Source of the DNA: Bacteroidota bacterium
Lineage (GTDB): Bacteria; Bacteroidota; Bacteroidia; AKYH767-A; 2013-40CM-41-45
Reading direction: 5' to 3'
Length of the DNA stretch: 64,000 nt
Assembly (NCBI GenBank): GCA_026391945.1
Contig: JAPLDA010000070.1
Span: 1-64,000, forward strand
Part shown: piece by piece, positions 1 to 64,000 of the stretch
Numbering within the stretch: position 1 is the first letter of the stretch
Layout: the number at the start of each line of letters is the position of its first letter
The notes under the pieces: model-generated
What the model saw: only the letters and a program-made list of their open reading frames with translations
Databases searched by the model: none
Told to the model about the DNA's origin: nothing
Position numbers and translations under genes: made by a program

Positions 1-827
1 GGATGTCCTTCCGGTTCGCGCGGGGCAAAAATAAAAATGTCGGCATTTCCGAACAGCTCTGTTTTTTTTTCTCCTGAAGCAGGCGGATGAAACACTACCG
101 GCAATGCATTCTCCTCCACGATGTGCATGCAGGTTTGCTTCAGTTCATCCGACAGCCAGTCGCCGGCGACATCCAGCGAATAGTTCCTGATTCCTTTTCC
201 GTATAAAATCTTCGCAGCAAGAAGGAGGTCTTCAATTCCTTTTGCACGGTTCAGGTTGGCGAGGTACAGAAGATGCACGCTTGTTTCATCGTGCGGCAGT
301 TTCGGAATGGAATAATTTCCGCCATTGGGACAAACAAAAATTTTTTCGTTGAAAAAAAAATCAGCGAAAATGAAACGAAGATTGTTTCCGAGTACAATCA
401 CACCATTGGTGCGTTTCAGGATAAACCGGACGTAAATCTTCAAAACCGTTCCGCAGCTGTCATACCATCGTTTGAAATCGCTTCCCCGCAATTGCAACAA
501 AACTCTCCGGAAGGTAATCCATGCAATCAGAACGAAAACAGAATCCTTCAAAAAGCCAATGGTAGCCTGGCTTACAGGCAGCAGAACGAGAGCCGGCCTT
601 TTGGCGATGCAGGTGGTCAACATCTTCCCGTAGATGGAAATATTCTTCAGCACTTTCTTCAGGCTCCACTTTCCAAGTTCGTTTAAAGAGCCGAACGCTT
701 TGGTGTCGACATGAAGAATTTCAAAATGATTTTTCAGAGAAGATTGAAGGAGAATCTTCGTAGCCACGGAGGGTCCCATGTAAGGAGGAGGCAACTTACC
801 CAATATGAGGATTCGCGGAGCAGGCAT
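1..827 (-). CDS. Glycosyltransferase family 4, C-terminus cut by window edge
   Basis: The minus strand is open from an ATG at 825-827 to the left edge, giving about 275 codons without a stop. The N-terminus (MPAPRILILGKLPPPYMGP) has the nucleotide-sugar glycosyltransferase form of a short beta strand followed by a glycine/proline loop. Further on are a VCPNGG segment and a YLANLNRAKGIEDLL segment, which is where GT4 enzymes begin their C-terminal Rossmann domain. The donor-binding end lies outside the window. The start is 3 bases after the stop of the Wzy-like gene, so it is the last operon gene visible here. It probably adds one sugar to the repeat unit on the cytoplasmic face; donor and acceptor cannot be told. 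Confidence 0.85.
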   Translation of the reverse strand, partial: MPAPRILILGKLPPPYMGPSVATKILLQSSLKNHFEILHVDTKAFGSLNELGKWSLKKVLKNISIYGKMLTTCIAKRPALVLLPVSQATIGFLKDSVFVLIAWITFRRVLLQLRGSDFKRWYDSCGTVLKIYVRFILKRTNGVIVLGNNLRFIFADFFFNEKIFVCPNGGNYSIPKLPHDETSVHLLYLANLNRAKGIEDLLLAAKILYGKGIRNYSLDVAGDWLSDELKQTCMHIVEENALPVVFHPPASGEKKTELFGNADIFIFAPREPEGH

Positions 828-830
828 CAC

Positions 831-2141
831 TCAGGCGGGTTGGTCGTTTAAGGCCGGTTGAAATTCAGCCGTATAAATTTTCCTTTTGGGTAACAGTGCA
901 AATGCAAAAACAGGAAGCATCAGTTGCATATAGCCGATGTAATTCAGAGGCAGCGTACTCACCGAATACAAAATGATTGAAGTTACCGAAGCAATGATCA
1001 GGTATCGTTCAGGCGGTCTGAAATTTTTTCTCCTGGCAAGTACCGACCAGATGAAAACCAGGTAGATGAGCAAGCCGAACATTCCGGTGAGAAACAAAAC
1101 CCTCACGTAATCACTATGCATTCCGCCTCCCACCATGATCGGAACTTCATCAAAATGGGTGAAAGAGACACCGAAAAAATGAGCATATACCGGCATGCGT
1201 TCCCATATTTCAAAATATCTTTCCCATCGCGACATTCGCCCGTTGAAAGAGGTTTCGACCTGTGCATCGCCGTTCACCACGCTGATTTCTTTTTGCAGCA
1301 AAGGCTCAATCTGTTTTTCATAAATACTTCTTGCAAAAAAAGGAGCGATGATCAGTCCCAGGAATAACGCGATGATCAATCCTTTCAGGCGCCTTGCATT
1401 GAATGCAAACAGCCAAGCAATCAGGGCGATGAACACCGCCCAGGTGGACACGTGGCGAATGGAAATAATACCTCCAAGGCAAATCAAAAAGACGCCGATC
1501 ATTTTAAACGTTGGCGGTTTCACACCGGACGATTTGTTCGCATACACCTTGTCGAGAAAAAAATAACTGTAAACGAGGAATGCTCCGATGAAGTAAACGG
1601 CATAGTTCATACAATCGCTGTACGTTCCGTGAACACGAAAGCCTCCACCTCTTCCTTCTGAAATGAGTTCAGGCTGGATCGGGTGAACAAATGTTTCAAA
1701 AGCCAGAATGATGAACGGGAAGATGCAGGAATAAAAAAAAGTCTGCATCAGGAAAACAACATCTTCTTTGGAATGCACAAATCTTCTTGCGTAGAGAAAC
1801 AGCAATGGAGGCGTTGAATATTTGATGATGCTTCCAAGCATTTCAAGGTCCATCTGGTAAATGAAGAGGAACAGGCAATTGATAAAAACAGCGATTCCCC
1901 AGATCCGCATAAATCCATCGGCTACCGTGGTGGATTTGCTTTTCATTTTATGATGCCTGAGACTGAAAAAAATAAGCACCGGAGCCAGTACGCCAAGGAT
2001 ATAAAGAGGTGAAATGAACGGCGAAATCTGTTTCAGAAAATAAAAGTTATCGGCGATTGGTCGAAGCAGGATGAACACCGGGAACCATTTTTGGGTCCAG
2101 TGCATTTTTTTCCAATAAAGTTTCCACTCTTTGTATTTCAT
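831..2141 (-). CDS. O-antigen ligase/polymerase family membrane protein (Wzy-like)
   Basis: 436 residues with about ten to twelve hydrophobic helices and a large periplasmic loop around residues 270-345 (after FFARSIYEKQIEPLL). This is the layout of the Wzy/WaaL (O-antigen ligase, PF04932) family. In the operon with Wzx, Wza and Wzc, the inferred role is polymerising lipid-linked repeat units at the periplasmic face of the inner membrane. Sequence conservation in this family is poor, so the call rests on topology and context; a ligase role is the main alternative. It lies about 154 bases after the upstream GT4 gene, the widest gap in this part of the operon. Confidence 0.75.
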   Translation of the reverse strand: MKYKEWKLYWKKMHWTQKWFPVFILLRPIADNFYFLKQISPFISPLYILGVLAPVLIFFSLRHHKMKSKSTTVADGFMRIWGIAVFINCLFLFIYQMDLEMLGSIIKYSTPPLLFLYARRFVHSKEDVVFLMQTFFYSCIFPFIILAFETFVHPIQPELISEGRGGGFRVHGTYSDCMNYAVYFIGAFLVYSYFFLDKVYANKSSGVKPPTFKMIGVFLICLGGIISIRHVSTWAVFIALIAWLFAFNARRLKGLIIALFLGLIIAPFFARSIYEKQIEPLLQKEISVVNGDAQVETSFNGRMSRWERYFEIWERMPVYAHFFGVSFTHFDEVPIMVGGGMHSDYVRVLFLTGMFGLLIYLVFIWSVLARRKNFRPPERYLIIASVTSIILYSVSTLPLNYIGYMQLMLPVFAFALLPKRKIYTAEFQPALNDQPA

Positions 2142-2295
2142 GGTATCCTGACCAAACTCGGAAATGGTTCCGTTTAACGGGAACGGCGACCTTGGTTAAC
2201 GAAAAACTACCAAAGAAGTTCAAGAAACTGTCTAAATTTTTTCCGGCTCGTTCAACGTTCAAAAAATATCCTGTAGACCGGGAGCGGCCTTGTGA

Positions 2296-3456
2296 TCAGT
2301 CCTTTTCGAGCGAACGAATGGCTTCGAGGAATGCCGACGCTGCGCCGGGAATACTTGCATTCGATTGAAGAAATTCCCGTGCATTCCTCCCGATGCGTTT
2401 GGCTTCATCGGGATGATCCAGCAAATGGTTCATGACTTCAACCACTTTAGCTGTGTCTGAAAAGTCGACGGCAAAACCTGTTTCACCGTCTTTCACGAGG
2501 TCGACCGTTACGCCGGATTTTTTTGATGATATACAAGGCAACGCCGCTGCCATGGCTTCATTCACGACCAATCCCCAGATATCGTATTCCGACGGGAAAA
2601 TAAAACAGGAACTCCGAGCCAGGTAAACGGGAACTTCGCTTTTTTGAACGAAGCCGATGAAGTTCACCATTTCTTCCAACCCGTTTTTTTTGATGAACGC
2701 TTCAAAGACAGGTTTATCATTTCCTTCACCAACCAGGTCAAGAACAAAATCTTTTCTTTTCTCTGCGAGCAATTTCACTGCTTCCATCAACTGCATCAGG
2801 TTTTTCCGGAGCGTGATAAAACCGACATACGTGAAACGGAATGTTCCATCACCAGCTGACTGGCTCCTGATTTCATCGGTACGGGTTTGAAAAAATTTTG
2901 TGTCTACGGTATTCCTTGCAATGAAAATTTCTTTTTCTTCTGCGCCGAGATCAACAAGGTATTCTTTCGCCTTGCTGCCATAGGCAATAAAAGCAACGGC
3001 GCGGCCTGTTACAATTTTGCGGATGATTCTCCTGATCCTCGAATCATAATATCCTTCCCTGTGAACAGAGCCCGACCAGATGATGTAACGTGTTTTTCGA
3101 AACAACGAACGGAGCCAAAGCCTGATCGTGACCACAGAATAACCGCCCACGATGATGGCATCCGGTTTTTCCCTGTTGATGGCCTTCACCAAACCTTTGT
3201 AAGTGAAATAAGTTTTTTCATTGTCGCCCAGATCGAACTTCGGTGAATTCAAAACCGAGTATTCGAAATGACATTCATTCATGTCAATTTTATACTGCCT
3301 CCTGGAATAACCAAGAGAACCGAACAACACCTTCAGTTTAATTCCCGCTTTTTCGAATTGCTTATTCACCTCATTGAAAAGCGGGATCCGGTAAGGGTTC
3401 GGGATATTGGTTACGATGATGACTTTCTTTACCGTCATAGGCGTCAGGATATCCAT
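2296..3456 (-). CDS. Glycosyltransferase family 4
   Basis: 386 residues with a GT-B fold. The N-terminal motif KKVIIVTNIPNPYRIPLFNEV is the acceptor-domain start common in GT4 enzymes. The C-terminal half carries FTYVGFITLRKNL, VGEGND and the donor-site region EAMAAALPCISSKKSG. The first ATG (3456) overlaps the end of asnB by 13 bases; an internal ATG at 3438 (MTVKK) would leave a 5-base gap and is nearly as likely. It is a cytoplasmic enzyme of repeat-unit assembly; the sugar is unknown. Confidence 0.88.
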   Translation of the reverse strand: MDILTPMTVKKVIIVTNIPNPYRIPLFNEVNKQFEKAGIKLKVLFGSLGYSRRQYKIDMNECHFEYSVLNSPKFDLGDNEKTYFTYKGLVKAINREKPDAIIVGGYSVVTIRLWLRSLFRKTRYIIWSGSVHREGYYDSRIRRIIRKIVTGRAVAFIAYGSKAKEYLVDLGAEEKEIFIARNTVDTKFFQTRTDEIRSQSAGDGTFRFTYVGFITLRKNLMQLMEAVKLLAEKRKDFVLDLVGEGNDKPVFEAFIKKNGLEEMVNFIGFVQKSEVPVYLARSSCFIFPSEYDIWGLVVNEAMAAALPCISSKKSGVTVDLVKDGETGFAVDFSDTAKVVEVMNHLLDHPDEAKRIGRNAREFLQSNASIPGAASAFLEAIRSLEKD

Positions 3457-5345
3457 TTATCAAACCATGACATCAGGAAATAAATTGTCCAGAGCTGGTT
3501 CGTGGTGTTTTCATCGCCTTTTTTTAAGCGGGTGATGAGTGTTCTTAATTCGCTTTCATTAAACAGTTCGCTCCTCTCACAAAAGCGATCTAAATTTTTT
3601 TCGACGTAATCAATCATGATATCTCCCGCCCATTTCCGGAGGGGAACATTGAATCCTCTTTTTTTTCTATAGAGAATATCCTGGCTGAGAATTCCTTCCA
3701 GCGATTTTTTCAGGATGTATTTTGGCTCTCCGTTTCTGACTTTGTATTTACCGGGCACCGACATGGCCAGGTTGGTGAATTCATAATCGAGGAACGGAGT
3801 TCGTATCTCAATGGAATGAGCCATCCCGAGATGATCCGCCCGGTACATATAATAATTCGGGATGATGAATTTATAGCCGATGTAACACATCCAGTCGATG
3901 TCGGAAAAATCGCTTCTCCCCTTTTTATTTTTTTCAAACAACGATTTGTATTCGCTGATCACTTCATAGGAATTCAGTTCGCCGGCGAGACCGATGAATT
4001 TTTCGCTGATGAATTTCCGCTTCGTACTCTCCTTAAAACTGTTGGCTCCTCCCCAGAAAAACTCCTGGTTGCTGGCGGCACGGAAAAGTATTTCATACAC
4101 GGGTGAGGTGTTGTCGAACTTTTCATAGACGGATGAAATGATTTTTCGCAACGGCCGCGGTAATTTCAGGTATGAATAATAATTCGGATACAGTTTGAGG
4201 TATTTCAGCCAGTTCCTGTAACCGCCGAACAGTTCATCACTGCCATCACCGGTTAAAACGACGATGGTTCCGTTCTCTCTTGCTTTTTGTGAGATGAAAT
4301 AAATCGGGACGCAGGTGGCATCGGCCATGGGCTCATCAAACAGGTCAACGACTTTGGGAAGAAAACCAATGATGTCGTCCTGTGAAATAATTTTCTCGTA
4401 ATGATCGGTTCCGAATTGTTTCGCCACCTGCCCGGCGAACTTCAACTCGTCGTATTCAGGCTGATCTTTGAAGCCGATGGAATACGTTTTCACAGGGTAC
4501 GATGCCTGACTGCTCATCAATGCAACGATGGCGCTTGAATCAACACCACCGCTTAAAAACGCGCCCACCGGAACATCGCTCACCATGCGGTAGTCCACGG
4601 CTTTCTTCAATCCGGAAAAAATCAATTCCTTCAGTTCATCCTCTGACTTCGACCCAAGATCCGAATACGAAACATCCCAATAGGAAGCATAATTTTTTAT
4701 CCCATTGCTGTTCACCGTCATGTGATGCGCCGGGTGGAATTTGAAAATATTCCGGAACATGGTGAGCGGTGGAGGAAGATAACTATACGTGAGAAAATGA
4801 TACAGTGCCTTTTCATCCAGCTCTTTTTTTATCCAGGGAAGTTCCAGGATCGCTTTCAGTTCTGATGAGAAAGCAAACACTCCGTTCTGCAATGAATAAT
4901 ACAACGGCTTTTTCCCGGCGCGGTCGCGTGCAAGAAACAATTCCTTCTTTTGCGGATTCCAGATGGCGAAAGCGAACATGCCGTTGAGGTATTGAAGACA
5001 ATCTTCTCCGAATTTTTCGTATAGCAACAGCAATACTTCCGTGTCACCTGTTGAGTCGAATTGGTAATCCCTGAAAAAACGCTCTTTGATTTCCTTGTAA
5101 TTATAAATTTCACCGTTGAAAACAATCACGTTGCCGTTTCGTGCAACCATCGGCTGATGACCGGTTGGGGAAAGATCGATGATGCTCAATCGCAGATGGC
5201 CGAAAAAAACATCCTGCCCGTTGTTCCAGGAACCGCTGTCATCAGGTCCGCGGTAACGGATGCGGTTGTTCATTTTCGTAATGAGATCCGCACCGCCGTC
5301 GATATGAGTCTGCGAGAAATTAAAAAAACCGTTAATGCCGCACAT
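3444..5345 (-). CDS. asnB: Asparagine synthase (glutamine-hydrolysing), cluster-associated
   Basis: 633 residues. The mature N-terminal nucleophile is Cys2 (MCGINGFF), followed by a class II glutamine amidotransferase domain to about residue 190, with RGPDDSG at 32-38 and FNGEIYNY at 76-83. The synthetase domain has the pyrophosphate loop SGGVDSS at 265-271 and VLTGDGSDELFGGY. All key residues look intact. Known members transfer glutamine ammonia to an adenylated carboxylate, classically aspartate. Inside glycan clusters, homologues are thought to amidate uronic acids or amino-acid substituents, which is an inference here. Its ATG overlaps the previous gene's stop by one base (TGATG), implying translational coupling. 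Confidence 0.92.
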   Translation of the reverse strand: MCGINGFFNFSQTHIDGGADLITKMNNRIRYRGPDDSGSWNNGQDVFFGHLRLSIIDLSPTGHQPMVARNGNVIVFNGEIYNYKEIKERFFRDYQFDSTGDTEVLLLLYEKFGEDCLQYLNGMFAFAIWNPQKKELFLARDRAGKKPLYYSLQNGVFAFSSELKAILELPWIKKELDEKALYHFLTYSYLPPPLTMFRNIFKFHPAHHMTVNSNGIKNYASYWDVSYSDLGSKSEDELKELIFSGLKKAVDYRMVSDVPVGAFLSGGVDSSAIVALMSSQASYPVKTYSIGFKDQPEYDELKFAGQVAKQFGTDHYEKIISQDDIIGFLPKVVDLFDEPMADATCVPIYFISQKARENGTIVVLTGDGSDELFGGYRNWLKYLKLYPNYYSYLKLPRPLRKIISSVYEKFDNTSPVYEILFRAASNQEFFWGGANSFKESTKRKFISEKFIGLAGELNSYEVISEYKSLFEKNKKGRSDFSDIDWMCYIGYKFIIPNYYMYRADHLGMAHSIEIRTPFLDYEFTNLAMSVPGKYKVRNGEPKYILKKSLEGILSQDILYRKKRGFNVPLRKWAGDIMIDYVEKNLDRFCERSELFNESELRTLITRLKKGDENTTNQLWTIYFLMSWFDKWIS

Positions 5346-6451
5346 CAGATGATCCTCTTATAAATTTCGTAAAACTTTTTTTCCATGATCCTGATATCAA
5401 ATTTTTTTGCAAACTCAACCCGTGCATTTTTTCCGTTCACCAGTTCGATGGGATGATCAAAATAATAGTCCATCCGCTGCGCCAGTTCCTTTTCATCACG
5501 TACCACATCCGCTTCGGAAATTTTTGACGTGAGTTCTGCAATGCCGCCGCCATCGCGGAAAACGACGACCGGTTTTCCCAACGACCAGGCTTCAATGGCC
5601 ACCAGTCCGAAAGGTTCATTCTCTGAAGGGAACACACACATATCCATTCGTTGCTGCAGCTGCCTGGCGTCTTTACGATACCCGGTAAAGATAGTTTTCT
5701 CTTCCAGGTTCAGTTGCCGAACAAGTTCTTCCAGTTCCTGCCGTAAGATACCATCGCCGACCAGCAGCAACATCGTGTTTTTATTTTTTTGAAATTCGGC
5801 GAAAGCCCTGATCAGCCTGTCGATGCGTTTAAAGCCAGCAAACCGCGAAGATGTTCCAACGACAAATTTCCCTTCGAGTTTCTTAACTAATTCCGGTGTT
5901 GATTCAATTGCTGAAGGATGAACAGAAAAATCAATCCCGTTGTAAACCACTTCACCATTTTTCCTGTCAAGATCATAACGCTGCTCTGCTATTCCCGCCG
6001 TGAACTCCGAATTGAATGTGACAAAGCTCACATGGCTCCTGAGAAAATTTTTCAGCAGGAAAGCATTCAACCGGTCTGTTAATGTTTTCTTCCTGCCAAA
6101 ACCGAAATTACCATGTTCGGTAAAAACAATTTTTTTTCCTGAACGGATGGCTGCGTGCACGATGAGCAGGTTAAAAAAATGAAGGTGGATGACATCGGCA
6201 GCAGAGAAGACCTGTTTCATTTTCCTGAACTTGGAAACGGAGAAATCAAAACCATTCTTCAAGCCTATGACCTGTTGAACGATGCTGAGTTTTGATATCC
6301 TCTCCATATTCGGGCCTTCATTTTTAGCAATGAGCAGTTCCACCCGGATTCCCGGGTTGCGTACCTGTGCGTCGCACAAATCGATGGTGAGTGTTTCTAT
6401 TCCACCGATGTTTCCCGACCATAAGACCTGTACCACTTTTATCATGTTCAA
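5345..6451 (-). CDS. Glycosyltransferase family 4
   Basis: 368 residues. The glycine-rich N-terminal loop SGNIGGIETLTIDL matches the acceptor-domain start of GT4 enzymes. The C-terminal domain holds VVGTSSRFAGFKRIDRLI, LLLVGDG, IFTGYRKD and the donor-binding region FPSENEPFGLVAIEAWSLGKPVV, in which the E-x7-E pattern is visible. The second Met (residue 3) could also be the start. The stop overlaps the asnB start by one base. Likely a retaining sugar transferase of the repeat unit; specificity unknown. Confidence 0.9.
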   Translation of the reverse strand: MNMIKVVQVLWSGNIGGIETLTIDLCDAQVRNPGIRVELLIAKNEGPNMERISKLSIVQQVIGLKNGFDFSVSKFRKMKQVFSAADVIHLHFFNLLIVHAAIRSGKKIVFTEHGNFGFGRKKTLTDRLNAFLLKNFLRSHVSFVTFNSEFTAGIAEQRYDLDRKNGEVVYNGIDFSVHPSAIESTPELVKKLEGKFVVGTSSRFAGFKRIDRLIRAFAEFQKNKNTMLLLVGDGILRQELEELVRQLNLEEKTIFTGYRKDARQLQQRMDMCVFPSENEPFGLVAIEAWSLGKPVVVFRDGGGIAELTSKISEADVVRDEKELAQRMDYYFDHPIELVNGKNARVEFAKKFDIRIMEKKFYEIYKRII

Positions 6452-6454
6452 AAA

Positions 6455-7432
6455 TCAATCGTTAAAAATATTCAACCCGTAACCGGTGGGAATAAAACCG
6501 GGAAGATACGCATGCCTGTATATTACCAGTTCACTGATGAAAGAAAACCTCCGGGAAATAATTTCCGGCAACTGGTGTTGCTGAATGGGGAACTCAAATA
6601 CAAACCGGTTCATGCGATTCACCAGTTTCGGAATTTTGTGATGCAGCAGCATGACCGGAGGCGGCAACAGGAAGCCGGATCTTTTCACCAGGAAATTTTT
6701 TCCCGGTTTCAACATGACATTCCTGCTGATCCTTAGATTGGCTCCTGCCGGAATATAAAATTTTTCCTTCAGTGAAAGTTCTTCCAGTTGATTGCACAAT
6801 GCCGAATGATACCGGTCCACCAGTTTAGTCAGTAGATCAGCATTAAGTGGGCGTTCAAACCAATGGTTGCGTGCATGCATCACGTCGCCGACTGCCTGGA
6901 ACAATTCTCCCGATTGAATACCAAGAAATGACAAATCAATCAGAAGGGCTTTCGCATGCAAAAACAGGTTCCGGACTTTAATGGTTTTGTAGGCATGCTC
7001 GATGGATGAAGCCATCCATGCTTTGATGAGATACTCCAGGGCAACCTGTTTCCGGATGAGTTGCAATTCATGATCGCTCACCATTGGCTGATCAAAGTGA
7101 TGTTGCTTCCCCGACAGGAAACGATAATTTCCAAAACAGGTGAACGGCTCAATCTCATTCACAAACCGTTCGGATGTTCCGAATAAATGATGCGTGAATA
7201 AGTAATGATCTTCTGAACTCAAATCAAGAACCGGGTTCAACGGAACTTTTACTTTGTCATCAAACACCACGAACAAATCAATATCAGAAATTCCGGGAGT
7301 TGTAATTCCCCCGACCTGGTAAACGGATTGAACGCCCGGAATTTTATTCAGACGTTCAAGCATCCGCTCAATCGCCTGGTGGTATTTATCCACGGAAACA
7401 AAACGAGGTATGTCAGTGAATGTAAGACTCAT
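6455..7432 (-). CDS. Nucleotidyltransferase-fold protein
   Basis: 325 residues. Near residues 39-57 it has a Gly-Gly followed by GISDIDLFVVFDD, the GG/S...DxD pattern of the polymerase-beta nucleotidyltransferase superfamily. The rest shows no domain I recognise; it is mostly helical with a Phe/Tyr-rich C-terminus. The start overlaps the stop of the preceding nucleotidyltransferase-like gene by four bases, so the two are co-translated and may work as a pair. Substrate unknown: it could transfer a nucleotide to a sugar, an amino group or a protein, or be a non-catalytic relative. No link to a known glycan step is visible. Confidence 0.65.
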   Translation of the reverse strand: MSLTFTDIPRFVSVDKYHQAIERMLERLNKIPGVQSVYQVGGITTPGISDIDLFVVFDDKVKVPLNPVLDLSSEDHYLFTHHLFGTSERFVNEIEPFTCFGNYRFLSGKQHHFDQPMVSDHELQLIRKQVALEYLIKAWMASSIEHAYKTIKVRNLFLHAKALLIDLSFLGIQSGELFQAVGDVMHARNHWFERPLNADLLTKLVDRYHSALCNQLEELSLKEKFYIPAGANLRISRNVMLKPGKNFLVKRSGFLLPPPVMLLHHKIPKLVNRMNRFVFEFPIQQHQLPEIISRRFSFISELVIYRHAYLPGFIPTGYGLNIFND

Positions 7433-8436
7433 TTTAATTTTTCTCTCGTGTGACGGATGAAGTTCAACATGGACAGGTAAAAACCATCCGTCAGTTTTTC
7501 ATGAATGGGTGAGGGAATGGAACCACTCAGCCACCTGGCTAATCGAAACGGGTAAAACCGGGAGGATGCAATCCATCTTCTCTTCCATCCCGGTATTTCA
7601 GTCACCCAGTTTTCTCTCAGCGATGAAACAACATCCATCACCTGCCACTCTTCATTTGTAAAATCTTTTTGCGACTCTGCAAAACTATCCTTTTTATAAA
7701 TGCCTCTTTTGTACTTCGCCTGGAAATACAATGCAGGCAGCAACATGAATTCACTCAGCAGATTTTTCAGTCCATAAACATCTGAAGGATAATTTTTCCT
7801 CACCAGTTTTTTTTCAATGGCAGCGCACAGGTTTAAGCATGGCGACAGGTAATCCTGCTTTTCCCTGATCTTAAAATTCAGTTCAGCACCACGATCCGGC
7901 AAAACAGACTTTGCATGCCTGAACAATTCCGAAGGAAAATAAGTTTCCGGGTAATCATTGAAATCTTTTTCCGTCATCACAAACCAGCCATGATGCTGCA
8001 ACGGATCCATCTCCAGCATAAACCTCCTCGCTTTGCTGAGCATACAGGCCGCCTGTGCCAGTTTAAAACGATCAGAGAAAATTTCATTTTTCAGAATGAC
8101 GAGTGCATCGAAATCGCTGTACTGAATCTCATCACCGGTTCCGATACTTCCATGAATGTAAACTCCCGCAATAAAATCTCCTGCATTCGATTGAAGGAAT
8201 GACTCCATGCGACTTACGTGTTCATTCTTTCCCTGGTATGCATCCACCGAAATTTCCAGTGAACCCATAGGGTTTCCGCGTTCCGTTTTTTCTTTTTGAA
8301 AATAAGACTGGATGATCTTTGCATTTTTTTCAAAGACAAAACGTGGAGAAAAAAGAAATAAGAATTTATCAGGAGGATAAAGGCATCCTTCGTTGATGTA
8401 TTTCTGCAGGTCATATCTTGAATTTATTTCGCTCAC
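7429..8436 (-). CDS. Nucleotidyltransferase-fold protein
   Basis: 335 residues. Around residues 90-115 the sequence GVYIHGSIGTGDEIQYSDFD followed by ALVIL matches the GS-x(n)-SDxD core of minimal nucleotidyltransferases, with both metal-binding Asp positions plausible. The C-terminal half (FMLLPALYFQAKY) may be a helical bundle of the kind attached to such domains in antibiotic nucleotidyltransferases. It precedes and overlaps a second nucleotidyltransferase-fold gene by four bases. The function is unknown. Presence inside a glycan operon suggests action on a sugar, lipid carrier or export component, but that is inference. Confidence 0.65.
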   Translation of the reverse strand: MSEINSRYDLQKYINEGCLYPPDKFLFLFSPRFVFEKNAKIIQSYFQKEKTERGNPMGSLEISVDAYQGKNEHVSRMESFLQSNAGDFIAGVYIHGSIGTGDEIQYSDFDALVILKNEIFSDRFKLAQAACMLSKARRFMLEMDPLQHHGWFVMTEKDFNDYPETYFPSELFRHAKSVLPDRGAELNFKIREKQDYLSPCLNLCAAIEKKLVRKNYPSDVYGLKNLLSEFMLLPALYFQAKYKRGIYKKDSFAESQKDFTNEEWQVMDVVSSLRENWVTEIPGWKRRWIASSRFYPFRLARWLSGSIPSPIHEKLTDGFYLSMLNFIRHTREKLK

Positions 8437-8445
8437 CTGGCAGGA

Positions 8446-9612
8446 TTAAAGTCCGGTTAAAAAATGTACGAGATGCTCCGCCCGTTTTTCGAATGAGAAC
8501 TGCTGTACGTCATCAAATGCTTTCTCCGCAAGCTTTTTCGACATGCCGGTATTTTCAACAGCCTGTTTGATTCCTGCTGCAAGAGAAACGGGATTGTCCG
8601 GTTCCACCATCACGGCATTCGATGAATTTATGAGGTCATGCGTAGCCGGAAAATCAGGTGTTACGATGGGGTTGTGCGAAAACATGTATTCCACCAGCTT
8701 CTGCGGGAAGTTGTATTCCACGATGTGATCTGCTTTCGTATAATAGGAGATCAGCACATCGGCCGCCAGCTGGTAATAACTGATGAAGGTTGAATCGTTG
8801 AGAAAACCCGGGAAGGAAACATTTGCTATTTTCCTGTTCCTGCAAAGTTCTTTAAAATAAACCACGGCTTCTTCTTTTCCGCCGGTGAGAATAAAATTAT
8901 ACTGCGGCAACAATTCAGCGGCATCCAGGATGTAATCCAGTTCTTTGATTCCCTTTCCCAGCTTGCCTGTATAAACCGCCAGTGGTTTTGCACCATCAAA
9001 ATTAATTTTCCGTCTTGCTTCCGTTTTGCTGCAGGAATAATTCGCCGCCGAAACCGGTGCAACCAGGCGATCGATCCTCGATTCAGCAACGAAATATTTT
9101 TGCACCAGTTTTGTTTTTGCAGAAGGAGTGGTGACGAGTATGCCGTCGTAATTCCTGTACATCCACCGGTTCAATTTTCCACCCTTTACTTCATGTACCG
9201 TATTCACAATTTTAACGCGGCAAAATCTTCCAAGTATTTTTTTAATCAGCATCAACGGCAACGCTGATTTATTATCACGTGTGATGACGCAAACATCACG
9301 GGTCTTTCCGTGGTTCTCAAAAATAATTTTCACTGAACTAAAAAAAAAGGAAATAAGCAACATCGTCACCTGCCACCATCTTGCACTGTCATTATTCAAA
9401 GGAGTTTTCAGCATCCTGAATTTCAGGTCATGGTTAATGCCATAGCTTGCTGCAACCTCTTTTTCCTCCAGGTTCTCCTTCATGTAATAGTACGGATGAA
9501 TGAGCGTGACATCGGCACCGGTGCCGGCAAGCAAGTCGCAGAAGCGCACGTCAAAAATCCGGTTGGTTGTCGGGCGGAGCAGGCAAAACGGTGAGATAAA
9601 AAAATACTTCAT
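8446..9612 (-). CDS. Glycosyltransferase family 4
   Basis: 388 residues. The N-terminus (MKYFFISPFCLLRPTTNRIFD) differs from the usual glycine-loop GT4 start, but the middle and C-terminus are typical: YDGILVTTPSAKTKLV, the interdomain strand LAVYTGKLGKGIKELDYIL, FILTGGKEE, VSFPGFLND and the donor-site stretch EYNFPQKLVEYMFSHNPIV. Cytoplasmic sugar transferase of the repeat-unit pathway; donor unknown. It lies 14 bases downstream of the Wzx-like gene. Confidence 0.82.
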   Translation of the reverse strand: MKYFFISPFCLLRPTTNRIFDVRFCDLLAGTGADVTLIHPYYYMKENLEEKEVAASYGINHDLKFRMLKTPLNNDSARWWQVTMLLISFFFSSVKIIFENHGKTRDVCVITRDNKSALPLMLIKKILGRFCRVKIVNTVHEVKGGKLNRWMYRNYDGILVTTPSAKTKLVQKYFVAESRIDRLVAPVSAANYSCSKTEARRKINFDGAKPLAVYTGKLGKGIKELDYILDAAELLPQYNFILTGGKEEAVVYFKELCRNRKIANVSFPGFLNDSTFISYYQLAADVLISYYTKADHIVEYNFPQKLVEYMFSHNPIVTPDFPATHDLINSSNAVMVEPDNPVSLAAGIKQAVENTGMSKKLAEKAFDDVQQFSFEKRAEHLVHFLTGL

Positions 9613-9626
9613 CGGTACTTTACAAT

Positions 9627-10982
9627 TTAGCTGATGACCGGACCGGTTGTTTTCATTTCCTGGTATGCCCTGAAAATAAAAATCGTATTGATGACCAGGT
9701 TAACACAGAGCAGCGCAAGACCCATTCCGGCTGCATGCATCTGTGGAACTGCAAAATAGGCAATTGTCGCCCCGACAACAATTGCAATCATGTAAACTTT
9801 TAAACGAAGTTTTACAAGACCGAGGCTGATGATGAGCGGCAACGACCAGAAGGTAACGGAGCTGAACACCGCACTCAGCAGCAGGAATAAGAACGGGTAT
9901 ACGGCGCCCAGGTATTCTTTTCCGAAGATGGTAACAAACATCCATTCCTTCAGGAAAAAAGTAATGATGATGAAAACGACGGATGGGATGGTTGCAATGA
10001 GTGTTATTTTTCCCAGCATTTTTTTGGTCTCCAAGAATTTTTTTTCTGCCAGCAGTTTGGAGAATTGCGGGAAGATGGATTGCATCAGCGGATCCGTGGG
10101 TGCGAGGATGGCGTAACCGATTTTTTTGGCTACGGAATAAATCCCCACCTGCGAAGGCCCGGCGAGAATACCGAGTAACAATACGTCACCCTGCCCCATC
10201 AGTGACTTCAGTGAATTCCCCAGAGAATTCCCGATGACAAATGTTTTCATTTCTCCGATTTCATTTTTCACCAGGTCATATCCCGCCCGGATATACGGAC
10301 GAAATTCATGGCGCAGTTCCCAAAAAGCCATCCAGTTGCAGATCACTCCGTTCAGGAAACAGGCCATGATCATCGTGATAAAAAAAACATCCAGGTTCTT
10401 CGGGTACAGTGAAACGGCCGTAACAACTAAAACCGTTTCCACGATATCCATGGTGATCTGTATGATTGAGTTCAGCTTGAACTTAAAATACAACCGGAGA
10501 ATTCCGTTGCTGATGGAATTAAAATATTTGGTGCCGGAAGCTACTGCATAAAACATGATGTACATTTCCAATCCGGCTTTATGAACGAATGTTGAATAAG
10601 CAAGAATGGTGAGAAGCACCACGGTGACAATGGAAATGAGCACCATCACGCCGCTCACTTTCAGGCAAAGCTTCACCAGCGCAACCAGTTTATCAATGCG
10701 TTGCTCGTTGTGGTAAGCCGCACCGAATTTGATGATGGCCGTGCCGAGGTTCAGGTTCAGGAACTCCTGCACGATGCCGACAAATGCCACCACGATGACG
10801 TACGAACCAAATGTCTTCGCTCCCAATCCGCGCGCAATGATGATGGAGCGGATGATGTTGAGCCCGATTCCTGCGAAGTTGGAAAAGAAAACCCATGAAC
10901 TGTTCCGGAACAGGGTTTTGGATTCCCTGTCAAACTTTTTCCAGATACCGGACTTCGCTTTTCCAATCAGCCTTTCAACCAT
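9627..10982 (-). CDS. Oligosaccharide flippase (Wzx/MATE-like)
   Basis: 451 residues with about twelve to fourteen predicted transmembrane helices. The N-terminal part (SSWVFFSNFAGIGLNIIRS then ARGLGAKTFGSYVI) is the conserved start of the polysaccharide biosynthesis/Wzx family, and the middle carries GPSQVGIYSVAKKIGY, also typical. The inferred role is moving undecaprenyl-pyrophosphate-linked repeat units across the inner membrane for polymerisation by the Wzy-like protein. It sits 12 bases after the large membrane-protein gene, consistent with one transcript. Confidence 0.9.
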   Translation of the reverse strand: MVERLIGKAKSGIWKKFDRESKTLFRNSSWVFFSNFAGIGLNIIRSIIIARGLGAKTFGSYVIVVAFVGIVQEFLNLNLGTAIIKFGAAYHNEQRIDKLVALVKLCLKVSGVMVLISIVTVVLLTILAYSTFVHKAGLEMYIMFYAVASGTKYFNSISNGILRLYFKFKLNSIIQITMDIVETVLVVTAVSLYPKNLDVFFITMIMACFLNGVICNWMAFWELRHEFRPYIRAGYDLVKNEIGEMKTFVIGNSLGNSLKSLMGQGDVLLLGILAGPSQVGIYSVAKKIGYAILAPTDPLMQSIFPQFSKLLAEKKFLETKKMLGKITLIATIPSVVFIIITFFLKEWMFVTIFGKEYLGAVYPFLFLLLSAVFSSVTFWSLPLIISLGLVKLRLKVYMIAIVVGATIAYFAVPQMHAAGMGLALLCVNLVINTIFIFRAYQEMKTTGPVIS

Positions 10983-10994
10983 TTAATCTTCTCA

Positions 10995-13004
10995 TTATTT
11001 TTTCAATTTAAAAACATCAACCTGGTTATTAGTGAATACAGGAGTGATCAGTGATGAATCGGTACAAGCCATGCTTCCGCCTTTCCATTTATCAAACACG
11101 ATGTAATCGATGTTCAGTTCATTGGAAATCCGTTTCAAATCACCCGGCGAAGCGGAAGAGAAAAGCGTATCGAGTTTTGATTTTTTCATTTCGTAATCCG
11201 GGAAATACTGCTTTCCTCCAACCACCACGGCGCGTTCTGAATACACCGGAACAAAATCAAAATCATCCTTGTAATAATTTTCTTTCAGCTGAAACCTATT
11301 GTATGCAAGCAATGAATTCTGTTCCGTATTCTTCTTTAAATAATCCATGGCATCAAACCACTCTTTTGATAATCCCGAACTCTTCACGGGATTGATAACC
11401 GGCTGAAGCACCTGCAACGCGCCGCTTCCGGCCTGGATACCAATAAGGGTGATGGCCGTTGCTTTCAAAAAGAAATTTTTTGAAACCACGAGGAATTCAC
11501 TGATCACCAAAACCGAAACCACGCTCAGCAGGTACATGCCTGTTAAAATAAAATACAGCGCATTGTGCTGTCCTACTTTCGGCGTGACAAAAAATGAAAC
11601 CAGGATGCCGCCGAAGACTGAAAAAATAATGGTGGACGTCGCAAAGTCGTTTTTCAGAACTCCGCCTTTCATCTTTTTCACCAGATAAAATAATCGTACG
11701 CCGAAAATTCCGGCGATGTAAAAAGCAGTCAGCAAGGCCAGCACAACAGCAGTTTTGAGAGAAAGATCATGGAAAGAAAAAACATCACCGTGAAAATGAA
11801 GATAATTTTTTACTGCTTCCGACCTCATCACAGGATAGGCAAGATTCACATCCATTCCATCCGATGAATACGTACTGTGAGCAACGCCGCTCAGGAATTT
11901 ATTCACCAGGAAACCGGCGACAGCAGTACCGGCTGCAACCAGCACAAGACTTTTATTCTTTTCCCTGTTCAGCACCGATGCGGCCACCATTCCGCCTGCG
12001 AGGCATGCCCATGTTGAAATTTTATAACATGCCAGCGTGCTTGCTGAAACAACCAGCAACAACATGAGTTTCCAACTGATTTTTTCTTTTCCAGACCTGG
12101 CCAGTTCAGCGAGGATGACAAACATCACGAGGAATGAAATGGCCGCAGACGGACTGTTGTGCAGCCATTCAATGCTTTCAATCGTGAACACCGGTTGTTT
12201 ATGGATCACCAGTTTGATGACCTGGTTGAGCAGGTAAAAATCATCCAGCAACAGAACGGCGATGGCGCTGATCACTGCGATACGTTCCGATGCTTTCAAA
12301 GAAAGTGCGAGGTAATAAGCCGCCAGCGCCATGAAGAAAAAAGTGTACAACGGAAAAACAACCTGGTACAACGGAAGAATACCGATGTGGCTGGTCTTCA
12401 TCACCAGCGCCATCAGCAGGTAAACAAAATGATGGTAGTTGATGGCTGCGGAACCGTAATTCATGTTCACGAGGAAGCCGTAGTTTTTCAATGCGACGAC
12501 CATGCTCATCAGGATGCCGGCATCGGTGTCGTGCTTGCTGTTGAAGGAGAATTTCCAGCTGATCATCTGGCTGAATTCGCGGAAGCTGCAGATCACCATC
12601 ACCACGGCGAGCAACAGGAACATCGATTGAACTTCTTTTTTTCCGGGAGGAGAAAAAGTAAAATTATTTTTCCTTATACGGATCACGAGCATCAACCCAA
12701 GCAATACGTTGAGTACAGAAATTACCAATGAAAACGATGCGTGCAGGTCAAGCCGGAACAACAGGTAATAGAGCAACGGAACCAGCGCCAGCCCGATGAC
12801 ATTTCCAAACAAAACAAGGCGCAGAAAATTTTCAGACTTCCCTTCCGACAACGCCAGGATAAGGCTTCCCGGGATCTGAACAAACCACATTAAAGCAAAA
12901 AAAGCTGCAGTCACATGCAGCAAACTTTCTCTCCTGTACATCACAAAAAAGACGAGCAGCAGGACAGAAAATATTCCGTACAAAAATGTTTTCGAAAACT
13001 TCAT
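10995..13004 (-). CDS. Large polytopic membrane protein, GT-C-like
   Basis: 669 residues: roughly twelve to fourteen transmembrane helices over residues 1-510, then a soluble C-terminal domain of about 150 residues (NIDYIVFDKWKG near the end). A loop at about residues 161-168 reads KHDTDAGI. An acidic loop following the first helices is the general catalytic layout of GT-C glycosyltransferases that use lipid-phosphate sugars. No family could be assigned with certainty. It overlaps the wecE-like gene by four bases. It may add a side-branch sugar at the periplasmic face, or be a transporter or assembly factor. Confidence 0.6.
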   Translation of the reverse strand: MKFSKTFLYGIFSVLLLVFFVMYRRESLLHVTAAFFALMWFVQIPGSLILALSEGKSENFLRLVLFGNVIGLALVPLLYYLLFRLDLHASFSLVISVLNVLLGLMLVIRIRKNNFTFSPPGKKEVQSMFLLLAVVMVICSFREFSQMISWKFSFNSKHDTDAGILMSMVVALKNYGFLVNMNYGSAAINYHHFVYLLMALVMKTSHIGILPLYQVVFPLYTFFFMALAAYYLALSLKASERIAVISAIAVLLLDDFYLLNQVIKLVIHKQPVFTIESIEWLHNSPSAAISFLVMFVILAELARSGKEKISWKLMLLLVVSASTLACYKISTWACLAGGMVAASVLNREKNKSLVLVAAGTAVAGFLVNKFLSGVAHSTYSSDGMDVNLAYPVMRSEAVKNYLHFHGDVFSFHDLSLKTAVVLALLTAFYIAGIFGVRLFYLVKKMKGGVLKNDFATSTIIFSVFGGILVSFFVTPKVGQHNALYFILTGMYLLSVVSVLVISEFLVVSKNFFLKATAITLIGIQAGSGALQVLQPVINPVKSSGLSKEWFDAMDYLKKNTEQNSLLAYNRFQLKENYYKDDFDFVPVYSERAVVVGGKQYFPDYEMKKSKLDTLFSSASPGDLKRISNELNIDYIVFDKWKGGSMACTDSSLITPVFTNNQVDVFKLKK

Positions 13005-14140
13005 GTGGTTTGATAAAAATTCTGAATGGTTTCTGCGATCCGGATGACATCCTCTTCCGTCAGTTCATAATACATCGGCAGGCGGAGAAGGCAATCGGAA
13101 TAATGATCGGTCATGGGTAATTCCGGTCCAGAATACTGCGACAGATAAAACGGGCTCTTATGAAGCGACAGGTAATGAAACACTCCCTGGATCTGGAATT
13201 GTTTCAAATGTTCAATCAGGTTGGTTCGTTCTTCCAGGTTTTTGCAGACGATGTAAAACATGTGTGCATTGTTGGTAGCGTAACCGGGAATAAACGGCAG
13301 CCTGATCTTCCCTTTTTCTTCGAGGCTCTTCAACCGGTCGTGGTAAATGTTCCAGATGAGTTTTCTTTTTTCCTGGATGTTATCGAGTTCTTCCGCCTGC
13401 GCAAACAGAAAAGCGGCGATGATATCGGAAGGAAGAAAGGATGAACCGATGTCGACCCATCCGTATTTATCGATTTCCCCTCTGAAAAATGCTGACCTGT
13501 TCGTTCCTTTCTCACGGATGACCTCCGCTCTCTTCATGTATTTTTCGTCGTTGATGGTGAGCATGCCGCCTTCACCGGAAATAATATTCTTTGTTTCATG
13601 AAATGAAAATGCCGCCAGTTCACCAATGGATCCCAGTGGCTTTCCTTTGTAATATGAATCGATCGACTGGGCTGCATCTTCCACGACGTGCAGGTTGTAT
13701 TTTTTAGCCAGCGCCATGATCACGTCCATGTCGCAGGCAATGCCTGCATAATGCACGGGGATGATCGCTTTGGTTTTCGGCGTGATGAGTGATTCCAGTT
13801 GCGTGACATCGAGGTTGGGGTTTTCTCTGGAGCTGTCGGCGAAAATTATTTTTGCTCCGCGCAACACAAATGCGTTCACTGTGGAAACGAATGTGTAGGC
13901 GGGAGCAATCACTTCATCGCCCGGTTTGATGTCGAGGAGAAGGGCTGCCATCTCCAGCGCATCCGTGCAGGAAGTCGTGAGCAGAACTTTTTTGAATCCA
14001 AATTTCGATTCAAAAAAATCATGACACTTTTTGGTAAACACCCCGTCACCGGAAATTTTACACGACAATACAGCCTGGTAAATGTAATGTCCTTCTTTAC
14101 CGGTGAGATAAGGTTTATTGAATCCGATTCGTTTCATCAT
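13001..14140 (-). CDS. wecE: dTDP-4-amino-4,6-dideoxygalactose transaminase (WecE/RffA type)
   Basis: 379 residues of the DegT/DnrJ/EryC1/StrS PLP aminotransferase family. Diagnostic stretches are LLTTSCTDALEMAALLLDI, AYTFVSTVNAFVLRGAK, IPVHYAGIACDMD, VVEDAAQ and FSFHETKN, with the PLP Schiff-base lysine at residue 184. Similarity to the E. coli WecE sequence as I know it runs the whole length, so it is closer to WecE than to generic DegT enzymes. Known reaction: glutamate-dependent amination of dTDP-4-keto-6-deoxyglucose to dTDP-Fuc4N. The genes making that precursor (rmlA, rmlB) are not in this window. Four-base overlaps with both neighbours place it firmly in the operon. Confidence 0.9.
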   Translation of the reverse strand: MMKRIGFNKPYLTGKEGHYIYQAVLSCKISGDGVFTKKCHDFFESKFGFKKVLLTTSCTDALEMAALLLDIKPGDEVIAPAYTFVSTVNAFVLRGAKIIFADSSRENPNLDVTQLESLITPKTKAIIPVHYAGIACDMDVIMALAKKYNLHVVEDAAQSIDSYYKGKPLGSIGELAAFSFHETKNIISGEGGMLTINDEKYMKRAEVIREKGTNRSAFFRGEIDKYGWVDIGSSFLPSDIIAAFLFAQAEELDNIQEKRKLIWNIYHDRLKSLEEKGKIRLPFIPGYATNNAHMFYIVCKNLEERTNLIEHLKQFQIQGVFHYLSLHKSPFYLSQYSGPELPMTDHYSDCLLRLPMYYELTEEDVIRIAETIQNFYQTT

Positions 14141-15057
14141 TGATCAAGTATGGCGATTCCGAAACCGGTTTTCCCGTAACCGTTTCCATTGTACAACATG
14201 TATTTATTTTTATGGTAACTGAACACAAAAGGATAACAGATCATTTCGCTGTCCCAGCCGGAAGCGGATACATCGATTCCTGCCGACTCATCTTTTCTTT
14301 TCCATTTCATTCCGTCACGCGATTCAGCATAACCGATCCGGTACGTTTTTATTTTTTTATTGGCGCGGTACGAATACCACATTTTATACATGGAATTTTC
14401 TTTGATGACAAAAGGTTTTGACAAAGCATATTCACCTGGATGCTGCAACGGAACGATGACTTTGCGTGAGCGATTCCATTGAATACCATTTGTTGATTCG
14501 GCATACCTGATCACATGCTGCATTTCCGACTGGTCTTTTCCCCATGATAGATTTGAACCATACCACATCCTGTACACATTATTTTCAAGCAGGATGGATG
14601 GATAAGAAATCGAAAACGGATCTTCATCGCTTCTGTCCATCACCGGAGCACGGCTGTGCTTTTTAAATTTTTTCTCCTTCTCATTCCACACGGCCAGGCC
14701 GATGGTGTTGAGCCATGGCACGGTCACCTTCAGGTTCCACCCGAGGTAATACAGGAAAAGTTTCTTCTTTACCGGAAGCAGATATCCCATGGCCACACCG
14801 CTGTCGTCAAACATACCGGGGTCACCGGGTGCGAGTACCGGCTTTTTCGAGAGGTTCGAAATTTTAAAACCGTTTGCAAAATCAATGTCCACGGATCCAA
14901 TGTGTGACCGGCTGGTTGTATCCCGGCATGTAAAATAAACCCGGAAAGAATTTTTGTTCAGGGGAACAGCAAACGGATTGGCGGCATGAGAAACCATCCA
15001 CCCGGATTCGTGGTCCGGGCAAAAAAGATTTTTCAGTTTAATCCATTTCATAGCCAT
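14137..15057 (-). CDS. Five-bladed beta-propeller protein (glycoside hydrolase 43/32/130-like)
   Basis: 306 residues without a signal peptide. Repeated blades carry the pattern of a small-residue strand followed by YRMWYGS, YKMWYSY and KYMLYNG, with interspersed RYAESTNGIQWNR and GYAESRDGMKWKR. This is the repeat seen in the GH43/32/68/130 beta-propeller superfamily. The catalytic acids could not be confirmed by eye, so hydrolase, phosphorylase and sugar-binding roles are all possible. Cytoplasmic location within a biosynthetic operon makes a processing or quality-control role more likely than secreted degradation. The start may be Met1 or Met3. Confidence 0.65.
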   Translation of the reverse strand: MAMKWIKLKNLFCPDHESGWMVSHAANPFAVPLNKNSFRVYFTCRDTTSRSHIGSVDIDFANGFKISNLSKKPVLAPGDPGMFDDSGVAMGYLLPVKKKLFLYYLGWNLKVTVPWLNTIGLAVWNEKEKKFKKHSRAPVMDRSDEDPFSISYPSILLENNVYRMWYGSNLSWGKDQSEMQHVIRYAESTNGIQWNRSRKVIVPLQHPGEYALSKPFVIKENSMYKMWYSYRANKKIKTYRIGYAESRDGMKWKRKDESAGIDVSASGWDSEMICYPFVFSYHKNKYMLYNGNGYGKTGFGIAILDQ

Positions 15058-15074
15058 CGTTTTTTTCGCCGTTC

Positions 15075-15890
15075 TTATTTTTTCAATCTCTTCAGCCTGT
15101 ATTCACTCACGCTGTTCGCTTCAGATGAATCATATCCAAGCAACATCCGGAGAAACGGGTTGTCAGAAAATTTTCCCTTCAGCATGGACGGTATGTTCAT
15201 CTGTTGTTTCAGAATTCCCGCAACATATACATGATTCACCGCCCTGCGGATGATGGTGGATGAATTGTAACCGGCGCGGTGAAAGACCATGCTGTCCATC
15301 AGGATCACTGAACCGGCAGGAGCTTCCACCTGCAAGGCATGTTTTTCAATATACGTTTCCGAAGGAATCGTTTCCATTTTATGGGAGAACGGCACCACAA
15401 GAGTTCCACCGGTTTTTTTGGAAAACTCATCGATGCAATAAAGTGCATTCACGGCCAGCGGTTTTGAGATCACGAAATCCTGGTAAGGAAGATCCCTGTG
15501 CCATGATGACTGGTGATGTTTTTCATCCGGCATGTTGATGATTCCATTCTGCAGGTGAAGGATGAAATAATGGCCGACAATTTTTTTTACATATCCGATG
15601 ATGGCGGAGTTGGTGACCATGTTGAGGAAATAATCATCGTAAGCGAAAATCATCCTCGCTACATTCTCTTCCCTGATATCGCCCAGTTTGAAATTATTTT
15701 GCGCCGCTTCTTCAACCTGTTTGCGGTACACATCATCCAGCCGTTTCCTGGTTTCGGATAGTTCTTCATTCGTCAAAACATTTTCTAACACGGTAAATCC
15801 CCGGATAAAAAACTCTTCCAGCTTTTCATCCACGACATCCTTTACCAGGTTTTGTTTCGTCACTCCGTACGATTCATCTTTCATGCTCAT
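15075..15890 (-). CDS. Phytanoyl-CoA dioxygenase (PhyH) family protein
   Basis: 271 residues from the ATG at 15890 (MSMKDESYGV). A longer open frame reaches 16001 but would overlap the neighbouring acetyltransferase by more than 100 bases, and its extra 37 residues look like a shadow of that gene. The Fe(II) site HxD is visible in SSWHRDLPYQD, followed by GGTLVVPFSHK and, near the end, RRAVNHVYVAG, which supplies the distal histidine/arginine region. Known relatives are 2-oxoglutarate-dependent hydroxylases. In this operon it probably hydroxylates or oxidises a sugar, an acyl group or another substituent; the substrate is inferred from context only. Confidence 0.82.
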   Translation of the reverse strand: MSMKDESYGVTKQNLVKDVVDEKLEEFFIRGFTVLENVLTNEELSETRKRLDDVYRKQVEEAAQNNFKLGDIREENVARMIFAYDDYFLNMVTNSAIIGYVKKIVGHYFILHLQNGIINMPDEKHHQSSWHRDLPYQDFVISKPLAVNALYCIDEFSKKTGGTLVVPFSHKMETIPSETYIEKHALQVEAPAGSVILMDSMVFHRAGYNSSTIIRRAVNHVYVAGILKQQMNIPSMLKGKFSDNPFLRMLLGYDSSEANSVSEYRLKRLKK

Positions 15891-15897
15891 AACGTTG

Positions 15898-16560
15898 TTA
15901 CAGTTGGATGTCAGAACTTTTTTTATCAAGCAAAACAGAACGGGCCGGAACATACACACCCTGCTCCACCGTGTCCTTCGACAAAACCACACCGGCGCCA
16001 ATCAATGTTTCTTTGGCAATCGTCACCTGGTGGCCGATGGTGGAATTCACGCCGAGGAAACAATTTGATTTCACATGGCAGTGACCGGAAATCACCACGT
16101 GGGAACTGATGAAATTATGATCGTCGATCACCGAGTGATGGCCGATGTGATTCCCGCTCCACAAGGTTACGTTGTTCCCGATTTTTACAAACGGCTGGAT
16201 GGTGTTGTCTTCAAAAATAAAACAGTTGTCGCCCGGACTAAACTGAGAAAGGTAGGTGCACTTGCTGCTCACGTAAGAAACCAGTTCATAGCCCATCGCT
16301 TTGGCTTGTCCGTACTTCAGTTCCCTGAGCTTGTTCATTTTTGAATAGCTGAGGGCAATGAACATTTTGTATTCTGAAGGAGGATATTTTTTCACGATTT
16401 CTTCGAATGCCACCAGCGGCTTTCCTTCGAATTCAATGTTCGAATTCATGAATTCACTGTCAACCGTAAAACAGGCGACTTCATGATCCGAGTCGATATC
16501 GAAATAATATTTGGCGATCTGGGCAATATCGCCGGTACCGAACAGGATGAGTTTTGACAT
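15898..16560 (-). CDS. NeuD-type sugar O/N-acyltransferase with hexapeptide repeats
   Basis: 220 residues. The N-terminal Rossmann-like domain (MSKLILFGTGDIAQIAKYYF) resembles the NeuD/PglD substrate-binding domain. From about residue 110 there is a left-handed beta-helix of hexapeptide repeats, with TLWSGNHIGHHSVIDDHNF and the His pair used in catalysis in PglD-like enzymes. Known members acetylate amino sugars or sialic acids with acetyl-CoA. Next to a WecE-type transaminase, N-acetylation of the 4-amino sugar is a reasonable inference. The gene abuts the methyltransferase gene with no gap. Confidence 0.85.
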   Translation of the reverse strand: MSKLILFGTGDIAQIAKYYFDIDSDHEVACFTVDSEFMNSNIEFEGKPLVAFEEIVKKYPPSEYKMFIALSYSKMNKLRELKYGQAKAMGYELVSYVSSKCTYLSQFSPGDNCFIFEDNTIQPFVKIGNNVTLWSGNHIGHHSVIDDHNFISSHVVISGHCHVKSNCFLGVNSTIGHQVTIAKETLIGAGVVLSKDTVEQGVYVPARSVLLDKKSSDIQL

Positions 16561-17178
16561 TTATTTTATGACTTGAAGGGTGAATTCATAGAGCGGGTAA
16601 TCGTGGAGCAACGCCACTTTCGCCGAATAATTTTTTTTACAGAAGTCGAACCAGTAATTCGGGTTAGCATAATGAAGGTAATCTTTCCGTTTGTCTTCGT
16701 CGGAATATTTACTCAGTACGTTGAATGCAAAACCTTTGGTGGAAACGGCATTCATCTCATGGATCACTTGGTGCATGTATTCAATCCATTCGGCTTCGGA
16801 ATGCTGAAGCTTTACATTGAACACGCCACTGGCAATGACATAATCGAACAGGCTTCCGGGAACAATGACGGAGATCCAGTGCGCATTGGCCCGCTGAAAT
16901 ATTTTAGTTGCTTCCTCGATCATGGCTGCTGAAATATCGAAGCCGGTATAATTGAACGAAGCAAATTTTTCCGTCATGTGTTGAAACATGGAACCGAAAC
17001 CGCATCCGTAATCCAACAATGAAAAAGCGGGAACGTCCGGTTTAATGAATGAGAGTAATTTCTCAAACCGCAAGGCCTGCGACTCATCGGAATTCCAGTC
17101 GACACCTTTCGGTGTGGCGCCGAATTCCCGGAGTTTGCCGGTGTAATATTCATCTATTTTTTTGATCAGTCCGCTCAT
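16561..17178 (-). CDS. Class I SAM-dependent methyltransferase
   Basis: 205 residues. Motif I is SLLDYGCGFGSMFQ, followed by the acidic strand end FNYTGFDISAAMIEEA and motif IV FDYVIASGVFNV, the normal order of a class I fold. It begins with a four-base overlap of the WbqC-like gene and ends directly against the acetyltransferase gene. It probably methylates a sugar intermediate (O- or N-methylation); the acceptor is not deducible. Confidence 0.85.
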   Translation of the reverse strand: MSGLIKKIDEYYTGKLREFGATPKGVDWNSDESQALRFEKLLSFIKPDVPAFSLLDYGCGFGSMFQHMTEKFASFNYTGFDISAAMIEEATKIFQRANAHWISVIVPGSLFDYVIASGVFNVKLQHSEAEWIEYMHQVIHEMNAVSTKGFAFNVLSKYSDEDKRKDYLHYANPNYWFDFCKKNYSAKVALLHDYPLYEFTLQVIK

Positions 17179-17885
17179 GATCCGGTGTGTGCTGTTTCAA
17201 AATTTTTCATGTACTTCATGGCATCCTTACCTGCATTGAAGAGGAGGTCGAGGATGCTCACTCCGTGTTCAAACGGAGGGAACAACTGTGGGTACTCCGG
17301 GTACCCTGAATAATCGAAATAATGAACCCTGATATTTTCTTTCGTGAACAGGTTTTCATCCATGTAATTTTTTGCTGCCGGCCCGGTAAAATAATCCGTG
17401 GCACCGCGCTGAACACAAAGATCCACCAGCCGTTCTGTTTTTCCTTCTGCCAATGTAAATTCATCTGAAAAAAATACGGGAGTCTGAATACCGAGCAACC
17501 CGCAAATGCCGCTGATGAACCGGTGATTGATTTTAGTCAGGTACGTTTCCGATGAACTCAGGTAAAGTTCTTCCAGCACGTCTTTCACTTCCTTGAAACA
17601 TGGCGCTTTGCTGTAGTTGTGCACCAGCACCGACCAATGGTTTTTCGCCCAGTCTTTTTCCGAGACCACGGTTTCATTGATCTTCTGAAAAAATTTTCCT
17701 TTCACTTCAACGGGTATCGACAACCACTTCAGTCCTTCTTTTGTTTTGACCAGGTTGCGGTTCCTCCAATCGCGTTTGGTGTACTGCATGTCATCGTAAA
17801 TGATGAATTCATCCACCATGCGGATGGAATCAAAGTATCCTTTCCACGGGATGTAATTGGACTGCGTGATGAGTATTTTTTTCAT
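17175..17885 (-). CDS. WbqC family protein
   Basis: 236 residues. The start ILITQSNYIPWKGYFDSIRM, the segment YDDMQYTKRDWRNRN and the late GYPEYPQLFPPFEHGVSILD are signatures of the WbqC (PF08889) family found in O-antigen and capsule clusters. The biochemical role of this family is not established as far as I know; it is often next to amino-sugar aminotransferases and acyl-transfer genes, as here. The last four bases overlap the methyltransferase start. Confidence 0.9.
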   Translation of the reverse strand: MKKILITQSNYIPWKGYFDSIRMVDEFIIYDDMQYTKRDWRNRNLVKTKEGLKWLSIPVEVKGKFFQKINETVVSEKDWAKNHWSVLVHNYSKAPCFKEVKDVLEELYLSSSETYLTKINHRFISGICGLLGIQTPVFFSDEFTLAEGKTERLVDLCVQRGATDYFTGPAAKNYMDENLFTKENIRVHYFDYSGYPEYPQLFPPFEHGVSILDLLFNAGKDAMKYMKNFETAHTGS

Positions 17886-17931
17886 TTCTGTTTACATCCT
17901 CCTTTCCGAAAAGACGCATCGCTTCCTTTTT

Positions 17932-18861
17932 TTAAAAATTAATTTTCTGATCGACAAAATACAGCGGCCGGCCTTTCACCTGTTCAAATATTTTCCCGAT
18001 GTAAATCCCTGCGACACCGATCGACATCAGGATCAGTCCCGTTGAAAGCAGCATCAGCACCATGGTTGAGGTATACCCGGGAAGTGAGCCGATATAAAAA
18101 TAGCGGGCGATGATGACCATTGCCCAGATCACAGAAACGACAAAAAATCCAAAACCGATGTTGATGGAAATCCTCAGCAGCTTATCCGACTGCGACGTGA
18201 TGCCATTGATCGCATGAGCAATGAGTTTGTTGAGGGTATAGGAACTCTTCCCCTCGAATCTTTTTTCATGTTCTATTTTTATGACCGTCGACCTGAAACC
18301 GAGCAACCGGAGCACCATCAGGTAATGACGGTGAAAATCGCGGATGGATAAAAATGCATCGGCCACCCGTCTTGAAATCATGGTATAGCTTCCGATATCA
18401 TCCGTGGCCGTCTGGTATTCCGACAGGTAATTGAAAACCCGGAAATACAAAGCGGCCCAGAGGTTTTTGAAAATGGAATGTTTCCTCCTGATCTTCGAAG
18501 TATATACGATATCGTTTCCTGATTTGCACTGCAGCAGCATGTCACCGATGTACGTTGGATTGTCCTGGAGGTCGCAATCCATCACCACCACGTAAGCTCC
18601 TTTTGAACCGGCAATACCTGCGGTGATGGCATAATGCTGCCCGAAGTTTTTGCTGAATTTGATTCCTCGTACACGGGGATTTTCCCCGCAGGCTTCCAGG
18701 ATTTTCTCCCAGCTCCGATCGGGGCTGCCGTCTTCCACTAAAATAATTTCATAATTTTCGGTGAGGGCTGATACGGATGCGACGATTCGTTTTACCAGTT
18801 CGGCAACGATATTTTCAGCCTTGTAAACAGGGCTGACAACTGAAATTTCAATGTCGCTCAT
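17932..18861 (-). CDS. Glycosyltransferase family 2 (polyprenyl-phosphate sugar transferase type)
   Basis: 309 residues. The GT-A domain has SVVSPVYKAENIVAELV, VEDGSPDRSWE, the DxD-type VVMDCDLQDNP and FSKNFGQHYA. Two C-terminal transmembrane helices (about residues 228-253 and 265-290) follow. This is the DPM1/GtrB/ArnC arrangement, which moves a sugar from a nucleotide donor to polyprenyl phosphate at the inner membrane. That would supply the lipid-linked donor for a GT-C enzyme, such as the 669-residue membrane protein of this operon, a pairing that is inferred. Confidence 0.9.
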   Translation of the reverse strand: MSDIEISVVSPVYKAENIVAELVKRIVASVSALTENYEIILVEDGSPDRSWEKILEACGENPRVRGIKFSKNFGQHYAITAGIAGSKGAYVVVMDCDLQDNPTYIGDMLLQCKSGNDIVYTSKIRRKHSIFKNLWAALYFRVFNYLSEYQTATDDIGSYTMISRRVADAFLSIRDFHRHYLMVLRLLGFRSTVIKIEHEKRFEGKSSYTLNKLIAHAINGITSQSDKLLRISINIGFGFFVVSVIWAMVIIARYFYIGSLPGYTSTMVLMLLSTGLILMSIGVAGIYIGKIFEQVKGRPLYFVDQKINF

Positions 18862-18893
18862 ATTTACTAAATTTCAACCGGTGTGATTTGAGT

Positions 18894-21335
18894 TCAGCTT
18901 CTTCTGAATAATTTTGACAAAAATGATTTCGGTTTTGTATCCGCTTCATCATCATAATATCCATAACCGGTTCCATATCCATAACCATATCCATAACCAT
19001 ATCCGTAACCATAACCGTATCCATAACCATAAGGGACAGAACCGGTTTTCACGGCGTTGAGAATCATACAGAGATTCCTGATTTTGCCATCGCGGTAAAT
19101 TTTATTGATGGCATCGATGTGGTGTTTCCTGGTGATGTTCTGCCTGACAATGTAAATGGTCACGTTAACATATTTCGACAGGATCATGGCGTCGGTAATC
19201 AACCCCAGTGGCGGTGAATCGAGGATGACATAATCGTAATTGGCTTTCAGGTATTCAAATAACTTATCCATTCCCTCGCTCATCATCAGTTCGGCAGGGT
19301 TAGGGGGTTTCGGCCCGGAAAGAACAAAGTCGAGGTTGCTGATTCCTGAAGGCTGGATGATGTCTTTTTCCGTTGCCGTTCCGATAAGATAATTACTGAT
19401 TCCCACTTCGCTGGACAGGTTGAAACGATCCGGTGATTTCGGTTTTCTTAAATCGAATCCCACCATCACCGTTTTCTTTCCCGACAATGCCAGGATAGAA
19501 GCGAGGTTCAATGCACAGAAACTTTTTCCTTCAGAACTCACGGATGAGGTGATCAGGTACATGTTGTTCTTGGCATGATCCGTATTGAAAAACTGAAGGT
19601 TGGTGCGGATGGAACGGAATGCTTCGGCAATGTGTGACTTCGGGTTATTTTTAATGACGAGTTCTTCTTCAGCAGCGCTTAATCCTACAATGCCGAGTAA
19701 TGGAATACCGGTTTGTTTCTCCAATGAAATCCGGTCGCGGATCCGGTCGTTCAGCACATCTTTGAAATAGATAAATCCAATGGGCAATAACAGCCCGATG
19801 AAGAAAGCAATTCCGTACGTTTCCTCTTTCACCGGCTTTAACGGAACGTAAGAAGCATGCGCATTATCCACGAGCCTGTTATCGGAGGTTGCAGAGGCGA
19901 GAATGATAGCTGTTTCAGCACGCTTTTGCATGAGGTAGGTGTACAAACCTGCCTTGATATCGTTTTGTCTTTTTATGCTGAGGACTTCGCGTTCGGTTCC
20001 CGGCAACATCCGGATTTTACCTTCTACTTTTTCTCTCTGCAGTTTGGCCTCGGCCTGTGATGTCATCAGTCCTGCACCAATGCTCTTGATATTTTCGAGC
20101 AGATCTTTTTTCGTATTTTCAATTTGCGCATTCAGTTGTTTCATCAGCGGATTATCCGACTTGGCATCCACGCCAAACCCTTCGCGCTTGTTTTCGAGTT
20201 CATTCAACTGAAGGATGAGCCGCTGCAGCAGCATGTCTTCAATGCCGATGCTGGCAGGTGAAATTTCTTTCAGGTTTTTATCACCCTTCACATAATTTTC
20301 AAGGTAGTTGAGGAAACTGAGTTTTAAATCCGTTTCTGCAATCCTCGAATCATATTCCTTTGCACTGGCGAGATAAATAGAAGCCTGTGCTCCGAGATCG
20401 GTAATGCCTTTATCGGTTCTCAGTTTTTCAAATGAACCTTCAATTTCATTCAGGTCTTTGGCAATCAATGCCAGTTGTTCATCAATGAAAATAATTGAAT
20501 TTTCTGCAATCTGGTTTTTCTGGTCCACGTTGTTCCGCAGCGACTCTTCAACGAGTTTATTGAGGAAGTCAACCGCTTTTTCTCGAACAGGATCATCGAT
20601 TGTGAGTTTTAAAATGGATGATTGTTTACTGATGAGATCGACTTTAAGCAGCGCCATGTAATGACCGATGAGATCATCGAGGCTGTAGAAACGAATAACG
20701 AAATTCCTTTTTTCTTTACTCTGATCCGCGAAATAAGCATTGTCAAACCGATCCTGTTTCTCAATAGAAAACCTGCCTAACGGGCTGACCATTTTTTCAC
20801 CGAAGCGATGCACTTCGGTAAATTCAGCCGAATTCAATCTTGAATGAAAACTGATCATGAATTTCGAATCATCGAGCACCTTAATTTTCAAAGGTGTTGA
20901 ATACGCAATCGGTTTGATGGTGTCGGCGACCAGTTTCAAAGGTGAATTTTTGTACAACTCCTGGGTCCTAACATTGCCTTTTAAGAAATACCCGATACCG
21001 AAATTCAGCCGCTGCAAAGTCTTGCTGAGGATAGATCTTGATCTTAATACTTCAATTTCATTCTGAATATTACGGTCGGTTGCAAAATCCTCAATCTGGT
21101 TGAACAGGTCATTCGAAGGACCGCTGTTTTTTGCTTCCTTGACAAGAAGCGAACAGCCGGCCTCATAAATGGGAGTGACATACCAGTTATAATAATAAGC
21201 AACCAGCATGGTCATTACAATACTGATTACATACAGGTACCAGTAACGGATTACATACAGGAAAAAGAACTGGCGTATATTAAACTCCTGCTCCTCCGGT
21301 TCGGCCTGTTCTTTTAAATTTACTTTTGTATTCAT
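18894..21335 (-). CDS. wzc: Polysaccharide co-polymerase / tyrosine autokinase (Wzc family)
   Basis: 813 residues. Transmembrane segments at about 25-45 and 505-523 bracket a periplasmic Wzz-type domain with coiled-coil stretches (about 290-475). The cytoplasmic BY-kinase domain has FRSIRTNL at 573-580, Walker A with EGKS at 602-605, Walker A' in VGFDLR at 625-630 and Walker B VILD at 703-706. The C-terminal tail carries a tyrosine cluster formed by ten consecutive Tyr-Gly pairs. Known role: chain-length control and gating of capsule polymerisation through tail autophosphorylation cycles, together with Wza. It starts 20 bases after the wza-like gene. Confidence 0.93.
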   Translation of the reverse strand: MNTKVNLKEQAEPEEQEFNIRQFFFLYVIRYWYLYVISIVMTMLVAYYYNWYVTPIYEAGCSLLVKEAKNSGPSNDLFNQIEDFATDRNIQNEIEVLRSRSILSKTLQRLNFGIGYFLKGNVRTQELYKNSPLKLVADTIKPIAYSTPLKIKVLDDSKFMISFHSRLNSAEFTEVHRFGEKMVSPLGRFSIEKQDRFDNAYFADQSKEKRNFVIRFYSLDDLIGHYMALLKVDLISKQSSILKLTIDDPVREKAVDFLNKLVEESLRNNVDQKNQIAENSIIFIDEQLALIAKDLNEIEGSFEKLRTDKGITDLGAQASIYLASAKEYDSRIAETDLKLSFLNYLENYVKGDKNLKEISPASIGIEDMLLQRLILQLNELENKREGFGVDAKSDNPLMKQLNAQIENTKKDLLENIKSIGAGLMTSQAEAKLQREKVEGKIRMLPGTEREVLSIKRQNDIKAGLYTYLMQKRAETAIILASATSDNRLVDNAHASYVPLKPVKEETYGIAFFIGLLLPIGFIYFKDVLNDRIRDRISLEKQTGIPLLGIVGLSAAEEELVIKNNPKSHIAEAFRSIRTNLQFFNTDHAKNNMYLITSSVSSEGKSFCALNLASILALSGKKTVMVGFDLRKPKSPDRFNLSSEVGISNYLIGTATEKDIIQPSGISNLDFVLSGPKPPNPAELMMSEGMDKLFEYLKANYDYVILDSPPLGLITDAMILSKYVNVTIYIVRQNITRKHHIDAINKIYRDGKIRNLCMILNAVKTGSVPYGYGYGYGYGYGYGYGYGYGTGYGYYDDEADTKPKSFLSKLFRRS
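18954..19031 (-). repeat. Tyr-Gly coding repeat at the Wzc C-terminus
   Basis: The tract encodes ten consecutive YG pairs (residues 769-788), then TG, YG and YY, giving 13 tyrosines before an acidic DDE and a basic tail. Third codon positions vary between TAT/TAC and GGT/GGA, so the array is not a perfect DNA repeat. That argues for selection at protein level, although hexameric slippage could still change the copy number. BY-kinases normally have tyrosine-rich tails, but rarely this regular. Confidence 0.9.
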
Positions 21336-21355
21336 CTTTTATCTCTAAATACCAT

Positions 21356-22144
21356 TTACTTCTTGAAGATTCCTACAAACACCATGGCTACTGACACTGT
21401 ACTGAGAAAAATCGGAAGTATCTTGTACCAGTTTTCGATCTGGAATTTCTTTCCTCTGATCGGCTCTACATAAACAATGTCATTGCTGTGCAGGTTGTAA
21501 TAAGGTGAACTGAAAAAATCCCTCGAAGTAAAATTGACCGTCTGGAAACTTTTTTTTCCGTTCTCCTCACGTATCACCATTACATTTTCACGGTTTCCAT
21601 ATAAAGTCATGTCACCTGCCAGTGACAACGCATCAGGAAGAGTCATTTTTTCGCTCGATACATAATAAATGCTGGGCCTGTTCACCTCTCCAAGAACCGT
21701 TACTTTAAAATTCTGGATATTCAGTTTAACGGTGGGTGTCCCGATGTATTTACTGAGGAGTTGAACAATGGTATCGTGTGCGGCATGACTGGTGAGCCCT
21801 CCCACTTTTACCGCTCCTACCAGGGGAAACTGAATGAACCCATACGCATCCACGAGGTACCCGTTGGCTCCGGGGGAAGAGGGGTTTGCACTGGCCATCA
21901 GTTCGGGTCTGTCGGAAAAATTAAAGTATTGGCTTGCTTCAATGTTGGTGCTGGTAACGAAAATATTCAGGATATCATTAGGATGAATGACCGTGATAAA
22001 AGTGGTGTCGAAAGGAATGGCATTCGTTGTATCGGACTTCTGCTGAAAATAAACAATTTTCTTCTGCGACACACAACTGAAAAGCAATGCGCCGCACAAT
22101 GCAACACTTAAAAGCGATAAATTTCTACTCATTCGACTCCTCAT
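21356..22144 (-). CDS. wza: Polysaccharide export outer-membrane lipoprotein (Wza/BexD family)
   Basis: 262 residues. Signal sequence with lipobox LLFSC (Cys24), then the poly-export domain (VIHPNDILNIFVT, GYLVDAYGFIQFPLVGAVKVGG) and a SLBB-type segment (VKLNIQNFKVTVLGEVNRP). A C-terminal hydrophobic helix (about 241-259) would span a membrane, as in Wza-like proteins. Role: outer-membrane channel for the finished polymer. It is the first gene of the operon. Either Met1 or Met5 could start translation. Confidence 0.9.
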   Translation of the reverse strand: MRSRMSRNLSLLSVALCGALLFSCVSQKKIVYFQQKSDTTNAIPFDTTFITVIHPNDILNIFVTSTNIEASQYFNFSDRPELMASANPSSPGANGYLVDAYGFIQFPLVGAVKVGGLTSHAAHDTIVQLLSKYIGTPTVKLNIQNFKVTVLGEVNRPSIYYVSSEKMTLPDALSLAGDMTLYGNRENVMVIREENGKKSFQTVNFTSRDFFSSPYYNLHSNDIVYVEPIRGKKFQIENWYKILPIFLSTVSVAMVFVGIFKK

Positions 22145-22683
22145 GATTCAGTTTGACAAGACTATTTGATGTGAGGAAGTTTACTTTGTTCTTATTAATA
22201 GGTTACGTTCATGGTGAAATCTTTCTTGTAAGAATATTGAATAAAAAAAAACGAATTTCCTTCATTCAGTAAACAAAACAGGGTGATTGGAGAAGATCCA
22301 GAATGATTGCTCTGAAATGGAATACCACGAAACTCTGCAGCAGAGTATTGACCAGGTCGCGATACAGGTAGTCACGATTTTCACATGGTGGATTAATTCG
22401 ACATGATGGATTCAATATCCCGCCATTGGCAAGGCTGCAATCTTAATCTCATGGATAAATTACAATCTGCTCCGGCTAAAACATCATTACTGAATTAATG
22501 TGAACGGAAACGGAACCATGTGAATCCTTGCTTGCATCAGAATTCTGTTTTGCCTATTTTCGTAAAATAATTTCACCATCAGTCGTACCTTTCTTTCATC
22601 GAAGAAGGCTGCCACCCGGTATCCTGTAGTTATCCTGATGGATTAAACGAAAAATTTCTAACCTTACGCCAATACTGCCACAC
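22145..22683. other. 539-bp divergent intergenic region
   Basis: This gap separates the leftward polysaccharide operon from a rightward phosphatase gene and must hold both promoters. I see no clear TTG/TAnnTTTG pair at the usual positions for either gene, no convincing hairpin and no open frame with coding character. It is AT-rich with a poly-A run at about 22243-22251. Confidence 0.6.
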
Positions 22684-24162
22684 ATGAAAATCAAAGGAAT
22701 TGTCATCGGTATTTTTTTCTGCTTACTCTTTATCGTCAAGGCCAATGCAACCATCAACCAGATCCGATGGGGAAGCAGCGCTGGCCCTTTTACAGGACTC
22801 ACTGTTACCTGGAGTAATAACGGGACTGCAGATTCCATCAGGTGGGGCTATACGACGGCATTCGAACAAGGGATCTTTTCAGGCACAAGGAGGAACGGGT
22901 ACGCTTCAGGAATATATTTTTTCAAATATCAGTTCCCTGTAGTTACTGCGAACACAACGCTTTATTATCAACTGTTCAATTCATCTGCCCAGACATGGAC
23001 GGCGCAAAAAACGTTTCATACCGCTCCTGATACGGCTTCTGCCATTTACTCTTTTGCCGCCCTGGGAGATTGCAGGGATTATCCGACCACGCTAACCACG
23101 ATTTCCAACCTGGTTACTGCAAGGGCGCCGGCGCTGACCCTATTCAACGGCGATCTTACCGTGAGTGGAAACTCCACCAGTCAGTACAATACCTTTTTTT
23201 CCGCTGCTACCAATTTCCTTGAAAACAATTTGGTGTATCATGCCGAAGGAAATCATGATGCCGGAAGCACAAGCCTGTTTTCCAACCTGTGGGATTTACC
23301 TCAGACGAATGGAACCAATTTGTATTACGCAGTGAGGTATGGGAATACAATATTTATCACCATCAACACCACCACTCCTACCAATGCTGCACAGTTGTCG
23401 TGGTTGCAAACCACACTGGCCAATGCGGCGGCTGATCCCACCATTGTCTGGAAAGTGGTTTCCCTGCATCATGCCTTTTTTACAATAGGCAACCACTCAG
23501 GTGATATGAATGCGTATCGCACCACGCTCTGGAAAGCTTTTGATGACTATGGCGTTGATTTGGTTTTTACCGGCCACGACCACAACTACCAGCGATCAAA
23601 GCCGGTGAATTTGAATGTAAGTTCGACCGCACCGGTAGCCCAGTACGGCAGCAATACCGGACAAGGCAGATGTCAGATCGTGTCGGGAGGCGCAGGAGCC
23701 GGCTTGTATACACAAGGATCTTCTGCTGATGCATGGGCTGTTAATCTGTTTAACTCAACTTATAACTATGTATTTTGTGATGTGAACAATTGCAGGATCA
23801 CCATACGGGCCTATAACCAGAACAACGCAGTGATTGATTCCGTCGTTCTTGATAAAACAGGAAGTGCGGCCTGCACTGCAACAGGCCTGTCAGAGCCGGT
23901 ACAGAAGTTCAACCCCATTCATGTTTTCCCGAACCCGGCTGAACATTCTTTTAACCTGCATTACTCATCTGAACTCACAGGAGAGGTCACGATCCGGATC
24001 GTGGATTCACAGGGGAAAGAAGTGGGTTCTAAAAAAGTTTTTAAATCAGAAAAGGACATGGAGATCCGCTATGATATGTCAAAACACGCAAAAGGAATCT
24101 ACAACGTTTCTGTGCTGATGGGAAATCAAAGAGACGATGCTGTACTGATACTGGCTAAATAG
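22684..24162 (+). CDS. Secreted purple-acid-phosphatase-like metallophosphoesterase with T9SS sorting domain
   Basis: 492 residues: signal peptide (1-22), an N-terminal fibronectin-like domain (about 23-115) as in purple acid phosphatases, then a calcineurin-like domain. Metal-site motifs are complete: LGDC (128-129 GD), FNGD (155-157), EGNHDAG (188-194), LHH (261-263) and TGHDHNYQR (297-304). The last about 80 residues, from VFPNPAE, form a T9SS type A sorting domain, so export through the outer membrane is expected. Likely a surface or secreted phosphatase for phosphate scavenging; substrate not known. Confidence 0.9.
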   Translation: MKIKGIVIGIFFCLLFIVKANATINQIRWGSSAGPFTGLTVTWSNNGTADSIRWGYTTAFEQGIFSGTRRNGYASGIYFFKYQFPVVTANTTLYYQLFNSSAQTWTAQKTFHTAPDTASAIYSFAALGDCRDYPTTLTTISNLVTARAPALTLFNGDLTVSGNSTSQYNTFFSAATNFLENNLVYHAEGNHDAGSTSLFSNLWDLPQTNGTNLYYAVRYGNTIFITINTTTPTNAAQLSWLQTTLANAAADPTIVWKVVSLHHAFFTIGNHSGDMNAYRTTLWKAFDDYGVDLVFTGHDHNYQRSKPVNLNVSSTAPVAQYGSNTGQGRCQIVSGGAGAGLYTQGSSADAWAVNLFNSTYNYVFCDVNNCRITIRAYNQNNAVIDSVVLDKTGSAACTATGLSEPVQKFNPIHVFPNPAEHSFNLHYSSELTGEVTIRIVDSQGKEVGSKKVFKSEKDMEIRYDMSKHAKGIYNVSVLMGNQRDDAVLILAK

Positions 24163-24258
24163 AGCCACGTCACTCAAAGAAAAGAGAAATTGAAAAATGT
24201 TTTTCATCTGTTGATTATCTTCAGAAACAATCATGATACTTTGCAATAAAATATCCCT

Positions 24259-24266
24259 TAAATTTG
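24259..24266 (+). promoter_or_regulatory. Candidate -7 box (TAAATTTG) upstream of the YceI gene
   Basis: TAAATTTG matches the Bacteroidota TAnnTTTG element and lies 19 bases before the ATG at 24286. A TTG at 24241-24243 is only 15 bases upstream, shorter than the usual spacing, so support is partial. Confidence 0.4.
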
Positions 24267-24285
24267 TCACCTCTAAAAACCATCT

Positions 24286-24864
24286 ATGAAAAAAATACCA
24301 TCACTCCTGATCACGATTACTTTCTTACTTTTCACATTCACAACCATCGGACAGACGACCTGGAAAGCGGATCTGGCTCATTCAAATCTTGGATTTGCAA
24401 TTCTGCATCAATTGGTCAACGATGTAAAGGGAACTGTTAAGGTCACTGAGTCCATCATTACACAGCCGAAAGAAGATTTTACAGATGCCACAATGTCTCT
24501 GAAGGCAGACCTGAATACAATTGACACCGACAATGATAAACGTGATGCGCATCTGAAGACTGCCGATTTCTTTGACACTGCAAAATTCCCCGAGTTGATT
24601 TTTCAAAGCACTTCTGTCATCAAGAAAACTCCGGATCACTATACGATAAACGGCAATCTTACTTTGCATGGTATCACCAAACCGGTAACATTGAATGCCG
24701 TTTCGAAATCCGGTACCAATGTCATGAACAACAAACCCGTCACCGGTTTTAAAGTAACCGGGGTAATCAAGCGAAGCGATTTCGATATTTCTACCTCCAC
24801 CCCATCTGCGATGCTCAATGATGAGGTCAGCATTGAGGCGAATCTGGAATTTGGGAAAGAATAG
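24286..24864 (+). CDS. YceI family periplasmic protein
   Basis: 192 residues with a signal peptide (1-22, ending near TIGQ). The mature start TTWKADLAHSNLGFAI and later LHGITKPVTLNAV, GFKVTGVIKRSDFDIS are hallmarks of the YceI lipocalin-like fold. Known members bind isoprenoid-type ligands in the periplasm; no physiological role can be assigned here. The gene is monocistronic by appearance, with its own -7 box. Confidence 0.92.
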   Translation: MKKIPSLLITITFLLFTFTTIGQTTWKADLAHSNLGFAILHQLVNDVKGTVKVTESIITQPKEDFTDATMSLKADLNTIDTDNDKRDAHLKTADFFDTAKFPELIFQSTSVIKKTPDHYTINGNLTLHGITKPVTLNAVSKSGTNVMNNKPVTGFKVTGVIKRSDFDISTSTPSAMLNDEVSIEANLEFGKE

Positions 24865-25133
24865 AAGGAGAGGTTCTCCGGATTTATACTCAGATTTTGC
24901 CTACATCTCAACATTATCAAGTACTTCATGGCAAAATGAAAACGGACCTGAGGGCGATATTTGCCTCAAGCCCGTTTGCGTACCCATCAAAATTGCTGAA
25001 TTCGTTGAAAATCACAAAAAGGAGTTAGAGGTGCTGATTGTTTAGGAAGCATGGTTTTGGAAAATACGCGCTGGACACGATTGCGTTGCCGTTCATGCGC
25101 AGTATTGCCGGATTAGGTTTGCAGTCGATTTCT
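24865..25133. other. Intergenic region at the left edge of the accessory island
   Basis: 269 bases without a supported gene. A plus-strand stretch at about 24930-25045 reads like a protein fragment (for example VPIKIAEFVENHKKELEVL) but lacks a start and family identity, so it may be a decayed gene remnant. No terminator was seen after the YceI gene. Confidence 0.4.
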
Positions 25134-26366
25134 TTAATAGTTGTCATTTTCGAAATCGTCATATTCTGAATTGTGAAGTCCTAAAAGAAACTCCTGAACC
25201 AATGATCTATTCAGAGAATTAATGGCATTGGGATTAAGATAAACGTAAGATTTTACATTTGTCTGGTTGGGTTCTTTACTAAGAATTGTGTTGTCTTCAA
25301 GGAAAATAATTCCTGACAAGAAATTTGATATTTGATAAATCGTCTGACTGCCTGTAAATTTCGAATTAAATGTTTTGAATAGTGTGCTGTCATGTTTGTA
25401 TTGACAGAAAACCCTTCTTGAAAGAGATCGATACAACTTTATGTTGCTGTTAGAAAAGCTTGATACGATACCATTATACCAGGGAAAAATAACATAAACC
25501 ATTAATGAAGGATTGTCCTTAACGAACTGATCAGCATTTTTGAAAACCATCTGGTGATAATTTTCAGCATGTCTGAATGGATTGTGCGTTCTTTCAGCCG
25601 CTAGAACTCCTCTACCCCACAAAATTCTGAAGTTAAGATTGCTCACAACAGAACTTTTTAAGTATGTGGTTTTGTTTGTTGGAATAATACCGGTTATCAA
25701 TTCATTCCGTAATGCAGCAATATTGGGTGCAATTTCATCAACTGAAATTGCTAAATCATATTCAGCGGAAATTCGAAAGTCATCTCTGTTAAAATGTTGA
25801 TGTAGTTCTTTATAGAGTTTTTCAAATATCTCACTCACATTGTCTTTAAAAACTTTAAAGTCAAGATAAGTAGGCGTTTCTTCTATAAAGCCGTCAAGGT
25901 TTGCAGCGGCCTTACCTAGTTCCAACGCAAAAGTCCGTGATTTATCAATTGTTTCATTTGGTTTAATGGGTGTATGAATATTCGTTTTGTGATTTAAAAT
26001 ATCTTGATTTAAATGGTCAAATGCTGATAATTCTGCAAATGCTCCTTCCCAATTCTTCTCACTTGCAATTTCATTTACTTGAGTAATTATTTCTTTCAAA
26101 TATGTCGGGTGCGTTGAGTAGATGTTTTTTAATCGGTTAAGTCGGGCTGTGAAATTATTTTTAAAGTCAAGGAACTCTGTCTGATTGTTTATTGCCCCGA
26201 TTACAGTATTAGTAACGTCTTTTGTAATGTCAAATTTGGTTGTTCCCACACCAAATATCGGATCTATTAACGCTGAATATGTTTGAAGTGGTGTCATTTT
26301 TTGTCCGCAAATATTATTAAAAAAATTTAGCAATTTCGGGTTCAAATTATTAATAAATGAATCCAA
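25134..26366 (-). CDS. Unrecognised 410-aa protein with possible PD-(D/E)XK nuclease core
   Basis: The first start in the frame is TTG at 26366; the first ATG is at 26297 (Met24). Residues 8-23 look protein-like, so the longer form may be real, but it would then overlap the divergent HTH gene by 10 bases. I do not recognise the family. A helix with Glu112 (GAFAELSAFDHL), then Asp158 (NLDGF) and D169-F-K171 (YLDFKVF), is the order and spacing of a PD-(D/E)XK nuclease active site. The flanks contain hydrophobic strands (LMVYVIFPWYNGI). It is AT-rich and sits beside HTH and XRE/ImmA genes, so a defence or mobile-element role is conceivable; this is inference only. Confidence 0.55.
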   Translation of the reverse strand: MDSFINNLNPKLLNFFNNICGQKMTPLQTYSALIDPIFGVGTTKFDITKDVTNTVIGAINNQTEFLDFKNNFTARLNRLKNIYSTHPTYLKEIITQVNEIASEKNWEGAFAELSAFDHLNQDILNHKTNIHTPIKPNETIDKSRTFALELGKAAANLDGFIEETPTYLDFKVFKDNVSEIFEKLYKELHQHFNRDDFRISAEYDLAISVDEIAPNIAALRNELITGIIPTNKTTYLKSSVVSNLNFRILWGRGVLAAERTHNPFRHAENYHQMVFKNADQFVKDNPSLMVYVIFPWYNGIVSSFSNSNIKLYRSLSRRVFCQYKHDSTLFKTFNSKFTGSQTIYQISNFLSGIIFLEDNTILSKEPNQTNVKSYVYLNPNAINSLNRSLVQEFLLGLHNSEYDDFENDNY

Positions 26367-26653
26367 ACGACATTGCCACGAAGCAGGACATCAACCAACT
26401 TCACGATAAATTGAGCCTTCTCTTGGAAGAAATTGCAAAAATTAAATCCCCTGTTGAAAATCCAGCCCAAGAAAAGTATCTCACAAGCAGAGAAGTCAGT
26501 GAAACTTATAAAATCAGCAAAAGCCACCTCACCGATCTGCGAACTGAAGGTAAGATACCATATTCAAAACCTTTTGGAGTATTGCTTTATCCAAAATCAG
26601 AAATTGAAAAAATTATAAAGAATAATTGGCGTGGAATTATAATAGACAATTGA
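26357..26653 (+). CDS. Excisionase/MerR-type helix-turn-helix protein
   Basis: 98 residues. An N-terminal amphipathic helix (about 1-30) precedes a winged-helix DNA-binding segment: YLTSREVSETYKISKSHLTD, then LRTEGKIPYSKPFGVLLYPKSEIEKII. This is the HTH_17/excisionase pattern common in Bacteroidota mobile elements. It is transcribed away from the 410-residue gene, with 5' ends meeting or overlapping, so it may regulate that gene. No integrase or replication gene adjoins it, so excision itself is unsupported. Confidence 0.72.
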   Translation: MNPNDIATKQDINQLHDKLSLLLEEIAKIKSPVENPAQEKYLTSREVSETYKISKSHLTDLRTEGKIPYSKPFGVLLYPKSEIEKIIKNNWRGIIIDN

Positions 26654-26677
26654 GGATACGCTCTACAACTGTCAAGA

Positions 26678-27202
26678 CTATTGTAGTTCTGTTATAACGT
26701 TTGAGATTCTTATTGACATGGCGGCTACACTCACATTAAAAGTTTTTGCCAACTCAACGATCATGCTATCATCAAGGGACTTAATTTTTTTCGCTTTTAT
26801 CTCTTTCTTTAAAAATGAGACAGGCATTAAAATAGCTGCTGCAAAAGAATTTGCCTGTTGCTCTAGTTTATCTTCGCCAGTATGGGAGTTCTGATCCCTG
26901 TAAAGAATTACTGGAATATTTTTATCGACAAAAAGTTCATTTTTTGATTTATGTAATTCATAATGCCCCAACTCATGAGCTATGGTAAAGCGTTGGCGGA
27001 CTTCAGGGTGTCTTGTATTATAGCCAATAGTGCTTGTGTCACCTTCGATCACCAAGACTCCCGAAATTTCCTCTCCCATATCATAAGGTTTAAGCTTAAG
27101 TCCACGTGCAAGAGCAATTTCATCAATTGCAATCGGTAAAGAATTAATTTTACAGGATCTTAAAATTTCTGTGGTTTTTTCTTCTATAATTTCATTATAC
27201 AT
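26678..27202 (-). CDS. ImmA/IrrE family metallo-endopeptidase
   Basis: 174 residues. The zinc motif is HELGH at residues 76-80 (FTIAHELGHYELH), and Glu114 in KLEQQANSFAAAILMP is the third ligand position typical of the family. It starts 8 bases after the XRE repressor gene. Known pairs work by ImmA cleaving or relieving the partner repressor after a DNA-damage or other signal, turning on a mobile element or toxin genes. A similar relation is inferred here. Confidence 0.9.
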   Translation of the reverse strand: MYNEIIEEKTTEILRSCKINSLPIAIDEIALARGLKLKPYDMGEEISGVLVIEGDTSTIGYNTRHPEVRQRFTIAHELGHYELHKSKNELFVDKNIPVILYRDQNSHTGEDKLEQQANSFAAAILMPVSFLKKEIKAKKIKSLDDSMIVELAKTFNVSVAAMSIRISNVITELQ

Positions 27203-27210
27203 GGTACTCT

Positions 27211-27555
27211 TTATTTAGGAGTTTTTACATCAAATAAAAAACGATTCATTGTCTCTATTGCTTTCGAATCGTTACCAAATTGTGTATCAATTGTTTTTTT
27301 CCAGTCAGGTCGTATTTCGTCTGATCTAATAAGCTTAGGAACTAATGCTGTGACGGTAACATTTAAATGATTTGCAATTTCACATAGTAAATAAATTGAA
27401 GGTTGTTGTCGGCCCTTCTCTATGTTAATCATGCTCGTTCTACTTAAAGAAATAAGCGAGGCAAGAGATTCCTGCTTTAGTCCGGCTTTTTTACGATGTT
27501 TCGTGATTCTCTTACCGAGCTCTAAGTAAAACGTTCTTTTTTCTTCCTTATCCAT
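27211..27555 (-). CDS. XRE-family repressor paired with ImmA
   Basis: 114 residues from the ATG at 27555; a TTG two codons upstream (27561) is an alternative. The HTH is LGKRITKHRKKAGLKQESLA then SLISLSRTSMINIEKGRQQP, the classic Cro/C1 pattern. The C-terminal 45 residues (PDWKKTIDTQFGND and on) may be the ImmA-sensitive region. A strong promoter lies directly upstream with a -7 box only 8 bases from the ATG, and the -33 box sits inside an inverted repeat, so autoregulation is likely. Confidence 0.88.
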   Translation of the reverse strand: MDKEEKRTFYLELGKRITKHRKKAGLKQESLASLISLSRTSMINIEKGRQQPSIYLLCEIANHLNVTVTALVPKLIRSDEIRPDWKKTIDTQFGNDSKAIETMNRFLFDVKTPK

Positions 27556-27563
27556 TGGCAATG

Positions 27564-27594
27564 CAAAGTTATCATTAAATTTTCAACAGGTCAA
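27564..27594 (-). promoter_or_regulatory. Promoter of the XRE-ImmA operon
   Basis: Read on the minus strand: TTG (27594-27592), a 20-base spacer, then TAACTTTG (27571-27564), a full match to TAnnTTTG. The ATG follows 8 bases later, so the mRNA would have almost no leader. Confidence 0.7.
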
Positions 27595-27622
27595 GTCCGA
27601 CTATACGTTTGTAATACTTGAC
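27590..27622. promoter_or_regulatory. Inverted-repeat operator between divergent promoters
   Basis: GTCAAGT (27590-27596) and ACTTGAC (27616-27622) are perfect inverted 7-base half-sites with a 19-base spacer. The left half covers the -33 element of the XRE promoter. The location between two divergent promoters is what is expected for a C1-type repressor site; binding by the adjacent XRE protein is inferred. Confidence 0.55.
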
Positions 27623-27643
27623 ATAATAAAATGTATAAAATAA

Positions 27644-27674
27644 TTGCATTTCGCAATTCAATGTTTTATCTTTG
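27644..27674 (+). promoter_or_regulatory. Rightward promoter facing the multiubiquitin gene
   Basis: TTG at 27644-27646, a 20-base spacer and TATCTTTG at 27667-27674 give a full Bacteroidota promoter with the same spacing as the divergent XRE promoter. The first downstream gene starts at 27995, leaving a leader of about 310 bases that contains a perfect hairpin (27725-27742) and a 9-codon frame at 27690. Confidence 0.65.
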
Positions 27675-27716
27675 TATTGAAAGAATCTCATGACACAATA
27701 TAACATGCCTATGAAA

Positions 27717-27742
27717 TAAAAAAACCGGTCCAAAAGGACCGG
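27717..27742 (-). terminator. Hairpin plus T-run, minus-strand terminator
   Basis: CCGGTCC (27725-27731), loop AAAA, GGACCGG (27736-27742) form a perfect 7-bp stem. On the minus strand it is followed by seven Ts (27724-27718). That implies a minus-strand transcript arriving from about 27.75-27.95 kb, where no convincing gene is seen; a small RNA is possible. In the plus-strand RNA the same hairpin lacks a U-run. Confidence 0.55.
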
Positions 27743-27994
27743 CTGAAATTGGATAAAATTTCGAATTCAGTTTTGAGAGCCCGAATTCGGATGCAAGTAA
27801 CTTCATTTTTGCCAAATTCCAATGACTTTTCGGCCACCCTTTCCGGTTCATCGACCAAAGACCTGAATTCACGTTTTGATTACATTAAGACGTGCGCTAA
27901 AATTCTTGTAAATCTTTCATGTTTCTCATAGTTGCAATTTTGAATCGGCATTGGCGACCTCGCTCAAAAAAGCAAGCATTAAAAAATATAAAAA

Positions 27995-28240
27995 ATGAAA
28001 AAAGAAAATAAAACTCTTGAAGTCATAATCGAAGGTAATGCCTTCCAAATTGACAAGCAGTATGTTTCCGGGGCTGAAATCCGTGCACTTGGAAAGATTG
28101 CTCCTGACAATGAATTATTCCTCGCTATTAAAGAGCCCTGGGAAGATGAACTAATTAAAGATTCCGATCAGGTGGATCTGGCCAGGCCTGGAATTGAGCA
28201 CTTCTTTTCACCCGGGAGGTTTACGAAAATGAATTATTAG
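27995..28240 (+). CDS. Small multiubiquitin-domain (ubiquitin-like) protein
   Basis: 81 residues. LEVIIEGNAFQIDKQYVSGA begins a beta-grasp-like pattern, followed by EIRALGKI, ELFLAI, a KEPWEDELI loop and VDLARPGIEHFF, which resembles the conserved end of the bacterial Multi_ubiq family (PF14452). Only one copy of the domain is present. No E1, E2 or JAB-peptidase partner gene is visible. The last residues (SPGRFTKMNY) depart from the family just where the next reading frame begins, suggesting the 3' end was altered by a recombination event. The family is known from bacterial ubiquitin-like systems; a conjugation role here is unsupported. Confidence 0.65.
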   Translation: MKKENKTLEVIIEGNAFQIDKQYVSGAEIRALGKIAPDNELFLAIKEPWEDELIKDSDQVDLARPGIEHFFSPGRFTKMNY

Positions 28241-29499
28241 ACTTTACCTCAACAGTCAATTTAAAGACTGGAGAGATAACTCCTCCCGGCAATCGGAAAC
28301 GAAAGAAGATTAAATACAAACCCAGGGAGGAGAAAACAGCAACCTACAAAGACTTAACTATTTCCTTAGTAAACGACACCTACATAAATTTACAGGGGAG
28401 TTATCATGAATACTTTTGCAACGGAAAGAACTACTCAGACTTCACTCTCCCCGATTTACTGACAGTTATCAAAGACCTCCACACTAAATTCAATTTTAAC
28501 CCCTTTTACGACCTCATTCATAACATTGAATTTGGAGTGAATGTCAAACTACCTTTTGACACTAAGACCTTTTTAAAGTCCATTGTGTCGTTTAAGGGCA
28601 AAGAGTACGAACTCAGGGAATATAAGGGGACAGGGTTTCTATTAAAATTCTCATTCAATCAGTACGAACTCAAAATTTACAATAAGGGGTTTCAATGCAA
28701 ACTCCCGGACAACCTTTTGAGGTTTGAGATTAAGGTTACCACAATGGAGTTTTTAAGGGCAAAGGGAATACACCTCCACACCTCCAAAGATTTACTCCTC
28801 CCTGACATTTATACACGTTTAGGAACTCTTTTAATAGACTTTTTTAACCAGTTAGTAATTTACGACCACTCCATTAAACTCAACAAACTCAAACCCCGGG
28901 AACAAAGAATACTCAGGGAGGGACAGAACCCGAAATACTGGAGTAACTTAAAAGACGTAAACCCTGAGAACTGCAAAAAAAAACTCAGACGTTTTAAGGA
29001 GTTAGTGTATAAACATGGGACACAAAGGAGACAGGAAACAGTTAGTAAGTTGATAACTGAGAAATGGAGAGAGCTGACAGAAACGACACCGGAAACCCGG
29101 AAAGAAATAGACAACTATTTACAATCTTTAGAAACAAAAACTTTCCCCGAAATAACCGACCTCCACAAAACAGACTTTCCCCAAAATAAGACTTCAAATA
29201 GTGTATTAGATACGGGAAACTTTATTTCCTCCTCAACTAAGGTTTTATCACAGTCAAAAGAGGGGGTAAACATAACAGTGGAGGAAAGGAAATTTTGTCT
29301 TTCATGTGGGAGGGATATTTCAAACCAAAAGACCGGGAGTAAGTTTTGCAGTGAAAGAATTTACGGGAGTGAGGGAAAGAAATGTAGAAACATAAACAGC
29401 AACCCCCGGAATAACTTTAAGAACCGGGAATGGAGAATTAAAAGTGGAGGACTACTCTTTGAGATTGACAGCTATTTAAGTAGTAATTTTATTCATTGA
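28198..29499 (+). pseudogene. 5'-truncated mobile-element gene, unrecognised family
   Basis: The frame is open from just after a stop at 28195 to 29499 (about 433 codons) and coding-like throughout (FTREVYENELLDFTSTVN and on). There is no ATG, GTG or TTG in frame before a GTG at 28537, so the natural start appears to be missing. The middle (YELKIYNKGF, LPDNLLRFEIKV, GIHLHTSKD with an HLH) loosely recalls rolling-circle replication proteins. The C-terminus has a cysteine cluster (FCLSCGRDI ... SKFCSE ... KKCRN) like a zinc finger. Codon use (many CTC, CCC, GGG) differs from the genes around it. A frameshift-made fusion with the upstream gene is the alternative. Confidence 0.55.
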
Positions 29500-29547
29500 T
29501 AAATACAATAGAAAACAATAGAAATTATATTACAAAATATTGCAACA

Positions 29548-29865
29548 ATGCCATTTAAAAAAGGAAAGTCAGGAAACGAAAACGGGAAACCCCGGGGAAC
29601 AAAGAACAAAACGGGAAAACAACTCAGGGAAACTATCTCAGACTTTCTCAGTGATAACTTTGAAAAGGTAGTGGGGGACTTTAATTCTCTCAAACCAAAA
29701 GACCGGGTTAAACTCTATTGTGACCTCCTCCAGTATGGACTACCTAAACTTTCAACAGTGAGTTTAGATAAGACAGAAAGTGTATCACACCCGATAATTA
29801 TAGACTGGACGGGACAGTCAAAAGAGGATATGTTAGAACTTGAAAGGCAAATAGAAAAGTTATGA
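29548..29865 (+). CDS. DUF5681-like small protein
   Basis: 105 residues. The basic N-terminus MPFKKGKSGNENGKPRGTKN resembles the DUF5681/phage-associated KKGxSGNPxGRPxGxKN motif, followed by a helical domain (LRETISDFLSDNFEKVV, VKLYCDLLQYGLPKLS). Such proteins often sit in prophages and small mobile elements, and some are annotated as terminase-small-subunit-like. It lies 48 bases after the truncated element gene and shares its codon style, so both likely belong to one element. Function unknown. Confidence 0.65.
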   Translation: MPFKKGKSGNENGKPRGTKNKTGKQLRETISDFLSDNFEKVVGDFNSLKPKDRVKLYCDLLQYGLPKLSTVSLDKTESVSHPIIIDWTGQSKEDMLELERQIEKL

Positions 29866-30170
29866 TAAACGGGAGCGCGAAGGTTTTTCCACTATCACTA
29901 CGCGCGCGAAGGGTTGAAAAAATATCAAACTATTTCAAACTAAAATAGTATTGTTTAGTTATGGCAAAGTGTCATGAAATGCGATAACCGGACAGAACCT
30001 CCTCCCGTAATTTACGATTGAATACGGTTAAGACTGAAAATAATTCTATCTAAAGTAGATTGAAATAGAACAACGAATGAGGAGGAGTTATTACATGAGT
30101 TTTCAAAGTCCCCCAAAAGGGGAAACTTGACTAAAACCGGGGGCAAGTGTCCCCCTCAGTGTCCCCTGTT
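29866..30170. other. Non-coding right end of the element with G/C hairpins and short repeats
   Basis: No supported gene in about 300 bases. Seen here: a G+C-rich patch with a CGCGCG run at about 29921, a purine-rich GGAGGAG (30081-30087) before an 11-codon frame at 30095-30130, a CCCC-AAAA-GGGG hairpin near 30111-30122, a GGGGG/CCCCC hairpin near 30139-30155, and direct repeats of AGTGTCCCC at 30146-30154 and 30158-30166. These could be an origin or junction of the element; no integrase site was identified. Confidence 0.4.
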
Positions 30171-30209
30171 AAAACAAAACCCCTGTAAGATATTATCTTA
30201 CAAGGGTTT
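30171..30209 (-). terminator. Rho-independent terminator of tRNA-Leu
   Basis: Arms 30195-30209 and 30177-30191 pair at 14 of 15 positions around a 3-base loop. On the minus strand the hairpin is followed by TTTTGTTTT. It starts 15 bases past the tRNA 3' end, so it ends the tRNA transcript. Confidence 0.85.
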
Positions 30210-30223
30210 GCCATTTTTCACTG

Positions 30224-30307
30224 TACCCAGAGCCGGAATCGAACCGGCACAACCGTTAAGTTATCGGTTTTTGAGACCGACGCGTCTACCAGTTCCGCCA
30301 TCCGGGC
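30224..30307 (-). tRNA. tRNA-Leu (CAA)
   Basis: 84 bases. Acceptor arms GCCCGGA and TCTGGGT (two G-T pairs), D-arm region with AACTGGTAGACGC, anticodon stem TCGGT/ACCGA around loop CTCAAAA (anticodon CAA), a long class II variable arm (about TAACTTAACGGTTG) and T-arm CCGGTTCGATTCCGG. The 3' CCA is not encoded (the discriminator A is followed by CAG). It borders the accessory island, a common integration-site context, but no second copy of its 3' end was found. Confidence 0.95.
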
Positions 30308-30493
30308 ATATTAGTTATTGCGAATTGCGAATTTTAAATTTCGAAATCCGCAATTCGTATGATTGGGCTGTGATTGGGCTGCGAAAATACCTATTAATTT
30401 CATACTGCAAAAGCCGACGGCAATCTTATCGATAAACAATCGGCTAATTTGCTAATCATCAAATTATCCTGTCATCAAATTCTAAAATCCCCT

Positions 30494-30523
30494 TTGCCTC
30501 TTCCGGGATTTTTTGTTTCTTTG
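30494..30523 (+). promoter_or_regulatory. Candidate prs promoter
   Basis: TTG (30494-30496), 19 bases, TTTCTTTG (30516-30523): one mismatch from TAnnTTTG. The ATG of prs follows 30 bases later. Confidence 0.5.
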
Positions 30524-30553
30524 CATCCCTTAAAAAATCACTCAACCAGCCCT

Positions 30554-31486
30554 ATGGAGCGTAATGTCAAACTATTCTCAGGAACAGCTACCACGTATCT
30601 CGCGGAAGAAATTGCTGCTGCTTATGGCGAATCCCTCGGCCAGGTAAATGTCGCCCGCTTCAGTGATGGTGAATTTTCGCCTGCATTTGATGAATCGGTT
30701 CGCGGATGTGATGTGTTTATCATTCAATCGACCTTCGCACCTGCTGATAACCTGATGGAATTACTGTTACTGATTGATGCGGCAAAAAGAGCTTCCGCAC
30801 ATTACATCACAGCGGTTGTTCCTTATTTTGGTTTTGCCCGCTCCGACCGGAAAGACAAACCAAGGGTTGCCATTGCTGCTAAACTGGTTGCAAACCTTTT
30901 ACAGGCTGCCGGCATCACCCGGATCATGACCATGGATCTGCATGCTCCCCAGATCCAGGGATTCTTTGATATCCCGGTGGACCATCTTGAACCTTCTTCT
31001 TTATTCGTTCCTTATATCGAATCGCTGAATTTGCCTAACCTCACCATTGCCGCTCCTGATATGGGCGGAGTTCATCGCGCACGCGGATATGCAAAATATT
31101 TCAATGTGGAAATGGTGATCTGCGACAAGCAACGAAAAAAAGCCAACGAAGTGGAAGGAATGACCGTCATCGGTGAAGTGGAAGGAAGGGATATTGTGCT
31201 GGTTGATGACATCGTGGATACGGCCGGCACACTCACAAAAGCTGCTGAAATGCTTTTCGACCGGGGCGCAAAAAGTGTCAGGGCATTTTGCACACACCCG
31301 GTATTATCAGGCAAAGCTTATGACCGCATCAACCAGTCGAGGTTAACCGAATTGGTGGTTACGGATACCATTCCTCTTCGCGGAAAATCGGATAAAATAA
31401 AAGTGCTGCCATCAGCCGAGTTATTTGCCAGGATCATCAAGAGGGTATATGTTTATGAAAGCATCAGCCAGTTATTCCTGGTATGA
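30554..31486 (+). CDS. prs: Ribose-phosphate pyrophosphokinase (PRPP synthase)
   Basis: 310 residues from MERNVKLFSG. An upstream in-frame TTG would add 35 residues translated from promoter DNA and is rejected. ARFSDGEF, VVPYFGFARSDRK, the divalent-cation/ribose-phosphate region MTMDLHAPQIQGFFDIPVDHL and the PRPP-binding loop VLVDDIVDTAGTL are all present, as in class I enzymes. It makes PRPP from ribose 5-phosphate and ATP for nucleotide, His and Trp synthesis. It is followed by rplY and pth, a common order in bacteria. Confidence 0.97.
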   Translation: MERNVKLFSGTATTYLAEEIAAAYGESLGQVNVARFSDGEFSPAFDESVRGCDVFIIQSTFAPADNLMELLLLIDAAKRASAHYITAVVPYFGFARSDRKDKPRVAIAAKLVANLLQAAGITRIMTMDLHAPQIQGFFDIPVDHLEPSSLFVPYIESLNLPNLTIAAPDMGGVHRARGYAKYFNVEMVICDKQRKKANEVEGMTVIGEVEGRDIVLVDDIVDTAGTLTKAAEMLFDRGAKSVRAFCTHPVLSGKAYDRINQSRLTELVVTDTIPLRGKSDKIKVLPSAELFARIIKRVYVYESISQLFLV

Positions 31487-31493
31487 CAAAACA

Positions 31494-31521
31494 GAGTCAA
31501 GAGTCAAGAGTCAAGAGTCAA
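31494..31521 (+). repeat. Four perfect tandem copies of GAGTCAA
   Basis: Four 7-base units (31494-31500, 31501-31507, 31508-31514, 31515-31521) lie just after the prs stop, before rplY. Similar short-period patches occur in other intergenic gaps of the window. Confidence 0.9.
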
Positions 31522-31596
31522 GATAGAAAATATTAAATCAGAAATTCAAATACGAATCATTCAATCATAAATCTTAAAATTTAAAAATCAAAAAAA

Positions 31597-32265
31597 ATGA
31601 AATCAATTGCAATTAGCGGAACGCGTAGAGCAGCCCAGACAAAGCAGGAAAACAAAAAACTGCGGGCAGAGGGTAAGGTTCCGTGTGTATTGTATGGTGG
31701 AAAAGAACAATTCCATTTCAGTGCACCGGTGCTAGCCTTAAAACCATTGGTATATTCACCGGCAGTACACACAGTTGATCTTGATATCGATGGTACCACT
31801 CACCAGGCCATCATGAAAGACCTCCAGTTTCACGCCGTGACCGACCAACTTCTTCACATCGACTTCCTGGAGATTTCCGATGACAAAAAAGTTACGATGG
31901 ACATACCGGTCATTATTTCCGGCAGCGCCATCGGTGTTCGCCAGGGAGGAACCCTTCGTACAAAAATGAGGATGCTGAAAGTTTTGGCTCTCCCGAAACA
32001 TCTTCCGGATCATGTTGAAATCAAAATCGACAACCTCAACATTGGCGATTCTGTACGTGTGCGTGACCTTAAGATCGAAGGCGTAGAATTCCTCGACATC
32101 CCAAACAATGCGATTACCGCTGTGAAAGTTACGCGGGTTGTTGTTGAGGAAACTGCTGCCGCTGCCGCTACTACAGCTGTTGCGGAAGGCGCTGCCCCGG
32201 CTGCAGGTGCTGCTCCGGCTGCCGATGCCAAAGCTGCCCCGGCAAAAGAAGAAAAGAAGAAGTAA
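31597..32265 (+). CDS. rplY: 50S ribosomal protein L25/general stress protein Ctc
   Basis: 222 residues. The N-terminal L25 domain (RAAQTKQENKKLRAEGKVPC then VLYGGKEQFHF) binds 5S rRNA. It is followed by the TL5-type C-terminal domain (IDFLEI, VTMDIPVIISGSAIGVRQGG). From about residue 180 there is an Ala-rich, charged tail ending KEEKKK, often seen in Bacteroidota L25. A strong terminator follows, so prs-rplY may form one unit that ends here. Confidence 0.95.
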   Translation: MKSIAISGTRRAAQTKQENKKLRAEGKVPCVLYGGKEQFHFSAPVLALKPLVYSPAVHTVDLDIDGTTHQAIMKDLQFHAVTDQLLHIDFLEISDDKKVTMDIPVIISGSAIGVRQGGTLRTKMRMLKVLALPKHLPDHVEIKIDNLNIGDSVRVRDLKIEGVEFLDIPNNAITAVKVTRVVVEETAAAAATTAVAEGAAPAAGAAPAADAKAAPAKEEKKK

Positions 32266-32282
32266 TTTCTTTCTCATACAAA

Positions 32283-32317
32283 AACGCCTTCGCCTCCCTT
32301 GGGACGAAGGCGTTTTT
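32283..32317 (+). terminator. Rho-independent terminator after rplY
   Basis: AACGCCTTCG (32283-32292) pairs perfectly with CGAAGGCGTT (32305-32314), followed by a T-run to 32317. Confidence 0.9.
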
Positions 32318-32379
32318 CATTATTGCATTTGCAGGAGTTAAGAAAAGTGAGCTACTTTGAACCACATTAGAAAACACCC

Positions 32380-32973
32380 ATGAGTAAATTTTTGATTGCA
32401 TGTCTGGGAAATATCGGGGAAGAATATTCTTTTACCCGACATAATATCGGGTTTGAAATCGCTGATGCTTTGGCTCAGTCCTTTGTGAAAGAAGGTGAAA
32501 AAAAAACATCTCCTAAGGTATTCGTGACGGATAAACTTGCCATGGTGAATCATTCCCGCTTCAAAGGAAAACCTTTGGTAATCATCAAGCCAACCACGTA
32601 CATGAATTTAAGCGGCAAGGCTGTAAATTACTGGCTGCAAACTGAAAATATTTCCATTTCAAATATGTTAGTCATCGCCGATGATCTTGCACTCCCTTTC
32701 GGAACGCTCCGCATCAAGAAAAAAGGAAGCGACGGCGGACATAACGGATTGACCGATATCATCGCAGCATTGGGAACAAATGAATTTCCACGGTTGCGCT
32801 TTGGAATAGGAAGTGAATTTTCGAAGGGAAAACAGGTGGACTATGTTTTAGGAAAATGGTCGGCCGAAGAACAGAAATCACTTCCGGAAAGAATAGAAAC
32901 AGCCGTTCAGATGATAAAAAGCTTCATTTCAATTGGTATTGACAGAACCATGTCAGATTTTAACAATAAGTAA
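32380..32973 (+). CDS. pth: Peptidyl-tRNA hydrolase
   Basis: 197 residues. The start FLIACLGNIGEEYSFTRHNIGF has the conserved Asn and catalytic His of bacterial Pth; KPTTYMNLSGKAV, ADDLALPFGTLRIKKKGSDG and GHNGLTDI complete the active-site motifs. It releases tRNA from prematurely dropped peptidyl-tRNA. The second position of the usual GNPG motif is Ile rather than Pro, a small deviation. Length is normal. Confidence 0.96.
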   Translation: MSKFLIACLGNIGEEYSFTRHNIGFEIADALAQSFVKEGEKKTSPKVFVTDKLAMVNHSRFKGKPLVIIKPTTYMNLSGKAVNYWLQTENISISNMLVIADDLALPFGTLRIKKKGSDGGHNGLTDIIAALGTNEFPRLRFGIGSEFSKGKQVDYVLGKWSAEEQKSLPERIETAVQMIKSFISIGIDRTMSDFNNK

Positions 32974-32997
32974 GGAGTAAGATAATTCAAAATTAAT

Positions 32998-33029
32998 TTG
33001 CTTACTAAAATCATTATTCTGTATTTTTG
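32998..33029 (+). promoter_or_regulatory. Promoter of the T9SS protein gene
   Basis: TTG (32998-33000), 21-base spacer, TATTTTTG (33022-33029), full match to TAnnTTTG. The ATG is 24 bases further on. Confidence 0.65.
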
Positions 33030-33053
33030 AGGAATCATCTAAAAACCATTGAT

Positions 33054-33851
33054 ATGAAAAAAATATTTACGATTGTTTTGTTTTCTGCCATTGCATACTT
33101 CTCAAATGCCCAGACTGTGTTGGTTCAGACGAACTTTGATATCTACCAGGTTTCTCCGAATTTTGTTGTGTACCCGAACTCGACTTATTTTGACGGGTTT
33201 TATATTTCATGGAACGACACTTCATCCTCTACAAAATCCTACTACAACGGAGTTTCGACTTCCTGCGGATTGGCCTGCAACGCCTATAAGTTCGGACATG
33301 ATTCTTCTACGATCATCACCCCAACCTTTCACAATGCCGATTCAGTAAAGTTCACGATGAAAGGAAACGGTACGTTTAAACCGAATAAGTTCAAAATTTT
33401 TGGTTCGCCTGACAGCATTAACTGGACGTTGATTCACAGCTACGATACCATTCCGACTACCAAACAAACCGTTTCATGGTGGGTGGATCCAAGCTATACA
33501 AATCTGAAATTTTATTATGAAAAAGATTCGTCAGGATACAATGTAGCTTTCGATGATGTGATTGTTTTCCAGAACGGACCGCAGGGAATTAAGAACATCA
33601 GCAGCAGCCCTGTTTCTGTTTATCCGAATCCCACCAAAGGAATCGTCAACATTGATTTGAACGGCAACCAATTCAGGAATACGTCTGTGGTTGTTAGCGA
33701 TTTACTTGGCAATGAAATCAAAAAAACTTCCATGAAGAATTCCGATTCAAACTTCCAGCTCAGCCTGTCGGAATTCCAGGATGGTATTTATTTCATCAAA
33801 GTAAAAACCGACAACAACGAATTCATGCAACGGGTGATTTTAAAGAAATAA
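33054..33851 (+). CDS. Secreted protein with T9SS type A sorting domain
   Basis: 265 residues from the ATG at 33054 (MKKIFTIVLFSAIAYFSNAQ), the start that gives a proper signal peptide; an upstream start adds nine residues overlapping the promoter. The mature part is rich in Thr, Tyr and Phe with a probable jelly-roll/carbohydrate-binding-like fold (FTMKGNGTFKPNKFKIFGSP, VAFDDVIVF). The C-terminal sorting domain starts near VYPNPTKGIVNIDL and ends KVKTDNNEFMQRVILKK. It should be exported by T9SS. Function unknown; an adhesin or matrix protein is possible. Confidence 0.85.
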   Translation: MKKIFTIVLFSAIAYFSNAQTVLVQTNFDIYQVSPNFVVYPNSTYFDGFYISWNDTSSSTKSYYNGVSTSCGLACNAYKFGHDSSTIITPTFHNADSVKFTMKGNGTFKPNKFKIFGSPDSINWTLIHSYDTIPTTKQTVSWWVDPSYTNLKFYYEKDSSGYNVAFDDVIVFQNGPQGIKNISSSPVSVYPNPTKGIVNIDLNGNQFRNTSVVVSDLLGNEIKKTSMKNSDSNFQLSLSEFQDGIYFIKVKTDNNEFMQRVILKK

Positions 33852-33867
33852 TTTCCCCACGAAATTA

Positions 33868-33905
33868 AAATCCCGTTCTGCAATGTGCAGAACGGGATTT
33901 TTTTT
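33868..33905. terminator. Bidirectional terminator between convergent genes
   Basis: A perfect 15-bp stem (33868-33882 with 33886-33900) and 3-base loop. The plus strand continues with a T-run to 33905; the minus strand reads into TTTT as well. It serves both the T9SS gene and glyS. Confidence 0.93.
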
Positions 33906-33931
33906 ATGCTGAAACCGGCGGGCGAAAAAAA

Positions 33932-35476
33932 TCAAGAAAGCTGCTTCAACAGTTTTTTCATGTCGACCTTTTCATCCAGGATTTTTGACACATTATCGAC
34001 AGGAATTCTTTCCTGCAGCATGGTATCACGATAACGGATCGTTACCATTTGGTCTTCCAAAGTCTTGTGATCGACGGTAATGGCAAACGGAGTTCCGATA
34101 GCATCCTGCCTGCGGTAACGTTTGCCGATGGAATCTTTCTCTTCGTACATGCACAGGTGATCATACTTCAGCACATCCATGATTTCACGGGCCTTTTCAG
34201 GCAAGCCATCTTTTTTGACGAGAGGCAGAACAGCGCATTTTATCGGCGCCAGCACAGGCGGGATTCTCAGGACAACACGATCGCTACCGTCTTCCAGTTT
34301 TTCCTCGGCATATGCCTGCGACAAAACAGCAAGGAACATCCTGTCGAGACCGATGGACGTTTCCACGACATACGGAACAAAACTTTCATTGTCTTCCGGA
34401 TCGAAGTACTGCAATTTCTTCCCGGAAAATTTTTCATGATTGTCCAGATCAAAATCCGTTCGTGAATGAATTCCCTCCAGTTCTTTGAATCCAAATGGAA
34501 ACTCAAATTCGATATCACATGCTGCATTGGCATAATGAGCCAGTTTGAGATGATCATGAAAGCGGTGTTTGTTCTCCGGGAAACCCAGTGAACGATGCCA
34601 TTTCATCCGGACTTCTTTCCACCTGTTATACCAATCCATTTCCGTTCCCGGCTTGATGAAATACTGCATTTCCATCTGTTCAAATTCCCGCATGCGGAAA
34701 ATGAATTGCCGCGCGACAATTTCATTTCGAAACGCTTTTCCCGTTTGCGCAATGCCAAAAGGAATTTTCATCCTGCCGGTTTTCTGTACGTTTAGGAAAT
34801 TGACAAAAATCCCCTGAGCCGTTTCCGGCCGGAGATAAATAGTATTTGATTCCTCACTCACCGAACCCACCTGGGTGGCGAACATCAGGTTGAATTGTCG
34901 AACGTCCGTCCAGTTGCGGCTTCCGCTCACCGGGCAAACGATTTCGAGGTCAATGATGATCTGCCTCACTTCCGCCAGGTCATTTTTTTCCAATGCATCT
35001 TTAAACCGTGCATTGATGTCGTCGATCTTCTTTTGATTTTCAACAACGCGTGGATTGGTGGATCGGAACATGGCCTCATCAAAATTCTCAAAACGCGCTT
35101 TCGCCTTTTCAACTTCCTTCTGAATTTTCGTTTCGATCTTTGCCACATGGTCTTCAATCAACACATCGGCCCGGTAACGTTTCTTAGAATCTTTGTTATC
35201 AATGAGCGGATCATTGAAAGCATCTACGTGGCCGGAAGCCTTCCAGGTAGTCGGATGCATGAAAATAGCGGCATCAATACCCACGATGTTTTCATTCATC
35301 TGTACCATGGCTTTCCACCAGTAATCGCGGATGTTTTTTTTCAGTTCCGCTCCATTTTGGCCGTAATCGTATACGGCACTCAGCCCGTCATAAATCTCTG
35401 ATGACTGAAAAATAAAACCATATTCTTTGGCGTGTGAAATGATGTTTTTGAAAAGATCTTCGTTGTTCTGGCTCAT
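33932..35476 (-). CDS. glyS: Glycine-tRNA ligase (alpha2 type)
   Basis: 514 residues, class II synthetase of the homodimeric GlyS type. Motif 2 region FRNEIVARQFIFRMREFEQM, the signature YLRPETAQGIFVNFLN, and motif 3 near ETSIGLDRMFLAVL are present, followed by the anticodon-binding domain (PPVLAPIKCAVLPLVKKDGL, YEEKDSIGKRYRRQDAIGTP). It charges tRNA-Gly. The promoter has its -7 box four bases from the ATG, implying a leaderless mRNA. Confidence 0.97.
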   Translation of the reverse strand: MSQNNEDLFKNIISHAKEYGFIFQSSEIYDGLSAVYDYGQNGAELKKNIRDYWWKAMVQMNENIVGIDAAIFMHPTTWKASGHVDAFNDPLIDNKDSKKRYRADVLIEDHVAKIETKIQKEVEKAKARFENFDEAMFRSTNPRVVENQKKIDDINARFKDALEKNDLAEVRQIIIDLEIVCPVSGSRNWTDVRQFNLMFATQVGSVSEESNTIYLRPETAQGIFVNFLNVQKTGRMKIPFGIAQTGKAFRNEIVARQFIFRMREFEQMEMQYFIKPGTEMDWYNRWKEVRMKWHRSLGFPENKHRFHDHLKLAHYANAACDIEFEFPFGFKELEGIHSRTDFDLDNHEKFSGKKLQYFDPEDNESFVPYVVETSIGLDRMFLAVLSQAYAEEKLEDGSDRVVLRIPPVLAPIKCAVLPLVKKDGLPEKAREIMDVLKYDHLCMYEEKDSIGKRYRRQDAIGTPFAITVDHKTLEDQMVTIRYRDTMLQERIPVDNVSKILDEKVDMKKLLKQLS

Positions 35477-35480
35477 GCTG

Positions 35481-35509
35481 CAAAGCTAACAGATTTCAGA
35501 TTAATGCAA
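35481..35509 (-). promoter_or_regulatory. glyS promoter with -7 box four bases from ATG
   Basis: On the minus strand: TTG (35509-35507), 18-base spacer, TAGCTTTG (35488-35481), then CAGC and the ATG. Transcription should start at or next to the start codon. Confidence 0.7.
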
Positions 35510-35659
35510 GAAAGGGAAGCCGACCGGAACCGGTATTTTTTTCTAGTTTTAATTTTTATTTTAGGGCATTAAATAATCACCGGCACCAACCATCAGGCAT
35601 CAATAAAATTAATTATTATTATTTTCACAATCCGGTTTCACTTCCTCATCTCGACCATC

Positions 35660-36202
35660 ATGAAAACCACTTTCCTCATCCTCTTCATCCTCTGCGCCTA
35701 CGGCATCCATGCACAGGACATCAATTCGACAAGAGGAAAATACAGATCCTTTGTTTCCATCAGTAAAGATCCTTATTTCTACAGGGGCGAACTGAATGAA
35801 GTAAGAGACTCCTCTATCCTGTTCAGATCAGACCGGGATGGACAACTCCGGTCGTTTTCCTGCAATGAATTTCAATCGATTCAATTCCGAAAAAAAGGAA
35901 GAGTGGCGCGAGGAATTTTTATTGGTGGCCTCAGCGGAATGATGTTGGGCGGTTCAATTGGTGCTCTCCTTGTTCATCCGACATATTCTTCTTTCTCTTC
36001 GTCTTCAGGCCTGTACCAACTTAATAACGCACTGGCCAGGGCTGCGGCATTTAGTGTTGGAATGCTGGTAGGCCTTATTCCAGGTGTGCTGATTGGCGGT
36101 GCTGTAGGTTCTGAATGGATCACCATTTCAATTGATGGAAGCTGTGAAAAATACCGAAACCGGAAAAGTACTCTGACGGATTTTTCAATTCAAAAAAAGT
36201 GA
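35660..36202 (+). CDS. Hypothetical exported protein with glycine-rich membrane-like segments
   Basis: 180 residues, signal peptide to about residue 19 (ending GIHA-Q). The N-terminal half is hydrophilic beta-rich (YRGELNEVRDSSILFRSDRD). The second half has two Gly-rich hydrophobic stretches (GIFIGGLSGMMLGGSIGALL and VGMLVGLIPGVLIGGAVGSE) of the glycine-zipper kind. No family recognised. It may be a membrane-associated envelope protein. It has no close co-directional partner. Confidence 0.7.
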   Translation: MKTTFLILFILCAYGIHAQDINSTRGKYRSFVSISKDPYFYRGELNEVRDSSILFRSDRDGQLRSFSCNEFQSIQFRKKGRVARGIFIGGLSGMMLGGSIGALLVHPTYSSFSSSSGLYQLNNALARAAAFSVGMLVGLIPGVLIGGAVGSEWITISIDGSCEKYRNRKSTLTDFSIQKK

Positions 36203-36260
36203 CCATAAAAATATAGTGTACATGAATTGCCGGCCCGAATTTCCGGCTCAAAATAACCAT

Positions 36261-36268
36261 TAACTTTG
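36261..36268 (+). promoter_or_regulatory. -7 box four bases from the DUF3109 ATG
   Basis: TAACTTTG followed by CGCT and ATG (36273). The -33 position holds TTT rather than TTG (18-base spacer). Leaderless transcription is likely. Confidence 0.6.
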
Positions 36269-36272
36269 CGCT

Positions 36273-36842
36273 ATGCTTGCCATCAACAATACCCTCGTTT
36301 CTGAGGACCTCATTGAAAAACATTTTGTTTGCGATCTCAATGCCTGCAAAGGTGCCTGTTGTGTGAAGGGTGATTATGGCGCCCCGCTGGAGTTGGACGA
36401 ACTTCCGGTGATGGATGAAATTTACAACAAGGTAAAACCCTATATGACGGAAAAAGGAATCCAGTCCGTTGAAAAACAAGGGAAGTACCTTGAATATGAA
36501 ACCGGTGAATGGGTTACCCCTTTGATCAGCGGAAAGGAATGTGCTTATACCTTTTTTGAAAACGGCACCGCTAAATGTGCCATTGAAAAAGCGTACTACG
36601 ACGGCAAAATTGATTTCAAGAAACCGGTTTCCTGTCACCTTTACCCGGTACGCATCAACAAAATGAAAAACAGTGTGGAAGCGGTTAATTATGACCGGTG
36701 GAGTATTTGCAAACCGGCCTGTAAACTTGGAGATTCATTAAAAGTGCCTCTCTATAAATTTTTAAAAGACTCACTCATCCGGAAATACGGAGAAGACTGG
36801 TATGCGCAACTTGAAAATATGGCTGTTCATCTTGATAAATAG
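36273..36842 (+). CDS. DUF3109 family cysteine-rich protein
   Basis: 189 residues. The N-terminal cysteine motif (Cys20, Cys25, Cys29, Cys30 in FVCDLNACKGACCVKGDYG), further single cysteines, then VSCHLYPVR and SICKPACKL match the DUF3109 family. It resembles YkgJ-type CxxxCxxxCC proteins thought to bind a metal or Fe-S cluster. Function unknown. Widespread and single-copy in Bacteroidota, so probably a conserved housekeeping protein. Confidence 0.9.
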   Translation: MLAINNTLVSEDLIEKHFVCDLNACKGACCVKGDYGAPLELDELPVMDEIYNKVKPYMTEKGIQSVEKQGKYLEYETGEWVTPLISGKECAYTFFENGTAKCAIEKAYYDGKIDFKKPVSCHLYPVRINKMKNSVEAVNYDRWSICKPACKLGDSLKVPLYKFLKDSLIRKYGEDWYAQLENMAVHLDK

Positions 36843-36909
36843 TTGTTTTTAATTTTTTTCCCGGATACTATGACTTTAAAAATGAATTGAAATTTCCAAA
36901 TTATATTTT

Positions 36910-36926
36910 TGAACAAAAATTGTTCA
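36910..36926. promoter_or_regulatory. Palindromic site 1 upstream of nrdB
   Basis: TGAACAA-AAA-TTGTTCA, a perfect inverted repeat with 3-base centre, preceded by TATTTT. The same site recurs 80 bases downstream. It does not match the NrdR box (ACAnTATATnTTGT type) that I know for RNR genes. Confidence 0.7.
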
Positions 36927-36989
36927 TATCACCCTAAAGCATTGACTGGTGAGAGGGTAAGGCAGCTTCAATTTACGAAATAATATTTT

Positions 36990-37006
36990 TGAACAAATCT
37001 TGTTCA
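36990..37006. promoter_or_regulatory. Palindromic site 2 upstream of nrdB
   Basis: TGAACAA-ATC-TTGTTCA, identical arms to site 1 and the same upstream TATTTT. Two identical sites 80 bases apart look like operators for a dimeric regulator. Confidence 0.7.
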
Positions 37007-37116
37007 TAATTACGACACATTTTTTCTGAAACCCCTTGCATAGTTTTTTTTTGTTTAGAATTTTTGTTCGCGTCAAAGGAATGGTTTTTTATTCCGGACA
37101 ATCACGAATAACTTAA

Positions 37117-37168
37117 GAATTTCATCAAGAAATTCCTTTTGTTCTTAAGATGTAAAAATTTTAAGAAC
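37117..37168. promoter_or_regulatory. Two inverted repeats in the nrdB leader region
   Basis: GAATTTC (37117-37123) with GAAATTC (37129-37135), and GTTCTTAA (37141-37148) with TTAAGAAC (37161-37168). Both sit 60-110 bases before the nrdB ATG. They could be operators or leader hairpins; neither has a T-run. The rest of the 384-base gap (36843-37226) shows no gene. Confidence 0.45.
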
Positions 37169-37226
37169 GGGAGGAAGCAGGAATCTTCACCTCTTACCTA
37201 AACGCATTGAACTCATAACCCTCTCT

Positions 37227-38186
37227 ATGGAATTACTTTTACAGGAAAACAAAGATCGCTTCGTTCTTTTTCCCATCAAATACCCGGAAATCTGGGACAT
37301 GTATAAAAAAACAGAACAGAGTTTCTGGACTGCTGAAGAAATCGATCTCCAGGACGATTTGAAAGACTGGGCGCGCCTGAATGACGGGGAACGGCATTTC
37401 ATCAAACATGTGCTTGCTTTCTTTGCGGCCAGCGACGGCATTGTGAATGAAAACCTCGCCGTAAACTTCATGAAAGAAGTTCAATTACCCGAAGCCCGTT
37501 GTTTCTATGGTTTCCAGATCATGATGGAAAACATTCACAGTGAAATGTATTCCCTGCTCATTGATACGTACATCAAGGACAACGCGGAAAAGAACATACT
37601 TTTCAACGCCATGGAAACGGTTCCCTGTGTAAAGAAAAAAGCTGAGTGGGCTTTGCGATGGATTAACAGCGGTTCATTCGCTGAGCGTCTCGTTGCCTTT
37701 GCTGCCGTAGAAGGAATCTTTTTCAGCGGATCATTCTGCAGCATCTTCTGGTTAAAAAAACGCGGGCTGATGAAAGGCCTCAGTAAATCAAATGAGTTCA
37801 TTTCCCGTGACGAAGGCATGCACTGCGATTTCGCCTGCCTCCTCTACAGCATGCTGGAAGAAAAACTTTCCAAAGAAAAAATTTACAGCATCATCACCGA
37901 TGCCGTGAACAATGAACATGAGTTTGTCACCGATGCATTGCCCGTTTCGCTGATCGGCATGAATGCAAAACTCATGTGCCAGTATATTGAATTTGTGGCA
38001 GACCGTTTACTCGAAGCGCTCGGGTATCCTAAACTATACAACTCCACCAACCCGTTCGATTTCATGGAACAGATTTCCCTGCAGGGAAAAACCAACTTCT
38101 TCGAACAACGGGTGAGTGAATACAAAAAGGCTTCCGTCGGCCAGACGAAGGAAGAGAAGGAGTTTAAGCTCGACGAAGATTTTTAA
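37227..38186 (+). CDS. nrdB: Ribonucleotide reductase class Ia, beta (radical) subunit
   Basis: 319 residues. Diiron and radical residues are visible: Asp70, Glu101 and His104 in MENIHSEMY, with Tyr108 four residues after the His in the position of the E. coli radical Tyr122. Later [10 protein letters not shown] and RDEGMHCDF carry the second Glu/Glu/His set. So it is a tyrosyl-radical type, not one of the Tyr-less subclasses. The C-terminal peptide ([12 protein letters not shown]) should dock to NrdA, which follows after 90 bases. Confidence 0.96.
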
Positions 38187-38276
38187 TGTTTCGGATTTAA
38201 AATTTCGGATCGTTCTGAAAACACATTCATCGTTTGAAATGGATTAATTATTAATGATACAACCCTCCCCACACCT

Positions 38277-40673
38277 ATGTTTGTAGTAAAAAGAGACGGT
38301 CGCAAAGAATCCGTAAAATTTGATAAAGTAACTGCACGAATTCAGAAACTGGCTTATGGCCTTTCTGATCACGTGGACACCTTCAGCGTCGCTCAAAAAG
38401 TGATCGAGGGAATTTACGACGGCGTTACCACGTCGGACCTGGACAACCTGGCAGCGGAAATTGCGGCTTCCATGACTACGAAGCATCCTGACTTTGCCGT
38501 ACTTGCTGCACGCATCGCCGTGAGCAACCTTCACAAGAATACCAAGAAGTCTTTCACCGAAACGATGAAAGATCTTTATGAATACATGGATCCGAAGACA
38601 GGCAAGCAGGCTCCTCTTATTGCCGACGACGTTTTTGAGATCATCTGGAAAAACAAAGATGTTCTTGACAGCACCATCATTTACGACCGGGATTTCGGTT
38701 ATGATTATTTCGGGTTCAAGACGCTTGAAAAATCATACCTTCTTAAATTAAACGGGCAGGTAGCCGAACGTCCTCAACACATGATCATGCGTGTGGCTGT
38801 GGGTATCCATAAAGATGACCTTGATTCGGTGATCGAAACGTATAACCTGATGAGTGAACGCTGGTTCACGCATGCCACTCCTACTCTTTTCAATGCGGGA
38901 ACACCGAAGCCGCAACTTTCTTCCTGCTTCCTTTTACAGATGGAGAACGACAGCATTGAAGGAATTTACAGCACGCTTAAAAACTGCGCGAAAATTTCGC
39001 AGAGTGCAGGCGGCATAGGTCTCAACATCCATAACATCCGTGCAACGGGTTCTTACATACGCGGCACCAACGGAACATCAAACGGCATCGTACCTATGTT
39101 GCGCGTTTACAATGATACGGCCCGTTATGTCGACCAGGGCGGTGGAAAAAGAAAAGGTTCATTTGCCATTTATCTTGAGCCATGGCATGCTGATGTTTTT
39201 GACTTCCTCGAACTGAAAAAAAATCATGGGAAAGAAGAACTGCGCGCGCGTGATTTGTTTTATGCGCTGTGGATTCCGGATCTTTTCATGAAACGCGTGG
39301 AAGAAGACGGCCAGTGGAGCCTCTTCTGCCCGAATGAAGCTCCCGGTCTTGCAGAATGTTACGGAGAAAAATTCAATGAACTGTATACCCGTTACGAGCA
39401 GGAAGGACGCGCACGTAAAACCATACAGGCGCAGGAACTCTGGTTTCACATTCTTGAATCGCAGATTGAAACAGGCACTCCATACATGCTTTACAAAGAT
39501 GCCTGCAATGAGAAAAGTAACCAGAAAAATCTCGGCACCATCAAAAGCAGCAACCTGTGCACGGAGATTGTGGAGTACACGTCGGCAGATGAAATTGCTG
39601 TTTGCAACCTCGCCTCCATTGCCCTTCCGCGCTTTGTCATCAACAACCAGTTTGATCACCAGCGCCTGTTCGACATCACCTATGTCATTACAAAAAATCT
39701 GAATAAAGTCATCGACATCAACTATTATCCTGTTGAGGCGGCGCGCAAAAGTAATTTCCGCCACCGCCCGATTGGAATCGGAGTCCAGGGGCTTGCGGAT
39801 GCTTTCATCCTCATGAGAATGCCTTTCGACAGTGAAGAAGCACGCCAACTGAACAAAGAAATTCATGAAACCATTTACTATGCTGCGATGACGGCCAGTA
39901 AAGATCTTGCGAAAATTAACGGGCATTACGAAACGTATGAAGGTTCACCGGTATCACAGGGAATTTTCCAGTACGACATGTGGAAGGTGACTCCAACTTC
40001 AAGATGGGAATGGGATGTGCTGAAAGAAGAAGTAAAAAAATATGGTGTGAGGAATTCCCTCCTGCTCGCTCCGATGCCGACTGCCAGCACTTCACAGATT
40101 CTTGGAAACAACGAGTGCTTCGAACCCTACACCAGCAACATTTATTCACGCAGGGTGCTGAGCGGCGAATTCACCATCGTCAACAAACACCTGCTGAAAG
40201 ACCTGATGAAGCTCGGGTTGTGGAATGATCACATGAAAAATAAAATCATTGCTGCCAACGGTTCCATTCAGAACGTTCCGGAAATTCCACAGGACATCAA
40301 AGAGATTTACAAAACCGTCTGGGAAATCAAACAAAGATCCATCATCGACATGGCTGCCGACCGCGGCGCATTCATTTGCCAAAGCCAGTCGCTGAACCTG
40401 TTTATCCAGGATGCCAATTTCGCCAAGCTCACCAGCATGCATTTCTACGCTTGGAAAAAAGGATTGAAAACAGGAATGTATTACCTCCGTACCAAATCGG
40501 CGGTGGATGCCATCAAGTTTACGGTTGACCAAAGTGCTTTGAAAGAGCCGCAGGAATCCCTCTCCGGAATCCCTGCCGTGAGTTCGGTAAACAACGTCAC
40601 CAAGGATGAAGCCTTTGAACAAATGGCCTGTTCGATCGATAACCCCGACAGTTGCGAAGCCTGCGGAAGTTGA
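38277..40673 (+). CDS. nrdA: Ribonucleoside-diphosphate reductase, alpha subunit
   Basis: 798 residues. N-terminal ATP-cone ([20 protein letters not shown], about 1-90), so dATP inhibition is expected. The catalytic barrel has [20 protein letters not shown] (first redox Cys), [13 protein letters not shown] and [13 protein letters not shown] (Asn/Cys/Glu site), and [20 protein letters not shown]. The C-terminal redox pair is C793-E-A-C796. It reduces NDPs to dNDPs with NrdB. Length and motifs are normal; there are two palindromic operators upstream of the nrdBA pair. Confidence 0.97.
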
Positions 40674-40720
40674 GAGATTATTGATGTCAACAAAAAGTCA
40701 GGGATTATTAAATCTCTTTT
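40673..40720 (+). terminator. Possible terminator after nrdA
   Basis: AGAGATT (40673-40679) can pair with AATCTCT (40711-40717), followed by TTTTCC. The loop is long (31 bases), so this is weak. It overlaps the 3' end of the convergent PepSY-like gene. Confidence 0.35.
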
Positions 40721-41139
40721 TCCTTCCTGATAAATTTGCCGTTGCTATCAAAAATATAATCATTTCCGTTTACCTCGGCTTCAAACATTTTATTCCCGGC
40801 AGCATCTTTAATTATGCTTGCTTTTTTAATTGCTTGCTTGGGTTCAGTATTGCTCAGGTAGTCGAAAATTTCTCTTGGTAATTCATTTTCCGAAACCACA
40901 AATTCAAATTCAAGAATACTGCCCGTTGAATTAATTAATACAGACGTAGGAATTCCTGCGGCATTAAAACTTGCTTCATATTTACCCTTTTCTTTTTCCC
41001 ATTTAACATCACTTTGATCAGGATACTTCTGGTATAATGCTTTCTTGACAGCAGCAGGAACTTTTGATTCATCCACGTGTTGTGCCTGAACGAAAAAGGT
41101 GATGCCGAGAACGGCGATGGTGAGGATTGCTTTTTTCAT
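40708..41139 (-). CDS. PepSY-like (DUF2874) periplasmic protein
   Basis: 143 residues with signal peptide (MKKAILTIAVLGITFFVQAQ). The pattern VPAAVKKALYQKYPDQSDVKWEKE then KGKYEASF, ILINSTG-like and a second repeat near AIKKASIIKDAAGNKMFEAEV match the PepSY_like family (PF11396), which has two BLIP-like repeats. Exported, function unknown; a role in binding or inhibition at the envelope is possible. Confidence 0.85.
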   Translation of the reverse strand: MKKAILTIAVLGITFFVQAQHVDESKVPAAVKKALYQKYPDQSDVKWEKEKGKYEASFNAAGIPTSVLINSTGSILEFEFVVSENELPREIFDYLSNTEPKQAIKKASIIKDAAGNKMFEAEVNGNDYIFDSNGKFIRKEKEI

Positions 41140-41250
41140 CTGTTTTATTTTTAGGTAAAGATAATAATTCCTTCAGATAAAATGAAAAATCAGATTTCTT
41201 AAACAGCAGTTTTTGAACCGGAAATACCAACCCTGCACTGAATGCCTGCC

Positions 41251-41976
41251 TTAAGGCAACAGGACATTTTTAAAATCCTTCAGGTAGGATTTCAGGATTG
41301 ATTCATCCACGATGGCAACAGAATTACGGGTGGTCACGATACCGCCTTCTTTCTGAAGCAGTGAAAAAGTTCGGATGATTTCTTCCAGGGATGAACCGAC
41401 AATGTCGGCATATTCCTGTCGCGAGAGGTTGACTTTAAGAAATTTCAGGTTTTCCTTTTTCTCAGCGCCATAAATGGAACGTATGGTCAGGATAGCCTCT
41501 GCCAGTTTTTGCTTAACCGTCATCTGGGAAAGCGAGCGGAGTTTGTATTCGGCACGTTTCAACTCATCCGCATAAAACAACATGAGGTTGAGTACCAGCG
41601 GAGGATTGTTATTGAGCGCTTCCAGGAATTCTTTATAAGGAATGAAACAACTGACCGTATCTTCAATGGCGGCTGCACTGATCGGGTACACCAAATGCTG
41701 ACCAAAACCACGATGGCCGAAGATGTCTCCTTTGTCGGCAAACCTGACGATTTGTGTTCTTCCCTTCGGACCCGTATTGTAAATTTTTACTTTTCCTTTA
41801 TAGATGAAATAAATTCCCGGAACGGAATCACCTTCGAGGAAAATTACCTGTCCCTTCGAATAACGGTTCGACATTTTTTTTTCGGACAGCGTCTTTTTCC
41901 ATTCATCAGTGCAGTATTTGTTGATGAAACAATTTTTAGCACTGCAGGAAACACAAGATGGATTAATAAATTTCAT
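41251..41976 (-). CDS. Crp/Fnr family regulator with N-terminal cysteine cluster
   Basis: 241 residues. Cyclic-nucleotide-binding fold at about 35-150 (KGQVIFLEGDSVPGIYFIYK then GKVKIYNTG), long helix, and a winged HTH (NLSRQEYADIVGSSLEEIIR) with recognition region TFSLLQKEGGIV. The N-terminus carries Cys8, Cys11, Cys16 and Cys22 (SCVSCSAKNCFINKYC), a spacing that recalls FNR-type Fe-S sensors. The target genes are unknown. It lies 9 bases after a methyltransferase gene and is probably co-transcribed with it. Confidence 0.9.
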   Translation of the reverse strand: MKFINPSCVSCSAKNCFINKYCTDEWKKTLSEKKMSNRYSKGQVIFLEGDSVPGIYFIYKGKVKIYNTGPKGRTQIVRFADKGDIFGHRGFGQHLVYPISAAAIEDTVSCFIPYKEFLEALNNNPPLVLNLMLFYADELKRAEYKLRSLSQMTVKQKLAEAILTIRSIYGAEKKENLKFLKVNLSRQEYADIVGSSLEEIIRTFSLLQKEGGIVTTRNSVAIVDESILKSYLKDFKNVLLP

Positions 41977-41985
41977 TTCAAAATT

Positions 41986-42798
41986 TTATTTCCAGGCTTT
42001 TACAATCAATCCCGTTCCGGAAGCATGCCGGCCGTAAGTATCGAGGTAGTTTAATATAAATGAAACAGGATATGCCACGAGGTAATAAAATGGTAGCAGG
42101 ATGAAAAACAGTTTAGACACGCCAAGCATCTGTATCGGGTACTTCATCGAAAGCCTCCATGAAATTTTTCCCGGGGTTCCATAGGAATAGCCCGCTTCGA
42201 CTTTTGAAAATCCAGCCGAACGCAACTTGTCTTCTATTTCCCTGATGTTGTACCCATCGCGAACATGTTCTTCAATGAAAGAAGAATCATCATCACCATG
42301 AACATCGCTTCCACCCTGGTCGGACGGAGTTGAAATCAACAGCATCCCACCGGTTTTCATAGAAGCAAAAAAATTCCGGAACACCTGCACATCTTCAAGA
42401 ATGTGTTCCATCACATCCACGGATAACACCAGGTCGTATGAATTTTCTTTTACAAATTTGGTGAGGTCAGCCACTTCAAATTTCACATCTGTAGCGCCGA
42501 TTGATTTGAAAAAATTATTGCAGTCTTTCACTTGCTCCTCTTTCACATCCACCGAAAGAATTACGGAGTTTTTAAAATGACGAAACATCCAGTAGGAATA
42601 TTGTCCGAATCCAGCCCCGGCATCGAGTATCTTCACCTGGCTGGCGCGGCCGGGCAAAGAATACCATGACCTCAGTTCACGGTGAACATGCCAGGAACGG
42701 AGCAGAAGCAGATCCAGCAACCTGTAAAAAGTTTTCCGGAGAAAAGGAGATTTATTGAATACATTTCCAAGTGAACGTTTGATCGGATCGTATTGCAT
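41986..42798 (-). CDS. Class I SAM-dependent methyltransferase
   Basis: 270 residues. Motif I VKILDAGAGFGQYSYWMF, acidic strand VILSVDVKEEQV, motif IV YDLVLSVDVMEHI and GGMLLISTPSD are present. The C-terminus has a hydrophobic stretch (LFFILLPFYYLVAYPVSFIL), suggesting membrane association and perhaps a lipid or quinone-like substrate. Acceptor unknown. Confidence 0.85.
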   Translation of the reverse strand: MQYDPIKRSLGNVFNKSPFLRKTFYRLLDLLLLRSWHVHRELRSWYSLPGRASQVKILDAGAGFGQYSYWMFRHFKNSVILSVDVKEEQVKDCNNFFKSIGATDVKFEVADLTKFVKENSYDLVLSVDVMEHILEDVQVFRNFFASMKTGGMLLISTPSDQGGSDVHGDDDSSFIEEHVRDGYNIREIEDKLRSAGFSKVEAGYSYGTPGKISWRLSMKYPIQMLGVSKLFFILLPFYYLVAYPVSFILNYLDTYGRHASGTGLIVKAWK

Positions 42799-42814
42799 AA
42801 CTTAAATTTGATGA

Positions 42815-42838
42815 TTTGAAAATTTGAAAATTTGAAAA
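42815..42838 (+). repeat. Three tandem copies of TTTGAAAA
   Basis: Perfect 8-base units at 42815-42822, 42823-42830 and 42831-42838 in the gap between rbfA and the methyltransferase gene. One of several short-period patches found between genes in this window. Confidence 0.85.
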
Positions 42839-42884
42839 TGCAGGATGAAACCTCCATCATCAAATGTTCAGATGATCGAATTGG

Positions 42885-43247
42885 CTAATTGGAATCAGGA
42901 GGTTGCCTGGTTTCTTTCAGGAGTTTTTCAATTTTCTCCACATGATCCAGTGAATCATCAAGGAAAAATTTCAGTTCGGGAATAATCCGCGCCTGGTGCC
43001 GGATCCTTGAACCTAACTCTTTCCTGATCTCCCGGGTATGTTTTTCAATCTGCGAAAGAACGGATTTGCTTTCCTTCACACCGAAAACACTGATGTAAAT
43101 TTTCGCTACACCGAGGTCCGGACTCACCTGTGCGCCGGTAACCGTTACGAAAGCTTTCCCAAAATAATTAAATCCTTCACGCTGAAAAATTTCGCCCATC
43201 TCCTTCTGTATCAACCGCGCATATTTATGTTGCCTCATGGAATCCAT
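42885..43247 (-). CDS. rbfA: Ribosome-binding factor A
   Basis: 120 residues from MDSMRQHKYARLIQKEMGEI, the usual RbfA start and length. An upstream in-frame start at 43349 would add 34 residues read through promoter DNA. KH-like core: FVTVTGAQVSPDLGVAKIYI then SVFG, and GSRIRHQARIIPELKFFLDD near the end. It binds 30S subunits during 16S rRNA maturation. A near-consensus -7 box (TACCTTCG) ends four bases before this ATG, which supports the choice. Confidence 0.93.
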   Translation of the reverse strand: MDSMRQHKYARLIQKEMGEIFQREGFNYFGKAFVTVTGAQVSPDLGVAKIYISVFGVKESKSVLSQIEKHTREIRKELGSRIRHQARIIPELKFFLDDSLDHVEKIEKLLKETRQPPDSN

Positions 43248-43251
43248 GGGG

Positions 43252-43259
43252 CGAAGGTA
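43252..43259 (-). promoter_or_regulatory. -7 box four bases from the rbfA ATG
   Basis: On the minus strand TACCTTCG, one mismatch from TAnnTTTG, followed by CCCC and the ATG at 43247. No clear TTG at -33. Confidence 0.45.
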
Positions 43260-43403
43260 ATGATTGAATATTGAATATTGAAGAATGTTTACCGGATAAT
43301 GAAACCTGCACGGAATTTTTTGAGGCCTTTTCCGTTCCTGGTACTGCACGATTTAAATCGCGCCTAAATCTCATCACACGCACCTCACTTCTCAAATCTC
43401 AGT

Positions 43404-43411
43404 TATATTTG
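43404..43411 (+). promoter_or_regulatory. -7 box four bases from the ABC transporter ATG
   Basis: TATATTTG, full match to TAnnTTTG, then CCTC and ATG at 43416. No TTG at the -33 position. Confidence 0.55.
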
Positions 43412-43415
43412 CCTC

Positions 43416-45239
43416 ATGAAGAACTATCTCCGGCTTTTGAAATTTGTACTGGCTTACAAGGGTTATGCGGTGATGAACATTGTGTTTAATGTGTTATCCG
43501 TGATCTTCAGTCTCTTTTCTCTTACGATGGTGGTTCCGTTTCTGAATGTCCTCTTCAGCCAGCAAACCAGCTACCAGCAGTTGCCATGGAGCTTTTCCCC
43601 GAAAGCATTGTTGGGAAACTTTAATTATTTCCTCGCTCAGTTTATCACGCAACATGGAAAGGTAGAAGCACTCGAATTAATCGCCGGGTTGGTGGTGGTG
43701 ATGTTTTTCCTCAAAAATTTATTTCGTTACCTCGCCATGTATTTCATTGCGCCGATCCGGAATGGCGTGGTGCGCGATTTGCGAAACAGGATGTATGAAA
43801 AAATCCTCTACCTGCCGCTGACGTATTTTTCAGAGGAACGGAAAGGTGACCTGATGGCCCGTATGACCAGCGATGTACAGGAAATTGAATGGAGCATCAT
43901 GCAGTCGCTCGAAGTGATCTTCAGGGAACCGCTCACCGTGATTTTATTTCTTACCACCATGGTGCTGATGAGTGCCAAACTCTCCCTGTTCGTTTTTATC
44001 CTGTTGCCGCTGGCCGGGCTCATCATCGGGCAGATCGGGAAAAGTCTCCGGCGTACCTCAACAAAAAGCCAGGCCAAGATGGGCATGTTGCTTTCCAATA
44101 TTGAAGAAACACTTGGCGGATTAAGAATCATCAAGGCTTTTACATCTGAAAATTTTGCCACCGAAAAATTTCACAAACTGAATGATGAATACAAACGGTT
44201 GATGATCCGCCTCTACCGGAAACGGGATCTGAGTTCACCGCTCAGTGAATTCCTCGGGACGGTGGTGCTGGTAACCGTCATGTATTTCGGCGGGAGACTC
44301 GTGTTTACAGACGCTTCCCTGGAGCCATCCGTATTCATTGCATTCATCGCCATCTTTTCACAACTCATTCCACCGGCTAAATCATTCACGGAAGCGTATT
44401 CAAATGTTCAGAAAGGATTGGCTTCGGCAGAACGCATCAACAAAATACTGGATGCCGAAATCACCATCCGTGATAAAGAAAATCCGTTGACGATTACTGA
44501 CTTTAAAAAAGAGATTGAATACAAAAATGTTTCATTCCGGTATGTCAAAGGAGAAACGGGTTATATCCTGAAAGACGTCAACTTAAAAATCGAAAAAGGA
44601 AAAACGATTGCATTGGTCGGACAAAGCGGTTCAGGTAAAACAACACTGGCCGATCTCCTCCCTCGCTTTTATGATCTTGAACTTGGTGAAATCAAAATCG
44701 ATGGTGAGAACATAAACGATTACCGGATCTCCGACCTGCGAAAGCTGATGGGAATTGTCACGCAGGAGAGTATTCTTTTCAACGATACCGTATTCAACAA
44801 CATTGCTTTCGGAATGAAGGATGCAAGCGAAGAAGATGTGGTCACGGCTGCGAAGATTGCCAATGCTCATGATTTTATTTTACAAATGCCCAATGGTTAT
44901 CAAACCAACATCGGTGACCGCGGAAATAAAATGAGCGGCGGACAACGGCAGCGCATCAGCATTGCCAGGGCCATTTTGAAAAATCCGCCCATCCTTATTC
45001 TGGACGAAGCCACTTCTGCGCTTGACACGGAAAGTGAACGACTGGTTCAGGATGCGCTGATGAAACTGATGCAAAACCGTACGACACTCGTCATTGCTCA
45101 TCGACTGTCAACCATTCAGCATGCCGATGAAATCGTCGTGATGCAGAAAGGAGAAATTCTGGAACGCGGAAAACACCATGAACTTTTAGAAAAAGGAGGC
45201 GCCTATAAAAAGTTGTACGATCTCCAATCGTTCGTTTAA
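43416..45239 (+). CDS. ABC exporter, MsbA-like (fused TMD-NBD)
   Basis: 607 residues. Six-helix type I exporter domain (about 15-335), then the ATPase: Walker A VGQSGSGKTT, Q-loop GIVTQESILF, signature MSGGQRQRISIARAIL, Walker B PILILDEATSALD, H-loop VIAHRLST. The homodimeric half-transporter layout is that of MsbA and lipid/drug exporters; lipid A flipping is the likely role in a Gram-negative, but drug export cannot be excluded. Confidence 0.92.
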   Translation: MKNYLRLLKFVLAYKGYAVMNIVFNVLSVIFSLFSLTMVVPFLNVLFSQQTSYQQLPWSFSPKALLGNFNYFLAQFITQHGKVEALELIAGLVVVMFFLKNLFRYLAMYFIAPIRNGVVRDLRNRMYEKILYLPLTYFSEERKGDLMARMTSDVQEIEWSIMQSLEVIFREPLTVILFLTTMVLMSAKLSLFVFILLPLAGLIIGQIGKSLRRTSTKSQAKMGMLLSNIEETLGGLRIIKAFTSENFATEKFHKLNDEYKRLMIRLYRKRDLSSPLSEFLGTVVLVTVMYFGGRLVFTDASLEPSVFIAFIAIFSQLIPPAKSFTEAYSNVQKGLASAERINKILDAEITIRDKENPLTITDFKKEIEYKNVSFRYVKGETGYILKDVNLKIEKGKTIALVGQSGSGKTTLADLLPRFYDLELGEIKIDGENINDYRISDLRKLMGIVTQESILFNDTVFNNIAFGMKDASEEDVVTAAKIANAHDFILQMPNGYQTNIGDRGNKMSGGQRQRISIARAILKNPPILILDEATSALDTESERLVQDALMKLMQNRTTLVIAHRLSTIQHADEIVVMQKGEILERGKHHELLEKGGAYKKLYDLQSFV

Positions 45240-45327
45240 CTTCCGGGTGAATAATTGAACGATGAGAATGAAACTGCAAACCCTTTATATTCGATAAAAA
45301 ATTTCAATCCGTTTACATCTGCTCAGT

Positions 45328-45378
45328 TACTTAAATACTCAACCACATAAACACTTAAATACTCAACTACTCAACCAC
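45328..45378 (+). repeat. Intergenic low-complexity patch (AAATACTCAACNAC type)
   Basis: Imperfect repeats of ACTTAAATACTCAAC and CTACTCAAC lie in the gap before the cytosine deaminase gene. They resemble other short-period intergenic patches in the window but have their own unit. Confidence 0.7.
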
Positions 45379-45385
45379 CCAGACC

Positions 45386-45817
45386 ATGGACGAATTCATG
45401 AAAGCCGCCATCGATGAGGCACGCAAGGGATTACGTGAAGGTGGCATTCCTATCGGATCGGTGCTGGTAAAAGACGGGATGATCATTTCACGCGGACACA
45501 ATCAACGGGTTCAGAAAAATGATCCAATGACGCATGCAGAAACCGATTGCCTTCGCAACGCCGGAAGAATCGGCAGTTACAAAGGAACTGTTTTGTATTC
45601 CACGCTCATGCCTTGTTACATGTGCGCGGGAACAGTTGTTCAGTTCAATATTAAAAAAGTAATCGTTGGAGAATCCCGGACATTTCCCGGTGCGGCGGAT
45701 TTTATGAAACAACACGGCGTGGAAGTCATCAACCTGGATGATCCGGAATGCATCGGCATGATGGAAAAATTCATCCGTGAAAAACCGGAATTGTGGAACG
45801 AGGACATCGGGGAATGA
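45386..45817 (+). CDS. Cytosine deaminase, yeast Fcy1 type
   Basis: 143 residues of the cytidine/deoxycytidylate deaminase fold. Zinc and catalytic residues: His50 and Glu52 in THAET, Cys77 and Cys80 in MPCYMC. The pattern EGGIPIGSVLVKDG, SRGHNQRVQK and especially the end FIREKPELWNEDIGE closely follow yeast cytosine deaminase as I know it. Bacterial CodA is an unrelated amidohydrolase. The gene opens a pyrimidine-degradation cluster, so cytosine to uracil is the expected reaction. tRNA-adenosine or guanine deaminases are the alternatives within the fold. Confidence 0.87.
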   Translation: MDEFMKAAIDEARKGLREGGIPIGSVLVKDGMIISRGHNQRVQKNDPMTHAETDCLRNAGRIGSYKGTVLYSTLMPCYMCAGTVVQFNIKKVIVGESRTFPGAADFMKQHGVEVINLDDPECIGMMEKFIREKPELWNEDIGE

Positions 45818-45886
45818 GTCAACTTTAACTGAAGAATCATCCATAAACTCTCTTTTATTATCTTTACTGATCACAAATAATCAACA

Positions 45887-47356
45887 ATGGAAACGATCTC
45901 ATTAAAATATCCTGAAGTAAAAAATTATGTTGCCGGCCGGTTTATTCCGAATGGAAAAAAATCGATGGACGTGATAAGCCCAATCAATGGAAAAATAATT
46001 TCTACGGTTCCACTGTCATCACACGATGACCTGGATGAAGCCGTGAAAGCAGCTCAGAAAGCATTTCCGTCCTGGAGCGCCATCCCCATTAAAGAACGTG
46101 TGCAGGTTTTTTACCGTTATAAAACGCTGCTTGAAAAACACATGATGGAACTGGCCGAACTCGTTCGCGAAGAGAATGGAAAAACACTGGATGAAGCAAA
46201 AGCAGAAGTGGAAAAGAGCATCGAGCTGACTGAATTCGCCTGTTCACTTCCTCAACTGATTTCAGGCGAACTGCTGGAAGTCAGCAAAGGTGTGGAATGT
46301 CGCGTGGAACACAAACCGCTTGGTGTGGTAGCTTCCATCGCTCCGTTTAACTTTCCGAACATGGTTCCGCACTGGACGATTCCAAACGCGATTGCACTTG
46401 GAAACTGCATGATCTTAAAACCATCGGAACAGGTTCCGGTTTCATCCAACCGGATTGCTGAACTGCTGAAAGAAGCGGGATTACCTGATGGCGTTTTCAA
46501 CATCGTGAACGGCGACAGGGAAATTGTAGAAGCCATCTGTGATCATCCCGGAATTGAAGCCGTTTCCTTTGTCGGTTCCACGAAGGTTGCCAAAATTGTT
46601 TACAAACGCGCCACATCAAACCTGAAACGTTGTGTTGCTTTGGGCGGTGCAAAAAATCATCTGATCGTGATGCCCGATGCGCACCCGGATATGACTGCTT
46701 CTAACGTAACCGCCAGCATGAGTGGTTGCGCCGGGCAGCGTTGCATGGCTGCTTCTGCGATGGTAGCCGTCGGCAACATCGATTCCATCATTCAGAAAAT
46801 CTGTGATGAGGCAAAAAAAATTGTTCCGGGTAAAAATCTTGGAAGTGTGATCAGCAAAGAAGCCAAAGAACGAATCGAACGGTACATCACCGAAGCGGAA
46901 AAAGCCGGCGCTAAAATTTTAGTGGACGGAAGAAACCGGAAAGTGGAAGGAAATGAAAATGGTTTTTATGTGGGGCCAACGGTAATTGATTTTGTAACGC
47001 CCGACATGGCCATTGCGAAAGAAGAAGTGTTCGGGCCCGTATTAGCAATCATCAGGGCGAAGGATCTCGATGAAGCCATCGCCATTGAAAACAGTTCCGA
47101 TTACGGAAACGCTGCATCTGTGTTTACACAAAGCGGCGGAATTGCACGCCAGGTGATGGAACGTGCCAGCGCCGGAATGATCGGCGTGAACGTAGGCGTT
47201 CCGGTTCCGCGTGAACCTTTTTCATTCGGTGGATGGAACGAAAGTAAATTCGGAGTGTGCGACATCACCGGGAAAAGTTCCATCGAGTTCTGGACGAAGT
47301 TGAAGAAGACCACGGTGAAATGGAATCCGGAAGGGAAGACGAATTGGATGAGTTGA
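45887..47356 (+). CDS. mmsA: CoA-acylating methylmalonate/malonate-semialdehyde dehydrogenase
   Basis: 489 residues of the aldehyde dehydrogenase superfamily. FNFPNMVPHWTIPNAIALGN is the MmsA signature region. The catalytic Cys286 lies in GCAGQRCMA, the form typical of CoA-dependent MmsA, and SFGGWNESKFGVCDI is near the end. It converts methylmalonate semialdehyde to propionyl-CoA and malonate semialdehyde to acetyl-CoA with NAD and CoA. Here, after the beta-alanine aminotransferase step, it would finish uracil breakdown as acetyl-CoA. Confidence 0.95.
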   Translation: METISLKYPEVKNYVAGRFIPNGKKSMDVISPINGKIISTVPLSSHDDLDEAVKAAQKAFPSWSAIPIKERVQVFYRYKTLLEKHMMELAELVREENGKTLDEAKAEVEKSIELTEFACSLPQLISGELLEVSKGVECRVEHKPLGVVASIAPFNFPNMVPHWTIPNAIALGNCMILKPSEQVPVSSNRIAELLKEAGLPDGVFNIVNGDREIVEAICDHPGIEAVSFVGSTKVAKIVYKRATSNLKRCVALGGAKNHLIVMPDAHPDMTASNVTASMSGCAGQRCMAASAMVAVGNIDSIIQKICDEAKKIVPGKNLGSVISKEAKERIERYITEAEKAGAKILVDGRNRKVEGNENGFYVGPTVIDFVTPDMAIAKEEVFGPVLAIIRAKDLDEAIAIENSSDYGNAASVFTQSGGIARQVMERASAGMIGVNVGVPVPREPFSFGGWNESKFGVCDITGKSSIEFWTKLKKTTVKWNPEGKTNWMS

Positions 47357-47482
47357 ATATGATTAGCTGATTCGTTGATTAGACAATTAGCTGATGAATG
47401 TTTCACCGATTGAATAAATGATTTTATTAATATAAAAACATTGGCTGATCATCGTATTGGCCAATCATCAAATCAGAAATTT

Positions 47483-48838
47483 ATGGAAATAGAATTGTCA
47501 GTATCTGAAAAAGAAGAAATTTTAAAAAACAACCTGGAGTACACGGTTTTTTCGTGGAGCAAACAATCGGGGTTGAATCCGCTCAGCATCAAAGGAGCAA
47601 AAGGTGTTTATCTCTACGACCGGAGCGGAAGAAAGATCATTGATTTTTCTTCGCAGCTTATGAACATGAACATCGGTCACGGACATCCACGCGTGAAAGA
47701 AGCGGTGGACCGGCAAATGGAAGAAGTGAGTTTTGTTCACCCGGGAATGATCACCAAAGCACGCGGTGAACTGGGAAAAAAACTGGCGGAAATTACTCCC
47801 GGTACTCTGAAAAAAACTTTTTTTACGAATGCAGGCGCAGAAGCCATCGAGAATGCCATCAAGTTTGCACGGCTTTATACAGGCCGACATAAAATCATTT
47901 CGCTTTACCAGGGTTATCACGGTGCATCGTACGGCGCCATGTCTGTTGGCGGTGATCCAAGAAAAATTCCTCATGACAGCCAGCAGGCTCCGAATTTTAT
48001 TCACGTCGAAAATCCGTACTTCTACCGTTGTCCGTGGAACAGCAAAACACAGGAAGAGTGTACCGAAAATGCCGTGGCACACATGGAACGCGTTATAAAA
48101 TTTGAAGGTCCGCAGAATGTTGCAGCCATCCTGCTCGAAGGAGAAAGCGGATCGAGTGGTTGCATCAAATATCCTCCCGGTTACTGGAAACGTGTTCGCG
48201 AAATGGCGGATCGTTACGGCATACTTTTAATCTGCGATGAAGTGATGAGTGGTTTCGGCAGAACAGGAAAATGGTTTGGCGTGGATCATCACGATGTGGT
48301 TCCTGACATCATGTGTTTCGCGAAAGGACTTACCTGCGGATACATTCCGCTTGGAGGAATGATCATCAAAGAAGAAATCATCAGCGCATTCGATAACAAA
48401 CCGCTTCCGCTCGGGCTCACGTATTCGGCGCATGCCGTGGCCTGTGCTGCAGCGAATGAAGTATTGAAAATTTATGAAGATGAAAATCTCATTGCGAATG
48501 CCGCCAACATGGGAGCTTACATGGAAAACCGTGTAGCAGAGATGATGCAGACACATCCGAGCATCGGCGATTACAGGAATACCGGCTTGCTTGGCTGCAT
48601 TGAACTGGTGAAGAGCAGGAAGACAAAAGAACCGATGGCTCCGTGGAATGCTTCCCCGGCTGAAATGGAAGTCATGAATAAAGTTTCAGCCAAACTCAGC
48701 GAACTGGGTATGTTCACTTTTGTGAGATGGAACCATATTTTTACTGCCCCTCCTTTATGCATTACCAAAGATGAAATGGATGAAGGGCTGGATATTATTT
48801 CAAAAGGCATTGCCGTTGCGGACGAATTTTGCACTTGA
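47483..48838 (+). CDS. Class III omega-amino acid aminotransferase (beta-alanine transaminase candidate)
   Basis: 451 residues from the ATG at 47483 (MEIELSVSEKEEI); a TTG further upstream would only add intergenic translation. Class III motifs: SQLMNMNIGHGHPRV, FFTNAGAEAIENAIKFAR, LYQGYHGASYG, LLICDEVMSGFGRTGKW, and the PLP lysine in CFAKGLTCGYIPLGG. Context between mmsA and the uracil-catabolism genes makes beta-alanine to malonate semialdehyde the likely reaction. Taurine or other omega-amino acids are alternatives. Confidence 0.9.
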   Translation: MEIELSVSEKEEILKNNLEYTVFSWSKQSGLNPLSIKGAKGVYLYDRSGRKIIDFSSQLMNMNIGHGHPRVKEAVDRQMEEVSFVHPGMITKARGELGKKLAEITPGTLKKTFFTNAGAEAIENAIKFARLYTGRHKIISLYQGYHGASYGAMSVGGDPRKIPHDSQQAPNFIHVENPYFYRCPWNSKTQEECTENAVAHMERVIKFEGPQNVAAILLEGESGSSGCIKYPPGYWKRVREMADRYGILLICDEVMSGFGRTGKWFGVDHHDVVPDIMCFAKGLTCGYIPLGGMIIKEEIISAFDNKPLPLGLTYSAHAVACAAANEVLKIYEDENLIANAANMGAYMENRVAEMMQTHPSIGDYRNTGLLGCIELVKSRKTKEPMAPWNASPAEMEVMNKVSAKLSELGMFTFVRWNHIFTAPPLCITKDEMDEGLDIISKGIAVADEFCT

Positions 48839-48988
48839 AAAAATTATTTTTTTGAATTGACCTGTTCCGGCATTTCAAAAAATGATTTCATTTTTATAAT
48901 TTTCTGCTGATCAGAAAAACATTTCTCCATGGAATGTTTGAAGTCGTAGAGATGAAAAAACTTTTTAAAACCTTTTTTATCATAAACC

Positions 48989-49339
48989 ATGAACAAACTT
49001 ATTCGCTTACCTGATGAACTCATCATCAGTAAAATTTATCTCATCCGCGGAATGAAGGTCATGATCGACCGTGATCTTGCTGAACTTTATGGTATCCAAT
49101 CAAGACGCTTACGGGAACAGGTAAAAAGAAATTTAAAGAGATTTCCGGAAAATTTCATGTTTCAATTAACCGGAACGGAAGTCGATTTCATGGTGTCGCA
49201 AATTGCGACACCCTCCAAAATGCACTTAGGAGGCCACCTGCCTTATGCTTTTACCGAGCACGGAATTCTTATGCTTGCGAATGTATTGATTGGAAATTGG
49301 AGGTCGCAAAATGCGACCTCCAATTTAGCAAATCTCTGA
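48989..49339 (+). CDS. ORF6N-domain protein, C-terminally truncated
   Basis: 116 residues. [20 protein letters not shown] then [33 protein letters not shown] identify the ORF6N (phage-type KilA-N-related) domain. Full-length relatives have a further helical tail (about 60-70 residues), which is missing: the frame ends soon after a perfect hairpin at 49294-49326. A second hairpin lies inside the gene. The paralogue immediately downstream shares the first 30 residues almost exactly, so this is a tandem pair. It sits inside the pyrimidine cluster without an obvious link. Confidence 0.8.
   Translation: MNKLIRLPDELIISKIYLIRGMKVMIDRDLAELYGIQSRRLREQVKRNLKRFPENFMFQLTGTEVDFMVSQIATPSKMHLGGHLPYAFTEHGILMLANVLIGNWRSQNATSNLANL
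49192..49212 (+). repeat. Palindrome inside the first ORF6N gene
   Basis: GGTGTCGCA (49192-49200), AAT, TGCGACACC (49204-49212): perfect 9-bp arms encoding VSQIAT, at the place where ORF6N proteins usually read LRSQFVTS. Confidence 0.9.
49294..49326 (+). repeat. 15-bp perfect hairpin at the truncated end of ORF6N copy 1
   Basis: Arms 49294-49308 and 49312-49326 (AAATTGGAGGTCGCA and its complement) around AAA, encoding NWRSQNATSN. It is close to the hairpin of copy 2 but at a different place in the protein. Confidence 0.93.
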
Positions 49340-49447
49340 ATTTCCCTGTTCGGCTGTGCACCGAACTATATTTATTTTTTTAAGACATCTTCCATTACCC
49401 TGTTGAATCATCCAACAGGTGAAACCTTTTAAAACTACTCCAACATC

Positions 49448-49969
49448 ATGAACAAACTTATTCGTTTACCCGATGAACTCATTGTCAGTAAAATTTATCT
49501 CCTGCGCGGAATGAAGGTCATGATCGATCGTGATCTTGCCGAATTATACGGAGTGGAAACCAAACGTCTCAAAGAGGCTGTCAAAAGGAATTTGGAAAGG
49601 TTCCCTGATGATTTTATGTTCGAAATGACTAAAGAGGAACTTGAGAATTGGAGGTCACAAAATGTGACCTCCAATTCCCTGAAAATGGGAATGCGTTACC
49701 TGCCCTATTGTTTTTCGGAACAGGGAGTCGCTATGCTTTCAAGTATACTGAAAAGCAGGTAAGCTATTGAAGTCAACATCCGGATCATCCGCATCTTTAC
49801 AAAAAGGAGAGAAGTGCTGTCCACTCATAAAGACATTTTATTGAAGCTCGAACAACTGGAACGGAAATCAGATAAATACGATACTGATATTCAAAACATA
49901 TTCAAGGTGCTCAAACAATTGCTGAATACTCCTCCACTACCACGAAAACGAATCGGGTTTAAATCTTGA
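49448..49969 (+). pseudogene. ORF6N-domain gene with in-frame stop
   Basis: The N-terminal part ([54 protein letters not shown]) is a normal ORF6N domain. Translation stops at TAA (49760-49762), but the frame continues at once with AIEVNIRIIRIFTKRREVL then THKDILLKLEQLER and ends PPLPRKRIGFKS at a TGA (49967-49969). This is the standard tail of the family, so a single nonsense change (for example AAA to TAA) has cut a gene of about 173 codons. A hairpin at 49645-49677 lies in the coding part. Read-through is the alternative. Confidence 0.88.
49645..49677 (+). repeat. 15-bp perfect hairpin in ORF6N copy 2
   Basis: Arms 49645-49659 and 49663-49677 (GAATTGGAGGTCACA and its complement) around AAA, encoding [10 protein letters not shown]. 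Relative to copy 1, the GTCGCA/TGCGAC step is GTCACA/TGTGAC: both arms changed together so pairing is kept. Confidence 0.93.
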
Positions 49970-50053
49970 AATGTAATTTTATGATCCAGGAGGAATTGAA
50001 AAAAGAAACACTAAATTGGTGGAGTCATTTCAGCCAGTCCAACTTTCATCGCT

Positions 50054-51502
50054 ATGACCGACCAATCAAAAAAATCTTCTTCTCTCTACAGCGAAGACTT
50101 AGCTCCCGTTCCACCCGAAAAAAGAACCTGGAACACCTGGAATTATACAGCGCTCTGGATCAGCATGAGTTTGTGTATTCCTACGTACATGCTGGCAAGT
50201 TCACTCATCGAAGGCGGCATGAACTGGTGGGAAGCCATACTCACCATTTTTATCGGCAATACCATCGTGTTACTTCCCATGATTTTAAACGGTCATGCCG
50301 GGGCGAAATACGGAATTCCTTTTCCTGTTTTTGCCAGGGCAAGTTTCGGAGTACGCGGAGCAAATATTCCAGCCATGTTAAGAGCCATCGTGGCCTGCGG
50401 ATGGTTTGGTATCCAGACATGGATCGGCGGATTCGCTCTTTACCAGATGTTCAGAGTTTGGTTTCCTGCTCTTGAAAATCTTCCACAGATTTTTCCGGCG
50501 TCATTCGGATTGCAAACCGGTCCCGCCATTACATTTTTTCTTTTCTGGCTGCTGAACATGTACGTGGTTTACCTCGGCGTGGAGAGCATCAAAAAACTTT
50601 TGGTGTTCAAAGCATTCTTCCTTCCTCTTGCAGCACTTGCTCTTTTGTTCTGGGCCATCTCTGCCGGACATGGCTTAGGACCCATCCTGGCTCAGCCATC
50701 TAAGTTTCACACCAACGCCGAATTCTGGAATTATTTTTTCCCGGGACTCACCGGCATGGTTGGCTTCTGGGCAACTCTCTCGCTGAACATTCCTGATTTT
50801 ACACGCTATGCAAAAAGTCAGCGGGCACAAATCACCGGGCAGGCCATCGGGCTTCCGCCATCGATGACGTTGTTTTCATTCATCGGCGTGGTGGTAACCT
50901 CAGCGACTTTTATTATTTACGGAAAAACCATTTGGGACCCGCTGGTTCTTGCCGGGAAGTTTGAAAGCAAATTTCTCGTGAGCATCGCCATGATTGCCGT
51001 GGCCATTTCAACATTGGCAACAAACATCGCAGCCAACATCGTAAGCCCGGCCAATGATTTCGCCAATCTTTCTCCATCAAAAATAAATTTCAGAATGGGA
51101 GGTTACATCACCGGTATCATCGGTATTCTTATTTTTCCATGGAAACTTATCGCCGATCCGAACGGGTATATTTTCACATGGCTCATTGCCTATTCCAGTT
51201 TGCTCGGACCCGTCGGGGGAATACTGATTGCCGATTATTACTTCATCCGCAAACAAAAACTTGACGTGGATGATTTGTATTCTGCAACGGGACAATATTC
51301 CTACGGCAAAGGATTTAATAAATTTGCAATGATTGCCTTGCTGAGTGGTATCCTTCCCAATGTCCCGGGATTTTTAACCACCATCAAGGTAATGGATGTG
51401 GGAACGGTATATCCGTGGATTGCTCACCTATACAACTACGCATGGTTCACAGGCTTTTTTGTTTCATTCTTTGTTTATTACCTTAGCATGAGAAAAAAAT
51501 GA
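50054..51502 (+). CDS. NCS1 family nucleobase transporter
   Basis: 482 residues with about twelve transmembrane helices. The start (RTWNTWNYTALWISMSLCIP) and FARASFGVRGANIPAMLRAI then VACGWFGIQTWIGG are the NCS1 signature regions seen in Mhp1, PucI and uracil/allantoin permeases; later LNIPDFTRYAKSQRAQITGQ is also conserved. In this cluster uracil, cytosine or dihydrouracil are the likely substrates, imported with Na+ or H+. Hydantoin or allantoin are alternatives. Confidence 0.93.
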   Translation: MTDQSKKSSSLYSEDLAPVPPEKRTWNTWNYTALWISMSLCIPTYMLASSLIEGGMNWWEAILTIFIGNTIVLLPMILNGHAGAKYGIPFPVFARASFGVRGANIPAMLRAIVACGWFGIQTWIGGFALYQMFRVWFPALENLPQIFPASFGLQTGPAITFFLFWLLNMYVVYLGVESIKKLLVFKAFFLPLAALALLFWAISAGHGLGPILAQPSKFHTNAEFWNYFFPGLTGMVGFWATLSLNIPDFTRYAKSQRAQITGQAIGLPPSMTLFSFIGVVVTSATFIIYGKTIWDPLVLAGKFESKFLVSIAMIAVAISTLATNIAANIVSPANDFANLSPSKINFRMGGYITGIIGILIFPWKLIADPNGYIFTWLIAYSSLLGPVGGILIADYYFIRKQKLDVDDLYSATGQYSYGKGFNKFAMIALLSGILPNVPGFLTTIKVMDVGTVYPWIAHLYNYAWFTGFFVSFFVYYLSMRKK

Positions 51503-51578
51503 CCGGTTGTTTTTAAATCGAAAGATGAACACAACGGGTCATTGTGTCATTCCTTTTATCAATTAATTTCTGTATCAC

Positions 51579-52961
51579 ATGTCCATACTCATTAAGAACG
51601 GAAGAATCATTACTGCATCAGAAGATTACGTTGCAGACATCTTCATGGAAGGGGAAAAAATTTCTGTCATCGGAAAAAATTTAACGATGAAGGCTGATGA
51701 AACCATCGATGCAAAAGGAAATTTCATTTTCCCGGGCGGCATCGATCCGCATGTTCATCTCGACATGCCGTTCATGGGAACTTTTTCCAGCGACAATTAT
51801 GAAACGGGCACACTGGCAGCCTTGCATGGCGGAACCACCATGGTGATCGATTTTGTTTTGCAGACACAGGGAAAATCGTTGCGTCATGCACTGGAGCAAT
51901 GGCAGGGAAGATCGAACGGAAATTGTTACGGTGATTATTCCTTTCACATGGCCGTGACGGATTTCAATGATGAAACCAAAAAAGAAATTACAGAAATGGT
52001 GGAGAAGGAAGGCATCACTTCCTTTAAAACATTCATGGCATACAAAGGAGCGTTGATGATTGACGACCGGCAGATGGTCGGGCTGATGCAGGAAGTGAAA
52101 AAATGCGGAGGCATGGTCACCGTTCATGCCACCAACGGCGACATGATTGATTTTCTCGTTTCCAAACACCGCGCTGAAGGAAAACTTTCTCCGCTGTATC
52201 ATTACCTCTCCCAACCCGAGATCACTGAAGCAGAAGCCACCGGCCGGTTTGCCGACATGGCGCATTACACAGGCGTTCCCGCTTATGTCGTTCACATGAC
52301 CTGTGAAGGCGCGTTGAATCACATTCGCGATATAGAAAAAAGAAATCAAAAAGTGTTTGCTGAAACCTGCATCCAGTACCTCATCCTCGATGCATCTCTT
52401 TATGAAAAAGATTTTGATGGAGCGAAATGGGTGATGAGTCCGCCGTTGCGTGAGAAGAAAGACCAGGCAGCTTTGTGGGCCGGAATCAACCAGGGAACCG
52501 TGCAGGTGGTTGCCACCGATCATTGCCCGTTTAAATGGGAACAGAAAAAAATGGGTGAAAAAGATTTTTCAAAAATCCCGAACGGCCATCCTGCGATTGA
52601 AAACAGGATGGAATTATTATTCAGCGAAGGAGTGAACAAAGGAAAAATCTCGCTGAATAAATTTGTTGAAGTGAGTTCCACGAACTCCGCTAAAATATTC
52701 GGCATGTTTCCACGAAAGGGTTGTATCGCTGTCGGAAGCGATGCCGATCTCGTCATCTTCGACCCGAATGAAGAGCATGTCCTGTCAGCAAAAACCCATC
52801 ACATGAACGTAGATTATTCAGGTTATGAAGGTTGGAAGCTGAAAGGGAAATGCAAGACCACCATTTTAAGAGGACAGGTTGCCGTTGACAATGGCTCCGT
52901 GAAAATAAAAAAAGGATACGGAGAGTTTATTAAGAGAAGCAAGATTACTGGGATCATTTAA
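51579..52961 (+). CDS. hydA: Dihydropyrimidinase (D-hydantoinase)
   Basis: 460 residues, amidohydrolase fold. Metal ligands His58 and His60 (IDPHVHLD), carbamylated Lys150 (ITSFKTFMAYK), later histidines in VTVHATNGD, AYVVHMTCEGAL and the Asp in VATDHCPF. It hydrolyses 5,6-dihydrouracil to N-carbamoyl-beta-alanine. It lies between the NCS1 transporter and the beta-ureidopropionase gene, exactly the order of the pathway. Confidence 0.95.
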   Translation: MSILIKNGRIITASEDYVADIFMEGEKISVIGKNLTMKADETIDAKGNFIFPGGIDPHVHLDMPFMGTFSSDNYETGTLAALHGGTTMVIDFVLQTQGKSLRHALEQWQGRSNGNCYGDYSFHMAVTDFNDETKKEITEMVEKEGITSFKTFMAYKGALMIDDRQMVGLMQEVKKCGGMVTVHATNGDMIDFLVSKHRAEGKLSPLYHYLSQPEITEAEATGRFADMAHYTGVPAYVVHMTCEGALNHIRDIEKRNQKVFAETCIQYLILDASLYEKDFDGAKWVMSPPLREKKDQAALWAGINQGTVQVVATDHCPFKWEQKKMGEKDFSKIPNGHPAIENRMELLFSEGVNKGKISLNKFVEVSSTNSAKIFGMFPRKGCIAVGSDADLVIFDPNEEHVLSAKTHHMNVDYSGYEGWKLKGKCKTTILRGQVAVDNGSVKIKKGYGEFIKRSKITGII

Positions 52962-53101
52962 TCCGCTTATTACCATTTGATGCGAGCATAAGTCATTTTG
53001 AAAATTTTCACAGCGTGTCTGCAAATCAATTTTGAGAAATAAAATACTAATTTCACTCATTCGTACATTCGTATAAATTCGTATTTCGCAAATAAAAAAT
53101 T

Positions 53102-53968
53102 ATGGCAAGAAAAATCAAATCAGGTCTCATCCAGATGTCGCTTCCGAAAACGGAAGGCGAAGGAACCATTCAGGAAATTGTAGATGCGATGATCGCAAAA
53201 CACATTCCTTACATCGAAGAAGCAGGAAAAAAAGGAGTGCAGATTCTCTGCCTCCAGGAAATTTTCAATACGCCGTATTTCTGTCCGGGGCAGGATAAGA
53301 AATGGTATGAGAGCGCTGAGCCGATTCCCGGGCCAACCGTGGAACTCATGCAATCGTATGCGAAAAAATACAACATGGTGATGATCGTCCCCATCTATGA
53401 AAAAGAACAGGCCGGCGTGTTGTACAATACGGCAGCGGTGATTGATGCCGATGGAACCTTGCTTGGCAAGTACAGGAAGAATCACATTCCTCATACTTCC
53501 GGTTTCTGGGAAAAATTTTTCTTCAAGCCGGGAAACCTTGGCTATCCTGTGTTCCAGACACGTTATGCAAAAATCGGCGTGTACATTTGTTACGATCGTC
53601 ATTTCCCTGACGGTGCGAGGTGTTTAGGATTGAACGGAGCTGAAATCGTTTATAACCCATCGGCCACCGTCGCCGGACTTTCGCAATATTTATGGAAACT
53701 CGAACAGCCGGCACATGCCGCTGCTAATGGATATTTCATGGGCTGCATCAATCGTGTGGGCGAAGAAAAACCATGGAACCTCGGAAAGTTTTACGGCTCC
53801 TCTTATTTTGTGGATCCGCGCGGACAAATTTTTTCGCAGGCATCGGAAGACAAAGACGAACTGCTCATTGCCGAATTTGACCTCGACCTGATTGATGAAG
53901 TGCGTTCGACGTGGCAGTTTTTCCGCGACCGGAGACCGGAGACGTATGGGAAATTGGTAGAACTTTAA
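53102..53968 (+). CDS. Beta-ureidopropionase (N-carbamoyl-beta-alanine amidohydrolase), nitrilase family
   Basis: 288 residues, nitrilase superfamily. The catalytic triad is visible: Glu53 (LQEIFNTPYFCP), Lys126 (KYRKNHIPH) and Cys163 (VYICYDRHFPDGAR). The YFCP and SGFWEKFFFKPGN stretches are typical of carbamoyl-amidases related to beta-ureidopropionase and putrescine carbamoyl hydrolase (AguB). Context favours the former: N-carbamoyl-beta-alanine to beta-alanine, CO2 and ammonia. Confidence 0.92.
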   Translation: MARKIKSGLIQMSLPKTEGEGTIQEIVDAMIAKHIPYIEEAGKKGVQILCLQEIFNTPYFCPGQDKKWYESAEPIPGPTVELMQSYAKKYNMVMIVPIYEKEQAGVLYNTAAVIDADGTLLGKYRKNHIPHTSGFWEKFFFKPGNLGYPVFQTRYAKIGVYICYDRHFPDGARCLGLNGAEIVYNPSATVAGLSQYLWKLEQPAHAAANGYFMGCINRVGEEKPWNLGKFYGSSYFVDPRGQIFSQASEDKDELLIAEFDLDLIDEVRSTWQFFRDRRPETYGKLVEL

Positions 53969-54021
53969 AGCGACGACAGTTAAAGTGTTTCATTGTTAAA
54001 TTGTTCCATTGTTGAAATGCG

Positions 54022-54441
54022 ATGCAAAAAAAATATTTACAACTCAACGATATCAATGCTTACAAAACCGCTTTTAACCTGAGCAATTTTGTTGGGGATG
54101 TAACAATCAAATGGGAAAATTTCGCGAAGATAACTGTAGGGGAACAATTTGTTACTGCGATGGATTCTGTTTCTGCAAATATTGCAGAAGGATTCGGAAG
54201 AGACTCTAAAAAGGATAAAATTAAGTTTTACAGATATCGCAGTGGATCTGTTAAGGAGTGTTTTGATTGGAATCAAAAATCGAAGGAGCAAAAATTATTA
54301 TCTGCGGATGAATACAACCATATTTTCAGTCAACTGCAAAAATTTCCAAAAGAGATCAACCAGCTATTTCAGTACACGAATAGTAAATTAGCGATATTAC
54401 CATTCAACAATTCAGCAATTCAACTATACAACAATTTATAA
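54022..54441 (+). CDS. Four-helix-bundle (S23-type) protein
   Basis: 139 residues. The pattern DINAYKTAFNLSNFV, QFVTAMDSVSANIAEGFGR and KFYRYRSGSVKECFDW is the four helix bundle family (PF05635/TIGR02436) first seen in 23S rRNA intervening sequences and now found widely as stand-alone genes. The last about 20 residues (LPFNNSAIQLYNNL) are translated from AT-rich repeat-like DNA. The stop overlaps the preT start (TAATG), so it may be translationally coupled into the pyrimidine operon. Function unknown; family genes are often mobile. Confidence 0.85.
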   Translation: MQKKYLQLNDINAYKTAFNLSNFVGDVTIKWENFAKITVGEQFVTAMDSVSANIAEGFGRDSKKDKIKFYRYRSGSVKECFDWNQKSKEQKLLSADEYNHIFSQLQKFPKEINQLFQYTNSKLAILPFNNSAIQLYNNL

Positions 54442-55772
54442 TGTCAGAATACAACCCACCACACTCTGAAAAAGAATTCGAGGAGAACTTCGCTCAGCTG
54501 AAGCCATTGATGAGCCAGACAGAGGCGTACTACGAAAGTTCGCGCTGCCTGTTTTGTTACGATGCTCCCTGTGTGAATGCCTGCCCGACAGGTATTGACA
54601 TTCCTCTTTTCATCCGCCAGATCAACTCAAAAAATGAATTCGGCGCAGCCAAAACCATTTACGATTCCAACTATTTCGGTTATGCCTGCGGAAAAGTCTG
54701 TCCGACAGAAGTGTTGTGCGAAGGAGCTTGCGTGTACAATCATTCCGATGTAAAAGCAATTGAGATCGGGCGGTTGCAGACATTTGCCACTTCCAAAGCC
54801 ATTCAATCAAATAAAAAGTTGTATTCCTTTGCTAAACCAAACGGAAAAAAAATCGCCATCATCGGGGCCGGGCCGGCAGGAATCAGCTGCGCCTGCGAAT
54901 TGCGGTGGATGGGTTTTGAAGTGGATGTGTTTGAAGCGAAAGAAAAACCATCCGGACTTACCGTTCACGGCGTGGCGCCGTATAAGATCACCAATGAAGA
55001 AGCGCTGAATGAAATGGCTTACCTCGAAAAACAATTCGGGTATAACGTTCAGTACAGCAAACGCATTTCAACAAAAGAAGACCTGGCTTCACTTGAAAAT
55101 AAATACGACGCCATTTTCATCGGTATTGGTTTGGGAAAAACTTCTGAATTAAAAATCAAAGGAGAACATCTTGAACATGTTTTCGGGGCGGTTGAATTCG
55201 TTGAACAACTGAGGATGAATCACCACAAAATTCAGGTTCCGAAAAAAATAATCGTTCTTGGCGGCGGGAATACAGCCATGGATGCGGCCTCTGAGAGCGC
55301 ACGCATGGGTGCGGAAAAAGTGATTCTCGCATACCGGAGAAGCAAAGAAGAAATGCCTGCCTATGATTTTGAATATGACCTCGCAAAAAGTGTCGGGGTG
55401 AAAGGGTTGTTCAATGTGACGCCTGTTGAAATTACCGGTAACGGAAAAGTTGCAGGAGTAATATTTGCACAGACACAAACCGTAAACGGGAAACTCGAAA
55501 TTATAAAAGGTTCGGAATTTACGGAAGAGTGTGATGCCGTGATCAAAGCAACGGGACAATCCAAACAATCGGACTTGCTGAAACTGATTGACGGCTTGAA
55601 CCTGCAACCGAACGGAACCATTTCGGTGAATGAACATTTTCAAACTTCCAACAAAAAATATTTCGCAGCAGGCGATGCCGTAAGCGGCGGAGAAGAAGTC
55701 GTGAATGCCGCCGCCAATGGAAAAAAAGCGGCGCGGGGAATCGGTAAATTAATTCTGGGATTTGAGTTTTGA
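54441..55772 (+). CDS. preT: NAD-dependent dihydropyrimidine dehydrogenase subunit PreT
   Basis: 443 residues. N-terminal Fe-S cysteine motifs (RCLFCYDAPCVNACPTGIDI and YACGKVCPTEVLCEGACVYN), FAD-binding GxGxxG in IAIIGAGPAGISCACELRWM, NAD(P)-binding IIVLGGGNTAMDAASESAR, and a late FAD motif KYFAAGDAVSGG. This is the GltD/DPD-like electron-input subunit that passes NADH electrons to PreA. Its ATG overlaps the stop of the four-helix-bundle gene. Confidence 0.95.
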   Translation: MSEYNPPHSEKEFEENFAQLKPLMSQTEAYYESSRCLFCYDAPCVNACPTGIDIPLFIRQINSKNEFGAAKTIYDSNYFGYACGKVCPTEVLCEGACVYNHSDVKAIEIGRLQTFATSKAIQSNKKLYSFAKPNGKKIAIIGAGPAGISCACELRWMGFEVDVFEAKEKPSGLTVHGVAPYKITNEEALNEMAYLEKQFGYNVQYSKRISTKEDLASLENKYDAIFIGIGLGKTSELKIKGEHLEHVFGAVEFVEQLRMNHHKIQVPKKIIVLGGGNTAMDAASESARMGAEKVILAYRRSKEEMPAYDFEYDLAKSVGVKGLFNVTPVEITGNGKVAGVIFAQTQTVNGKLEIIKGSEFTEECDAVIKATGQSKQSDLLKLIDGLNLQPNGTISVNEHFQTSNKKYFAAGDAVSGGEEVVNAAANGKKAARGIGKLILGFEF

Positions 55773-55852
55773 AATCCTTACTTGAAAATCATCAAATCCT
55801 AAATCTCTAAATCCTAAATTCTTTAACTCTCAATTTACATCCATCACCACCA

Positions 55853-57208
55853 ATGGCCAACCTCCACACCAACTTCGCAGGAATAAAATCTCCAAACCCG
55901 TTCTGGCTTGCTTCCGCACCTCCTACCAACAGCGGCTACCAGGTGATGAAAGCATTTGATGCCGGCTGGGGCGGCGCCGTCTGGAAAACACTGGGCGTTC
56001 CCGTCGTGAACGTGTCTTCGCGTTATGGCTCGCTGAATTACCGCGATACGCGCATGATGGGATTCAACAACATCGAGTTGATTACCGACCGTCCGTTAAA
56101 AGATAACTTACGTGAGATCGAAGAAGTAAAAAAACGTTTCCCCAACCACGCAGTGATTGCTTCCCTCATGGTAGAAACCCGCGAAGAGTGGCACCAGATC
56201 ATGCAGGACGTCACCAATGCCGGCGCTGACGGCGTGGAACTGAATTTCGGTTGTCCGCATGGCATGTGCGAACGCGGAATGGGAAGTGCTGTCGGCCAGG
56301 AACCAAAAGTGCTGAAGACCATTGTCGGCTGGGTGAAAGAAGTGGCAAAAATTCCCGTCATCGTAAAACTCACTCCGAATATTTCCGACATCACACGCCC
56401 GGCACTGGCTGCCGTAGAAGGCGGCGGTGATGCCATTTCACTCATCAACACCATTCAAAGTGTGATTGGTGTTGACATCGACACCTTTGTTCCGTATCCC
56501 ATGGTGGACGGCAAAAGTACCAATGGCGGTTACTGCGGACCGGCCGTGAAACCGATTGCGATGAACATGCTGAAGAATTGCGCGCAGCATCCCGGAATAA
56601 ACATTCCGATTTCAGGAATCGGCGGCGTGGAGAACTGGAGAGATGCTGTTGAATTTATTTTACTCGGCGCATCTTCCGTACAGGTGTGTACAGCCGTGAT
56701 GCATTACGGTTTTGGAATCATCCGCGAAATGGTTCTCGGGCTGGAACAATACATGGATGAAAAAGGTTTTAAAACCATTGATGATTTCCGCGGAAAAGCA
56801 CTGAGCAATATTCTTCACTGGGAAGATCTGAACCTGAACTATAAAATCGTTGCCGACATCAGCCAGGATAAATGCATCGGCTGCCAGTTGTGTTATACGG
56901 CTTGTGAAGACGGCGCTCACCAGGCCATCAGCCTGCCGGAAGACCTGATGCAGCGCAAACCTCACATCATCGAAGAAAATTGTGTCGGTTGTAATTTGTG
57001 TTCACTCGTTTGCCCGGTGGAAGGCTGCATCACCATGAAACGCAAGGATGACGGCAAACAACATCTCACCTGGAAAGAGCGGACGCTGGAAGGAAATATT
57101 CCGAAAACGTTCAACGATGAATTAGCCGGCGGACTGCATCACTGGGTTCCGGAACCTATGGATGCGTTGAAGAAAACAAAACCGAAGCATTATAGCTTAA
57201 AAAGATGA
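55853..57208 (+). CDS. preA: NAD-dependent dihydropyrimidine dehydrogenase subunit PreA
   Basis: 451 residues. The FMN-binding dihydroorotate-dehydrogenase-like barrel covers about 1-320 (GIKSPNPFWLASAPPTNSGY, VELNFGCPHGMCERGMG with the catalytic-loop Cys, ISGIGGVENWRDAVEFILLG). Two 4Fe-4S motifs follow: KCIGCQLCYTACEDGAH and NCVGCNLCSLVCPVEGC. With PreT it reduces uracil or thymine to the 5,6-dihydro form. It is the last gene of the pathway cluster, followed by a palindrome at the convergent boundary. Confidence 0.96.
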   Translation: MANLHTNFAGIKSPNPFWLASAPPTNSGYQVMKAFDAGWGGAVWKTLGVPVVNVSSRYGSLNYRDTRMMGFNNIELITDRPLKDNLREIEEVKKRFPNHAVIASLMVETREEWHQIMQDVTNAGADGVELNFGCPHGMCERGMGSAVGQEPKVLKTIVGWVKEVAKIPVIVKLTPNISDITRPALAAVEGGGDAISLINTIQSVIGVDIDTFVPYPMVDGKSTNGGYCGPAVKPIAMNMLKNCAQHPGINIPISGIGGVENWRDAVEFILLGASSVQVCTAVMHYGFGIIREMVLGLEQYMDEKGFKTIDDFRGKALSNILHWEDLNLNYKIVADISQDKCIGCQLCYTACEDGAHQAISLPEDLMQRKPHIIEENCVGCNLCSLVCPVEGCITMKRKDDGKQHLTWKERTLEGNIPKTFNDELAGGLHHWVPEPMDALKKTKPKHYSLKR

Positions 57209-57219
57209 TTATTCTTTTG

Positions 57220-57238
57220 AAGTACTGAGTCAGTACTT
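57220..57238. terminator. 19-base palindrome between convergent genes
   Basis: AAGTACTGA-G-TCAGTACTT, perfect 9-bp arms with a single central base, 11 bases after the preA stop and touching the stop codon of the convergent gene. There is no long T-run on either side, so terminator function is uncertain; a protein-binding site is possible. Confidence 0.45.
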
Positions 57239-59060
57239 ATCTTATCAAGGTAACGGTTCCCTTAACAGTACGCATTTGCGAATTGCAGTCGATTGTCTGA
57301 ACGATATAATAATAAATTCCTGTACTTGCGTCTGAAGAATTAATTTTTCCGTTCCACTTTTTTATTTGGTCGTTGCTTTCAAACACTTTTTTTCCCCACC
57401 GGTCATAGACGATCATCTTCTGGATATCTACAGCATCTCCCAATGAAAATTCATCGTTCTTTCCGTCACCGTTGGGAGTGAATACATTTGAATAACTGGT
57501 TATGCCATTCTCTTCCCTCTGTTTTACAGTGATCGTTTGTTGAGATGAACATCCTGCAAGATTAGCAGTAACGGAATAAATCCCTGCTGAAGTTTCCAAA
57601 ACACTTTTTGTAGTGTCGCCGGTTGACCAAACATAACTGTCGGCCTGCGCTCCGCAGTCGAGAACAATAAAACTGTTTTGACAAATGAATGTATCCGATG
57701 GTAATGTGAAAACAGGTACGGGTTTAATGACAACCGTTTTCGTGATCTCAACAGGTGCAAGGCAGTTGAAGAGAATAGTAAGCTTCACAGTAAAAGTTCC
57801 ATCTGTGTGGTATGAATGCGTAACATTTTGTCCCTGTACCGTTACACTGTCGCCCATGTTCCAGGAATATCCCGTAGCATTTTTCACGCTGTCAACTGCA
57901 AAATGCAATATATTATTTGCACAGCCGGTAGAATCGTACGTAACGTGTGTAGTTGGCTCATAAAAATAGCTTTCAATAAAATTCACAAAACTATCATTGG
58001 TTGAGTTGGGAAGAATGATGACACTGTCGGTATAATTGCATGCAAGCCCTGCAGCATTCGGGTTAGTAATCACTCCTATTTCCCGCCGTATGCTCCCATC
58101 CCATGCCACGTATATTTTTTTATCAGGGCCTATCTGCAGTTTAGCCCTCCAAGTAATATCGGTGGGGCCTGGATTAATGACTGTCTGTGATGAGAGGATA
58201 GCAGAAGCCGAACCGGCATTCATGTCATACTGATAAATATTTCCGCCTCTCATGCATATATATAACTTGCTGTTATCCGGTGAAAATGAAATGCCATCAT
58301 ATACATCGGAAAAAGGAAAATCAATGGGATTGGGGCCAACCATTCCTGTGCTGCGATCAAAATCAAATACCTGTACCCAGTGATCAGCGGCACTGCAGGC
58401 AAGTTTTTTTCCATCGGGTGAAAACTTATAACAACTCGGAGCTAAGTTGGTCGAATATACCATGCCTGTGTGAGAAATTACGGGCCCGGAAATACCGGAC
58501 GATGTAATGAGATAAGAATGGAAAGCATCCGTCTGCCATTCATGAGAAACAATCCAGACATCGCAGTCATTGGAATGTCTTACTCCTGCTATTCGGTAAT
58601 TATTCGTATATCCTGAATCAAGTAAAAGATGAATTTGACCAGGTTGCATTCCTCCCATACCATTATTTAAATTAATATTAATTACTGAATAAGTAATTCC
58701 ACATAAATTTTTTCTATTGACAATAAATAAATAATAAATGGAATCATTTCCGGGCTGAGGAACAATTATGTTGGCAGTTTGGGCAATTCCACCATTAAGG
58801 TACGTTGAATCCATTACCTGAAAACTGCTATTATAAACCCGGCTTCCACCACCGTAGAATAACAAGTTTCCTGAATTTTTGCTGCAGATACATGCATTAA
58901 GAGGTGCATTGCCTCCAACTGAAGAAATTAGACCAGGGGGAGATGATGAATTAAAATCCAATCCATTATTATATCCAAATATCCATACGTTTGCTTCTTT
59001 CTGAGCATGAATAGTATGGATCGAGAAAACAACAAAAAAAATTGAAAGTAAAATTCGCAT
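57237..59060 (-). CDS. Secreted protein with PKD domain and CHU_C (T9SS type B) C-terminus
   Basis: 607 residues with signal peptide (ending AQ near residue 20). An N-terminal beta-propeller-like region (about 30-370; GYNNGLDFNSSS, FSPDGKKLACSAADHW, FSPDNSKLYI) precedes a PKD domain (VKNATGYSWNMGDS, GTFTVKLTI). An Ig-like part (CGAQADSYVWSTGDTTKSV) and the gliding-motility C-terminal domain (YSNVFTPNGDGKNDEF, IYDRWGKKVFES-like, GIYYYIV) follow. Such proteins are exported by T9SS and remain at the surface. No enzymatic motif seen; adhesion or matrix role likely. Confidence 0.9.
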   Translation of the reverse strand: MRILLSIFFVVFSIHTIHAQKEANVWIFGYNNGLDFNSSSPPGLISSVGGNAPLNACICSKNSGNLLFYGGGSRVYNSSFQVMDSTYLNGGIAQTANIIVPQPGNDSIYYLFIVNRKNLCGITYSVININLNNGMGGMQPGQIHLLLDSGYTNNYRIAGVRHSNDCDVWIVSHEWQTDAFHSYLITSSGISGPVISHTGMVYSTNLAPSCYKFSPDGKKLACSAADHWVQVFDFDRSTGMVGPNPIDFPFSDVYDGISFSPDNSKLYICMRGGNIYQYDMNAGSASAILSSQTVINPGPTDITWRAKLQIGPDKKIYVAWDGSIRREIGVITNPNAAGLACNYTDSVIILPNSTNDSFVNFIESYFYEPTTHVTYDSTGCANNILHFAVDSVKNATGYSWNMGDSVTVQGQNVTHSYHTDGTFTVKLTILFNCLAPVEITKTVVIKPVPVFTLPSDTFICQNSFIVLDCGAQADSYVWSTGDTTKSVLETSAGIYSVTANLAGCSSQQTITVKQREENGITSYSNVFTPNGDGKNDEFSLGDAVDIQKMIVYDRWGKKVFESNDQIKKWNGKINSSDASTGIYYYIVQTIDCNSQMRTVKGTVTLIR

Positions 59061-59087
59061 CTAATAATTTTCTTGCTAATAATAATT

Positions 59088-60740
59088 TTACAGTTTTGAC
59101 AGCTTAGATGAAAAAACTATTTCATGGTTCTTATCCAGAATCTTCATAAAATATATTCCATTTGTTAAATTTGGACAAGTGCCCAAAAAAAGATTTTTTT
59201 GATTTATTGCAAAGTCTTCAAAAATTGTCCTACCCATAATATCAGTAATTGAAATGGTACATATATTATCGTTATCCTGATAAGCGTAAGGTAATTCAAC
59301 GATCAAAAAATCATCAAATGGATTTGGGAATATTGTGAATGATGACGCAACATTTGGAGACTTTTCCGTTTTAAATGGATCAACAGAATAATAATTTTCA
59401 GTTTTATAATAAACATCATAAGCATGGTTACAACTATTAACATATTCGCAACAAAATGCAGCTAAAAAATCATTTGAATTAATAGCAAATCTTCCAGAAA
59501 CAGAAGGTGCAAAATCATTGTTCCGCGTGCAATAATTAGCTACATAATAATCGGATGGGTAATAATTAGTCCCATAAATATATCCATCCCACTGAGTTCG
59601 AATTGCAATTACATCTTGCTGATCAATTAAAGCAAGGTTTCCGGCCAGGGTGTTTGAAGAATTATCAACAGTCCATAAGAAATAAAGATAGTCGGCTATG
59701 TAACTAACAACTGGTTCATAGTTCGGGATCATTGACATATCATAGGAAGAAGAACCTTGAAGAGAACCATTATTATAAACATAAGGAACGGTCGGTAAAT
59801 TACTCATCCACTTAATAAATCCGTGAATTTCCTGAGTAGATGGGTTGTTGTTTGAATTTACTGCTTCAGCAACAACAGCCCAGTCCATGTAACTTAACCA
59901 GTTAGAGATACGATTAGAAGATATGCGCGGTTTAGAATAAACATATAGGCTACTGGAGTACTGCAATTCATAAATGGAAGAACCTGTTGATAAACTTCCG
60001 GATTCCACTGCACCCCAACCCTGAATTTCAACATTCACAGTGTTATCAGTACCATCATCAGAAATAAAAGTGTAATAAACATTATCAGCATTTACAGTGA
60101 CATCCGGGTCATAAAAAGACAAATTATTACTTCCAGCATCCTGGAGAACAACTTCATTATAGTAATTTGGAGAATTGCCACTGCCACTTAGATCAACAAC
60201 ACATGAATAGATTGCGCCATACTGAGGAGAATCCTTCATCCAAACAATTGCAAAATAATCATTATCGTTGTTGTCTATTTTTGGACTCGCACCCGATTTA
60301 AACAATACCGTTGTATTATATAAATTATAACCATTATTCCATTGATAGGTCTCTGCAACAATGCTGTTCGAATTACCTAAATCCTCGTAAACAACTATCG
60401 CCCATCTCCCATCAGAGCTAAGGCTGACATCCGGATTAAAAGGCACGACCCCCGATATTCCATGGCCAAGCAAGACAGATCCTGTACTATGTCCATCATC
60501 CCAACCTAAACCCGGATAAGTTCCATCCCAAACAATTACTTTCATTGTATAATCTACGCTACTGGCAGTCCATTCTCGAAAATCATTGTTCGTGTGTTTA
60601 ACATCAGTTGATCCACTATTTATTGGAGTTTCCGAGTAAGTTGCAATTGCAATTTGCGCATATGTACTCTCAGCAAAACCTATTATCAGAACAATAAATA
60701 AAATGACGAGTAAATTTTTATAATTATTTTTAGCTTCCAT
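59088..60740 (-). CDS. Secreted protein with T9SS type A sorting domain, unknown N-terminal repeats
   Basis: 550 residues, signal peptide (1-29, ending STYA-Q). The mature region is Asn/Ser/Tyr/Asp-rich with repeated beta-strand units (RWAIVVYEDLGNSN, YFAIVWMKDSPQYG, VYYTFISDDGTDN, DWAVVAEAVNSNNN), probably a beta-propeller. The C-terminal sorting domain begins at FTIFPNPFDDFLIVELPY and ends KLSKL. Its AT-richness is higher than that of its neighbours. Function unknown. It is upstream of the CHU_C protein on the same strand (27-base gap), so they may be co-expressed. Confidence 0.85.
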   Translation of the reverse strand: MEAKNNYKNLLVILFIVLIIGFAESTYAQIAIATYSETPINSGSTDVKHTNNDFREWTASSVDYTMKVIVWDGTYPGLGWDDGHSTGSVLLGHGISGVVPFNPDVSLSSDGRWAIVVYEDLGNSNSIVAETYQWNNGYNLYNTTVLFKSGASPKIDNNDNDYFAIVWMKDSPQYGAIYSCVVDLSGSGNSPNYYNEVVLQDAGSNNLSFYDPDVTVNADNVYYTFISDDGTDNTVNVEIQGWGAVESGSLSTGSSIYELQYSSSLYVYSKPRISSNRISNWLSYMDWAVVAEAVNSNNNPSTQEIHGFIKWMSNLPTVPYVYNNGSLQGSSSYDMSMIPNYEPVVSYIADYLYFLWTVDNSSNTLAGNLALIDQQDVIAIRTQWDGYIYGTNYYPSDYYVANYCTRNNDFAPSVSGRFAINSNDFLAAFCCEYVNSCNHAYDVYYKTENYYSVDPFKTEKSPNVASSFTIFPNPFDDFLIVELPYAYQDNDNICTISITDIMGRTIFEDFAINQKNLFLGTCPNLTNGIYFMKILDKNHEIVFSSKLSKL

Positions 60741-60910
60741 CGACTTAGTGGTTTAGTTTGTCTAATTAATTAAACAAAGAACGATGAATCAAAATTAATA
60801 GAATTTTAATCAAAAAAAAATATTTTACCATACATACCCTTAAGTCCAACATTTCCAATCAATATGAAAATATTTAAGATTGTTTCGATGAAAATTACAA
60901 AAAAGAAGCG

Positions 60911-61576
60911 ATGATAAAAAAATATTCCGGGGAAAACCCTTTCCTATTTGTTTTCGCTCCTTTCATTTCCTGTTTTGTACTTTTTGGTGTCCCGGCAAAT
61001 GCACAGAAACATTACGGGAAAATATTCCGCCAACTCAGCTGCCCCGAAAAACGCTGGGTGATCTTTCATCCCTTCGTTGCAAAGAAAGCGTATCGGCTCA
61101 CGCAACAGGCAAGAACGGCGGCGAAGGAAATGGTAACGAATCATTTGCTCGACGATGATGAAAACGGCGGACAGGCAGATGCATTCCGTCATAGTTACTG
61201 GATGGCTTTGTTGTCGCAGCATATATGCTGGAGAAAAGCCATGCGTTTGGGAAAAGCTCATGAGAAAGGAAATTATCTTGACTTCAAAAAGAACAGGATG
61301 GAAGAAGGATCACTTCCGGATTCCGTTTCCGGCGCCATGGATCTGTATAACAACGAAATCGGCATCGCCATCAGCAGAAGAAACCATGGTTTCAATGAAA
61401 AAGATTTGATACAAGCGGTACGCGATTCCATTCTCGCCGGGAAAATGATCGTGATCCGTAAAAATAAAAAAGGTGAACCTTTGGATTGCGAGGGAAGAAT
61501 CATTGAGTTGAAAAAATATCAGCATCAATGGAACATTCCAAAATGTTTGGTACATTCGGATTCCAAAGAGCCCTGA
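60911..61576 (+). CDS. DUF6973-like secreted protein
   Basis: 221 residues with an N-terminal hydrophobic signal-like stretch (FLFVFAPFISCFVLFGVPANAQ). The core NGGQADAFRHSYWMALLSQH, the AHEKGN motif and MDLYNNEIGIAI match a family I know as DUF6973. Conserved His, Asp and Asn residues (DAFRH, AHE, NN) suggest a helical metal-binding or hydrolytic site, but function is unknown. It stands alone between the T9SS genes and pepP. Confidence 0.7.
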   Translation: MIKKYSGENPFLFVFAPFISCFVLFGVPANAQKHYGKIFRQLSCPEKRWVIFHPFVAKKAYRLTQQARTAAKEMVTNHLLDDDENGGQADAFRHSYWMALLSQHICWRKAMRLGKAHEKGNYLDFKKNRMEEGSLPDSVSGAMDLYNNEIGIAISRRNHGFNEKDLIQAVRDSILAGKMIVIRKNKKGEPLDCEGRIIELKKYQHQWNIPKCLVHSDSKEP

Positions 61577-61621
61577 TCTCATTTTCATTTTCTATCTTTG
61601 GATCGTTTAATTTCCATCCTT

Positions 61622-62926
61622 ATGAAGTACCCCTCCATCGACAAAAAACTATTCATCCAGAACAGGAAAAAATTTGTTTCCCATCTGCATCCCGATTCCA
61701 TCGCCATCTTCAACAGCAACGATGAAATGCCGAGGAATGGCGACGGCACATTTCCGTTTCGCCAGCATTCCGATTTGTTTTACCTCAGCGGCATCGACCA
61801 GGAACAAACCATTTTGGTGATGGCGCCGAATCATCCGCTTCCTGAATACCGTGAAGTGTTGTTCCTCCGCAAAACGAATGAACACATCGCCGTTTGGGAA
61901 GGACATAAATACACGAAGGAAGAAGCCCGCGAAGCATCCGGGATTCAGCATGTGTTCTGGGTGGAAGATTTTCAAACGATGCTGCCTGTGATGATGCATC
62001 ATTCCACGCACGTGTACCTGAACCTGAATGAAAACGACCGGTTCTCCAACGAGGTTCCTTACCGTGAAGCGCGTTTTGCCGTTGAACTGAAAAACAAATA
62101 TCCGAATCATCACTATGAGCGGTCGGCATTGATCATGGCAAAACTGCGTTCCATAAAATCGAAGGAAGAAGTGGAACTGATGCAAATAGCCTGTGACATC
62201 ACCGACAAAGCCCTTCGAAGAGTTTTGCGTTTTGTGAAACCCGGAGTGATGGAATATGAAATTGAAGCGGAGATCACGCATGAGTTCATCCGCAACCGCG
62301 CCAACGGTCACGCCTACACACCGATCATTGCAAGCGGGGCAAACGCCTGCGTGTTGCATTACACCGACAACAACCTGGAATGCAAAGACGGAGATGTGAT
62401 CCTGCTTGACTTCGGCGCCGAATACGCCAATTACGCTGCCGATCTCACACGCAGCATTCCGGTCAGCGGTAAATTCACGAAACGCCAGCGCGACGTGTAC
62501 AACGCCGTGTTGCGCGTGATGCGTGCTGCCATCAAAATGCTGGTCGTTGGAAATACGATTCCGAAATACCACGAAGAAGTCGGCAAGGTGATGGAGCAGG
62601 AACTGATTGGCTTGGGTTTATTAAAAGCGGACGAAGTAAAAAAACAGGATCCGAAACAGCCGCTGTACAAAAAATATTTCATGCACGGCACTTCGCATTT
62701 TCTCGGCCTCGATGTTCATGACATCGGAAACCGCTACGAACCGATGCAGGCGGGAATGGTGTTTACCTGCGAACCCGGCATTTATATTCCGGAAGAAAAC
62801 CTCGGCATCCGCATCGAGAACGACATTCTCCTCACCGCCAACGGACCTGTTGACCTGATGGCAAAAATTCCTGTGGAAGCGGATGAGATTGAAGAACTGA
62901 TGGTTCGAAAAAACGTGGCTGTTTGA
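61622..62926 (+). CDS. pepP: Xaa-Pro aminopeptidase (aminopeptidase P)
   Basis: 434 residues from the ATG at 61622 (MKYPSIDKKLF); a TTG 24 bases upstream is less likely, since it overlaps a TATCTTTG -7-like box at about 61592-61599. The N-terminal AMP_N domain (RNGDGTFPFRQHSDLFYLSG) precedes the creatinase-like catalytic domain. Its dinuclear metal ligands are visible in ILLDFGAEYANYAADLTRS (two Asp), the HGTSHFLGLDVHDIG region (His), CEPGIYI (Glu) and GIRIENDILLT (Glu). Removes N-terminal residues preceding proline. Confidence 0.94.
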   Translation: MKYPSIDKKLFIQNRKKFVSHLHPDSIAIFNSNDEMPRNGDGTFPFRQHSDLFYLSGIDQEQTILVMAPNHPLPEYREVLFLRKTNEHIAVWEGHKYTKEEAREASGIQHVFWVEDFQTMLPVMMHHSTHVYLNLNENDRFSNEVPYREARFAVELKNKYPNHHYERSALIMAKLRSIKSKEEVELMQIACDITDKALRRVLRFVKPGVMEYEIEAEITHEFIRNRANGHAYTPIIASGANACVLHYTDNNLECKDGDVILLDFGAEYANYAADLTRSIPVSGKFTKRQRDVYNAVLRVMRAAIKMLVVGNTIPKYHEEVGKVMEQELIGLGLLKADEVKKQDPKQPLYKKYFMHGTSHFLGLDVHDIGNRYEPMQAGMVFTCEPGIYIPEENLGIRIENDILLTANGPVDLMAKIPVEADEIEELMVRKNVAV

Positions 62927-62941
62927 AAACGTGGCTGTTTG
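62910..62941 (+). repeat. 16-bp tandem duplication across the pepP stop codon
   Basis: AAAACGTGGCTGTTTG occurs twice in a row (62910-62925 and 62926-62941). The pepP stop (62924-62926) spans the junction between the copies, and the second copy runs into the DinB-family ATG. Confidence 0.95.
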
Positions 62942-62942
62942 A

Positions 62943-63437
62943 ATGAAATCACTTCTCCTGCATTACACCCGGTACAACCATTGGGCAAACCAGCGCATCT
63001 GTGATTACATGAAAGAATATGTAAACGATGAGCAGTCGGTAAAAGAAATCATCAGTAGTTTTTCTTCCGTGAGAAAAACTATTTTTCATACGTGGGATGC
63101 GCAGATTGTCTGGATTCACAGGATCAGGAAAGAAACTCCTCCTCCGTGGCCACCGACAAAAAGTTTCAGCGGGTCGTGGCATGAAGCACTAAAAGGATTT
63201 GTGGAAAGTTCTTTACCCTTCATCAAAGTGGTTGAACAATGTGATGAACACATGCTGTCGTCTGTTGTTTCGTTTCATGACATCAAAGGAAATCCTTTTT
63301 CGATGGCACTGTGCGACATCCTTCAGCATGTGGTGAACCACAGCACTTTTCACCGAGGACAAATCATCACGCAACTCCGGCAGCTTGGCTTTTCAGAATT
63401 CCCAAGAACGGATTACGTTGTTTTCAGGAGGGAATAA
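62943..63437 (+). CDS. DinB family protein
   Basis: 164 residues, four-helix DinB/YfiT fold. Metal-site histidines are in LLHYTRYNHWANQRI, FHTWDAQIVWIHRI and VVNHSTFHRGQIIT (HxxxH-type pair). Known members are often metal-dependent thiol S-transferases or hydrolases of unknown substrate. It begins 16 bases after pepP, inside a duplicated sequence, so it is likely co-transcribed with pepP. Confidence 0.88.
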   Translation: MKSLLLHYTRYNHWANQRICDYMKEYVNDEQSVKEIISSFSSVRKTIFHTWDAQIVWIHRIRKETPPPWPPTKSFSGSWHEALKGFVESSLPFIKVVEQCDEHMLSSVVSFHDIKGNPFSMALCDILQHVVNHSTFHRGQIITQLRQLGFSEFPRTDYVVFRRE

Positions 63438-63587
63438 ATTATTGTTTGATGAATTTTTTCGAATCCAAACACCACTGAAAGTATAAAACAATATCCTTTC
63501 ATAAGCTACATTTCAAACAATCGTTTTTTCAATCCTGATTTTATCCATTTCGTATTTTAATACAGGAAAAGGTTTTACTTTTAAGGA

Positions 63588-63707
63588 ATGAAAAACGAAG
63601 CCTGTTCCTTTAAATGTCCTGCCTGTATTGCTGATCCTTTGAGCAGGTTCCTGTTCGAAACGGTTAAGGGCCGGCAGGCAAATGGAATTCCGTCGAGTGT
63701 TTTATAA
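63588..63707 (+). CDS. Possible 39-aa Cys-rich small ORF
   Basis: A short frame from ATG 63588 to TAA 63705-63707 encodes MKNEACSFKCPACIADPLSR and 19 more residues, with a C-x3-C-x2-C cluster. There is an AAGGA directly before the ATG, too close for normal use. No family recognised. The rest of the 294-base gap (63438-63731) shows nothing else. Confidence 0.2.
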   Translation: MKNEACSFKCPACIADPLSRFLFETVKGRQANGIPSSVL

Positions 63708-63731
63708 ATCCTGATTTATCCATAACTATAC

Positions 63732-64000
63732 ATGTCTAAGAAACCATCCGACAACCTGCACCGCCTCATCCGGTCGATGAACAAACCGGAGAAAAGGTAT
63801 TTCAAGATCTATGCATCGCGCCATTCCAGCGGCACCAACAATTACCTGAAGATCTTTGAAGCCCTCGACGGACAGGTGACCTACGACGAGGAAGTCCTCC
63901 TTAAAAAATTCAGCAAAGAATCTTTCATCAACAAATTCTCCATCGCCAAAGCACGGCTGTTCGATACCATCCTTCGCAGCCTCGACGCCTTTCATGCCAA
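63732..64000 (+). CDS. Conserved Bacteroidota protein of unknown function, 3' end cut by window edge
   Basis: At least 89 codons from ATG 63732, open to the right edge. The start MSKKPSDNLHRLIRSMNKPE then KRYFKIYASRH and NNYLKIFEALDGQ matches a large helical, TPR-like protein common in Bacteroidota, as I know it. Function unknown. No promoter could be fixed upstream. Confidence 0.75.
   Translation, partial: MSKKPSDNLHRLIRSMNKPEKRYFKIYASRHSSGTNNYLKIFEALDGQVTYDEEVLLKKFSKESFINKFSIAKARLFDTILRSLDAFHA

Follow-up and report, generated by a model that had tools for sequence, protein, structure and literature searches.

A probable deletion join between a CapH/CapP-associated ubiquitin-like operon and a tRNA-Leu-integrated element in a Bacteroidota genome

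Of 544 Bub operons, 219 are accompanied by CapW or by CapH together with CapP (PMC13373217), and streptococcal integrative and mobilizable elements (IMEs) are known to carry Rep_trans-family relaxases (PMC7563843, PMC6499999). Here, we describe a locus at which the remains of a ubiquitin-like operon and those of a tRNA-integrated element directly adjoin. It lies in a 64,000-nucleotide stretch of a Bacteroidota genome (contig JAPLDA010000070.1, positions 1 to 64,000; assembly GCA_026391945.1), referred to below as the window. Positions 28211 to 28216 very probably represent a deletion join that connects a CapHP-ubiquitin operon with a tRNA-Leu-integrated element and that most simply arose in one event.

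Two genes truncated at the same point

An open reading frame of 81 amino acids on the forward strand (27995 to 28240) matches the Pfam family Multi_ubiq (PF14452) over residues 9 to 71, with an E value of 6.9e-11 that is above the curated cut-off. Full-length homologues are open frames of 159 to 233 amino acids with two or more ubiquitin-like (Ubl) domains, the second of which carries a conserved C-terminal tail ending in TDKS. Both the second domain and this tail are missing from the window gene. Bases 28010 to 28210 align with residues 14 to 80 of a 163-amino-acid homologue (genome G000, contig C19), and the homologous part of the protein stops at residue 72, base 28210. By its Multi_ubiq match and by comparison with homologues of 162 to 233 amino acids, the interval from 27995 to 28210 is the 5' portion of a multiubiquitin-type gene with two domains, of which only the first is retained. 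The last nine residues, PGRFTKMNY, have no match in any Ubl homologue examined and are DNA of the adjoining gene translated in the wrong frame; the first-pass annotation had rightly described a single-domain protein with an atypical tail. Shorter Ubl relatives at two loci (L114 and L117) match the second, tail-bearing domain and not the first.

At the loci of relatives, the intact Ubl gene overlaps an E1-like DUF6791-ThiF gene, and a DUF6527 gene is next. No E1 gene of this type was found anywhere in the genome of the window, and the same search was positive in four control genomes. At L031, in a genome of the same family, a Ubl operon at tRNA-Leu has an E1 gene that is broken into two frames (9553 to 10730), through either decay or sequencing error.

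A second frame, at -1 relative to the Ubl frame and overlapping it, is open from 28198 to 29496. The start-less open stretch of about 430 codons reported in the first pass is thus confirmed at 433 codons, with no ATG, GTG, or TTG upstream of the GTG at 28537. Such an open run is far beyond chance: when this stretch was simulated 500 times with a first-order Markov model, the longest open run was 78 codons at the median and never exceeded 254. The frame is 52% identical to an intact homologue over residues 7 to 428 (E value of 8e-126) and, like the Ubl frame, is genuine coding DNA. Five close homologues align from residue 7 of the window frame (position 28216) or nearby, and in four loci (L078, L079, L080, and L097), an ATG start codon lies 15 to 16 codons upstream of that residue. 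The N-terminal segment of the homologues begins with MFDF or MIDY and is absent from the window gene (28216 to 29499, forward strand), which is missing its start codon together with about 15 codons of the N terminus. In none of the homologues is the start at the position corresponding to 28537, and a start there would also cut off the invariant residues E111 and G113.

This truncated gene has no match at the sequence level in Pfam, NCBIfam, PHROG, or PDB. An AlphaFold2 model of the protein (pLDDT of 81.5) has as its top PDB matches 4cij, 4cwe, and 4cwc, all of which are rolling-circle replication initiators (E values of 1e-3 to 7e-3, probabilities of 0.99 to 1.00, TM scores of at most 0.49, and identities of 10 to 18%), and a search of viral models (BFVD) returned one Inoviridae Rep (E value of 5e-4). 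The predicted fold may thus be that of a rolling-circle replication initiator, from which we infer the name Rep. A phage collection gave one weak match (28.9%), and neither a plasmid collection nor viral contigs gave any.

The two homologies end at 28210 and begin at 28216, on the same strand and with a gap of at most 5 bp. The breakpoint is therefore narrowed to 28211 to 28216, within the approximate range of 28200 to 28225 proposed earlier, and the earlier reading that the 3' end of one gene and the 5' end of the other were lost at one point stands. No insertion sequence, target duplication, or third fragment was found between the two homologies. Against the deletion reading set out below, both frames are still free of stop codons, which implies that the event is recent or that some selection remains.

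The integrative element family and its remnant in the window

A genome scan recovered 29 initiator loci (L078 to L106), from which the layout of an integrative element of Bacteroidota, recurring in most of them, can be recognized: attL, integrase, a variable gene, HTH_17, p163, initiator, in some cases DUF5681, and attR. In most of these loci, a tyrosine integrase gene lies upstream of the initiator gene on the same strand, often with HTH_17 and p163 genes between them, and DUF5681 is only sometimes present. The elements insert at the 3' ends of tRNA or tmRNA genes; where such a gene was found, it mostly lay downstream in the opposite orientation, its 3' end toward the element. In the complete element at L024, a 24-nucleotide copy of the tRNA-Leu 3' end is present at 7988 to 8011 and at 17327 to 17350, with the integrase at 8187, the initiator at 11318, and DUF5681 at 12948. 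Attachment-site repeats are also present at L028, L098, L101, and L106, and at all five of these loci, short direct repeats 11 to 12 bp apart are found at both ends of the element. Such an arrangement is expected of integrase arm-type sites, which these paired repeats probably are. The element at L101 is intact, has 19-nucleotide att repeats, and occupies tRNA-Leu(CAA), the same tRNA as in the window. In intact relatives, attL and the integrase gene are located about 3.4 kb further upstream of the initiator.

One contig of 4,601 bp (RXKB01000048.1; L083), binned with a Dependentiae genome, carries the initiator, integrase, HTH_17, and p163 genes and has an exact terminal overlap of 53 bp. It is apparently a free circular form of the element family of about 4.55 kb.

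Of such an element, the window retains only the right-hand portion, namely, the initiator from about codon 15, DUF5681, the paired arm repeats, and tRNA-Leu(CAA). The DUF5681 gene is intact (29548 to 29865, forward strand; Pfam PF18932, E value of 4.3e-7) and lies in the same position as at L024, L025, and L028. The arm-type repeat pair, two copies of AGTGTCCCC 12 bp apart (30146 to 30166, forward strand), is followed by the tRNA-Leu(CAA) gene that provides the attachment site (30223 to 30307, reverse strand). The right end of the element lies at the 3' end of this tRNA gene, and the edge made up of arm sites and tRNA-Leu is still present at 30146 to 30241. To the right of the element, a tRNA-Leu-prs-L25-pth block is kept in relatives; the left flank is not. 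In the stretch from one relative (G005, L074), ARAGORN found no tRNA.

Intact elements have both ends, whereas the arm-site pair and the tRNA att core each occur as one copy genome-wide here, and no left-end att copy or left arm pair was found in the whole genome. No tyrosine integrase gene lies between the Ubl and Rep genes in the window, and p163 was not found in its genome by a search that was positive in three controls. Compared with intact elements, the window copy has thus lost attL and the integrase. Tentatively, and at somewhat less than even likelihood, we assign this right remnant to a widespread and undescribed family of Bacteroidota elements of about 4.5 to 12 kb with a tyrosine integrase and a new rolling-circle-initiator-like protein, perhaps forming free circles such as L083.

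Matches to the initiator were present in 14 of about 150 genomes (counting G139, in which the match covers only the C-terminal zinc-finger part) and in 4 of the 7 genomes with a Ubl gene. The Ubl gene and the initiator possibly co-occur across genomes, in counts that are uncorrected for genome size or relatedness.

The CapH/CapP pair and the DNA further upstream

Two genes on the reverse strand precede the Ubl gene. The first (26678 to 27202) encodes a CapP-like ImmA/IrrE metallopeptidase of the Peptidase_M78 family with its HELGH motif present (Pfam PF06114, E value of 4.9e-23; PADLOC capP, E value of 5e-35). The second (27211 to 27561) encodes a CapH-like XRE repressor and is divergent from the Ubl gene (Pfam HTH_3, E value of 6.2e-9); in PADLOC, HTH_VI scores better for this protein (1.9e-12) than capH does (1.7e-10). 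Intact Ubl operons likewise have XRE and M78 genes beside them, separate at L033 and fused into one protein at L034. Judged by profile matches and gene arrangement, the two genes fit an intact CapH/CapP-type regulator pair. A G+C-rich perfect hairpin between the CapH and Ubl genes, ccggtccaaaaggaccgg (27715 to 27750), is a candidate terminator or operator-like site.

Some integrative elements, such as ICEBs1, carry their own ImmR/ImmA. We do not favor this origin for the XRE/M78 pair, because the window ImmA and XRE proteins had no match within the 29 Rep loci, yet such genes adjoin the Ubl operons at L033 and L034.

Further upstream, a head-to-head gene pair occupies low-G+C DNA (25134 to 26653). 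One gene (25134 to 26366) encodes a protein of 387 to 410 amino acids whose weak NCBIfam match to the SidA family (E value of 2e-4) is far below the cut-off, and its partner (26357 to 26653) encodes an HTH_17 protein; the pair is probably another foreign remnant. Taking this HTH_17 gene as the element's own would place the Ubl block inside the element. We did not adopt this assignment, since its product and the HTH proteins encoded next to Rep in close relatives share only 26 to 28% identity, over the HTH core.

Deletion, its alternatives, and known systems

The first-pass annotation had read the junction as the edge of an inserted element. Its claim of a shared truncation point for the two genes holds; the insertion edge does not, because the true ends of the element lie elsewhere, at attL and the integrase (about 3.4 kb upstream in relatives) on one side and at the tRNA-Leu end (30146 to 30241) on the other. 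Positions 28211 to 28216 are an internal join. Moreover, an insertion by itself is unable to remove sequence from both partners, which a deletion can do.

Before the event, the left module would have consisted of CapP and CapH divergent from a gene with two Ubl domains, followed by the DUF6791-ThiF E1 and DUF6527 genes. The right module would have run from attL through the integrase, variable, HTH_17, p163, initiator, and DUF5681 genes to attR in the 3' end of tRNA-Leu(CAA). One deletion of about 5 kb or more would then have taken out the second Ubl domain with E1 and DUF6527 on the operon side and, on the element side, everything from attL and the integrase through to about codon 15 of the initiator; this size was estimated from L033 and L024 (about 0.25, 1.2, and 0.35 kb of operon and about 3.4 kb of element). 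This would leave, on the left, only a first Ubl domain that has neither its conserved tail nor an E1 and, on the right, an initiator deprived of its start codon and N-terminal MFDF segment. Plausibly, neither remnant is able to work, and the element would no longer be able to excise. As no available strain has the undeleted arrangement, the adjacency of the two modules can only be inferred. A genome of the same family (L031) makes the proposed neighborhood realistic, as it has a Ubl operon immediately at the 3' end of a tRNA-Leu gene.

Alternatively, the join may have formed in several steps, in which a single deletion or insertion truncated the element and the Ubl operon decayed on its own. 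The foreign gene pair (25134 to 26366 and 26357 to 26653) and the low G+C content from about 25 kb speak for a complex regional history. However, the cut at one point, the gap of at most 5 bp, the lack of an insertion sequence, target duplication, or third fragment, and the absence from the genome of the missing parts searched for (E1, p163, and the left att copy and arm pair) make one deletion the most economical explanation, and separate events seem unlikely. Somewhat less likely still is an assembly or chimeric-read artifact uniting two unlinked fragments. Speaking for it, the assembly is a draft in 114 contigs, and the junction was not found in any independent assembly, its exact 33-mer being absent from viral contigs. 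Nevertheless, any overlap shared by the parent sequences would be limited to about 5 bp, and assemblers need longer shared words than this to make a k-mer join. In addition, each of the two fragments and of their missing partners either occurs once in the genome or is absent from it. On its right, the locus runs on into the conserved tRNA-Leu-prs-L25-pth block, and the orientation and tRNA-proximal position fit a real locus.

It is also very unlikely that the joined Ubl-Rep sequence persists as a new, working gene controlled by CapH/CapP. A programmed -1 frameshift producing a functional Ubl-Rep fusion, the alternative raised in the first pass, can practically be dismissed: the Rep frame is at -1 and overlaps the Ubl frame, and both are open, but there is no X_XXY_YYZ slippery heptamer between 28151 and 28260 and no fused homologue among the 29 Rep or 13 Ubl loci, the Ubl tail is mere out-of-frame Rep DNA, and the fusion would be without both the Ubl tail and the Rep N terminus.

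With a single deletion as the preferred explanation, the finding is one of ordinary genome decay, and it offers a clear case of the mutual erosion by deletion that can affect defense operons and mobile elements when they are stacked at a single tRNA gene. It also carries a warning, in that the 81-amino-acid "single-domain ubiquitin" is a gene fragment and not a new modifier. The more interesting by-product is the element family itself; with its integrase, HTH_17, p163, and initiator genes and paired arm sites, it is poorly described and may merit a description of its own.

Among known systems, Multi_ubiq-DUF6791/ThiF-DUF6527 operons, which stand near the Bil/Bub group, have a first Multi_ubiq domain 45 to 51% identical to that of the window and likewise a CapH/CapP-type regulator pair upstream; the window differs in lacking the second domain, the tail, E1, and DUF6527. 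The CapH and CapP regulators have their counterpart in two genes, for an XRE repressor and an M78 peptidase, oriented divergently from the operon, although the operon putatively under their control is broken here. RepDE and the Geobacillus stearothermophilus Rep (4cwc and 4cij) are the best PDB fold matches of the initiator model, with weak fold scores (E value of about 1e-3, TM score of at most 0.49) and no match in sequence. IMEs and other small tRNA-integrating elements differ from the present family in that its initiator has no Pfam, NCBIfam, or PHROG match, but they have in common with it a tyrosine recombinase, HTH_17, a tRNA or tmRNA 3' target, att repeats, and an initiator-like protein.

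Follow-up and report, generated by a model that had tools for sequence, protein, structure and literature searches.

An intragenic palindrome of ORF6N genes as the predicted operator of the encoded protein

The window, that is, the whole stretch of DNA analysed here, comprises 64,000 nucleotides (positions 1 to 64,000) of contig JAPLDA010000070.1 from a Bacteroidota bacterium (assembly GCA_026391945.1). Two ORF6N genes lie in tandem in it and carry three palindromes (Table 1). Both copies passed the cut-off of the Pfam family PF10543 (27.8 bits): copy 1 scored 112.9 bits (E = 8.9e-33) and copy 2 scored 119.8 bits (E = 6e-35). In addition, both matched the PADLOC PDC-S05 models, with E-values of 5.2e-40 and 9.7e-45, respectively. 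Full-length ORF6N members are typically 150-230 aa long. As a sequence-only reading of this DNA had described, P2 (AAATTGGAGGTCGCA AAA TGCGACCTCCAATTT) and P3 (GAATTGGAGGTCACA AAA TGTGACCTCCAATTC) both consist of perfect 15-bp arms around an AAA loop. They differ by a single base pair per arm, and the step from GTCGCA/TGCGAC to GTCACA/TGTGAC alters both arms together and changes NAT into NVT, as the same reading had stated. P2 ends the shortened frame of copy 1, and P3 encodes WRSQNVTSN. P1 (GGTGTCGCAA A TTGCGACACC) has 10-bp arms and a single central base, and it occupies the codons VSQIAT of copy 1.

Table 1. Features of the tandem ORF6N locus in the window.
Feature	Position	Strand	Remarks
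ORF6N copy 1	48989..49339	+	116 aa; domain intact, usual C-terminal half missing
Copy 1 recognition helix SRRLREQVKR	49100..49129	+	Arg, Arg, Glu at model columns 35, 36, 39; placed from the AlphaFold model of homologue L040
P1	49192..49212	.	palindrome GGTGTCGCAAATTGCGACACC at the usual position of copy 1
P2	49294..49326	.	in the 3' end of copy 1; 122-154 nt upstream of the copy 2 ATG
ORF6N copy 2	49448..49762	+	104 aa; closed by an in-frame TAA at 49760-49762
Copy 2 recognition helix	49559..49588	+	Lys, Arg, Glu at model columns 35, 36, 39
P3	49645..49677	.	usual position in copy 2
Copy 2 post-stop remainder (C-terminal helical part)	49763..49969	+	same frame; intact relatives exist

The ORF6N genes for comparison were gathered through homology, through unbiased whole-genome palindrome scans, and from plasmids. 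The sequence-only reading had proposed a search of such genes for palindromes at these codons and a check of arm covariation. A palindrome of about 27 bp was present at the same codons (model positions 67-69) in 188 of 200 distinct ORF6N genes, placing it inside the coding region, as expected of an intragenic operator. Counting bases from the palindrome centre as k, the base pairs k3-k13 were Watson-Crick in 86-99% of the 188 genes. At k11, all of G-C, T-A, A-T, and C-G were seen, and 179 of the 188 genes were paired, compared with 72 expected if the two sides were independent. Pairing dropped to background near the sixteenth pair, so the unit measures about 27-31 bp. Moreover, at this one place the palindrome was translated in either of two frames: frame A, RSQ(I/F)(A/V)T, in 165 genes, and frame B, V(A/T)NCD, in 22. 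Such palindromes are not due to chance: their density was 157 in 136 kb around ORF6N genes, versus 11 in 381 kb of flanking DNA. When the synonymous codons of the same genes were randomised, the mean best score was 4.5, compared with a real median of 11 at the genome loci; the scores vary with the choice of loop and mismatch penalties, and the contrast between real and random is large. Furthermore, 92 of 114 genome loci exceeded their own maximum of 60 randomised draws, and the ORF6N genes on virus or prophage contigs had a median score of 9, with 33 of 47 above their own randomised maximum. Palindromes also occurred in plasmid ORF6N genes of Legionella, Haliovirga, Sulfuricurvum, Treponema, Butyrivibrio, and Segatella; they were weaker in some, and some had other inner sequences, such as CTTGAGGTCGAAAATTTCGACCTCAAG. 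Statistical support was weaker among the plasmid genes of other groups, a small set in which only four of the seven tested exceeded their own codon null. The palindromes of these genes are a family-wide DNA-level element, and no published account of them was found in the literature searched.

The choice of synonymous codons followed the opposite arm closely. Thr codons (ACN) opposite G were ACC in 144 of 144 cases, though these genes often used ACT at other places. Ser codons (TCN) opposite G ended in C 78 times and in T once, and Leu codons opposite T ended in A in 34 cases and in G in 0. In addition, the Ser codons were TCG in 98/98 cases opposite C and TCA in 52/54 opposite T. The two loop orientations, AAATT and AATTT, were found 78 and 77 times inside genes. 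Judged from this codon usage, the constraint acts on DNA, not RNA, because the pairs are strictly Watson-Crick, even at sites where G.U would have been a free synonymous change. The suggestion of the sequence-only reading that selection acts at the DNA or RNA level is thus upheld for DNA, to which the two frames and the equal loop orientations also point, and fails for RNA, given the avoidance of G.U.

Outside the genes, palindromes lay at one of two places, namely before the ORF6N start or some 530 nt past the start of the domain, which is about the position of the stop codon. The arms of inner and outer palindromes of one locus matched only modestly. The upstream palindrome was considered as a -33 promoter element and rejected in this role, as the -7 motif was rarely present between palindrome and start. 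Arrays of two to four palindromes, spaced 33-36 nt apart and differing in their arms, were seen in or near several ORF6N genes (L351, L347, L348, L349, L354, and L011). Furthermore, a Bacteroides ovatus plasmid (L422, 1288-1316) carries a related palindrome, GGAACTTATCACAGTTTGTGATAAGTTCC, between two site-specific integrase genes and upstream of an ORF6N gene.

The bases of the palindrome were compared with the residues of the encoded protein. The AlphaFold model of homologue L040 (mean confidence 86) contains a helix-turn-helix and strands, and the second helix of the helix-turn-helix spans residues 33-42; model columns are L040 residue numbers plus one. Protein columns were compared with half-site bases by APC-corrected mutual information. 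The link of residue 39 with k4 had a z of 18.3, and the top columns were 39, 36, and 35, all of which lie in the recognition helix with the spacing of residues on one helix face. Residue 39 matched the base at k4 (Glu with G, Gln with A, and Arg with C) in 197 of 201 genes; the pattern-based searches admitted only loci with G or A at k4, which affects the frequencies and could not have created the link to residue 39. The rule was obeyed in 172 of 176 genes in frame A and in 24 of 24 in frame B, and both arms complied in 196; the genes are related and the sets overlap in origin, so these counts are not independent. A table trained on one gene set gave the correct k4 base for 80 of 82 genes of a held-out set, while the commonest base was correct for 24. 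Column 36 was also associated with k4, column 35 (Lys or other) with k7/k8, and column 43 with k3. Helices of this kind classically contact A through Gln and G through Lys or, on the other strand, through Arg.

The association was retained when relatedness was considered. A tree was built from short alignments that left out the helix and the palindrome; on it, residue 39 and k4 changed together on about 54 branches, the residue alone on 13, and the base alone on 9; columns outside the helix co-changed on 22 branches at most. When bases were permuted within protein clusters, column 39 had a z of 18.7, compared with at most 3.8 for columns 45-58, which lie between the helix and the palindrome and would reveal mere linkage. 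Moreover, seven genes without an internal palindrome (L031, L033, L034, L058, L082, L107, and L111) had one 56-69 nt upstream of the domain, and all seven of these obeyed the code of their own helix. Among external sites in general, 26 of 40 matched residue 39 of the nearest protein, and the extra sites beside genes with an internal palindrome fitted less often. Some external palindromes may serve paralogues or be relics. This strong coevolution of the palindrome with helix residues makes recognition by the gene's own product probable.

In the window, the P1 half-site matched the helix of copy 1, with Glu39 corresponding to G at k4 and Arg35 to T at k8. The P2 half-site agreed with the helix of copy 2 at every tested position (Lys35 with GG and Glu39 with G) and fitted it better than that of copy 1; Lys35, Arg36, and Glu39 of copy 2 predict GGTCGC, which is exactly P2. 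The sequence-only reading had rightly placed a hairpin at the truncated 3' end of copy 1 and another palindrome at its usual site. P2 also lies upstream of copy 2, and P1 suiting copy 1 and P2 suiting copy 2 explains the odd placement. P3 had A at k4 in both arms, though Glu39 predicts G, and is one of the four violations of the rule among the 201 genes. Copy 2 has a premature stop, so selection on P3 may be relaxed. A third ORF6N gene of the same genome (contig 57, 38420-38632; locus L003 of G000) has its own imperfect palindrome, which obeys the residue-39 rule. What the sequence-only reading had overlooked is the probable reason for the palindrome, namely that its bases follow the recognition helix of the protein.

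The palindrome is very probably the operator, that is, the predicted binding site, of the ORF6N protein that the surrounding gene encodes; the most likely consequence, held with some reserve, would be negative autoregulation. An ORF6N homodimer would read the two half-sites through its helix-turn-helix recognition helices, and a change in the helix would be followed by both half-sites. On this reading, both arms change together, and with them the encoded loop (RSQ-I/F-A/V-T or VANCD/VTNCD), because the half-sites track the helix. The protein segment that holds the loop has low model confidence and is probably flexible, and it would tolerate such change. The bound dimer, in the gene body or in the leader, would block transcription, and an internal operator could work behind whichever promoter a horizontally moved solitary gene meets. 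A position about 200 nt inside the gene is unusual for an operator. Operator 2 of E. coli purR is a palindromic operator for a gene product within its own reading frame, and the ORF6N site differs from it in being near-universal in the domain family, in two frames and several phyla, and in coevolving residue by residue with the helix. Likewise, the lac operator O2 is a palindromic operator in coding DNA, inside lacZ; however, lacZ does not encode the repressor, and the lac case is no family trait.

It is also conceivable, though unlikely, that the ORF6N protein binds the palindrome mainly for a role other than autoregulation, such as marking the gene for recombination or copying, or titration of the protein in a phage response. 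The matches of ORF6N proteins to the candidate-defence models PDC-S05 and the enrichment of the palindrome core in virus contigs would suit such a role. However, no catalytic domain was recognised in ORF6N proteins, and no conserved partner gene was found in 110 loci, save a tyrosine recombinase in 11. The neighbours at these loci (L003-L114) were otherwise varied, with a ComM-like (Mg-chelatase-type) gene in seven. No experimental evidence for phage protection by PDC-S05 was found in the literature searched.

In the IMG/VR virus contigs, the core GGTCRCAAWTTGYGACC had at least 120 matches, compared with 17 for a control with swapped inner bases (at least sevenfold), and many of the matches stem from a few related viruses. 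A second site type had only 14 matches versus 5 for its control. Most cores in the virus contigs (L161-L240) lay between genes; a T-run often came next, and sometimes a Bacteroidota -7 promoter motif. An ORF6N gene was found in none of 30 virus records with sites and, with a wider model, in none of 21, many of the records being fragments. The KilA-N, Bro-N, antirepressor, and Rha phage regulators are comparable systems: the best viral fold matches of ORF6N were of these kinds, namely KilA-N, antirepressor, and regulatory proteins, which also speaks for the operator reading. At the sequence level, L040 matched Phage_pRha (PF09669) weakly, with 20.7 bits and below the cut-off of 29.9, and a fold search of the PDB yielded nothing beyond weak winged-helix matches. 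The lead from viruses is a weak one. A tentative and decidedly improbable reading is that ORF6N proteins serve the host as regulators or as sensors of phage DNA, in which case a self-repressed protein could also bind incoming phage DNA or be titrated by it.

Template switching at replication alone might keep a chance palindrome perfect, by arm-to-arm copying and spacer inversion, with no function at all. Template switching is known to leave homogenised arms and inverted spacers (PMC8604942; also PMC8794818 and PMC6649704). In line with this, k4 underwent about 40 parsimony changes with only 3 intermediates in 158, and asymmetric palindromes recurred as exact reverse complements in related genes. 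The centre base also flipped often in close pairs; on the tree its rate was only about that of third codon positions and no higher, and rapid flipping was therefore rejected as proof of inversion. The outer paired positions k10-k13 are highly variable and show no clear partner in the helix, so they call for template switching or a further contact. However, template switching alone is very unlikely: it does not explain the confinement to ORF6N genes or the matching upstream palindrome in genes without an internal one, and it is hard to reconcile with the dependence of bases on the recognition helix, above all the rule linking residue 39 to k4. Coding perfect inverted repeats with arms that evolve together are known from mitochondria of Nematomorpha, where template switching is one proposed mechanism and no function or binding protein is known (PMC6649704); in ORF6N genes, by contrast, the bases follow the protein helix. 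Under the operator reading, replication template switching may, on suggestive evidence, help keep the arms identical and so supply paired mutations for selection by the protein.

The sequence-only reading had also offered the in-frame insertion of a small mobile palindromic element into ORF6N genes, and had asked whether the unit occurs elsewhere. Two unbiased scans bear on this, one of 61 relatives and one of 396 genomes drawn from the phylum, a few being shared. All 21 genomes among the 61 relatives that had the core pattern also had an ORF6N gene. Among 89 distinct sites, 63 lay inside the domain, 18 near it, and 8 elsewhere, two of which resembled ORF6N remnants; chance matches in the scanned sequence were estimated at about three, so sites elsewhere occur at roughly the chance rate. 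Rickettsia palindromic elements and REP-type repeats are likewise short palindromes found within protein-coding genes. They are, however, dispersed over many genes, whereas the ORF6N palindromes are confined to one family, with 81 of the 89 sites in or beside its genes, and have a protein-specific sequence. An element resembling those of Rickettsia could account for the variable positions (two frames, upstream, and downstream), the arrays at 33-44 nt spacing, and the few isolated copies, such as L141 and L142. Against it, the arms differ among the copies of one array. Moreover, in the clade closest to copy 2, palindrome-free genes (for example L031, L033, L034, and L111) have an unchanged loop length, so the palindrome need not be an insertion. 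Mobility of this kind is thus highly improbable. The isolated copies in L141 (2192-2230) and L142 (2030-2064) are long perfect palindromes of the same type, with arms of 19 and 17 bp, respectively; no ORF6N gene lies within the few kb fetched around them, and one is just past a stop codon and the other between convergent genes. No aligned empty site was found for either in the two genera searched.

A hairpin of RNA in the ORF6N mRNA, controlling translation or decay, would suit the location of the sites in the leader, in the coding region, and about the stop codon position, yet it is scarcely credible, since a cis-acting RNA hairpin would keep G.U as well as Watson-Crick pairs, the observed avoidance of G.U and the near-equal loop orientations argue against it, and the palindrome had no match in Rfam.

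ORF6N is a widespread, uncharacterised domain of several bacterial phyla and is listed as candidate phage defence. With an operator in the gene itself, one stretch of DNA would be both coding sequence and operator, and the protein loop, the operator, and the recognition helix would evolve together. If the product of each gene binds within that gene, the family's DNA specificity would be readable from sequence alone, and hundreds of natural variants would form a ready-made table of protein-DNA recognition.
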